Origin: an uncultured bacterium | GTDB lineage: Bacteria; Verrucomicrobiota; Kiritimatiellia; CAIKKV01; CAIJXV01 | DNA length: 38,743 bases | NCBI GenBank assembly: GCA_903824675.1 | Contig: CAIJXV010000034.1 | Location: 1 to 38,743, forward strand | Direction: 5' to 3' | In this document: positions 1 to 38,743 of the stretch, piece by piece | Layout: every line of letters starts with the position of its first letter | How positions within the stretch are numbered: the stretch's first letter is position 1 | Notes under the pieces: generated by a model | What the model saw: only the letters and a program-made list of their open reading frames with translations | Database searches by the model: none | Told to the model about the DNA's origin: nothing | Translations under genes and position numbers: made by a program

Positions 1-213
1 CCCGCTCCCTCTCCAGACGCCCGCCACCGAGGGCGGGCCGACATCGAGTGAAAACGGTTGGTGTTCGCCCTTTAGGGTAGGGCTTCGTCCACAACCCGAT
101 TCCCCAGTGTTGTCGGCCGGGCCTCTGCGCCCGGCGTCCACGGATCCAGCCCGCTCCCTCTCCAGACGCCCGCCACCGAGGGCGGGCCGACATCGAGTGA
201 AAACGGTTGGTGT
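1..213. repeat. Tandem intergenic repeat, two copies of a 64-bp exact core
   Basis: Bases 1-64 and 150-213 are identical, giving a repeat period of 149 bp. Each copy holds a strong hairpin (GCCCGCC / GGGCGGGC around 20-38 and 169-187), and the spacer holds a second one (GGCCGGGC / GCCCGGC near 117-136). The same unit occurs twice more in inverted orientation at about 13701-13828 and 13870-13972. No open frame in it looks like a gene. It is a dispersed noncoding repeat family; the window edge cuts the first copy, so its true end is unknown. Confidence 0.8.
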
Positions 214-329
214 GCACCGAATCGCAGAGGCGCCCAGGGTCGAACCTCTACATTAAGATTTGCTTCCCCCCGCCAATCCTGATACAAGCGCGAGCCATTG
301 TTCGATATCTTTTCCCTGGAGGATTCACC

Positions 330-1349
330 ATGCGCGGAATTTGGGTAACGTCGTTGATTGTCGGGTTCATCATATCGGGTTCGTCACTGAAAGCGCAAAC
401 CCCGGGATCCGCCACCGTACCGGCACCCCGCGATCCTTACCTCGGCGCACTGGTTGTCGATGCCCGCAATGGCCGTGTGCTCTGGGAAGATAAACCCGAC
501 ACCCCCTGTCATCCGGCCAGTGTCATCAAACTGATGGATCTGCTCATTCTCCTCGAGAAAGTCGGTCAAGGAACCTTGAAAATGGATGAGCCGATCAAAG
601 TCACCGCTGAGGCCTCCAAAATCGGCGGATCGCAGGTTTATCTAAAAGAAGGCGAGATATTTACGGTTGAAGAATTGACCTATGCGATGATGATCCAGTC
701 CGCCAATGACGCGGCGGCAACCCTCGCCATTCATATCGCCGGATCCAAGGAGGGATTCATTGAACTGATGAATAAAAAGGCTGCCGAACTGGGCATGAAT
801 TCCACCCGGTTCGCATCGGTTCACGGTTTGCCGCCCGGCCCCGGCCAGGCAGCCGACATCACCACCCCGCGCGATTTGGCCCTGCTCGCCCGCAACCTCC
901 TGAAACAACCCGACGCTTTGAAGTTCACCTCGGTCATGGAGCGGGGTTTCCGCAATGGGGAATTCACCATGCGGAATCACAACCCGCTTCTGACTCAATA
1001 CCCGGGTTGTGATGGATTAAAAACCGGTTATACCCGTTCCGGCGGTTACGGAATTGTAGCCACCGCCGAACGCAAAGGGGTCCGGGTCATCGCGGTGGTC
1101 ATGGGCAGCAAGGATCGACTGGTCCGTAATCAGCAGGCGGGAACCCTTTTATCCAAAGGATTCCAGTTGGCCCCCCCTGCTCCCCCGCCGCCGCCGCCCG
1201 CCCCCATCCTCCCCGAAGCCCCGCCAGCCCCCCCCGCGCCCGCACCTGAGCCCCATCGTTCATTTGCCTGGCTCTGGCTGGTCCTCATCGGCGTCGGATT
1301 AATCGCGGGCATCGGTTTGGGTTATGTCTTTGCCTCACGCCGTCGGTAA
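330..1349 (+). CDS. D-alanyl-D-alanine carboxypeptidase (PBP5/6-like, DacF-type)
   Basis: Serine peptidase of family S11 that trims the terminal D-Ala of peptidoglycan pentapeptides in the periplasm. The three penicillin-binding motifs are present: SVIK (catalytic Ser64, Lys67), SAN (124-126) and KTG (231-233). Residues 1-22 are a signal peptide. After the catalytic domain (about 35-270) comes a proline/alanine-rich linker (about 275-308) and then a membrane segment (about 311-335, FAWLWLVLIGVGLIAG) ending in Arg residues. This C-terminal membrane anchor replaces the amphipathic helix of classic PBP5; the usual PBP5_C domain is absent. The ATG at 330 was chosen because it starts the signal peptide and follows a CTGGAGGA ribosome site at 316-323; the frame stays open upstream but has no such site. 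The 3' end overlaps the converging gene by 15 bp. Confidence 0.93.
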   Translation: MRGIWVTSLIVGFIISGSSLKAQTPGSATVPAPRDPYLGALVVDARNGRVLWEDKPDTPCHPASVIKLMDLLILLEKVGQGTLKMDEPIKVTAEASKIGGSQVYLKEGEIFTVEELTYAMMIQSANDAAATLAIHIAGSKEGFIELMNKKAAELGMNSTRFASVHGLPPGPGQAADITTPRDLALLARNLLKQPDALKFTSVMERGFRNGEFTMRNHNPLLTQYPGCDGLKTGYTRSGGYGIVATAERKGVRVIAVVMGSKDRLVRNQQAGTLLSKGFQLAPPAPPPPPPAPILPEAPPAPPAPAPEPHRSFAWLWLVLIGVGLIAGIGLGYVFASRRR

Positions 1350-2972
1350 CGGAAACTCGCCCGAGGTTTCGGTGCGCGCCGGCGTCGTCGTGTCGGGCAT
1401 GCCGCAGATATTGATCAAATCGTTGATCAGGCCATCCATCCGATCACTGCTCCGCGCCGCCAGCGAAAGCAAGGCGCCCTGCTGATCCGTGATCACCCCG
1501 GCCCGGCACTGGCGGATCATGTCCACCGTACTGGAGATAACCGTCAGGGGTTGGCAAAATTCCTGCGCAATTTCCGCAATCAAATCCATCCGGCGTTGGC
1601 GCGCCTGCATCCGCCGCCGCGCCGTTTCGTCGGTCTTCGCCTGCTCGATCTCGGCGCGCTCCTCCTCGGTCGCCGACAGGGTCTGAATCTTTTTTTCAAC
1701 CCGCACCACCAACGTCGCCATCTCTTCGTCCAGGGATTTCAAAACATCCTGGATCTGGTTGAGGGACGCATTGGGCCCCAGTTCCTCCAACGACTTCAGC
1801 CGTTCATTCAGGCGAGCCAACAAACCATTCAGCACACCGGTATCGATTTTTTCAAACAGGGCCAAACCGGGGGGCGCGACAGGGGCCGGAGGTCGGCCCC
1901 GCGCCACCAAGTCGGTCCACTCCTCGTCCGTCAATCCGGACTCCAGCAGGCGGTCATGTAATTCCGCCAGGGCCGCGGGAGTCTCGGCCGACCGAACCAG
2001 CTTGAGCATTCGTTTTTCGCTTTTATCAATCGCCGCCCGTTTTTTCATGTATTCAGAGGTCAGCGCGTCAACTTGCAGATTGTCGGCCATCACTTCCAGG
2101 GCGTTCGTGATGAGTGGATCCAACGGCTTCGCGGAATCCGCTCCAGCAATCAACACTCGCAGGTGTTCACCCAGATCGGACAGGGTTTTAGCCAGGGCCT
2201 TTTTGCCGGTCGGCGATTTCGCCGAGGGATCCAGTTGCAAGGCATCGCACACGGCTTTGAGACAGGCCACGATTCGGGCATTGAGTTCCGCCGGCTCACC
2301 CGGCCCGGTGCCTGCCGGACCCTGGGCCACTTGCAGGACAATCCCCGCCAGGTGCGGGACATCCGCGGTCACCGCCTTTAGCTCTTCGCCCGGTAATTCC
2401 GCCGGGGATCGCCCCTCTTTGATCGCAGCCTCCAAAAACGACGTCACCGCCAGGTCGGGCAGGTCGGCGGGATGATCGCTGACCTGATCTTTGGCAACCA
2501 CGGTCTCATCCTCTGCCACCGCTTTGAAAACGATCTGCTTGGCCCGGATATGGGTAATCGCCTTCCGCTCCAACAGTTGAGCCAGGCCGCCTTGCGCCAT
2601 GATTTTCTCCGCCTTGACGCTCAGGATTTCCACAAAATTAGCAAACTCCTCAAGCGTCAGCCCCTGCACCAACGAAAAACCATTGACGCCCAGACGGGTC
2701 AACTGGGTGATCAACACCTGTTGCCCCGGGCCTTTGGAATCGATTTCAATACGGTCCACCACGAGATGATCCTCAACCAGGGTGAACAGGATTTCAGGCA
2801 CTTCTTCCAATCTTTTTTGCACACAGCCCAAACAGGCCTTGAAGGCATTGAGCGTCACCTGGTGGGTGGGACCGTAAATCGAGGCGTTACTGAAAATCAG
2901 ACCCAATTCCCGTATCATCGCGTAAACATATTCGCCGGCCGAGGCGCCTGAATCCTGGGATGCTGTGCTCAT
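1335..2972 (-). CDS. Uncharacterised sensor-like protein with degenerate histidine-kinase dimerisation domain
   Basis: A 545-residue soluble protein with no signal peptide. The N-terminal part (about 12-160) has the feel of a regulatory domain seen upstream of kinases (motif NASIYGPTHQVTLNAF); I cannot name it with confidence. The middle is helical and charged (about 230-460), probably coiled coil. The C-terminal part (about 455-525) resembles a HisKA dimerisation helix pair, but the phospho-acceptor His of the H-box is Gln (IAQEFCQPLTVIS, where active kinases have AHE/DxxxPL). There is no ATPase domain after it, since the protein ends about 70 residues later. It is therefore unlikely to be an active kinase and may be a scaffold or phosphotransfer partner. 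The ATG at 2972 is preferred over the GTG two codons upstream because AGGAG lies 6 nt before the ATG but abuts the GTG. Confidence 0.75.
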   Translation of the reverse strand: MSTASQDSGASAGEYVYAMIRELGLIFSNASIYGPTHQVTLNAFKACLGCVQKRLEEVPEILFTLVEDHLVVDRIEIDSKGPGQQVLITQLTRLGVNGFSLVQGLTLEEFANFVEILSVKAEKIMAQGGLAQLLERKAITHIRAKQIVFKAVAEDETVVAKDQVSDHPADLPDLAVTSFLEAAIKEGRSPAELPGEELKAVTADVPHLAGIVLQVAQGPAGTGPGEPAELNARIVACLKAVCDALQLDPSAKSPTGKKALAKTLSDLGEHLRVLIAGADSAKPLDPLITNALEVMADNLQVDALTSEYMKKRAAIDKSEKRMLKLVRSAETPAALAELHDRLLESGLTDEEWTDLVARGRPPAPVAPPGLALFEKIDTGVLNGLLARLNERLKSLEELGPNASLNQIQDVLKSLDEEMATLVVRVEKKIQTLSATEEERAEIEQAKTDETARRRMQARQRRMDLIAEIAQEFCQPLTVISSTVDMIRQCRAGVITDQQGALLSLAARSSDRMDGLINDLINICGMPDTTTPARTETSGEFPLPTA

Positions 2973-3008
2973 GGCCACTCCTGTGTATTGAAAAACACTC
3001 CACCCGCC

Positions 3009-3881
3009 TTACAACCCTTCAAACACCAACGTCGGACAGCGTTCATCTCCTGCCGGGAGACTCTCCCATTGACGACGCGGCGTGATACCGGTCAGCACCA
3101 ATGCCGACGAATGCCCCATCCGGTTGGCCCCGGTGATATCAGACCGCAAGGAATCTCCCACCCCCCACAAGGCGGTGGCCGGCGTACGCGCATCGATCAA
3201 CCCCCGCCCCTCCAAATGATGGAAGGCCCGCCGGTAAATCGCCGGATTCGGCTTGCCGAGATACAACGGCTCCAATTCAACCCCGTATTCGGCCAGCACC
3301 ATTTTGATGAAGCGAGCCTTGCCCCCCGCTCCGATCCGGATTTCCCCCCGTTTCCCGGGCCAATACATATCCGGATTCGGTACAATCAAAAAACTCTCCG
3401 GATTTCGGACAAAATAATTGATCACGGCATTGAATACCGGTTCCCAATCGTAATTTTGTTCCCCGACAATCACTCCGGCACAATCGGCTAATTCGGCGAT
3501 CTTGCGGACCGGCTTTAATCCGGCGCGTTCCGCATAACAGGGGGTTCCCAAATCCCCCATCACGAATACCTTGCGCCCGGCCAATCCGTGATCGCTGGTA
3601 TATTCGACAATGGCATCCGAACAGGAGACGATGTCCTCCGGTTTCACCGGCAAACCGGTCTGGGTCAGGCTGAAGGCTTTTTCTTCCGGTGAGTGATTGC
3701 CGTCGTTCGTCAGCAAGACAAACGGTTTAGCCACTGAATGCAACCAATCCAATGTCTCAGCCGCTCTCGGCAGGGCCACCCCGCCCCGTTCCAGGGTCCC
3801 ATCCACATCCAGCAAAACCCCGGCCACCTGGTCGCCCGCCGTACGCATCCAGGCTAGAAAACTGGGATGGACCTCAGACAT
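3009..3881 (-). CDS. HAD-superfamily subclass IIA phosphatase (NagD-like)
   Basis: A 290-residue cytoplasmic hydrolase. HAD motif I is DVDGT (Asp25 nucleophile, Asp27 general acid), motif II is LLTND (Thr58), motif III the Lys of LGKPNP (about 208), and motif [11 protein letters not shown] (about 236-244). The large cap between motifs II and III fits subclass IIA, whose members act on sugar phosphates, nucleotides, p-nitrophenyl phosphate or phosphoglycolate. The exact substrate cannot be read from sequence. Its start overlaps the end of the upstream fumarylacetoacetase-family gene by 8 bp, so the two are co-transcribed and probably translationally coupled. Confidence 0.9.
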
Positions 3882-4689
3882 GGGTTAGATCCTCGCGGAT
3901 CACCGGATTGAACAAGGTCCCGATCTTTTCGATGGTCACCTGCACACGATCCCCGTCTTTCAACCACAACGGCGGGGTCCTGGCCATGCCCACCCCTTCC
4001 GGCGTGCCGGTCAGGATCACCGTGCCCGGGAGGAGGGTCGTACTGCCGCTCAGGAATTCAATCAGGGTCGGAACATCGAAAATCATGTCGGCCGTTGTGC
4101 TGTTCTGCACCGTCGTCCCATTTAACTCGGTTCGGATACCCAGGGCGTTGGGATTGGGGATTTCGTCCGGCGTCACCAAACAAGGGCCCAGGGGACAGAA
4201 GGTGTCGAACGATTTACTCCGACTCCACTGACCGCCCCCTTTAAACTTTTGCCAGTCGCGGGCGCTGACATCATTCGCGCAGGTATAACCAAGCACGTAG
4301 TCGAGCGCGTGGTCCCGCCGCACATTCTTACAGGTCCGACCGATGACCACCGCCAGTTCTCCTTCGTAATCCACCTGATCACTGGGTAAAAACACCGGCA
4401 ACTGGATCGGATCGCCCGGATGCTGGACCGCCGACAGGTTCTTCATGAATATCACGGGTGAGTCCGGGATCGATACCCCGGTTTCGGCCGCATGACGCCG
4501 GTAATTCAAACCAGCGCAAAAAATCACCCGCGCCTCCACCGGTGCCAGACGCTTGAGAATCAGGATCCGCCGACCGGGCTTGGCCCCGGGCTGACCCGGT
4601 TCCCCCCGTAATTGACGGATCGATCCATCGTCCATCTCCACGCCCCAGACCGTTTTTTCATCGAGTGTTAAAACCCGCACCAATCTCAT
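3874..4689 (-). CDS. Fumarylacetoacetate hydrolase family protein
   Basis: A 271-residue enzyme of the FAH superfamily (2-keto-3-deoxy sugar-acid dehydratases, acylpyruvases, 5-carboxymethyl-2-hydroxymuconate isomerases). The short N-terminal domain (1-50) is followed by the FAH core: [19 protein letters not shown], metal ligands Glu109 and Glu111 in [11 protein letters not shown], and Asp140 in [11 protein letters not shown]. The C-terminal signature [12 protein letters not shown] is near residue 230. Substrate is not assignable; given neighbours that use sugars, a role in sugar-acid breakdown is possible. The ATG follows AAGGAGG with a spacing of 4. First gene of the operon with the HAD phosphatase. 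Confidence 0.92.
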
Positions 4690-5170
4690 AAAACCTCCTT
4701 AAAACAGGTCTTAACTGTAATAAGCCCACCCCCCGCTGGCCAGCGAAAAATAGTGAAGCCTTTGAGACGCTTCCAGACGTCACCCTAAACCCGTTTCCGG
4801 TGTAATGGCCGAATGGGGAAACCGGCTCGAAATCACCGCCCTGGAAGACTACCGATCTGTCAGATCGTCGGGATCAAAACTGTCCCGTTAATCTTGGAAT
4901 AAAACGCACCTGACGTTGTTGGCGGGGATGAGCGAGCTTTGAGGGATAGTCCCGAACAACTGATTGAGGTAATGTATCATCTCATCCAGTTCCTGTAACA
5001 GTTTTTATCCCGCCTTTTTCGCGAAGCGTTGGGGGGCGCCGCGCCTGCCCTGAACTTGTCGAAGGGGCGGTCGGCGCCTCATGAGGAGGAAAAAACGGCG
5101 GCAACAGCGTGCCGCCCTCCAGAAGAAATGTCTCCGAAACCGTTCAATTTAAGCAGCATTAATTTTAAAT
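4690..5170. other. Intergenic region without a convincing gene
   Basis: About 480 bp. It holds a small palindrome GATCTGTCAGATC (about 4853-4865) and a larger hairpin-forming element near 5033-5082, whose ends GGCGCCG/CGGCGCC pair. The latter contains CCTGCCCTGAACTTGTCGAAG, related to CCTGCCCTGAGGATATCGAAG near 13995, so it is likely another dispersed repeat family. The minus strand carries a short open stretch ending near 4899, too short to support. This segment separates the FAH/HAD operon from the end of the cassette array. Confidence 0.5.
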
Positions 5171-5233
5171 CCCCAACGTCAGTGCTGAGGATCGGCGAGC
5201 TTGCGAGCCGTATCCTCCGGCACTTGGTTGGGT
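5171..5233 (-). other. attC-like recombination site A (end of zinc-ribbon cassette)
   Basis: In gene direction the site runs from ACCCAAC (5233-5227, fits RYYYAAC) to GTTGGGG (5177-5171, one base off GTTRRRY). Inner arms AGTGC-CG-GAGGAT and ATCCTC-A-GCACT pair, with one extra base in the 5' arm. The site overlaps the last 17 or so codons and the stop codon of the zinc-ribbon gene. Confidence 0.75.
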
Positions 5234-6261
5234 GCCTGAATTCCCTTGTAGTCGGTAAGCGGGTTTCCGCTTGGCTGGTAGCTGGATGCGACGGTAGTTG
5301 GCGCGCGTGCCGGGCAAACCTCGGAGACTTTCGTCGGAAACATCTGAAGCGCCTTGATCTGCTTTATCGCATCTCGTTCCGAGACAGCGTCCACCTCCCC
5401 TGTCCGTTCGTTCCCCTTCGAGTCCATAGCTACGTAACGCCACTTCGCTGGGCGTCTGTCTGTATGGTCCGAACCACCACCAACGCTATAGGGCCGGATC
5501 TTACTGCTCGCGCAATGCGGACATTCCGGAGACAAACCCGACACACGGATGCACTTGGAGCAAATCACCTTTCCGCACTCTGCGCAGCAGAGCGCCTTGC
5601 CTTCCATCTCCTCTCTGGATGTAAGCCTGTAACCGTCCTGTAACGAGAATAGTTCCAGTACCGTATTGCACACCGAGCAACGGCACTTCTGAACATTCCG
5701 CTGGTGCGACGCTGCAGAGATCGAGTCGGCATGTCCTGCTGAGCGCTTCCGAGAAAGTTGTTCCGTGCCATTCTGGCCCTGGGCAATCCATTGTGTTCTT
5801 AGTCTGCGAGATAGCCTTACCGATGTCGTGATCCATCGCAGAACTAGGAATGTAATCGACAGTAAAATGATTTTAGCAACTAGAGCACCATAGGGGTTAG
5901 GGGCGTCACCCAAGAAGCTTATTGATAGGCCCGGCAAAACAAACAGAACGAGGACAAAGGAACCAATACCCAGTGCGCGTGACGCCCCACAAGTTCTGCA
6001 AGTGAAATGTCCATTCGGTTGTCCACACACACGACATTTAGCAACAGAGGACTCAGGTAAGGCTGAGGACTGAATGCACTGTTTGCAGATATACGACGTG
6101 CAATGATTGCAGGTGTAACTGACGTCGTCGTGACTTCCGCATTTGTTGCAGCGAGATCCCATCACGACAACGCCAGACCCGAGTGAATTTCCACTTCTAT
6201 GTCCGCCCTGATAGCCGAAGCGTCGACTCACGTCTCCTGATTCGCACATCGGACATTTCAT
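5179..6261 (-). CDS. Zinc-ribbon membrane protein with GspF-N-like module (cassette gene)
   Basis: A 360-residue protein with no recognised full-length family. Cys pairs suggest zinc ribbons at the N-terminus (CPMC at 3-6, CNKC 38-41, CNHC 51-54, CKQC 59-62, CRVC 76-79, CRTC 88-91). Two membrane helices follow (about 98-117 and 126-146), then a second Cys-rich block (CRCSVC 193-198, CCAEC 225-229, CSKC 234-237, CPHC 247-250). Residues 274-314 (WRYVAMDSKGNERTGEVDA...) closely resemble the N-terminal module of the type II secretion / type IV pilus inner-membrane protein GspF/PilC (pattern YxAxDxxGxxxxGxxxAxxxxxAxxxLxxxxxxPxxV), here detached from its membrane domains. The last 18 residues are encoded inside attC site A. 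The ATG is preceded by AGAGGAG at a spacing of 9. Gene of a mobile cassette; function unknown. Confidence 0.8.
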   Translation of the reverse strand: MKCPMCESGDVSRRFGYQGGHRSGNSLGSGVVVMGSRCNKCGSHDDVSYTCNHCTSYICKQCIQSSALPESSVAKCRVCGQPNGHFTCRTCGASRALGIGSFVLVLFVLPGLSISFLGDAPNPYGALVAKIILLSITFLVLRWITTSVRLSRRLRTQWIAQGQNGTEQLSRKRSAGHADSISAASHQRNVQKCRCSVCNTVLELFSLQDGYRLTSREEMEGKALCCAECGKVICSKCIRVSGLSPECPHCASSKIRPYSVGGGSDHTDRRPAKWRYVAMDSKGNERTGEVDAVSERDAIKQIKALQMFPTKVSEVCPARAPTTVASSYQPSGNPLTDYKGIQAPNQVPEDTARKLADPQH

Positions 6262-6288
6262 TACCTAGGTCTCCTCTCTACGGTCCGT

Positions 6289-6345
6289 TGCCAACGTGCT
6301 GCTCTGGCTGAGGAGAAGCCGATAGCCAGAAGCGGCTGGTTCTGC
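6289..6345 (-). other. attC-like recombination site B
   Basis: In gene direction from GCAGAAC (6345-6339) to GTTGGCA (6295-6289). The inner arms GCCGCT-T-CTGGCT and AGCCAG-AGCAGC pair with one mismatch and one extra base in the 5' arm. The left box is one base off the complement of GTGCTGC, where this cassette begins (6594-6588), as expected for one cassette's two ends. It starts 6 bp after the stop of the 76-residue gene. Confidence 0.75.
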
Positions 6346-6350
6346 GGTTT

Positions 6351-6581
6351 TCAGATTTTCAAATACATGCCACGAGAAGGCGCTATTTTCTCTACGGCCT
6401 GCCGGATCGCTTTTCGCATTCTGAACCAAAGCGTCAACCGGGTCAACAGGCCGGCACCTTTCATTTCCTGCTTAAATCGCTTCTTGATTTCGGCGGTCGA
6501 TTGGCCAATGCGATCCCGTGTAGCCGGATCCTTAAGCAATCTGATCCTACCATCTGAAACTATTCGGTCTTTCATCATCAT
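6351..6581 (-). CDS. Small basic protein of unknown function (cassette gene)
   Basis: A 76-residue, strongly basic, helical protein, unrecognised. Pattern in order: hydrophilic N-terminus, a helical stretch about 24-42 (TAEIKKRFKQEMKGAG), then an amphipathic segment LLTRLTLWFRMRKAIRQAV (about 45-63). No signal peptide or clear membrane helix. Three ATG codons stand in tandem at the start (6581, 6578, 6575), so the exact start is open. The start lies only about 12 nt inside the cassette boundary, with no obvious ribosome site. Its support is the cassette context: it exactly fills the space between attC sites B and C. Confidence 0.6.
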   Translation of the reverse strand: MMMKDRIVSDGRIRLLKDPATRDRIGQSTAEIKKRFKQEMKGAGLLTRLTLWFRMRKAIRQAVEKIAPSRGMYLKI

Positions 6582-6587
6582 TGCTTT

Positions 6588-6659
6588 GCAGCACGTCGAG
6601 AATCTGGTTGAGACAGTTCCGCCGCGGAACTGGCGATAACCAGAATTCTCTGGTTAGGC
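6588..6659 (-). other. attC-like recombination site C
   Basis: In gene direction from GCCTAAC (6659-6653, a perfect RYYYAAC) to GTGCTGC (6594-6588, degenerate). Inner arms GAGAAT-T-CTGGTT (6650-6638) and AACCAG-ATTCTC (6609-6598) pair perfectly except for the single extra T in the 5' arm. The first box is the exact complement of GTTAGGC at the start of the same cassette (7271-7277). The stop codon TAA of the antitoxin gene lies inside the first box. Confidence 0.85.
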
Positions 6660-6938
6660 CTTTTGGACTTCTCTCAATGATCCGCTTAGGTACTTATGCA
6701 GAATGCTAGAGATTAGTGTCTGGTATGGCAGGCCTTCTTCTACGGCTTTGGTTTGAATTCCAAACAAATCCCTTTCCGACAAGCGGATGTTAATCCTCTT
6801 GTTCTTTTGCAGGGTATTGGCGGCATACTGTCTTAACTTTGCAATCTCCGCATTCTTGTTTTTGACAGACCGGAACTCACCTTTGTCAAATGAATCAAGG
6901 ATGTCCTTCTCTTCTTGATCAAGAATTATCTTATTCAT
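6654..6938 (-). CDS. CopG/BrnA-like antitoxin (cassette gene)
   Basis: A 94-residue antitoxin. The C-terminal half (about 48-88) has the ribbon-helix-helix pattern KRINIRLSERDLFGIQTKA followed by EEGLPYQTLISSILHKYL, typical of CopG-type antitoxins that bind DNA as dimers and repress their own operon; the acidic N-terminal half is the likely toxin-binding part. It follows its toxin gene with an 8-bp overlap. A strong ribosome site (AGGAGG, spacing 5) lies inside the toxin gene, unlike the toxin, which has none; this favours antitoxin excess. The stop codon sits in attC site C. Confidence 0.85.
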   Translation of the reverse strand: MNKIILDQEEKDILDSFDKGEFRSVKNKNAEIAKLRQYAANTLQKNKRINIRLSERDLFGIQTKAVEEGLPYQTLISSILHKYLSGSLREVQKA

Positions 6939-7212
6939 GACTACCTCCTAAATGTTTCCTTGTCGCCTTGCGACTGGGAATAATTGTCTTCAGTTCGATT
7001 TCCTCGCCTTTCTGCTCATAAGGCACGAGATACACATAATCATTAATTCGTGCTACAGCAATCTTCTGTCCGGGATATTTGCCCTGATTTGGGTTGTCTA
7101 TGACATCCAGCAAGGCCGACTGTTCTATCAAGACGACAATTTGCTCAAAACAGACGCCCCGATTGAGCTTCAGCCATTCATTTTTGCTTTCATCCCATCT
7201 GAATAACTTCAT
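6931..7212 (-). CDS. BrnT-like toxin (cassette gene)
   Basis: A 93-residue protein of the BrnT/RelE-like ribonuclease toxin type. Seen features are the N-terminal FRWDESKNEWLKLNRGVCFE (BrnT: F-x-W-D-x-x-K-x-x-x-N-x-x-x-H-G-V-x-F-E) and the C-terminal IIPSRKATRKH, which matches the basic end of BrnT proteins. The His common in the N-terminal motif is Arg here, so activity is uncertain. Toxin-first gene order with the CopG-type gene overlapping downstream fits the BrnTA arrangement. No ribosome site precedes the ATG; the promoter described below would put transcription start at the ATG. Confidence 0.75.
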   Translation of the reverse strand: MKLFRWDESKNEWLKLNRGVCFEQIVVLIEQSALLDVIDNPNQGKYPGQKIAVARINDYVYLVPYEQKGEEIELKTIIPSRKATRKHLGGSHE

Positions 7213-7218
7213 GGTGAT

Positions 7219-7247
7219 ATCGTAGATTAGCGTGTGCCGTTTGTCAA
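7219..7247 (-). promoter_or_regulatory. Sigma70-type promoter of the brnT/copG-like pair, predicted leaderless
   Basis: On the minus strand TTGACA (7247-7242) and TACGAT (7224-7219) are spaced by 17 nt. Only 6 nt separate the -10 box from the toxin ATG (7212), so initiation is expected at or next to the A of the ATG. The promoter lies within the cassette, so the pair can be expressed wherever the cassette lands. Confidence 0.6.
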
Positions 7248-7270
7248 CACATTGTCATCATTGTTTTCTG

Positions 7271-7332
7271 GCCTAACGGTGAAAGTCAGGTTCCGAACGG
7301 AACGCGAGGTAACCTGAACTTTCTGGTTGGCA
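7271..7332 (-). other. attC-like recombination site D (end of hicAB cassette)
   Basis: In gene direction from TGCCAAC (7332-7326) to GTTAGGC (7277-7271, a perfect GTTRRRY). Inner arms GAAAGT-T-CAGGTT and AACCTG-ACTTTC pair perfectly with one extra base in the 5' arm. It begins 7 bp after the hicB stop. The right box is the start of the brnT/copG cassette. Confidence 0.85.
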
Positions 7333-7339
7333 TGGTCTT

Positions 7340-7675
7340 TTATCCGTGCGCCAGTTTGGCCAATGCCAGGCGGTTTAAGCTAACACCCGCTTCAGCGGCC
7401 TCTACGATGAGTTCACGGTGCACATTAGGAGGGACGCGCACCATGAACTTCCCACTGAAAGACCGACTAGCCAATGGCTCGGGGATTGGCTCTCGTTGTG
7501 TATTCATATCCTCAACAACATCAGCCACTACAGAGCGAACCCCCCGAAGTGCAGCTTCGGGTGCTGAGGCCAGCCAGCTCAATCCCGGAAATTCGGCACA
7601 AAGGCCGACGTACTCTTTGTCTTCTTCCGACCACGTGACGCGGTAGGTATAGTGATCATGCGGAATGGTTTTCAT
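7340..7675 (-). CDS. hicB: HicB-family antitoxin (cassette gene)
   Basis: A 111-residue type II antitoxin. The N-terminal part (about 8-60) is the partial RNase H-like HicB fold, with YRVTWSEEDKEYVGLCAEFPGLS and the A-x-x-P-x-x-A-L motif; the C-terminal part (about 72-108) is a DNA-binding segment, FMVRVPPNVHRELIVEA then GVSLNRLALAKLA, a ribbon-helix-helix as in HicB antitoxins. It overlaps the hicA end by 20 bp. A GGTGG ribosome site (AAGGTGG, spacing 4) lies in the hicA coding sequence. It neutralises HicA and probably represses the operon. Confidence 0.92.
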   Translation of the reverse strand: MKTIPHDHYTYRVTWSEEDKEYVGLCAEFPGLSWLASAPEAALRGVRSVVADVVEDMNTQREPIPEPLASRSFSGKFMVRVPPNVHRELIVEAAEAGVSLNRLALAKLAHG

Positions 7676-7913
7676 ATTTCCACCTTTCGATTGCCTTCAG
7701 TACTTGTCGAACCTGATAGGCTTTGGCTTTCCCTTTATCATTCTGAATGTTCACCCTTGGATCCCCTTGCCACGGCGTCCTGTAGATCCGATGGCTGGTT
7801 CCCTTTTGCCTGGGTTGACCGAAATACTTCTCGCACACTCGACACAAATCCGCGAAACGAACCCCTTTGGGGTTCCTCTGCATCTCTGAAATTATGTCTT
7901 CAACCGTGACCAT
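7656..7913 (-). CDS. hicA: HicA-family mRNA interferase toxin (cassette gene)
   Basis: An 85-residue toxin with the double-stranded-RNA-binding-like HicA fold. The catalytic His is His41 in QKGTSHRIYRTPW, followed by the usual P-x-x-x-I/V-x-x-x-x-x-G-K-x-x-x-x-Y-x-V-R-x-x-L pattern (VNIQNDKGKAKAYQVRQVLK). HicA cleaves mRNA and stops translation. The ATG at 7913 has no ribosome site upstream, and a promoter-like pair ends 6 nt before it. First gene of the hicAB cassette. Confidence 0.92.
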   Translation of the reverse strand: MVTVEDIISEMQRNPKGVRFADLCRVCEKYFGQPRQKGTSHRIYRTPWQGDPRVNIQNDKGKAKAYQVRQVLKAIERWKYENHSA

Positions 7914-7919
7914 GGGAAT

Positions 7920-7947
7920 ATAGTATCATTATTGATATCACAATCAA
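7920..7947 (-). promoter_or_regulatory. Promoter of hicAB, predicted leaderless
   Basis: On the minus strand TTGATT (7947-7942) and TACTAT (7925-7920) are spaced by 16 nt, and 6 nt separate the -10 box from the hicA ATG. This is the same geometry as the other toxin-antitoxin cassette. A TGATATCA palindrome lies in the spacer (7933-7940) and could be a HicB operator. The boxes are imperfect (4 of 6 matches each). Confidence 0.45.
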
Positions 7948-7966
7948 TCAATTTCCTTTTGCCTTT

Positions 7967-8031
7967 TGCCATCGTTCGCCTTCAACATTTGCGACCCGCC
8001 AGGGTGAGCAATATGTTGCGAGGCGTTGTTC
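7967..8031 (-). other. attC-like recombination site E (end of lipoprotein cassette)
   Basis: In gene direction from GAACAAC (8031-8025) to GATGGCA (7973-7967). Inner arms CGCCT-CGC-AACAT-A-TTGC and GCAA-ATGTT-GA-AGGCG pair, with two more bases in the 5' arm. Both outer boxes are degenerate. The right box is one base off GTTGGCA, the complement of the first box of the hicAB cassette's own site. It begins 5 bp after the lipoprotein stop. Confidence 0.65.
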
Positions 8032-8036
8032 GGTCC

Positions 8037-8384
8037 TCATAATTGTGGCATCAATGCCGCATTTCCGTTCGTCCAGACAAACACGCCACGACCACCGCCC
8101 ATCGTCCGTTCCTTTTCTGGTGTGGGGTAGATCGCTAAATAGCGGTCATGTTCCTTTTGCCACCTGACTTCCACGGGATCACCCCATTTGAGTCCTTTTT
8201 CAAACATAAGTTGATTGGCCGCGCTGACGACATCTGACGTGGCATATCCGACCGACTTAGAGATCTTGTTGCTGGAGACTGCTTCACGGCGCACATTGTC
8301 AGTCTTAGGTTTGCCGGATTCTGAACAACCTGACAGGATTGCGCCACACAGGAGAATCGCGAGTATTCTTGTTTTCGTTCTCAT
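8037..8384 (-). CDS. Small lipoprotein of unknown function (cassette gene)
   Basis: A 115-residue protein with a lipoprotein signal peptide: basic MRTKTR, hydrophobic ILAILLCGAIL, lipobox LSGC with Cys20 as the lipidated residue. The mature part (about 95 residues) is unrecognised; it contains KWGDPVEVRW and ends in GGGRGVFVWTNGNAALMPQL. Secreted and membrane-anchored small proteins are common cargo of integron cassettes. It is the first cassette of the array in transcription direction; where its cassette begins upstream is unclear. Confidence 0.75.
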   Translation of the reverse strand: MRTKTRILAILLCGAILSGCSESGKPKTDNVRREAVSSNKISKSVGYATSDVVSAANQLMFEKGLKWGDPVEVRWQKEHDRYLAIYPTPEKERTMGGGRGVFVWTNGNAALMPQL

Positions 8385-8731
8385 TTATGTTGACCGAACG
8401 TTTTATCTGTTACTGACCACATTTACTGCTTTTGAAGGAAATCAACAATAGTAAATGATTAATTTTAATCATTTATATGCAAAAACCTTGAGGCAATAAA
8501 GGGATTTTTTCGGTTTTCGATTACCATTGCTGGCATTTTGCCAGGATATGTTGCTGATACATATCACGGACACTTTTGCGAGTTGAATGATCTAAAAGTA
8601 CTAAAATACTTTTCAATTGCCCGGTTTTACCCATCATATGTAGTCGATTACATATAAGGGATTAAGGGGGTTGAATATGGATAAGACATGCTGAATAACG
8701 ACTCGCCGCAACGACTTATCATACATTCAAC
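8385..8731. other. AT-rich intergenic region
   Basis: About 350 bp, clearly more AT-rich than the flanking genes. It contains short inverted repeats: ATGATTAATTTTAATCAT (8455-8472), CTGGCATTTTGCCAG (8531-8545) and ATATGTtgctgatACATAT (8547-8565). I see no gene, integrase fragment or attI site that I can support. It marks the upstream edge of the cassette array. Confidence 0.5.
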
Positions 8732-9487
8732 TTATTTGCTTTGGGAAACCGGCCGTTGGGGCGCCTCAGTCGAAATGGGCGGGGATCCGGTCGCTCCGGA
8801 GGAAAATTCGATCCAATCCAACTCGGCTCCCGCCCGGGTTCCTGAATATTGGCTATTACAACAGATTCCCAGATAAACCTTGTCCGGCACGAACCCGAAG
8901 ACCTTTTGAAAATCATCGCGAAGATTTCGTTCTTCCAGGATAAACCCGTCCGCGGTCACATTCGTCTTGTTTCGCAAGGCAAACCAGACCACCTTGATCG
9001 CTCCGAAAAAATAGGTGACCTTTCCCTCGGTCCCCACCGGTGTTTCCGTCTCCCACCGATACGCGAGGGCTCGCTGGCTGAATCGAGTTCCGGAAGTGAT
9101 GTAAATCCCGATCGCCTGATCGTCCCGCGTGGACTCGCGCCCGTCTCCCGCATCCGGCAACACCGTCACCCGCCAATTCCAGCGCAACCAGGGCATGCGT
9201 TTTAAATCCACCTCCGGCAAAGGGGGCGCCGTCAACGTGGCGCTCGCGGAATCGGCGGTCATCGATAAGACTCGATTCACGGAAGACGCATTCGTCACAA
9301 TCGCAAAAATCGCCGGCTTGGTCCGGAAGGTCGGCCGGACGACCCAGCCGGGTGGAAGCACATCAAAGTCTTGCCGCCAGATCTGCGGGACCCCTGAAAC
9401 GGCGGGTCCGAGGAGGGGTTGCTTAGCCCCCTCTTCGGCCAGGCAACAGCTTCCCAGCATCAGCAAAAGAAAAACCCATCGGCTCAT
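8732..9487 (-). CDS. DUF3047 exported protein
   Basis: A 251-residue protein with a signal peptide (MSRWVFLLLMLGSCCLAEEG; LGSC could act as a lipobox). The rest fits DUF3047: MPWLRWNWRVTVLP (about 99-112), DDQAIGIYITSG (about 122-133), and a late FGFVPDKVYLGICCNS. The family is a beta-sandwich of unknown function, often in cell-envelope contexts. The last codons overlap nothing downstream, while the start overlaps the end of the zinc-ribbon gene by 4 bp, so it is the last gene of a recA-alaS-zinc ribbon-DUF3047 run on the minus strand. Confidence 0.85.
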   Translation of the reverse strand: MSRWVFLLLMLGSCCLAEEGAKQPLLGPAVSGVPQIWRQDFDVLPPGWVVRPTFRTKPAIFAIVTNASSVNRVLSMTADSASATLTAPPLPEVDLKRMPWLRWNWRVTVLPDAGDGRESTRDDQAIGIYITSGTRFSQRALAYRWETETPVGTEGKVTYFFGAIKVVWFALRNKTNVTADGFILEERNLRDDFQKVFGFVPDKVYLGICCNSQYSGTRAGAELDWIEFSSGATGSPPISTEAPQRPVSQSK

Positions 9488-9858
9488 ACCGGATCCTCAT
9501 CGGTCTCCGGCTTGCGATCGAATTGGGGACAAATATCGGTCGCCTGGATCAGGCGTCGATGGAGACTGCATCGCTGGGTGAAAGGATTGACGACATAATG
9601 GCGGCAATAGCGGCAGAATTTTCCTTTTTCGTCCGCCTTGAAAATCTGCACGGCCTTGGGCGCATCGGCTTCAGAAAAAATGGCGGGCCGGGCTTTTCCC
9701 GCAAACGGCACCTCGGCCTCACTGGCAAATTCATGCCCGCAATCCGCACAACTCAGCTTCTCGCCAATCTTTTTGAATCCGTCATAAAGCGGGGTCCGTT
9801 TCAACAGACTCTCCGCCTGGCAGGCCGGACAACGAATGGTTTTGGAGTCCGCGGTCAC
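9484..9858 (-). CDS. Zinc-ribbon protein of unknown function
   Basis: A 124-residue protein if started at the GTG at 9858, which is preceded by GAAGGA at a spacing of 8-9 and lies 16 bp after alaS; an ATG at 9894 in the same frame would overlap alaS by 20 bp and lacks a ribosome site. Two Cys pairs (CPAC near 11-14 and CADC near 38-41) form a classic zinc ribbon. A second Cys cluster near the C-terminus (CRYCRHYVVNPFTQRCSLH then CPQF) looks like a further metal site. No family name can be given. It lies in a tight minus-strand run after alaS. Confidence 0.75.
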   Translation of the reverse strand: MTADSKTIRCPACQAESLLKRTPLYDGFKKIGEKLSCADCGHEFASEAEVPFAGKARPAIFSEADAPKAVQIFKADEKGKFCRYCRHYVVNPFTQRCSLHRRLIQATDICPQFDRKPETDEDPV

Positions 9859-9874
9859 GGTTGAAGTCCTTCGC

Positions 9875-12523
9875 TCACCCCGCCATGGCGGCAACCACTT
9901 CCTTGGCTTTGGTCATCGCCTCCGGAATGCGGGCGGGATCACGCCCTCCGGCACGCGCCTGGGCCGGTTGCCCTCCGCCGTTTCCACCGGCGACCGCGGC
10001 AATGGCCTTGACCACTTTTCCGGCATGAATTCCGCGTTTCACCCAATCGTCGCTGACACAGACGACGAACCCGGCCTTACCCTCAAAAGCGGAACCCAAG
10101 GCAACGACGCCGGAGCCCATTCGGGCCAGCAAGGCATCCGCCAGACTTTTCAACGTATCCCCCGCCTGATTCTCCACCACGGCCGACACCAAGGGCACCC
10201 CCCCCGCCTCACCGCGCGTCGCCAACAGGGTATCCACCTGTCCCAGGGCCAGACGGGTCTCCATCTCGCGCACCTTCTTTTCGAGATCCCGAACCTGCCC
10301 CGACAGCGTCTCAACCCGGCCGGGAATATCTTCGATCGATACGCTGAATCGGGCGGCAACCTGATTCAATAAACTCCGGTCGTGCGCGGCCATCGCATAG
10401 GCGGGCATTCCCGCCAGACCTTCGATCCGGCGAACGCCGGACGCGATCGAGCTCTCCGCCACAATCCGAAAAGCGCCCAGGGTCCCCGTCGCCGTCACAT
10501 GGGTGCCCCCGCACAACTCGCGGCTGTAATCCCCCACCTGGACAACGCGCACCTGCTCGCCATATTTTTCATCGAACAAGGCGATGATCCCCGACCCCGG
10601 CACATCTTTCAAAGCCATGCTCCGGGTTGTCACCGGATCGTTGCGTACGATCAATTCGTTCACCCGGGCTTCAACCCGACTCAACTGGTCCGGGGTCAAC
10701 GCCTGGAAATAATTGAAGTCGAACCGTAATCGATCAGGGGAAACCGATGAACCCGCCTGTTTAATGCCGGATCCTACGACTTCCCGCAGGGCACACTGTA
10801 ATAAATGGGTGGCGGTATGATGCCGCGCAATCGCCGCGCGACGCTCGGCGTCCACCGCGGCCTCAAAAACCCGGCCCCGGGCAACCCGGCCCCGAACCAC
10901 GTGACCATAATGCAAAATCAAGCCTTCAGCAGGCACCTGGGTATCGGTCACCTCCCACTCGTCGGTTCCCGACACCAGCTTACCGGTATCGCCCACCTGC
11001 CCGCCTTTTTCGGCATAAAACGGCGTGGCGGACAACAACAGCGCACCTTCCTGGCCCTGTTCAAGAACCTCCACCTGACCGGACTCGGGACTGATCACCG
11101 CCAGGATCTGCCCGGAACCCTGCAGGCCTTCATAGCCCTTGAATTCCGTCTTCAGACCCTTCGCCACGAGATCCGCCACCAAGTCGGCAATCCGATCCCC
11201 GACGGCATTTCGCCGGGCCGACCGGGCCCGTTGCCGCTGTTCTTCCATCAGGCCCCGAAAAGCGTCCTCATCAACCGTCAATCCCTTCTCACCGGCCATC
11301 AAGACGGTCAAGTCGATCGGAAATCCATACGTGTCATACAATTTAAAGGCCTCGGCCCCGGGAAAAGCACGACCCCCACCGGCCGCAACCGAGGCGACCA
11401 CCTCGTTGAAAAGTTCCAAACCCCGCCCCAAGGTCCCGGCAAAACTTTCCTCTTCCGCGCGCAGAGCCCGGAGGATTTCGGTCCGATGCACGGCCAATTC
11501 CGGAAAGGCCGCCCCCATCACCCGTTCCAACTCCGGCAACAGGTCGCCCAGGAAAGGCCGTTCCAACCCGATTTTTCGACCAAACCGCACCGCCCGTCGC
11601 AACAGGCGGCGCAAGACATAGCCCCGCCCCTCGTTCGAGGGCGAAACCCCGTCGGCAATGGCAAAAGCCAGGGTCCGCAGGTGATCGGCAATCACCCGCA
11701 TCGCAACCGCCGCCTCGCCCTCATAGGCCTGCCCGCTCAACACGGCAATGCGCCGGATGATCGGCACAAACAAATCGGTGTCGTAATTCGACGCCTTCCC
11801 CTGGATCACCGCGGTGACGCGCTCCAATCCCATGCCGGTATCGACATGCTTGGCCGGCAATTCTTCCAGGGTGCCATCGGACCGCCGGTTGTACTGGATG
11901 AAGACCAGGTTCCAAATTTCCATCACTTCGGGATTACCGGCATTCACCCATTCCGCCGGACACCCTTTTACGGTCCGGTCAAAATGAATCTCAGAACAGG
12001 GTCCACAGGGCCCGGTTTCGCCCATCTCCCAAAAATTATCCTTCTCGCCAAACTTCAGGATATGGGCCGGGTCGACATCCGTGACTTCGCGCCAGATTTT
12101 CCCCGCTTCATCATCCTCGCGATAAATGGTCACCCACAAGCGTTCCCGCGGCAGTTTCCAGACCTCCGTCAGCAATTCCCACGCCCAGCGGATGGCCTCG
12201 CGCTTGTAATAGTCGCCGAACGACCAGTTCCCGAGCATCTCGAAAAAGGTGTGATGATAGGTGTCGCGCCCGACCTCTTCCAAGTCATTGTGTTTCCCGC
12301 TGACCCGGATGCACTTCTGGGTATCGGCCACCCGCCGGCTTTCCGCCGTCCGTGCGCCCAGAAAGATTTCCTTGAACTGGTTCATCCCCGCGTTGGCGAA
12401 CAACAGCGTCGGATCGGATGGCAGAACCACCGGCGAACTGGGCACAATGGCGTGTCCCTGTCGGCGAAAATAATCCAGAAACGAGGCGCGGATCTCAGCC
12501 GCGCCCATGACATTCGTATCCAC
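9875..12523 (-). CDS. alaS: Alanyl-tRNA synthetase
   Basis: An 882-residue class II synthetase that charges tRNA-Ala. The N-terminal catalytic domain opens with IRASFLDYFRRQGH and SDPTLLFANAGMNQF; motif 2 contains DTYHHTFFEMLGNWSFGDY (about 87-106). The editing domain carries the zinc-binding HHTATH (568-573) and CGGTH (671-675), which remove mischarged Ser and Gly. The C-terminal oligomerisation domain (C-Ala) ends in AKEVVAAMAG. The length is usual for bacteria (about 870-880). It begins 1 bp after the recA stop codon, so the two genes are cotranscribed. Confidence 0.98.
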   Translation of the reverse strand: MDTNVMGAAEIRASFLDYFRRQGHAIVPSSPVVLPSDPTLLFANAGMNQFKEIFLGARTAESRRVADTQKCIRVSGKHNDLEEVGRDTYHHTFFEMLGNWSFGDYYKREAIRWAWELLTEVWKLPRERLWVTIYREDDEAGKIWREVTDVDPAHILKFGEKDNFWEMGETGPCGPCSEIHFDRTVKGCPAEWVNAGNPEVMEIWNLVFIQYNRRSDGTLEELPAKHVDTGMGLERVTAVIQGKASNYDTDLFVPIIRRIAVLSGQAYEGEAAVAMRVIADHLRTLAFAIADGVSPSNEGRGYVLRRLLRRAVRFGRKIGLERPFLGDLLPELERVMGAAFPELAVHRTEILRALRAEEESFAGTLGRGLELFNEVVASVAAGGGRAFPGAEAFKLYDTYGFPIDLTVLMAGEKGLTVDEDAFRGLMEEQRQRARSARRNAVGDRIADLVADLVAKGLKTEFKGYEGLQGSGQILAVISPESGQVEVLEQGQEGALLLSATPFYAEKGGQVGDTGKLVSGTDEWEVTDTQVPAEGLILHYGHVVRGRVARGRVFEAAVDAERRAAIARHHTATHLLQCALREVVGSGIKQAGSSVSPDRLRFDFNYFQALTPDQLSRVEARVNELIVRNDPVTTRSMALKDVPGSGIIALFDEKYGEQVRVVQVGDYSRELCGGTHVTATGTLGAFRIVAESSIASGVRRIEGLAGMPAYAMAAHDRSLLNQVAARFSVSIEDIPGRVETLSGQVRDLEKKVREMETRLALGQVDTLLATRGEAGGVPLVSAVVENQAGDTLKSLADALLARMGSGVVALGSAFEGKAGFVVCVSDDWVKRGIHAGKVVKAIAAVAGGNGGGQPAQARAGGRDPARIPEAMTKAKEVVAAMAG

Positions 12524-12524
12524 A

Positions 12525-13544
<1,020 letters not shown>

Positions 13545-13617
13545 GAGTTGGTCCTTTTTGGGATGTGTCCACCCGCCTGAATCACCCTGTGCCCCGACGG
13601 ATGGCGTTAATCGGGAT

Positions 13618-13647
13618 ATGCTATCGTTTCAAGGGCGTCCCTGTCAA
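13618..13647 (-). promoter_or_regulatory. Putative recA promoter
   Basis: On the minus strand TTGACA (13647-13642) and TAGCAT (13623-13618) are 18 nt apart, about 75 nt upstream of the recA start. The -35 box overlaps the 15-bp direct repeat that flanks the inserted element at 13659-14162. I do not recognise a LexA box. Confidence 0.5.
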
Positions 13648-13658
13648 TGTCGCGAAAG

Positions 13659-14162
13659 GTGGATTGTAAAGTTAAATGCCGCAGAAGTTTTCCCTGTTCT
13701 CCGACCGTTTTCACTCGATGTCGGCCCGCCCTCGGTGGCGGGCGTCCGGTAATGGAGGAGATTGGATCAGCGGACGCCGGGCGCAGAGGCCCGGCCTACA
13801 ACAACGGGGAATCGGGTTGTGGGCGTAGCCCCACCTGGGCGATTTATCAAGGAAATAGGCGAATTTACACCGACCGTTTTCACTCGATGTCGGCCCGCCC
13901 TCGGTGGCGGGCGTCCGGTAATGGAGGGGATTTGGATCAGCGGACGCCGGGCGCAGAGGCCCGGCCTACAACCCATGAGATCCCTCGCCTTCGCCTGCCC
14001 TGAGGATATCGAAGGGCTCGGGATGACAATGGGTAAGGCGAGCTCTTCCAGCCTTCGTAGTCACGCCTTGGCGTGACGGAGTAGGCCCGAGCGAGCCGGA
14101 GCTGAATATAAGATATCTCACAGCAAGCAATTACAAAACGGCATTCCACATTACAATTCTCA
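13659..14162. mobile_element. MITE-like insertion between clpB and the recA promoter
   Basis: A noncoding segment of about 504 bp. Its ends are imperfect terminal inverted repeats: the left end GTGGATTGTAAAGTTAAATG (13659 on) matches the reverse complement of the right end at 18 of 23 aligned positions, with the conserved cores ATTGTAA and ATGCCG. Both ends are flanked at once by the direct repeat TCAATGTCGCGAAAG (13644-13658 and 14163-14177), as expected of a target-site duplication, though 15 bp is long for one. Inside are two copies of the intergenic repeat also found at 1-213, and a GTCACGCC/GGCGTGAC hairpin (14060-14077). No transposase is encoded, so it would be non-autonomous. Confidence 0.55.
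13701..13975. repeat. Two further copies of the dispersed hairpin repeat, inverted
   Basis: Units at about 13701-13828 and 13870-13972 are nearly identical over roughly 100 bp, with single-base differences such as GAGGAGATT versus GAGGGGATTT. They are the reverse complement of the repeat at 1-213. Each holds the GCCCGCC/GGCGGGC hairpin and a second GCCGGGC/GCCCGGC hairpin. Confidence 0.85.
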
Positions 14163-14182
14163 TCAATGTCGCGAAAGACTGT

Positions 14183-16789
14183 TTATTTGACCGTAAACGT
14201 CAGCTCCCCTTTGAGGGCATCGACTTTCAAGGTCTGCCCTTCCCCTATTTCACCAGCGATCAATTTGCGGGCCACCGGCGTTTCGAGATGCGCCTGGATG
14301 AACCGCTTCATCGGCCGCGCGCCATACACGGCATCGTAGCCTTCCCGGGCGATGTGTTTCTTCGCCGCCTCGCTCAGGACTAACTCGACCCGTTGTTGGG
14401 CCAGCCGGTGACGTAACTCCTCCACCTGGATATCTGCGATCCGGACAATCTCCGCCATCGTCAAGGGTTTGAACAGGACGATATCATCCACCCGATTCAA
14501 GAATTCAGGCCGGAACTTTGCACGGAGTTCGCCCATGACCCCCTGACGAGCGGATTCGGTCAGATTCCCATCCCGGTCAATCCCCTCCAGCAGAATCGGC
14601 GATCCGATGTTGCTGGTCAGAATCAGAATCGCGTTCTTAAAGTTCACCGTACGACCATGGGAGTCGGTCAGCCGCCCGTCATCCATCACCTGGAGCAGGA
14701 CATTGAAAACATCCGGATGGGCTTTCTCGATTTCATCGAAAAGAATCACACTGTAGGGCTTGCGGCGAACCGCCTCGGTCAATTGTCCGGCATCATCGTA
14801 GCCGACATAACCGGGAGGCGCCCCGATCAGCCGGGCCACTGTGTGTTTCTCCATGTATTCGCTCATATCGATGCGAATCAGGTTCTCCTCGGTATCGAAC
14901 AGGGTCTCCGCCAGGGCTTTGGCCAACTCGGTCTTCCCCACCCCGGTCGGCCCCAGAAATAGAAAGGTGCCCACCGGTCGACGGGGATTTCCAATTCCGG
15001 CGCGGGCCCGCTGGACGGCATCGGTGACCGCCTGGACCGCCTCATCCTGACCAATCACCCACCGATGCAGCGTATCGCCCAGATGGATCAACTTGGCGCG
15101 CTCCCCCTCGACCAGGCGATTGAGCGGAATGCCCGTCCACCGCGAAACCACGGCGGCAATTTCATCCTCGGTCACCTCTTCCTTGACCAGGGTCTTGCTG
15201 CCGGCGACCGAAGCGCTGAGCTTCTGCTGTTCCGCCAGCTTGCGCTCCAACTCCGGAATCACTCCATGCCGGAGTTTGGCCAGGCGATCCAGGTCATAGG
15301 CCCGTTCCGCCTCCTCGGACTCGCGCCGGGCCGCCTCCAGATGTTCCCGTAGATTTTGCACTTTGCCGATGGCCTGCTTTTCAGTATCCCATTGGGCGCG
15401 CAGGGTCTTGGCTTCGGATTGCAATTCGGCCAATTCCTTGCGCAAGGTTTCCAGGCGCTGGAGACTCCCGCTGTCCTGCTCCTTTTTCAGGGCCGTTTCC
15501 TCGATCTCCAACCGCATGATCCGACGGGTAATCCCATCCAGTTCGGCCGGTAGGGAGTCGATTTCCGTACGAATCGAGGCACAGGCTTCATCCATCAAAT
15601 CAATGGCTTTGTCGGGCAGAAAGCGGTCGCTGATATACCGATCCGCCAGGACCGCCGACGCGACCAGCGCGGCATCCTTGATCCGGACCCCGTGATGAAT
15701 TTCAAACCGCTCCCGCAAACCGCGCAAAATCGAAATGGTGTCCTCGACCGAAGGCGCCTCGACGACAATCGGTTGGAACCGGCGCTCCAGGGCGGCGTCT
15801 TTTTCAATGTTTTTGCGATATTCGTCGAGCGTTGTCGCCCCGATGCAATGTAGTTCACCGCGCGCCAGCATCGGCTTGAGCATATTGCCGGCATCGGTCG
15901 AACCCTCGGTTCGCCCCGCCCCCACAATCGTATGCACTTCATCGATGAAGAGCAGAATCCGGCCTGCGGCGGATTTGATCTCGGTCAACACCGCCTTCAG
16001 CCGCTCCTCGAATTCGCCGCGGTATTTGGCCCCCGCCATCAACGCCGTCATATCGAGGGCGAAAATCGTTCGATCCTTCAATCCCTCGGGGACATCCCCC
16101 CGGAGAATCCGATGCGCCAACCCCTCGACAATCGCGGTTTTTCCAACCCCGGGCTCGCCGATCAGGACGGGATTATTCTTGGTTTTACGGGACAGGATTC
16201 GAATCACACTGCGGATTTCCGTATCCCTCCCAATAACGGGATCAAGCTTGCCGGCCCGCGCCAACGCCACCAAGTCCACCCCGTATTTCTGCAGGGCTTC
16301 GTAGGACTCCTCCGGATTGGCACTGGTAACCCGCTGGTTCCCCCGCACCGACGTCAACGCCTGTAAGAACCGTTCGCGAGTGACCTGGTATTCCGCTAAG
16401 ATTTTACCCGCCGGCGTCTTGCGCCCCTCTTCAATCAAAGCCAGCAACAGGTGCTCCACCGAAAGATATTCGTCCTTCAGCTGCTTGGCCGCGTCTCCCG
16501 CCCGAACCAACAACCGGTTCAACCGCTGGGTGACATAAACCTTGCCGGATTCCGAGCCGCCACCCGAAACCTTGGGCAGACGTTCCAACTCCTGTTCCAC
16601 CCGGGCCTGAAGTTCCTTGACCGGCACTTCCATTTTCTGGAACAAGCGCACAGCCAATCCATCTTCCTGCTCCAGGAGTACCAGGAACAAATGCTCGGCA
16701 TCCACTTCCTGATGGCTGTACCGAATGGCTTTAACCTGCGCCGCATGCAAAGCGTCCTGAACCTTTTGAGTCATTTGATTCGTATCCAT
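14183..16789 (-). CDS. clpB: ATP-dependent disaggregase ClpB
   Basis: An 868-residue AAA+ chaperone that solubilises protein aggregates together with DnaK. The Clp N-domain repeats are at about 1-145 and Walker A1 GEPGVGKT is at 211-218. The long coiled-coil M domain (about 410-530), which sets ClpB apart from ClpA and ClpC, includes [20 protein letters not shown]. The second AAA+ module has Walker A2 [14 protein letters not shown] near 610-623. The C-terminal domain ends in LTFTVK. The ATG at 16789 is chosen because AAAGGAG stands 6 nt before it and [14 protein letters not shown] is the normal N-terminus; the open frame begins 9 codons earlier. A heat-shock-type regulatory site was not seen. 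Confidence 0.97.
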
Positions 16790-16958
16790 GGCAAACTCCT
16801 TTCCATACACCAACATCCCGTTTGAAATGATCGGGAAATCTCTTGCGTCTCTCGCTTCTTAATTAATTAGCAAATAACATGCCAATTTCATCGTAACGGT
16901 AAGTCGTTTTATTGCAATAGATTAATATTGAAACGGCAACAAGAAAAAGAGACAGGAT

Positions 16959-16997
16959 GTCGCTATTCGAAAATAATAGCGACATATTGTCGCTATT
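16959..16997. repeat. Triple GTCGCTATT motif with inverted copy
   Basis: GTCGCTATT occurs at 16959-16967, as its exact complement AATAGCGAC at 16975-16983, and again directly at 16989-16997. The first two form a perfect 9-bp hairpin with a 7-nt loop; the second and third can pair as an alternative hairpin. The motif lies about 170-210 bp upstream of clpB and downstream of the kinase gene. It could be a regulator operator, a switchable RNA hairpin or a remnant of a mobile gene's leader. Confidence 0.7.
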
Positions 16998-17061
16998 TAT
17001 GAAGTATTGGGCGAAAAGGGATAGAGGCGAAAAAACCGGCGTCCACCGGATGCTCACCTTC

Positions 17062-19848
17062 CTAGGTGTCCAACACCATCCGGACTTTGTCGCCCAGAGC
17101 CTTCCGCGAACAAGGTTTCTGGATGAAATGCGTATCCCTCTCCAATACACCCTGAGAGGTCATAACGTCAGCCGTGTACCCCGACATGAACAGGCATTTG
17201 ATGGCCGGATTAAATACGAGGATTCGCATCGCCAGGTCCCGACCGTTCATCTCCGGCAGGATCAGGTCTGTCACCAACAGTTGTATTTCAGCGGCGTGCT
17301 TCTCGACCCATCGAAGGGCCTCACCCGGCGTTCTGGCGGCCAGCACCTGATAGCCCAGCCCTTCCAGCGTGACTTTGCCCAGTTCCAACAACGCCCGCTC
17401 ATCCTCGACCAACAGAAGGGTTTCGTGTCCGCGACGGACTTGGGCTGGGGGACCTTTCGCGACCACTTCCACGGCCTTCCCCTGATACGTCGGCAAGTAG
17501 ATTTTGAAGGTCGTCCCCTGATCCGGCTCGCTGCTCACCTGGATGAAACCGTTGTTCTGCTTGACGATACCGTACACCGTGGCCAGTCCCAGTCCGCTCC
17601 CCTTCCCCACGCCTTTGGTCGTAAAGAACGGCTCGAAAATATGGGCTAGAGTCTCTGCATCCATCCCGCTACCCGTGTCGCTGACGACGAGTAGAACGTA
17701 ATCGCCGGGAATCAGGTCCGCAACGTCGGCGCCGACGGCGTTGTCGACCACTATTTTTTCCGTCTTGAGATGGATTCGTCCCACCCCGGCAATGGCATCC
17801 CGGGCGTTGACACATAGATTCACCAGCACCTGGCCGATCTGATTGGGATCCATCAGGATCGGCGGCAGGCCGGCACCCGAATACCAGACGAGATCAATGC
17901 CCTCCCCGATCAGTCGTCGCAACATTTTAAGCAGACCCTCGACGGTCTCATTCAGATCGAGCACCTTGGGCTCGACGGTCTGCTTGCGGGCAAAAGCCAG
18001 TAATTGCCGGGTCAGGTCGGCGGCGCTTTGGGCGGCTTTCTGGATTTCTTGTAGATCGGAGAAAAGCGGCTGGCCCGGATCCATATCCATGAGGGCCAGT
18101 TCCGTAAGTCCCAGGACAATGCCCATCATATTATTGAAGTCATGAGCCACCCCCCCCGCCAGCCGCCCCACCGTTTCCATCTTTTGAACCTGACTCAACT
18201 GCGCCTGTAATCGGGCCTGTTCCGCCACCGCCCGCTTGCGTTCGGTAATGTCACGGACAATGGCCCACATGGCCGACGGCTTTCCGTCGGCATCCCGGAT
18301 TAGCACAGTCTGAAGTTCAACCGGAAAGATCGTGCCGTCTTTCCGCCGATATTCCTTCTCATACACTTCGGAATAGCCCCAGGGGAGAATCTGTTCCGCC
18401 ACGATCTTCGACTCGACGGCATGCCACTTGCCCGGGGTAAGGTCTATATAAGACAAACGCCGAAGTTCATCGTCGGAATACCCCAACATCGTCTGAAAGA
18501 CCGAATTGGTGTCCTGAAGCCGTCCATCCATGTCGACGATCACCAATGCATCCCGCATACTTTCGTACAACACGCGATACCGGGCTTCGGAAGCCTGCAA
18601 TTGCCGGGCCGCCCGTTTGCGCTCAGAGATGTCCTGGCAAAGGGTCAAAATACTGATCCCTTGCGGGGAGCGCAGAACGGTGGCATTGACTTCGATCGGA
18701 TGGATCTGTCCGTCCGGCCCAAGGTAGTCTACTTCCAGGTTGCGGACGGAACCCCGCTCTACACACTTTTTAACTTCGGCCGCGTTTCGGGCCAGGTCGT
18801 GGGGCGCCGTCCAGTCCGCCAAACTTTTTCCGATGATGTCCGACCGGCTCCGGCCCGTCAACCGCGCATACTCCTGATTGGCATCCAGCACGTGGCCGTT
18901 GGCATCCAGGATGACGTAGCCGGTATGCGTCATTTCGATCAGGGATTCAAATTTGGTCTTGCTTTCCCGCAGGGCTTCTTCCATCCGCTTCCGTTCGGTC
19001 ACATCCCGAAAACTCCAGACCCGACCCACAATCTGACCCTCCCGGCGTTGCGGACGGGAATATCGTTCGTAAACGCGTCCATCCTGAAATTCCAACGTGT
19101 CGAAGGATTCCGCTTCGGGCCGCGAGTATAATTCACGAATCTTGGCAAGGAACGCGTCCGGTTCCGCTAATTGGTCCCGCACGTAGGCCAGCAACGCCCG
19201 ATCGTCATGTCGCTCCACCAAGGCCGGCGGAATACGCCACAGATCGGCAAAGTGGCTGTTGAGCAAGGTGACTTTCTCGCGGCTGTCAACCACCAGCAGG
19301 CCATCTGCGCACGACTCGATCGTGGCCTGCAACATGGACAGGTATTCAGCCCGGACGGCTTCCGCTTGATTGCGCCCGGACAGATCCGTCACCACGGCAT
19401 GGCATCCCTGTCCATCGGGAGACAACACGGCTTCGATCTGCACGGGAAGTCGGCCGGCCTCCCCTTTCAGAAGCGACACCTCACATTGCTGTCTCGCTTG
19501 ACTTCCGAACACCTGGGTGAGGAAGGCATCGAAAGCCGGACGATGGGACTCGGCCACGAACGACCTGAAACGCCGTCCCAACAGCCGGGCGCCCTCGTCG
19601 CCCATCAAGCGCGCGCTGGCCTGGTTGATTTGGAGAATCGTGCCATTCCGGTCGAGCGAGAAGTTGCCCACGGGAGTGAAGTCATACAGGTCGGCATACC
19701 GTTCCCGGCCTGAATTTTCCCCCGTCCGCGAGTTCCGCAATTTCTCGTTTTGCTTCTCCAACTCCAGCTGCTGAGCCTGAAGTTCAAGGATCATCCGCCC
19801 ATGCTCGGAGAGGGATAGTGGAACCGTTGGAGAAGAGGGGTGCTTCAT
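17062..19848 (-). CDS. Multi-PAS hybrid sensor histidine kinase
   Basis: A 928-residue soluble signalling protein with no membrane segments. Order: N-terminal coiled coil (about 18-48), four PAS domains (about 52-160, 170-288, 298-412, 423-540; each ends in a (D)I/VT/SERK-type linker), HisKA with phospho-acceptor His569 in GGVAHDFNN, HATPase_c (about 665-790) with N-box NLCVNARDAI and G-boxes DTGSGM and GKGSGLGLATVYG, and a receiver domain (about 810-925) with acceptor Asp861 in VTDLILPEMNG and Lys911. The intrinsic receiver suggests a phosphorelay or self-regulation, with output through an unlinked partner. The signals are cytoplasmic (redox, gas or small ligand); PAS ligands cannot be told from sequence. 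The ATG lacks an obvious ribosome site. Confidence 0.95.
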   Translation of the reverse strand: MKHPSSPTVPLSLSEHGRMILELQAQQLELEKQNEKLRNSRTGENSGRERYADLYDFTPVGNFSLDRNGTILQINQASARLMGDEGARLLGRRFRSFVAESHRPAFDAFLTQVFGSQARQQCEVSLLKGEAGRLPVQIEAVLSPDGQGCHAVVTDLSGRNQAEAVRAEYLSMLQATIESCADGLLVVDSREKVTLLNSHFADLWRIPPALVERHDDRALLAYVRDQLAEPDAFLAKIRELYSRPEAESFDTLEFQDGRVYERYSRPQRREGQIVGRVWSFRDVTERKRMEEALRESKTKFESLIEMTHTGYVILDANGHVLDANQEYARLTGRSRSDIIGKSLADWTAPHDLARNAAEVKKCVERGSVRNLEVDYLGPDGQIHPIEVNATVLRSPQGISILTLCQDISERKRAARQLQASEARYRVLYESMRDALVIVDMDGRLQDTNSVFQTMLGYSDDELRRLSYIDLTPGKWHAVESKIVAEQILPWGYSEVYEKEYRRKDGTIFPVELQTVLIRDADGKPSAMWAIVRDITERKRAVAEQARLQAQLSQVQKMETVGRLAGGVAHDFNNMMGIVLGLTELALMDMDPGQPLFSDLQEIQKAAQSAADLTRQLLAFARKQTVEPKVLDLNETVEGLLKMLRRLIGEGIDLVWYSGAGLPPILMDPNQIGQVLVNLCVNARDAIAGVGRIHLKTEKIVVDNAVGADVADLIPGDYVLLVVSDTGSGMDAETLAHIFEPFFTTKGVGKGSGLGLATVYGIVKQNNGFIQVSSEPDQGTTFKIYLPTYQGKAVEVVAKGPPAQVRRGHETLLLVEDERALLELGKVTLEGLGYQVLAARTPGEALRWVEKHAAEIQLLVTDLILPEMNGRDLAMRILVFNPAIKCLFMSGYTADVMTSQGVLERDTHFIQKPCSRKALGDKVRMVLDT

Positions 19849-19917
19849 CGAGAGGGGTGCCGCGGTTCGAATCTAAATTTTGTCAAAGCGACGGTACCCC
19901 GCCGCACTCCAACCGGC

Positions 19918-20187
19918 TTATTTATCTTTAACCGTAACCGAGGCGGCGACCATCGCATATTTGATGGTGACTTTGGCGCCGACCTTGAGATCGCCCGTCA
20001 CCTTCGTGTCTGCGGTCCGTGAAATTTCCCATTTGCCGTCATCTTTTTGAATCACGATTTTGGCGTCGGTCACTTCAATAATCGGGCCCGTGACCTGGTA
20101 GGTATCGACCCCGGCGGCCCGAACTCCCAAGGTCAATCCCGCCGCCAACACCGCCAACACTGCCATTCGACGCATCGACATAAACAT
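19918..20187 (-). CDS. Small exported beta-rich protein of unknown function
   Basis: An 89-residue protein with a signal peptide (about 1-25, MSMRRMAVLAVLAAGLTLGVRAAG). The remaining 65 residues read as short beta strands (YQVTGPIIEVTDAKIVIQKD then VTGDLKVGAKVTIKYAMVAA). This matches the general look of small OB-like periplasmic proteins (DUF5666-like), where a metal or redox role has not been shown. GGAGG stands 5 nt before the ATG. It is divergent from the Gfo/Idh gene across a 131-bp gap. Confidence 0.8.
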   Translation of the reverse strand: MFMSMRRMAVLAVLAAGLTLGVRAAGVDTYQVTGPIIEVTDAKIVIQKDDGKWEISRTADTKVTGDLKVGAKVTIKYAMVAASVTVKDK

Positions 20188-20318
20188 GGAGACCTCCGTG
20201 GGTTAAGTGCGTGAATTTAAGCACGCCACCCGGACAAGGTCAACGGATTATCGTTGCACGTTAGGGGTAAAGATTTTACTCTCACCGAATCGCAACCCGT
20301 TTTAATCAAGGAGATTCC

Positions 20319-21497
20319 ATGATCCGTCTCGCCGTTATCGGGTATGGGGAACGCACCAGTTGGATGGTCAAATGTTTTCAACAAGCGGATCCCGAAGTTG
20401 CCGTCACCGCCGTCATCGATCCCAATGAAACCCTGGTCCGGTCCCGCCTCCCGGAAAAAGACCAGGCGTCGGCACGTTTTTTCAAGGATGTCCCCACCCT
20501 CTTCCGCCAAGCCCGGCCGGATGCGGTTTTGATCGGCACCCGCTGCCACCTCCATTCGCCCTACGCCATTCAAGTGGCCCTTTATCCCGTGGCCCTCTTC
20601 CTCGAAAAACCCATCGCCATCTCAATGAAACAAGCCACCAGCCTTGAACGGGCTTTTGCACGATCAAAATGCCGGGTTGTGGTCAGTTTCCCCTTGCGCG
20701 TTACACCGCTCTGTGTCCTCGGCCGCGAACGGATCGAGGCCGATTTTATCGGACGTCCGGAACATATCCTCGCGGTCAATTACGTACCCTACGGGACTTG
20801 TTATTTCGATGGCGGCTACCGGAATTACGCGATCACCCAGGGATTGTTCCTTCAGAAGGCAACCCATGATTTCGACTATATGTCTTACCTGATGAATAGT
20901 CCCATCACCCGGGTCGCCGCCATGGCCCTCAAGGGACGGGTGTTCGGCGGCAAAAAGAAAGCCGGCCTGTCCTGCTCAAAATGCAAGGAAAGCCCCACCT
21001 GCCTGGAAAGCCCTTTCAATCGGTCCCGTAACACCTCGGGCGGAACCACGGGCGATCATCCCTGCGTGTTCGGCGCCGATATCGGGACTCCGGAAAAGGG
21101 CATGAACGAGGACTGCTCCAGCGCCCTGATCGAATTTGCCTCCGGCGCCCAGGGCGTTTATACCCAGGTCTTTTTCTCCCGACGTGACGCCGGGACCCGC
21201 GGCGCGACCATCAGCGGTTACCCGGGAACCTTGAGCTTCGACTGGTATACCAATCAGATGAAATATGTCCGCCACCACCGGCCCTTCACCGATGTCACCA
21301 CCGTCGGTGCCGGGATGGCTCATTTTGGTGGAGATAGCGAACTGGCCCTTGATTTTGTCCGCCTGATCAAGGGGACGCATTCCTCGCGCACACCCATCGA
21401 AACCGGCCTTCAAAGCGTCTATGCCTGTCTCGCCGCCAAGGAATCCTCGGAAACCGGACGCTTCGTGCGCGTTCGTCAAGTCGGTCAGGTCTCGTGA
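20319..21497 (+). CDS. Gfo/Idh/MocA-family oxidoreductase
   Basis: A 392-residue NAD(P)-dependent sugar or inositol dehydrogenase-type protein. The N-terminal Rossmann fold starts at MIRLAVIGYGERTSWM (glycine motif GYGxRT). The conserved catalytic Lys is in FLEKPIA (about 93-99). The middle region has a Cys cluster, CSKCKESPTCLESP (about 223-236) and further Cys, as in a subgroup of this family that may bind metal. The ribosome site AAGGAGA lies 6-7 nt before the ATG. The next gene, an alpha-galactosidase, starts 17 bp downstream, so it probably oxidises or epimerises a galactoside or its sugar. Confidence 0.92.
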   Translation: MIRLAVIGYGERTSWMVKCFQQADPEVAVTAVIDPNETLVRSRLPEKDQASARFFKDVPTLFRQARPDAVLIGTRCHLHSPYAIQVALYPVALFLEKPIAISMKQATSLERAFARSKCRVVVSFPLRVTPLCVLGRERIEADFIGRPEHILAVNYVPYGTCYFDGGYRNYAITQGLFLQKATHDFDYMSYLMNSPITRVAAMALKGRVFGGKKKAGLSCSKCKESPTCLESPFNRSRNTSGGTTGDHPCVFGADIGTPEKGMNEDCSSALIEFASGAQGVYTQVFFSRRDAGTRGATISGYPGTLSFDWYTNQMKYVRHHRPFTDVTTVGAGMAHFGGDSELALDFVRLIKGTHSSRTPIETGLQSVYACLAAKESSETGRFVRVRQVGQVS

Positions 21498-21514
21498 CTC
21501 TTTTAGGGGGTAGA

Positions 21515-22963
21515 ATGAAGACAGAGCAGAATTTCAAGACCGTTTTGGCCCCTGTTGCAGTCTGGAACGCCGGCGGCCCCGTCATCAACGGGCCCGATAT
21601 CGCCGGCGCCTCGCCCGGCAAGGAAGTTTCCCATCGAATCCCCACGGTCGGCGAACGGCCGATCCGCTTCTCCGCTGAAGGACTCCCCGCCGGGCTCACC
21701 CTCGATTCCGCTCGCGGGTTGATCATTGGACGGATATTCACTCCAGGCGATTACCCAATCCTGTTAAAGGCGGAAAACCGACACGGCACGGCGGAGAAAG
21801 CATTCAAAATCCGGATCGGCGAAAACAGCCTGGCCTTAACCCCCCCGATGGGATGGAATAGTTGGAATTGTTTCCGCAGTGACATCGATGCCGCAAAAAT
21901 CACCCGGATCGCCGAAGGCATGATCCAGTCCGGCCTGGCGGCCCATGGGTATACCTATGTCAACCTCGACTCCGGTTGGCAATCCAAACAACGCGGAGGA
22001 CGTTTTAATTCCATCCTTCCCCACGCGGGGTTTCCGGATATGGCTGCGCTCTGTGCGCACCTCCATTCCCTGGGCTTGAAAATGGGTATTTACTCCGGCC
22101 CTTATGTCGTCCCCTGGGGAACCGAAGGCTGTGGAACCTCTTCCGGCTTGATCGACTCCCGGTTTGCCCCCTGGCCCAATTGTGCGGGAAAATACATCGG
22201 CCTCACCAAACACGAGCTGGAAGATGTATCCCAATGGGCCGATTGGGGCATCGATTATTTCAAATACGATTGGGCCCAGACCGACATGGAGACGGCCGGT
22301 CGAATGAGCCGGGTCCTGCGGCAGGCCGCCCGGGACATCGTCTTCAGCGTCACCACCAACGTTAAACTGGAGGATGCCCGTGAAATCACACGACTTTGCA
22401 ACCTCTGGCGCTCGAACGGCGACACCCATTCCGCCTGGGATTCGGTGGTTAAAAACGGGTTCGGCAACGAACAATGGAATCCGTATATCGGGCCGGGACA
22501 TTGGTTCGACCTCGATATGACCGCCATTCTCCCGCGCGACGGCAAACAATTGACCGAGAATGAACTGATCGCCTGTTTCTCCTGCTGGGCTCTCCGACCC
22601 AGCCCACTCCTGATCGATTGCATCCCGGATGAGATCACTGACTTTACCCGCAATCTGCTCTGCAATGACGAAGTCATTGCCGTCAATCAGGATATTCTGG
22701 GCCAACCGGCAGCCGTCATCATCCGGAAAGACCAGTGGGAAATTCAACTCAAGCCGCTGGTCGACGGCAGTTATGCCGTGGGCGTTTTCAACCTGTCGGA
22801 CCAACCCGGACTGTCGCCGGAATTTCAGTTCGCCAGCTACGGATTTGACCGGGATGTCAAAGTCCGTGATCTCTGGGCCCAGCGCGATCTGGAAGGACGA
22901 CGAACAGACCTCACCGTTGCCGTGGACGCCCACTGCGCCAAATTATTCCGGGCTTCGCTTTAG
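21515..22963 (+). CDS. GH27 alpha-galactosidase with N-terminal Ig-like domain
   Basis: A 482-residue glycoside hydrolase, retaining, that removes terminal alpha-galactosyl (or alpha-N-acetylgalactosaminyl) units. Residues about 30-103 form an Ig-like domain (FSAEGLPAGLTLDSARGLIIG), commonly fused to such enzymes in PVC bacteria and Bacteroidota. The GH27 barrel starts at PPMGWNSWNCF (110-120), continues with YVNLDSGWQ and GIYSGPYV, and carries nucleophile Asp252 in DYFKYDWAQTD and acid/base Asp303 in WRSNGDTHSAW. The C-terminal beta domain ends near 480. No signal peptide is seen, so it is cytoplasmic. The ATG at 21515 has AGGGGG 4 nt upstream; a GTG at 21494 in the same frame would overlap the previous gene. 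Confidence 0.95.
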   Translation: MKTEQNFKTVLAPVAVWNAGGPVINGPDIAGASPGKEVSHRIPTVGERPIRFSAEGLPAGLTLDSARGLIIGRIFTPGDYPILLKAENRHGTAEKAFKIRIGENSLALTPPMGWNSWNCFRSDIDAAKITRIAEGMIQSGLAAHGYTYVNLDSGWQSKQRGGRFNSILPHAGFPDMAALCAHLHSLGLKMGIYSGPYVVPWGTEGCGTSSGLIDSRFAPWPNCAGKYIGLTKHELEDVSQWADWGIDYFKYDWAQTDMETAGRMSRVLRQAARDIVFSVTTNVKLEDAREITRLCNLWRSNGDTHSAWDSVVKNGFGNEQWNPYIGPGHWFDLDMTAILPRDGKQLTENELIACFSCWALRPSPLLIDCIPDEITDFTRNLLCNDEVIAVNQDILGQPAAVIIRKDQWEIQLKPLVDGSYAVGVFNLSDQPGLSPEFQFASYGFDRDVKVRDLWAQRDLEGRRTDLTVAVDAHCAKLFRASL

Positions 22964-23003
22964 AAAGATTTTCGGAACTATGGCCATGTGATAAAGCAAG
23001 GCC

Positions 23004-23054
23004 ATGACAACCAAAGAAATCGCGATTCACACAATTGACGAGCTTACCGACTGA
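23004..23054 (+). pseudogene. Remnant of an antitoxin gene
   Basis: ATG at 23004 opens a 16-codon frame, MTTKEIAIHTIDELTD, which looks like the start of short plasmid-type antitoxins (pattern M-T-T-K-x-x-A-I-x-x-I-x-x-L). It stops at TGA 23052-23054. The rest of the antitoxin is missing, apparently deleted together with the start of the toxin gene that follows at once. Confidence 0.45.
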
Positions 23055-23334
23055 TGTGCTCGCCTTCCGCCCGATTCGATTTGCGTGAAATCTTCGCCTA
23101 TGTTGCGGAAGATGACCACGCCGCCACCGGAAAATTCATCCGTAACATCTTTCACGCGGTCGAACGCCTCCCGTCCTTCCCTGAATCCGGACGTATCGTC
23201 CCGGACTTGCGTGATCCCTCAATCCGGGAAGTTATTCGACACCTTGCCGCATTGTGTATCGGATCAAGGTCGGCACTGAATTGGTCGAGATCGCACGTGT
23301 ATGGCACACTGCACGGGGAATTCCTGAACTGTAA
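23054..23334 (+). pseudogene. ParE/RelE-family toxin, truncated at the start and frameshifted
   Basis: The first part reads RFDLREIFAYVAEDD...ERLPSFPESGRIVPDL, a typical ParE/RelE pattern. After VIRH (23235-23243) the frame is lost: continuing one base over gives CRIVYRIKVGTELVEIARVW and HTARGIPEL followed by a stop at 23332-23334, the expected C-terminus of the family (Y-R-I then H-x-x-R). A 1-bp deletion near 23241-23246 explains it. The N-terminal strand is also lost. Both pieces of the toxin-antitoxin pair are thus dead. Confidence 0.75.
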
Positions 23335-23410
23335 CTGGCCGTTGGTTATGCCTTCCGATGATTGTCGATTATCGTTGCGGGCTGACCGAAAAACGTTTTA
23401 AGTTCTCGGT

Positions 23411-25135
23411 GTGCAAAAAAGCAGACCCCATCAACGCCCCGCGGTGGTCTTCATCCAGTTGCCCCAAGTCGACAATGATGTCCACGGGACGGTTGAAAAT
23501 CCCCATCTCGCCGCCCGGTATCTGATCGAAGCCGCCCGCCGATTCGGGCAAGGCCCGGCCTTCCGCTTCATCGATCTGCCGGAAAGCTGGGAAACCCGGG
23601 CCGATCCGGATCTGGCCGGCGAAATACTCCGTCGCAAACCGTTCCTTCTGATCGTGACGCTCTATCTCTGGAATATCGAACGATCTCTCGATCTCTGCCG
23701 CCGCCTGCGACGGGACCGACCGGACCTGCACATCGCGGTCGGCGGACCGGAAGTCGCACCGGACCATCCCTTTTTATTCCGCCGCGCGCCTTTCGATATC
23801 GCCGCTGTGGGCGAAGGCGAATGGGTTTTCCCCCGTCTCCTCAATACCTTTCAGGGTGGGCCCCTGCCCGATTCCCGCAACCTCTTCGTCCACCGATCAG
23901 GTCGCTGGCGGGCGGGCCGGGCCCCTGCTCCGGAGCCGGACCTTCGCCAAATCCTGCCCCCGCCCCGCCACCCGTTCTGGCGTCCCGATGCCAACGGCAT
24001 GGCTTATCTCGAAATCTCGCGCGGATGCCCGCTTCGCTGTGCGTATTGTCGTTATCCCCATCTGCGTCGGCGCATGACCTTCCTGCCGGCCGCCGACATC
24101 TTCGAACGAATCGCCATCCTCAGCCGCCGCGGAACTCGCGAAATCCGTTTCATCGATCCCACCTTCAACGCCCATCCTGAATTTCGCCATATTATCCGGA
24201 CACTGGCCGACCGGCGGACAACGGCCTCGCCCATTTTCTTTTCCGAACTCAAGGCCGATACGATTACCGCTGAAGACGCCCGCCTGGTGGCGCAGGCGGG
24301 GTTTCGCGAAATCGAGGTCGGCCTGCAAAGCCGCGATCCCGCGGTGCTCCGCCGGGTCCGACGCCCCACCCGCCTCCCCGCGCTTGATGCCGGCGTAAGA
24401 CACCTCCTGCATCAGGGCATCCGCGTCACTCTGGATGTCATGTATGGATTGCCCGGTCAACCGCCGGCCGATGTATTGCGGTGCCTGCGAATGGCACTCC
24501 GTCAGCGGCGGATCAATGTGCAATGTCTTCAAACGCTGCTGTTGCCCGGCACCGAAATTCGCGCCCGGCGGGCGGAATGGAAACTGGTGGCGGATGATCG
24601 CCCGCCCTACGGCATCCAATCCACACCGGAGTTGTCCCCCCAGGATCTCCGGAACATCGAAACCTTCCTGGCCGAGACCCCCCGTCTCCGGTCGGACTGC
24701 CCCACGACCCGTTGGATCGGCCGTTCGCTCCCGGACCTTTTTCCGGAACAGCAGATATTCTCAACGACCCGGATTCATCCGGATCAGCCCGCCCAGCCCC
24801 GCTCTCTGCGCTGTGCTGTCTTTTTACAAGGGGCCGATCTGTTCGCTTCCAGGACGACCCTGGCCCGCTGGATCGCCGGCTGTATCAAGAACCATCCCCA
24901 CACACTCTGGCAATTCATCCTCGAACCCCGGCATGAAGAACCCCTGGACCTCTTGGAAACCTTGACCGCCGTCCTCGTGGGCACCCCCTCTCATCTTCTC
25001 GATCGCTATGCGTCCGTGGCGGCTTTCCAGCGCCGCGCCGCACGCCGACTCTTCATCCGCCTGCCGCCCCACCAGCCCTTTGCCCGCGATTGGGTCATGG
25101 CGTGCGAGGACTATCTGCAACAATTCTTTTTCTGA
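23411..25135 (+). CDS. B12-binding-domain radical SAM protein
   Basis: A 574-residue enzyme with an N-terminal cobalamin-binding-type Rossmann domain (about 10-150; VFIQLPQVDND, then IAVGGPEVAPDHP and VGEGEW) and a radical SAM core (about 195-430). The [4Fe-4S] ligands are Cys206, Cys210 and Cys213 in RGCPLRCAYCRYP. The typical B12 ligand His motif (DxHxxG) is absent, so cobalamin may not be bound. The C-terminal 130 residues match the DUF4080-type region found with this group only loosely. Substrate unknown. The start is GTG at 23411. A hairpin follows the stop codon. Confidence 0.88.
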   Translation: MQKSRPHQRPAVVFIQLPQVDNDVHGTVENPHLAARYLIEAARRFGQGPAFRFIDLPESWETRADPDLAGEILRRKPFLLIVTLYLWNIERSLDLCRRLRRDRPDLHIAVGGPEVAPDHPFLFRRAPFDIAAVGEGEWVFPRLLNTFQGGPLPDSRNLFVHRSGRWRAGRAPAPEPDLRQILPPPRHPFWRPDANGMAYLEISRGCPLRCAYCRYPHLRRRMTFLPAADIFERIAILSRRGTREIRFIDPTFNAHPEFRHIIRTLADRRTTASPIFFSELKADTITAEDARLVAQAGFREIEVGLQSRDPAVLRRVRRPTRLPALDAGVRHLLHQGIRVTLDVMYGLPGQPPADVLRCLRMALRQRRINVQCLQTLLLPGTEIRARRAEWKLVADDRPPYGIQSTPELSPQDLRNIETFLAETPRLRSDCPTTRWIGRSLPDLFPEQQIFSTTRIHPDQPAQPRSLRCAVFLQGADLFASRTTLARWIAGCIKNHPHTLWQFILEPRHEEPLDLLETLTAVLVGTPSHLLDRYASVAAFQRRAARRLFIRLPPHQPFARDWVMACEDYLQQFFF

Positions 25136-25144
25136 GCCCCCTTC

Positions 25145-25169
25145 GCGGCTCCCGAGGCGAGGGAGCCGC
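25145..25169 (+). terminator. Hairpin after the radical SAM gene
   Basis: GCGGCTCCC (25145-25153) pairs perfectly with GGGAGCCGC (25161-25169) across a 7-nt loop, 9 bp after the stop codon. It lacks a run of T after it, so it is either a weak or factor-assisted terminator or an mRNA-stabilising 3' hairpin. Confidence 0.45.
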
Positions 25170-25296
25170 ATCCTCGTCCCGGCAAAAGAGAAGGTGCGCG
25201 GTCCAGTTCGAATTTCAGCCCTTACCGTTCGTTCCTTTTGCTTGTTTCCCAACACGCCTTTCGCTTATGATGACCTTGTTTTAAACCGTGTGATTT

Positions 25297-26172
25297 ATGA
25301 AATTAACCTTGGGCGGCATACGCGGAACAAATCCGGTCACCGGAACGGCCTATACCGATTTCGGTGGCGATACGACCTCCCTGATGGTCGAGGGCGCGGA
25401 TGGAACCCGCCTGATCATCGATATGGGCACCGGTCTCCGGAGTATTGACCAAAAAATTCGCCGCACCCGTGAACAACGCCTGCTCAATATCTTTCTCACC
25501 CATTACCATCTGGACCACCTCATCGGCCTTCCCGCTTTCTCGCCCCTTTACGATTCAACCTGGACCCTGAAAATCAATGGGCCCCGGCTCGAGGGCTTCT
25601 CCGTCGGCGAAGTCATGCATCGCATTCTGGCCCGACCCTTCTGGCCTTTACAGATGGAAGCCATGCGCGCCGAGGTGCAATTCTCCGATCTCGAAAACCC
25701 AGGCCCTGACTCGCAGCGACTCGTGGGCGGAATGCAGGTCCGCTGGTGCCCCATCCATCATCCCGGCGGCTGTGTCGCCTATCGGATCGACGAACCGGCG
25801 ACCGGCGCCTCGATGGTCTTTGCCACCGACATCGAATGGCATGAATCGACCGGCCTCGAACGGGCCGATTTTATCCGCCTTTGCACCGTCCCGAAGCCGG
25901 CCGATGTCCTTCTCTTCGATGGCCAGTTTTCACCCGAAACCAGTGGCAAGTACCGCGGCTGGGGGCATAGTAGCTGGAAGGAAGCGGTCGAAGTCGCCAC
26001 CACCGCCGGTATCCGCCGACTCTTCATTATTCATCACTCCCCGGAACGCAACGATATTTCCCTCCATGCCATCGAAGGCGAGGCTCAAAAAATGCTCGCC
26101 ACCGCCCGACTCGGCCGGCAAGGGCATACGATCGAAATCGCCAACACCCTCCCCAACTCGACCGGAGATTGA
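25297..26172 (+). CDS. Metallo-beta-lactamase-fold hydrolase
   Basis: A 291-residue protein of the MBL superfamily, near the PhnP/RNase Z-like branch. The metal motif HYHLDH is at 69-74 (His69, His71, Asp73, His74). The next ligands are His about 153 (IHHPGG), Asp about 178 (FATDIEW) and His about 247 (IIHHSPERND). A phosphodiesterase or nuclease activity is typical of relatives, but no substrate can be assigned. The following glycosyltransferase gene starts 16 bp downstream, so they share a transcript. The ATG stands at the family's usual N-terminus (MKLTLGGIRGTNP). Confidence 0.9.
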   Translation: MKLTLGGIRGTNPVTGTAYTDFGGDTTSLMVEGADGTRLIIDMGTGLRSIDQKIRRTREQRLLNIFLTHYHLDHLIGLPAFSPLYDSTWTLKINGPRLEGFSVGEVMHRILARPFWPLQMEAMRAEVQFSDLENPGPDSQRLVGGMQVRWCPIHHPGGCVAYRIDEPATGASMVFATDIEWHESTGLERADFIRLCTVPKPADVLLFDGQFSPETSGKYRGWGHSSWKEAVEVATTAGIRRLFIIHHSPERNDISLHAIEGEAQKMLATARLGRQGHTIEIANTLPNSTGD

Positions 26173-26188
26173 TATCCCCCCATCCACT

Positions 26189-28963
26189 ATGACCCAGCGT
26201 CTCACATGGCTCGTCACAATCCTGATTTTCATCCTTGCTCTCTACCTGCGCTGTGCCGGTCTCTTCCGGGGACTTGACCAGGACAAGATTTTCCATCCCG
26301 ACGCGCCCAAGCAGGTCATGGCCCTTGAAAATTATCTTCAAGACCGCTATGTCTGGTATGTCGGCAGTCGCTTTTATGACGGCTACCCTTATTTTCTCAA
26401 CCATGTCGACGAATGGATTCTGCGCGGAGTCTGGAAAGTGGTCGCCCCCTTTGACGCCGCGTTGAACGCCCGCTCAAATCTCCTGGAATTGCCGCAACGT
26501 CCCCAACTCTATCGCTGGACGGCGGGACTCAGGGTCTTCTATGGCGTCATCGCACTCTGGCTGGCCGGTCTGCTCGCCTTCCGGCTCTTTGACCGGCGCA
26601 TTCCCGCCTGGGGCGTCCTGCTTCTCCTGACAATCGCACCGCTCTCCATCGCGGTCTGCCATTCCGCAACCGGCGACATCGGCATCGATCTTTTTGGCGC
26701 CGGTTTTTTCCTCGCTGCCTGGCTTTATTTGCGTCATCCCTCCCTGTCCCGAATCGCCCTGGCCGGCTTCCTCGCGGGGCTGGCCTTTGCCGCTAAATAT
26801 AACGGGATCCTCCTCCTTCTCATGATCGCCACCCTCCTCGGCCTGCAGATCCTCTTTGCCAACCGCTCGTTCCGCACCGCCGTCGGCCACGGACTCGGCT
26901 CCTTCGGCGCCTTCCTCGCCGGCGCCGCCCTCGCCACCCCCGCCCTTTTTATCAACCCCAAACGCACGCTCATCGATCTCTGGATCAATCTCGATTTCAT
27001 CCGCAACTATGGACTCCCGCCGGGCTTTGCCCAGAAACCCTGGATCGAAAAAGCCCGGATCGGCCTCTCGGTCAGTCTGCCCGAGGTCTTCGCCGCTTTC
27101 GGCTGGTCCCTCTGTCTCCTCCTGATTGCCGGCACCCTCCTCGCGCTCTGGGATCTCTGGAAACATCGCGCCTCTCCCGCCGACTCCAACACATCCCCCC
27201 GGCTCTGGATCGCCGCCGCCGGTCTCTTTACCGTCGCCGTCCTGGGAGTCTCGGCGCTGACCAAACCCTCCTTCCAACCCTTCCATTTCTCCTACCTGAT
27301 CCTGCCCCTCGCCGTCGTCGCCATCTGGACCCTCCGCCGGCTGACCCATTTTGGAATCATCGGAACGATGGCCGCGGTGCTTCTCTCCCTCACCCTGTTC
27401 ACGGAAACCATTGGAATGACCCGGTGGGAACATTTTTTCTGGCGGCGCTCCGACACCCAGGTCGCCGCTCAGGATTACGCTCAACGCCGCTTCTTCGAAT
27501 CGCTCCCCGCGGTCAACCGCGGATCTGACCGTTATGCCATCAAGCAGTTTGATATCGAACCGTTCAATGTTGCCGTTTTTCGCAACAGTCCCTACAAGGT
27601 TCTTCAGGATCACGCCGAATTCTGGCGCCAAAACCCGGTGGCCCCCACTCCGTGGATCGCCGATCCGGATGCCGGCTCCTGGATGTTTATGAACGGTCCC
27701 GTTCTCCCGCGTAATGATCGCGGTTTCACGGTTGAACCCGACCAGGATTTCAATCGTCACCTGGTTTTTTTCGGGCAGCCTCCAGCCACGCTCCGCTTCG
27801 GCTTCTGGAATGGCTCACGCCCCACCCACCTCACCCTGCGCTCCGGCAAAAACAGGCTCTCCCGCTTCCTCGATCCCCAACAAACCGCGGTCCTCGATCT
27901 CAAGCCCCAGATCCGCCGCATTTCCCCCGGCGCCGGGCCTGACGGGCAGGACATCTATCTGGTCTCTCTTTTCGCCTGCTCCCGGATTGGGAGGGCACAG
28001 GTTTTTGTGCTGGATTCGCCCGAGGCAGAAGCCACGTTCCTCGCCTTCGCCCGGTCGATCACGCCCGACACCGCAGAAGCCGCGCCGCCCCCGACGCCGC
28101 CCGCTTCGTGGCTGATCCCGCTCTCCGAAACCCGATTCGTCGAAATGCCTCCGCTCACCGCTCCGCTTCGCGTGACCCCGGCATCGGCCATCGCCCTCAC
28201 GCCCCAACCCATCGCGCTCATGCCCGGCGCCTATCTCCTCCAATGCCGGGTTGTTTTCCCGGCGTCTACGGGATCGGTGTCTTTCATCGCCCGGAATGGG
28301 TTCCTGCCCGATGGGTTCCGGTTTACGGGACCCGATACCTGGTCCCAACACGCCTCATCCGGACCCCTCGCCGGATTACAAACGCTCCGGTTCACCTTCA
28401 ACAAAACCGATGCCGCCCCGGAAACCATCCTTGAATTTAAAGTCCCCGATGCCTCGCCCGCCTGTGAAATTATCGATTGGTCTCTGCGACCCGATTATGC
28501 CCGGGAAACCCTTACGTCCAACATACCCCCGCCCGCCATCCCGATTCCCACCGAAACCCCCACTCCTTGCCTCACGTGGAATCAGAAAGATTTTCGACTC
28601 CAGTCTTTCAGCCTTCCGATCACCGTCAAAAGAGGAGGATCGTTCCCCATTGGATTCCGTTTCGATTTACTCCAGCCCGATTTGCCCCAGTTTGATGAAC
28701 TGGTTATTTTCATCCATCTCGTTCGCGAAGATGGGACGGCCTTCCCGCTCCAGGGGATTCCCTTCGCGTGTGCCGCTTTGGGTCGCGGCCCCCTGAACCC
28801 GCTCCTCGCAGATCTTCCTCCGGATCTCCTGCCGGGAACGTATCGGGTGCGCATGGGCGTGTACAATGCCCGGACCCTGATGCGGCTGCCCATCGCCACG
28901 GATGCACCGCAGGTCCGCATCCATCGCCGCGCCGCCGAATGGACTTCGCTCCTGGTCGAATAG
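26189..28963 (+). CDS. GT39-like integral membrane glycosyltransferase with large C-terminal part
   Basis: A 924-residue protein. Residue 5-22 is the first membrane helix, followed by a periplasmic loop with FRGLDQDKIFHPDAPK, as in lipid-phosphate-dependent PMT/ArnT-type (GT39/GT83) enzymes, where acidic residues in this loop are catalytic. About ten more helices follow to residue 430. The last 490 residues are soluble and unusual for the family; they are rich in Pro and beta strands and contain two blocks with a repeated look (about 600-760 and 790-920). The start at ATG 26189 is chosen because the frame upstream reads the preceding gene's DNA in another frame. It probably moves a sugar from a polyprenyl carrier to an envelope glycan or protein. 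The ribosome site is weak. Confidence 0.8.
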   Translation: MTQRLTWLVTILIFILALYLRCAGLFRGLDQDKIFHPDAPKQVMALENYLQDRYVWYVGSRFYDGYPYFLNHVDEWILRGVWKVVAPFDAALNARSNLLELPQRPQLYRWTAGLRVFYGVIALWLAGLLAFRLFDRRIPAWGVLLLLTIAPLSIAVCHSATGDIGIDLFGAGFFLAAWLYLRHPSLSRIALAGFLAGLAFAAKYNGILLLLMIATLLGLQILFANRSFRTAVGHGLGSFGAFLAGAALATPALFINPKRTLIDLWINLDFIRNYGLPPGFAQKPWIEKARIGLSVSLPEVFAAFGWSLCLLLIAGTLLALWDLWKHRASPADSNTSPRLWIAAAGLFTVAVLGVSALTKPSFQPFHFSYLILPLAVVAIWTLRRLTHFGIIGTMAAVLLSLTLFTETIGMTRWEHFFWRRSDTQVAAQDYAQRRFFESLPAVNRGSDRYAIKQFDIEPFNVAVFRNSPYKVLQDHAEFWRQNPVAPTPWIADPDAGSWMFMNGPVLPRNDRGFTVEPDQDFNRHLVFFGQPPATLRFGFWNGSRPTHLTLRSGKNRLSRFLDPQQTAVLDLKPQIRRISPGAGPDGQDIYLVSLFACSRIGRAQVFVLDSPEAEATFLAFARSITPDTAEAAPPPTPPASWLIPLSETRFVEMPPLTAPLRVTPASAIALTPQPIALMPGAYLLQCRVVFPASTGSVSFIARNGFLPDGFRFTGPDTWSQHASSGPLAGLQTLRFTFNKTDAAPETILEFKVPDASPACEIIDWSLRPDYARETLTSNIPPPAIPIPTETPTPCLTWNQKDFRLQSFSLPITVKRGGSFPIGFRFDLLQPDLPQFDELVIFIHLVREDGTAFPLQGIPFACAALGRGPLNPLLADLPPDLLPGTYRVRMGVYNARTLMRLPIATDAPQVRIHRRAAEWTSLLVE

Positions 28964-28978
28964 GGAAAAAGGGGAGAC

Positions 28979-31222
28979 ATGAATTCTTATCGATCGTTCA
29001 ACCGTCGTAAACAGGCCGCCCGGCCCACCCCCCAACCGGTCCCGACGGTCCCGGTGAATGAGCCGGCCACTCTCTTGGGTTATATTGAACATATCGTCTT
29101 CCGCTCCGATGAAACCGGGTACACCGTCTGCTCCGTCGTGCCCGACGGCTCCCGGGACGCGGTTCCACTGGTCGGTAATTTTGCCGCACTCTGGGAAGGC
29201 GAACGCATCCGGGCGGAAGGCATCTGGACCCGCCATAAAACTCACGGTTTCCAGTTCAAAGCCGATAAGATCGAGTGCCAGGTCCCCACCTCGCTGGACG
29301 GGATCGAACGCTACCTCGCCAGCGGATTGATCAAGGGCGTCGGCAAAGTATATGCCAAGCGATTGGTCAAATACTTTGGCGATAAAACCCTGCACGTCAT
29401 CGAGCATGAATCGGCCCGCCTGCGCGAAGTGCCCGGCATCGGTCCGTCCCGCCGCGAGGAAATCAAGGAATCCTGGAAAGCCCAGCGCGCGGTGCGGGAA
29501 ATCATGATTTTTCTTCATGGTCATGGCGTCGGCGCGGCGCACGCCCTGCGCATTTACAAGCAATATGGGCCGGACGCCATCGCCGTGGTCAAGCGCAATC
29601 CCTACCAACTGGGCCGGGAGGTCTGGGGCATCGGGTTTAAAAGCGCCGATCGCATCGCCGCCAACATCGGAATCCCCCGGGATTCCGAACTCCGCGCCCA
29701 GGCGGGCGTCGTCCACCTGATCGAATCCCAGTCGGACGAAGGCCATTGCCACTGCCCCCGCAGCGACCTGATCAGCGAAGCCGCCAACCTCCTGGAGATC
29801 CCCGCCGCCAAGATCGAGGAAGCGTTGGATGTCGGCATCCGGCAAACGGATCTGGTCGAGGAGCACGGTCACATTTATCCCGCCCGCCTTTATCGGGCCG
29901 AAACCGGCATCGCCCACCATCTGGTCCGGCTATCGCGCGCACCGCTCGCCGGGGCCCCCATCGATGTCGACCGCGCCATCGCCTGGGCCCAGGACCGGAT
30001 GAAGATCCAATTCGATCCCCACCAGGCCGCCGCCCTCGCCAACACTCTTCGGAACAAAGTATCCATCATCACCGGCGGACCCGGCGTCGGGAAAACCACC
30101 ATCATCCGCGCCCTGGTCGATATCTTTACCCGCCGCCGAATGCACGTCATCCTCGCCGCCCCGACCGGGCGCGCGGCCAAACGGATGGAAGAGGCCACCG
30201 GATTCAAGGCCGCCACCGTCCACCGGCTCCTCAAGTATCAGCCTCATTCCGGCAGTTTTCTCCATGGCCCGGAGGATCCCATCCCCGGCGACGTCTTCAT
30301 CTTCGATGAAGCTTCGATGATCGATACGCCCCTGATGAATTCCCTGCTCGCCGCTCTCCCCGGCCCGGCCCAATTTCTCCTGGTCGGCGATATCGACCAA
30401 CTCCCCAGTGTCGGCCCCGGCAACGTACTCAATGATCTGATCGCCTCCGGCGTCATCCCCGCCACCCGCCTGGAAACCATCTTCCGCCAGGGCGACCGGA
30501 GCTGGATCGTCGTCAACGCCCACCATATCAACAACGGGGAATTTATCGAAATCCCGCCCCGGGATCCCGACCATCCCGCCGACTTCTTTTTTGTCGAATG
30601 CGAAACTCCCGAAAATGTGATCGAACGGATGCTCACCCTTCTGACCCAGCGAATCCCCGCCAAATTCGGGCTCGATCCCCGGACCGATATTCAGGTTTTA
30701 TCCCCCATGCGCCGCAATCAGCTCGGGGCGGCCAACCTCAACACCGTCCTGCAGGATGCGCTCAACCCCGAGGGCACGGCGATCGAACGCTTTGGCCGCC
30801 GCTTCCGGACCGGTGATCGCGTCCTGCAAATCCGCAATAATTACGATAAGGACGTCTTCAACGGCGACATTGGCCGGATCAAGGGGATCGATACTGAACA
30901 GCAGGTCATGGTCATTGATTTCGACAAACGCCTGGTCAATTATGATTTCAGCGAACTGGACGAACTGGACCTGGCCTACGCCTGCTCCATTCACAAGTCC
31001 CAGGGCAGTGAATATCCCGCGGTCCTGATTGTGCTGACCACCCAACATTACAAATTACTGCAACGCAACCTGATTTACACCGGGATCACCCGCGGCCGAA
31101 AACTGGTGGGGATCATCGGTTCATCCAAGGCGCTCCGCATCGCCATCCACAACAATACCGTCCAAGCCCGCCGCACCGGCCTCCGGGCCCGCCTGATCGC
31201 GGCCTTCAACCGACCGGCGTGA
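28979..31222 (+). CDS. RecD2-like ATP-dependent DNA helicase
   Basis: A 747-residue superfamily 1B helicase, 5'-3' type, of the RecD2/TraA group that works without RecBC. An OB-like N-terminal domain is at about 30-100, helix-hairpin-helix motifs at about 105-235 (SGLIKGVGKVYAKRLVKYFG), Walker A GGPGVGKTT near 366-374, Walker B FIFDEASMID near 440-449, and the C-terminal helicase motifs (LSPMRRNQLG near 576-585, and motif VI TGITRGRKLVG near the end). RecD2 acts in DNA repair and replication-fork processing. AGGGAAAAAGGGGAGA precedes the ATG. It ends the four-gene run. Confidence 0.93.
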   Translation: MNSYRSFNRRKQAARPTPQPVPTVPVNEPATLLGYIEHIVFRSDETGYTVCSVVPDGSRDAVPLVGNFAALWEGERIRAEGIWTRHKTHGFQFKADKIECQVPTSLDGIERYLASGLIKGVGKVYAKRLVKYFGDKTLHVIEHESARLREVPGIGPSRREEIKESWKAQRAVREIMIFLHGHGVGAAHALRIYKQYGPDAIAVVKRNPYQLGREVWGIGFKSADRIAANIGIPRDSELRAQAGVVHLIESQSDEGHCHCPRSDLISEAANLLEIPAAKIEEALDVGIRQTDLVEEHGHIYPARLYRAETGIAHHLVRLSRAPLAGAPIDVDRAIAWAQDRMKIQFDPHQAAALANTLRNKVSIITGGPGVGKTTIIRALVDIFTRRRMHVILAAPTGRAAKRMEEATGFKAATVHRLLKYQPHSGSFLHGPEDPIPGDVFIFDEASMIDTPLMNSLLAALPGPAQFLLVGDIDQLPSVGPGNVLNDLIASGVIPATRLETIFRQGDRSWIVVNAHHINNGEFIEIPPRDPDHPADFFFVECETPENVIERMLTLLTQRIPAKFGLDPRTDIQVLSPMRRNQLGAANLNTVLQDALNPEGTAIERFGRRFRTGDRVLQIRNNYDKDVFNGDIGRIKGIDTEQQVMVIDFDKRLVNYDFSELDELDLAYACSIHKSQGSEYPAVLIVLTTQHYKLLQRNLIYTGITRGRKLVGIIGSSKALRIAIHNNTVQARRTGLRARLIAAFNRPA

Positions 31223-31366
31223 TCTTTCGGCCCCTTCGAACCGGGGCGCAGAATCAATTCCGGGGAATGAGAGAAAGCCTCGTTATCAGGGAAAAGGACA
31301 GGAACGACGAGATTCGCGAACGACGCGAAACGAATAGTCTGCTGATCAACCCGGTTCACCGATCAA

Positions 31367-31415
31367 TATCCTCGCAAAACGTTGCGCCAATGCGGTGCAA
31401 CGTTTTGCGAGGATA
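31367..31415. repeat. Perfect 19-bp hairpin upstream of the aldo/keto reductase gene
   Basis: ATCCTCGCAAAACGTTGC (31368-31385) is exactly complementary to 31397-31414, with a further T-A pair outside and a short GCC/GGT continuation inside, leaving a 5-nt AATGC loop. The arms also contain CGCAANNNNTTGCG, an inverted repeat within each arm, as in some regulator operators. It lies about 140 bp before the gene and about 145 bp after the RecD2-like gene, and lacks a T-run. Confidence 0.85.
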
Positions 31416-31553
31416 GGTTGTTTTGACTCTCCATCTTTTCGCGCCTTTCGTATATTTCGTTGTGGACTCAATAGTCATTTGCCTTACACCCTTCGATCCC
31501 CGGGATGCCTTATCCGCTTGATTTTCATCATCAGTCTAACCACAATCCCCCCC

Positions 31554-33500
31554 ATGAATTATTCTACTCTCGAAAAAACAGGACTACGCGTCTCCCAATT
31601 GGGTTTCGGTTGCATGCGTTTTGTCATGGGTCCCAATGGGCAAGTCGACCGCTCTCTGGCCATCCCTCTGCTCCATCGGGCCCTCGAGTTCGGCGTGAAT
31701 TACTTCGACACCGCCGTCGGCTACTGCAACGCCGATAGCCAGCGGGTGCTGGGCGAAGCCTTTGCGCAAGTCCCCCGGGATCGGCTGGTCCTCTCCACCA
31801 AAAACGGTTTCCATGAGGCGCCGGCGGAGGAATGGTGGAGCCGCCTGATCGAATCCCTGACCTTCCTTCAAACCGACCACCTCGATCTCTATAATTTCCA
31901 CGGCATTGGATGGGATATCTTCACCCGTTTCCTCGATGGGCCCGATGGTAAATTAAAATTGATGCAAAAGGCCAAGGACCAGGGTTTGATCCGGCATATC
32001 TGTTGTTCCTTCCATGATTCCTGCGATAACTTGATCAAATTGATCGATACCGGCGTCTTCGACGTGATTACGATTCAATACAACCTGCTTTACCGGGATC
32101 TCGAAAAAGGTCTGGATCGTGCCCGTGAAACCGGAACCGGAATCGTCGTCATGGGGCCGGTAGGCGGCGGACGCCTGGGGGTTGACAGCGACAAAATCCG
32201 GAAACTGACCGGTAACGCCGCCCAATCCACCCCGGAGGCCGCCCTGCGTTTTGTCCTCGCCAATCCCGGCGTCAATGTCGCCCTCTCGGGCATGAGCACC
32301 ACGGCGATGCTCGAAGAGAACGTCCGAATCACCAGTCGGCCCCCTTTCACGGCGGCTGAAATCCAGTCCCTGCAGGGCGAAATCAACCGGGTCAAATCCA
32401 GTGCCGGCGTTTATTGCACCGCCTGCGGCTATTGTCTCCCCTGCCCCTTCGGCGTCGACATCCCCGAAAATTTCCGGGTGTATAACGAGCATCTCGTTTA
32501 CGGGCTCACGGAGCAAGACCTCAAGGCCTACAGCCAGATCGTCCACCGGGCGGGCGACTGCGCCGAATGTGGCGCCTGCCTCGCCAAATGCCCCCAAAAA
32601 ATCCCCATCCCGGCCATGCTCCGAAAAATCATGGCCACGCTGGATCCCCAGGCGGGCCCCCTCGCCGCCACCCTGACCCCTCATTCCGCGCTCGCCGCCG
32701 ATCTGTTGCAAACCCGGCTGACCTTGAAAAATCTGGAAGCCGAACCGGCCCACCCGGAAATCAAAATCCATCTGGAACAGGGTGCGTCCATCGCCAACGC
32801 CCCCGTGGATTTCGGCGTCCTCGCGCCACAGGGATCCTCCTCCGGTCTTCTTAAAATCCGTCTTCCCGATGGAATTGGATCTCTGGACGGAACCCTTGAG
32901 GCCCGCGCTGAAAACCGATCGGCTGAAATTCCCTTCTCCCGGCCATTCCTGATCATCCCCCGCGGCACTCCCCGGCGACATCGCCCCCAGCTCACGCCCG
33001 CAGATTTCAACGGCAGTGAGGCGGTATTCAATGCCAATAAATACGAAATCCTGCTCCATTCCGATGAGGAGCGGCTCCACATTGAATTCGATATCCAGTC
33101 CCCCCTGGAAGGACTGGCGCACCCCCCCAACCTGAACGGCGCCGTCATGGAATTATATGTGGATCTGCGTTTGCCCCCCAAGCTGGGCGCCCCGGGCTAC
33201 GAGGACGGGGTGGAGCAATTCTTCCTCTATCTGGGCGATGACACGGTTAAAAGCAAGTCCGACCGGTCATATGATCTGACCTATCGCCGGATTCCCACCG
33301 CCGCCGGTATCCGCCTCCAGATCAGCCTGCCTTTCGCCAATTTCCGTCCGCCGGGCAGCCCCCTCCCGAAAGCCATCGGTCTCGATTGCATGTTCCAGGT
33401 TTGCAATGCAGCCGGACAGAACATCGGACACCCCACTTATGGACGCCGCCAAGGGCTGTGGTCCAACCCCAAACTTTTCAACCGGGCCTTCCTCGTCTAA
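31554..33500 (+). CDS. Aldo/keto reductase with 2x[4Fe-4S] ferredoxin module and CBM9-like tail
   Basis: A 648-residue fusion. The N-terminal domain (about 1-285) is an aldo/keto reductase barrel (LGFGCMRF at 16-23; FDTAVGYCNAD with Tyr57; Lys83; His116) that reduces carbonyls with NAD(P)H. Next are two ferredoxin-type cysteine clusters: Cys288, 291, 294 and 297 (CTACGYCLPCP) and Cys336, 339, 342 and 346 (CAECGACLAKCP). The final 160 residues (about 485-648) resemble the CBM9-like fold (FNANKYEILLHSDEERLHIEFDI then FFLYLGDD), a domain normally used for binding sugars or as a dehydrogenase partner. The ATG at 31554 is chosen because it gives the family's normal N-terminus; the frame upstream is noncoding-like. 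Probably a sugar or ketone oxidoreductase that passes electrons through its clusters. Confidence 0.88.
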   Translation: MNYSTLEKTGLRVSQLGFGCMRFVMGPNGQVDRSLAIPLLHRALEFGVNYFDTAVGYCNADSQRVLGEAFAQVPRDRLVLSTKNGFHEAPAEEWWSRLIESLTFLQTDHLDLYNFHGIGWDIFTRFLDGPDGKLKLMQKAKDQGLIRHICCSFHDSCDNLIKLIDTGVFDVITIQYNLLYRDLEKGLDRARETGTGIVVMGPVGGGRLGVDSDKIRKLTGNAAQSTPEAALRFVLANPGVNVALSGMSTTAMLEENVRITSRPPFTAAEIQSLQGEINRVKSSAGVYCTACGYCLPCPFGVDIPENFRVYNEHLVYGLTEQDLKAYSQIVHRAGDCAECGACLAKCPQKIPIPAMLRKIMATLDPQAGPLAATLTPHSALAADLLQTRLTLKNLEAEPAHPEIKIHLEQGASIANAPVDFGVLAPQGSSSGLLKIRLPDGIGSLDGTLEARAENRSAEIPFSRPFLIIPRGTPRRHRPQLTPADFNGSEAVFNANKYEILLHSDEERLHIEFDIQSPLEGLAHPPNLNGAVMELYVDLRLPPKLGAPGYEDGVEQFFLYLGDDTVKSKSDRSYDLTYRRIPTAAGIRLQISLPFANFRPPGSPLPKAIGLDCMFQVCNAAGQNIGHPTYGRRQGLWSNPKLFNRAFLV

Positions 33501-33875
33501 GCCGGAACGATTCCGGGGCCGTACGTTTCCGCGGTGGCGCGATACCCGGCCACGTTTCGTGGACGCTCATCGCGTGGCTACTCTCCCGCAAGCCAGCCCA
33601 TAGGTCTGGCTATACTGCCTGATGCACCCTATCGCCAGAGTCTCGCCCTCAGGGGGGAACTATCCATCTTGTATTGACGCTTGGAGGGCGAGACTCTGGC
33701 GAGCCGTCTGTCTACGGCCCGAGGAGGTCAGGAACTGCCGCACCGCGGAGATTCCGCGAGGAGCAGGGACCCCCGTTTAATCTTGACTAAGCCCCCCCTT
33801 AATCGCTAATAATTCACGCTTTATGCCGTCGCTCGATTGGATGGAACAACCGCCAAGGCGGAAAGGGCTGAAACC
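33501..33875. other. Intergenic region with long perfect inverted repeat
   Basis: The 375 bp hold no convincing gene. Bases 33632-33650 (TCGCCAGAGTCTCGCCCTC) are the exact reverse complement of 33684-33702, with a 33-nt spacer, giving a 19-bp stem. Smaller stems are present near 33548-33560 (CCACGTTTCGTGG). The stem sequence has the look of dispersed repeat units in PVC genomes, but no second copy lies in this window. Confidence 0.75.
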
Positions 33876-35663
33876 ATGCTGATTTCAAAGTTCAATAAGA
33901 TCATCCGCAACCGCCTGATTTGGGGCATTATCGCCGGCTTGGTCGGCCTCTCCATGGTCGCCTATCTGGGGTCGCTCTCCATTCTGGATTATATTGCCTC
34001 ACAGTCGGGCTGCGAACGCAAAAAGACCGTTAGCGCCGATACCGTGGCCATGCTCGACGAAAAGCCCGTCACGGAATCCGAATTCCGGCAAGCCCACGCG
34101 GATACCTATCTGTCCCTCTGCTTCATGGTCGGCCAGAAAATCGAAATCAACGACCGGGTCGAAAAGGAAATCCGCCGCCGGACGTGGGAACGCATCGCCG
34201 CCCTCCGTCAGGCGCATGCGCTGGCCATCGAAACCACCGATGAGGAAGTATTGGCCGCCATTACCCGCGACGACAAATTCCTCAACGAATCCGGCGCATT
34301 CCAACCCGAGCGGTATCACGCCTTCGCCCAGTCGATTCTCTCCAAATTCAGCGCCACCAAAACCGACTATGAACGCATGGTGCGCGATGATGTTACGATC
34401 CAGAAGCTCCAGAACACCATTGGTTCCTCGGCCTGGGTCGCTCCCTACGAGTTGGACCGGGCCATGGCCACCTATGCCGACACCTTCACCTTGAAGTATG
34501 TCGCCCTGCCGGAATCACTGGTCGCCGACACCGTCAAGCCGGACCGTTCCGCCCTGCAAACCTTTTTCGAGAAAAACACCAATCTCTTTGAAGTCCCGCC
34601 CAAGGTTCAGGTCCGCTACGTCGCCTTCGACACGCCGGCCCTCGACACCTTCACCAACGCCATTACCGATGAAGACATCGAACAGTATTACGATGACAAT
34701 CGCAAGGCGTACCGAATCGAATCCACGAACGAGACCGATGCCGCCGGTCAAACCGCAACCAACCTGTCCGAATCGATTGAAAATCTTCGCCCGCTCGATG
34801 AGGTCCGCTCCGAAATCCGCCAGACCCTGGCTGAAGCGGCGGCCCGCGAGGCCGCCCTGACCCGGGCGCGTGATTTCAGTTACGCCCTCACCCCCGATCG
34901 GGATGGCCGCGCTCCCACCTTCGACGCCTTGGCCGCCGATTCCCATTGGAAACTCTCCGTTCAAACCTCCGACTGGTTTAGCCTGCGCGACACCGTTCCG
35001 GGCATTTCCGACAGCCAGGGCTTCAAACGCGCCGCGTTCGAACTCGAGCCGGATTCCGAAGAACCCTACAGCGATGGTATCGGCGGATCGAATGCCGCTT
35101 ATGTCATCCATTTGCTCCGTCGCCAGGAAGCCCGGATTCCCACCTTTGATGAGGTGGAAACCAAGGTCCGCCCGGTCGCGCTGAACGAGTTCCGACAGAA
35201 CGCTTTGCGCGAAAAAGCCGAATCCCTGCGCAAGGAATTCCTGTCCGCTCTCAAAGCGGGTAAATCCTTCGACAGTCTCGCCACGGCCCAGGGGCTCAGC
35301 GTTTCGACCACCAAGCCCTTTTCCGCCTTCACCGCCCCGGACGAGTTCAGTGATATGCCCAAATTAAACGAGATCACCTCTCGCACCGCCGGCGATATGA
35401 CCGAACCGATGGCGGACACCAATGGACTGATTCTCGCCTTCATCGACAAACGCGTTCCCGCTTTGGACGAGGCCAAGCAAGCGGTGTATCGCCAGGTTCT
35501 GACCTCCCTGGCCCGGCAACGGTCGAAGATGGTTTACTCTGAATGGGAACGTTCTCTGACGGCCACCAACCGCCTCCGTGAATTCAATAAGCAAATCGAC
35601 GATTCCACAATCGATACCGAAGCCCCCGCGCCATCCAATACCGGCAGCCCTGCCGACGAATAA
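33876..35663 (+). CDS. PpiD/SurA-type periplasmic folding factor
   Basis: A 595-residue membrane-anchored protein of the peptidyl-prolyl isomerase group. The N-terminal helix (about 12-38) is a signal anchor (LIWGIIAGLVGLSMVAYLGS). A SurA_N-like chaperone region follows (about 50-210; VAMLDEKPVTESEFRQ and NESGAFQPERYHAFAQSIL). The later part (about 225-560) has weak parvulin-like stretches, so prolyl isomerase activity is not certain. It should act on outer-membrane proteins in the periplasm. The ATG at 33876 is preferred because it begins the signal anchor and has AAAGGG 9 nt before it. Confidence 0.85.
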   Translation: MLISKFNKIIRNRLIWGIIAGLVGLSMVAYLGSLSILDYIASQSGCERKKTVSADTVAMLDEKPVTESEFRQAHADTYLSLCFMVGQKIEINDRVEKEIRRRTWERIAALRQAHALAIETTDEEVLAAITRDDKFLNESGAFQPERYHAFAQSILSKFSATKTDYERMVRDDVTIQKLQNTIGSSAWVAPYELDRAMATYADTFTLKYVALPESLVADTVKPDRSALQTFFEKNTNLFEVPPKVQVRYVAFDTPALDTFTNAITDEDIEQYYDDNRKAYRIESTNETDAAGQTATNLSESIENLRPLDEVRSEIRQTLAEAAAREAALTRARDFSYALTPDRDGRAPTFDALAADSHWKLSVQTSDWFSLRDTVPGISDSQGFKRAAFELEPDSEEPYSDGIGGSNAAYVIHLLRRQEARIPTFDEVETKVRPVALNEFRQNALREKAESLRKEFLSALKAGKSFDSLATAQGLSVSTTKPFSAFTAPDEFSDMPKLNEITSRTAGDMTEPMADTNGLILAFIDKRVPALDEAKQAVYRQVLTSLARQRSKMVYSEWERSLTATNRLREFNKQIDDSTIDTEAPAPSNTGSPADE

Positions 35664-35671
35664 AATCGCAT

Positions 35672-35706
35672 AGAACAGCGAGCCTCTTATCTCGGGCCGC
35701 TGTTCT
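35672..35706 (+). terminator. Hairpin after the PpiD-like gene
   Basis: AGAACAGCG (35672-35680) pairs perfectly with CGCTGTTCT (35698-35706), 8 bp after the stop codon. No T-run follows; it may be a transcript-end hairpin. It lies just upstream of the single gene cassette. Confidence 0.45.
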
Positions 35707-35783
35707 CTCCCGTTCCCGCAAAGCAGAACCGACGGCCCCTTGATGGCTACTTTCTCCCTTTTCGTCAATACAGCTTTGGACTC

Positions 35784-36173
35784 ATGAACATAATGAGATG
35801 GATAATAATCGTCTTGGTTGCGATGACCTGCGGGTGTGCGACAGGCCCAAAGTCCCTGCCGCTTACGACTCCAGATACTTTCGAGCAAGGTCTCCGACGA
35901 ATCGACAAAATGCTGACAAATGGGCATTTCGCGGAAGCGCGAGACTACGCTGACCGACACAAGAACGTGGACCCCGTGATCTACTGGGCCTTTCAGGTGC
36001 ATATGAGCACCCTCTGGGACCACAGCCCCCGTCGCATTCCAGCAATGAAGGCATACCCGGAATTCTTGAAGGCATACCAAGAGCGATATCTGGTCAAGAA
36101 GGAGTCCAACCAAGCATCGGATGCGACTTCGGAACCCGCGCCCGGCACGGCTTCCTCATCGCATCAACGCTGA
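35784..36173 (+). CDS. Small lipoprotein in a solitary gene cassette
   Basis: A 129-residue protein. It begins MNIMRWIIIVLVAMTCGCAT, a signal peptide that ends in a likely lipobox (TCGC, Cys18). The mature part is unrecognised: a helical TFEQGLRRIDKMLTNGHFAEARDYADR (tetratricopeptide-like in look), then WDHSPRRIPAMKAYPEFLKAYQ. The last 22 or so residues (from about SNQASDATSEPAPG) are encoded inside the attC site that overlaps the gene's end, so they are probably a linker without function. The start lies 8 bp inside a cassette boundary TTGGAC (35776-35781), as is common for cassette genes. Confidence 0.75.
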   Translation: MNIMRWIIIVLVAMTCGCATGPKSLPLTTPDTFEQGLRRIDKMLTNGHFAEARDYADRHKNVDPVIYWAFQVHMSTLWDHSPRRIPAMKAYPEFLKAYQERYLVKKESNQASDATSEPAPGTASSSHQR

Positions 36174-36181
36174 CGTTGGAC
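36104..36181 (+). other. attC recombination site F (solitary, best formed)
   Basis: Runs from GTCCAAC (36104-36110, perfect RYYYAAC) to GTTGGAC (36175-36181, perfect GTTRRRY, exact complement). Inner arms AGC-ATCG-GATGCGA (36113-36126) and TCGCATC-AAC-GCT (36159-36171) pair, with one extra base in the 5' arm. The box TTTGGAC at 35775-35781 upstream of the lipoprotein gene matches the right box except its first base, so the 400-bp cassette between the two boxes is complete. Confidence 0.85.
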
Positions 36182-36224
36182 GAAACAATCTGAGATGAAT
36201 CGAAAAACGCGACAAGGAAGAACT

Positions 36225-37931
36225 GTGAAAAAGCCTATCAAAGAAGCAACCCATACCATGACGTCATTAACATCCTTCACGGCCGTCGAGTCGGTGCGCA
36301 TCGCATTGCCCAGGGCTGCCGGACCGGTATTGAAGAACATCGCCGCGTTGTTTGTTCGCCAGGTTCAGCAACGTTGCAGCGCGAAGGTAGACGCGGATCG
36401 CGATGCGGCGTTGACGGTAGAGTTGGCGATCGAGCCTGGGATCGGCGCGGAGGGATTCAAGATCGTCGATGGCAAGGGCGGAACCATCCGGATCGTTGGC
36501 AATGACGAACGCGGCGCGCTTTACGGCATCGGCAAATTTCTCCGGACATCGCGGTATGATCAGGGCGGATTCACGGCAGGAACCTGGCGCGGGACATCGG
36601 TGCCGGAGAAGCCGGTGCGCGGCATTTATTTCGCCACCCACTTCCACAACTATTACCATGCCGCGCCTATAGCCGAGGTGCAACAGTATGTCGAGGATGT
36701 GGCGCTGTGGGGCTACAACGTGCTGCTCGTGTGGTACCCCATGCACATTTTCAGCGATTTCAACGATCCGGCAGCCGTCCAGCATCGAGAGCGGATCCAT
36801 GCGATCCTCAATGCAGCTCATGCCATTGGTCTCGATGTGGCTTGGGGGGCTTTGGGGAATGAAGGTTACCGCAACAGCCCTACTGCCATCAGGGCCGTCA
36901 GGTGCATGGGCAAAGGATCTCAGTTTGAGTGCGATATCTGTCCGAGCAAGCCTGGCGGGGAGGAATACATCCTGGAGAATTCCGCGCAATTGCTGCGGGA
37001 ATTCGCAGACGTGAGGCCCAGGCACTATTTCATCTGGCCATATGATAACGGCGGCTGCGACTGCGAGAAATGCCGGCCATGGGGAACGAACGGCTATCTG
37101 CGCATGGCCGGGCTTTTGGCCGAGCAGCACAGGAAATACATTCCCGAGGCCAAGACAATACTGTCAACGTGGTATTTTTCACCCGCCGAGTGGTTGGAAA
37201 TCCAAAAGATGTTCTTGGTGCAGCCTCCGAAATGGGCCGACTATATGATAGCCGAATGGTTGTCCGACGCAACAAGGCCGGTCGGCGTTCCGGGCGGATT
37301 GCCAATGCTCAGTTTTCCCGAAATCACGATGCTCAACTGGACGCCGTGGGGAGGATACGGTGCCACGCCCCTGCCCGACCGCTTTCAGGCGGAATGGAAC
37401 GACAGATCCCGTTTCCTGGCTGGCGGATACCCTTATTCTGAGGGACTGCACGATGACATCAATAAAGTCCTGTTCGCCCAATTCTACTGGGACTCGAAAC
37501 TGCCGGCGGCGGACATCGTCAAGGAATACATCGCCTTCGAGTATTCGCCGGACGTGGTTGGCGATGTGGCCAGCGCCATCGGGATATTCGAGAAAAATCA
37601 TAAGCATCAAGAGATCAGCGAGAGCGCGGAGGAAGCGTTCCGGTTGATCCAGAAGGCGGAGGCGAAACTGACGTCCCAGGCGAGACAGGCATGGCGTTGG
37701 CGAATCGTCGCCCTGCGTGCGCTCATTGATTGCGAACTCTTCCGGATCGTCCCCCGTCCGGAGTTCACACAGAAGGACGGCAAGGGGAGTTTCACGGCGA
37801 GCATCCCCGGGGGCGAAGTCCTGAATGCGGCGTTCGAGGAGTTGCGGGCCATCTACCATGCGGAGAAGATAAACCGCGAAAACGCGGAAGAAGTTTGGCT
37901 GTTGCCACCACAAGTCCTGACCGGTATCTGA
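36225..37931 (+). CDS. Glycoside hydrolase-like protein (GH20/67-type N-domain)
   Basis: A 568-residue protein without signal peptide. The N-terminal region (to about 115) has the alpha/beta look of the GH20/GH67/GH84 helper domain (GGTIRIVGNDERGALYGIGKFL). The barrel-like region that follows contains PVRGIYFATHFHNYY, LWGYNVLLVWYPMHIFSDFN and YDNGGCDCEKC, which recalls DUF4838 proteins; a catalytic pair cannot be named. Substrate unknown. The start at GTG 36225 has AAGGAAG 4 nt upstream; an ATG at 36195 and another at 36258 are possible, neither with a ribosome site. It is placed 50 bp after attC site F. Its codon and base use is less C-ending than in the neighbours, hinting at transfer; no attC follows it. 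Confidence 0.7.
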   Translation: MKKPIKEATHTMTSLTSFTAVESVRIALPRAAGPVLKNIAALFVRQVQQRCSAKVDADRDAALTVELAIEPGIGAEGFKIVDGKGGTIRIVGNDERGALYGIGKFLRTSRYDQGGFTAGTWRGTSVPEKPVRGIYFATHFHNYYHAAPIAEVQQYVEDVALWGYNVLLVWYPMHIFSDFNDPAAVQHRERIHAILNAAHAIGLDVAWGALGNEGYRNSPTAIRAVRCMGKGSQFECDICPSKPGGEEYILENSAQLLREFADVRPRHYFIWPYDNGGCDCEKCRPWGTNGYLRMAGLLAEQHRKYIPEAKTILSTWYFSPAEWLEIQKMFLVQPPKWADYMIAEWLSDATRPVGVPGGLPMLSFPEITMLNWTPWGGYGATPLPDRFQAEWNDRSRFLAGGYPYSEGLHDDINKVLFAQFYWDSKLPAADIVKEYIAFEYSPDVVGDVASAIGIFEKNHKHQEISESAEEAFRLIQKAEAKLTSQARQAWRWRIVALRALIDCELFRIVPRPEFTQKDGKGSFTASIPGGEVLNAAFEELRAIYHAEKINRENAEEVWLLPPQVLTGI

Positions 37932-38190
37932 AACGAGAGTTATCCACAACCGACCAGGACCGGACCAGCGCACATCAATACTATCAGTCGCTTGGATATA
38001 ATCCTGACGCAGACAAGGGATCAAAAAAGATTTGGAGCGGGCCAACAACACCTTTGATCATATCGGCTCTTACGCGCCAAATGCTCAAGGTGACGTTCAA
38101 AAGTGCGGTTCATCCCTGCTTGAGTCTCGCCGATGGGCGCAAGTGGGGTTTTGCTGTCATCAACTGGCGCGTCGGGTCAAAATGGCAAAA
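37932..38190. other. Intergenic region without a gene
   Basis: 260 bp between the glycosidase-like gene and the 3' end of tmRNA. I see no coding frame with support, no attC site and no strong hairpin. Confidence 0.5.
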
Positions 38191-38545
38191 TGGTGGAGGC
38201 GGGGGGAATTGAACCCCCGTCCGCAAGAAGGTCACAACAGCGTCTACGTGCGTACCCGGTCTTTGTATCTCGTCGGTAAAAACGGCGGCCGTTAGCCTTT
38301 ATTACCGACCAGCACCCACGAAAAGTTTCGCTCGAACACCCGGTTGCCCGATGTCCAAACTAACCTGCTGTCATCGTTTCATCCACCTAGCAGGTGTTGA
38401 TGGCGAAACGTCACGGCACTAGTTAGGCCGCGAGGGCCAAGTTATCGTTGGCTTTTATGTTTGTTTCCGGATGTTTAACGAGGCCAACCGGAGTCCTCGG
38501 CACGCAACTGAAGCTTCTCTTCGAGCGTCGAAACCGATCGCCCCC
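38191..38545 (-). ncRNA. ssrA: Transfer-messenger RNA (tmRNA)
   Basis: A 355-nt RNA that rescues stalled ribosomes. The 3' end (38220-38191 on the minus strand) gives the T-arm GGGGGTTCAATTCCCCC and the acceptor end GCCTCC-ACCA with CCA encoded; it pairs with the 5' end GGGGGC (38545-38540). The tag frame is at 38452-38423: resume codon GCC, giving ANDNLALAA and stop TAA, so the full tag is (A)ANDNLALAA, with the usual ALAA end that marks proteins for ClpXP. One-piece (not permuted) form. Its partner smpB is not in the window. Confidence 0.97.
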
Positions 38546-38558
38546 TTCACTTTTTGAT

Positions 38559-38587
38559 ATCTTATCGGATAAGAGGGCTATTTTCAA
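38559..38587 (-). promoter_or_regulatory. Sigma70-type promoter of tmRNA
   Basis: On the minus strand TTGAAA (38587-38582) and TAAGAT (38564-38559) are 17 nt apart. Expected transcription start is about 38552, some 7 nt before the mature 5' end at 38545, which RNase P would make. Confidence 0.6.
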
Positions 38588-38743
38588 GGAGAAACGAGGT
38601 GCGTGTCGTGGAGCTTTCAAAAGCGGAATTCTTGGAGCGAGCAAAAGCGGACAGTTGGCCCTCCTCAGGGAGGGCGGTTTGAGAACAGGACCACCGGACG
38701 TTTCTCCTTGTCCGGTCGTTCCTTGAGGATTGAGACTGCGCCG
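38588..38743. other. Window end; no supported gene
   Basis: On the plus strand AAGGAG (38586-38591) precedes a GTG (38599) that opens a 27-codon frame to a stop at 38680-38682. A hairpin GCCCTCC/GGAGGGC lies within it (near 38658-38675). The frame has no recognised product, and the region more likely holds tmRNA upstream sequence and a repeat. The window ends here. Confidence 0.4.

Follow-up and report, generated by a model that had tools for sequence, protein, structure and literature searches.

Between clpB and recA, an uncultured Kiritimatiellae bacterium carries a member of a genuine MITE family, characterised by IS30-type ends, long and variable target duplications and captured REP-like cargo. 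We regard it as probable that this family of about 20 copies is non-autonomous and was mobilised in trans by an IS30-type DDE transposase that cuts its target with a long stagger. By sequence, the ends point to an enzyme of the IS30 type; the only relative that could be used for testing, the genome G027, leaves the long duplication unexplained.

The element in the clpB-recA gap

The analysed stretch of 38,743 nucleotides (the window) is contig C34 of a 96%-complete genome of 4.24 Mb. The identities of recA (12525-13544, minus strand) and clpB (14183-16816, minus strand) were both confirmed, and the MITE was found inserted between recA and the clpB stop (14183) (Table 1). Only two exact copies of the 15-mer TCAATGTCGCGAAAG are present in the window, starting at 13644 and 14163. 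The first-pass annotation had described a noncoding segment bracketed by identical 15-bp copies; this was borne out by the copies at 13644-13658 and 14163-14177, and no gene-like ORF was detected inside the element, where the longest ORFs run over repeat sequence. Because the final G of the repeat can equally be assigned to the first base of the element, the duplication of this copy is 14 or 15 bp long. The terminal repeats, ATTGTAAAGTTAAATGCCG at 13663-13681 and ATTGTAATGTGGAATGCCG on the other strand at 14139-14157, agree at 16 of 19 positions, and the pattern common to both was found nowhere else in the window (0.05 expected). An RNA-family search of the window returned nothing besides a tmRNA gene (38191-38545, minus strand; Rfam RF00023, 173 bits), which lies away from the element.

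Table 1. Positions in the window of the element, its flanking duplications and related features
Feature	Position	Strand	Basis and remarks
REP-like array of the captured block's family, lacking element ends	1..218	-	Repeat search; at contig end; two units at a distance of 149 bp
Predicted recA promoter TTGACA-18-TAGCAT, intact	13618..13647	-	Promoter scan
Left target-duplication copy TCAATGTCGCGAAAG	13644..13658	.	Exact repeat and promoter scan; holds TTGA of the recA -35 box
Element left end GGTGGATTGTAAAGTTAAATGCCGCA	13658..13683	+	23 genome places at ≤3 mismatches; first G common with the duplication
First REP-like block, two G+C-rich palindromes and spacer	13701..13869	+	Repeat search and alignment; extra block, in the window copy only among 16 aligned
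Second REP-like block, common to the ~329-bp copies	13870..13972	+	Repeat comparison and 16-copy alignment
Right-hand body, common to the minimal 174-bp copies, with two inserted short repeats	13973..14138	+	Alignment
Element right end, TGAGAATTGTAATGTGGAATGCCG on the minus strand	14139..14162	-	33 genome places at ≤3 mismatches
Right target-duplication copy	14163..14177	.	Exact repeat; 5 bp downstream of the clpB stop

The left copy of the duplication does overlap the -35 box of recA, as had been noticed earlier, since it contains TTGA. The related claim that part of the promoter region was duplicated by the insertion stands for the upstream DNA including TTGA, which was copied, but not for the promoter core (-35/-10), which was left intact; in the second copy the sequence is TTGATG, with no -10 box to accompany it. 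As the duplication covers only TTGA and the DNA upstream, the element replaced the sequence upstream of -35 and separated recA from the clpB end. Altered recA expression is possible given this arrangement, and any effect on regulation is probably modest because the promoter core was kept.

Copies of the element across the genome

The ends of the element recur at about 20 sites in its genome. With up to 3 mismatches allowed, the left end matched 23 places and the right end 33, the two lists overlapping partly since the ends are alike, and the reversed-pattern controls gave 0 matches for either. The check proposed in the first-pass annotation, a search for other genomic copies of the ends with flanking direct repeats, was thus positive, and the imperfect terminal inverted repeats described there proved to be multicopy. 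Sixteen copies have both ends; measured from GGATTG to CAATTC, they are 174 bp (n = 5), 197 bp (n = 1), 288-289 bp (n = 2), 328-330 bp (n = 7) and 499 bp (n = 1, the window copy) long. Their alignment separates a minimal form of 174 bp from a lineage of longer copies, whose body contains a REP-like block together with two further short repeats. An additional REP-like block accounts for the greater length of the window copy, the longest of all. With multicopy inverted ends, their own flanking duplications, lengths of 174-499 bp and no transposase gene, these copies support the initial designation as MITE-like. The first-pass annotation had anticipated neither the IS30-type ends nor the variation in duplication length.

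An IS30-type relative shares the ends

With the 174-bp form as query against 58 relatives, the left end was detected at many places of G027, the MAG WLWN01000001 labelled Kiritimatiellae bacterium MH-Pat, whose isolate name suggests that it is the Mycale hentscheli symbiont Ca. Patea custodiens of PMC7157528. In G027 the ends GGTGGATTGTAAAATTAAATGCCGC / TGAGAATTGTAATATTAAATGCCC bound an IS of ~1.22 kb, present in about 50 copies, that encodes a 354-aa transposase of the IS30 family (NCBIfam NF033563, 1.7e-69, 234.5 bits). Compared with this IS, the MITE agrees at 29 of 32 bases of the left end and about 22 of 24 of the right end, and the asymmetric outermost bases GGTGG / TCTCA are common to both. 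Among 288 genomes of the class, dozens of such ends were present only in the MITE-bearing genome (37 matches) and in G027 (59), and the reversed-pattern control gave two matches in all. A complete IS30-type element with similar ends was also seen in one further genome, G072.

The IS30-family transposase belongs to the relative; the MITE encodes none, and no autonomous partner was found in its own 96%-complete assembly, in which searches that were positive in other genomes returned no IS30-family transposase. Multi-copy IS are often absent from metagenome assemblies, and either such an assembly gap or loss of the gene would account for this. The genome has three rve-domain loci, and such ends were found at none of them. 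Contigs of Draconibacterium, Nitrospirae and Bacteroidetes also matched the end pattern. These matches were discarded: none of those inspected had paired ends enclosing a transposase, and we estimate that a collection that large would yield roughly as many by chance.

At 47 intact end pairs of the G027 IS no target duplication was detected, neither a long one nor a convincing one of 2-4 bp. Recombination among the G027 copies as a cause of scrambled duplications was rejected, as no convincing cross-matches across copies were found. The 47 sites showed no clear excess of symmetry that would indicate palindromic targets. G027 also carries a 126-bp internal-deletion derivative of the IS (L202, 2012-2140), likewise with no target duplication. 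Dozens of copies of another, more distantly related transposase of this kind were also seen in G027 (places with 31-33% identity). Furthermore, a contig binned as Gammaproteobacteria (L218, MH1_Bin6), by its name probably from the same sponge, has these IS ends at 28-48 and 6059-6079, at both contig ends; it is possibly misbinned Kiritimatiellae DNA.

The 47 G027 insertions thus give no example of a long duplication made by this transposase. This would fit mobilisation of the MITE by a DDE enzyme of unrelated origin whose natural product is a long duplication, such as one of the IS1202 type, the resemblance to the G027 ends then being convergent or borrowed; long duplications are indeed known for some IS1202-family groups. 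We nevertheless consider such an enzyme unlikely, given how closely both ends agree with the G027 IS down to the asymmetric outermost bases, the nearly empty reversed-pattern control, and the lack of such ends at the three rve-domain loci.

Target duplications and an empty site

A flanking direct repeat was found at 17 of 20 copies, with scores of 9-17, and its sequence differs at every site. When the left flank of one copy was paired with the right flank of another, the highest score in 380 pairings was 8. The duplications are mostly 12-17 bp long, 14-17 bp in the cleanest copies and 10-15 bp, some with mismatches, in older-looking ones; this variation in length is real, with the caution that the assignment of 1-3 bases on each side (GGT left, TC or TCN right) is ambiguous. 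One end is missing from C11a and from C33, which still have the duplication (C11a is without the left 35 bases and has a duplication of 15 bp), and a third, C93b, has an internal deletion and keeps its last 11 bases. These defects are best read as later deletions.

A duplication of variable length, retained by copies shortened at one end, would also be expected from a retroelement-like insertion through target-primed reverse transcription. That origin appears very improbable: in most copies both inverted-repeat ends are intact, the shortened ones are damaged at either end or internally, as later deletions would give, and ends of this kind belong to a DNA transposon.

One copy, C45, sits inside another dispersed repeat. 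Its target was rebuilt from the flanks with a single copy of the duplication, and the rebuilt site was found uninterrupted in other copies of that repeat (C105, C88, C20, C58 and C63, and one at 33712-33769 of the window); the comparison is therefore one with a paralogous empty site. The dispersed repeat (CTCGCGTAATCTCCGCGGTGCGG) lies on the minus strand in the window and at about 19 other places of the genome, and at least two MITE copies (C45 and C31) were inserted into or beside it. An orthologous empty site in the clpB-recA gap could not be compared, as clpB adjoined recA in 0 of 16 order-level relatives in the fetched flanks, but the view that the 15-mers and inverted ends arose by chance or recombination without insertion is refuted by duplications of different sequence at 17 of 20 copies and by the empty site of C45. 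No clear excess of target symmetry was seen at 12 sites of the MITE-bearing genome, and inverted-repeat targets of the IS1630 kind were not found there either.

REP-like cargo

Two G+C-rich palindromes make up the REP-like block. The hairpin block of window positions 1-213 is present twice inside the element, in line with the earlier statement that the element carries this hairpin family. The further idea of a composite was right as well, since the block belongs to a separate family dispersed in the genome, takes up one position in the ~329-bp copies and is doubled only in the window copy. There the two blocks follow each other with a 169-bp period, and the spacer of the extra block otherwise occurs in independent block arrays, at 1-213 of the window and at more than 20 other places. 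The pattern suggests that the second block was probably gained by recombination with such an array. Three weak Y1 transposase loci were found in the genome; the block was absent from the flanks fetched for them.

A model for mobilisation

In the preferred model of mobilisation in trans, an IS30-type transposase would recognise the ~25-bp ends GGTGGATTGTAAAGTTAAATGCCGCA / TGAGAATTGTAATGTGAAATGCCGC and join them to target DNA cut at widely staggered positions, and repair of the single strands would yield duplications of mostly 12-17 bp. The minimal 174-bp copies would represent the basic form; one lineage may have captured a REP-like block and spread as the ~329-bp copies, and the window copy would have gained its second block later. 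The IS30-type transposase as maker of the insertions, the stagger and the order of captures are what we infer from the copies and their ends.

More tentatively, and with somewhat less than even confidence, we suggest that target cuts are spaced differently between lineages, and even between insertions, of a single IS30 subgroup whose ends are near-identical, from none visible to a loose 12-17 bp, without palindromic targets. Target-cut spacing is normally constant within a transposase family; if the suggestion is true, it would be evolvable and loose in this subgroup. The same ends with a duplication in one genome and without one in G027 provide a clean pair for asking what sets this spacing. 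Moreover, a MITE family tied by its ends to an IS30-type element is documented in an uncultured lineage, and a MITE that carries REP-like palindromes presents one way in which such repeats may spread.

Comparison with known elements

IS30-family elements make short target duplications of 2-3 bp, and classical IS30 prefers palindromic targets. The duplications described here depart from this, being 12-17 bp long in the MITE-bearing genome and undetectable in G027, and palindromic targets were found in neither. Like the MITEs of Acinetobacter, Coxiella and Pseudomonas, the elements are short and non-coding, with inverted ends, a target duplication and dependence on an IS; unlike this family, the bacterial MITEs known to us have short duplications of fixed length. 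IS30 is unmentioned in a review of prokaryotic MITEs. The resemblance to REP/BIME sequences lies in the captured block, a G+C-rich palindrome pair spread through the genome; the element differs from them in having transposon ends, and a Y1 transposase gene was not found adjoining the block. The G027 IS has nearly identical ends with the same asymmetry and likewise a short internal-deletion derivative, but it is 1.22 kb long, includes the transposase and shows a target duplication at none of 47 sites.

For long variable duplications made by an IS30-type element, the literature search found IS1630 of Mycoplasma fermentans as the sole precedent. Its ends are 27 bp long and its duplications vary (16, 23, 25 and 26 bp; PMC3317919), and by the title of Calcutt 1999, as cited in PMC3317919, it targets inverted repeats. 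Whereas IS1630 is autonomous, and its inverted-repeat targeting was not seen in the MITE family, both are of the IS30 type and both are flanked by duplications that are long and variable in length.
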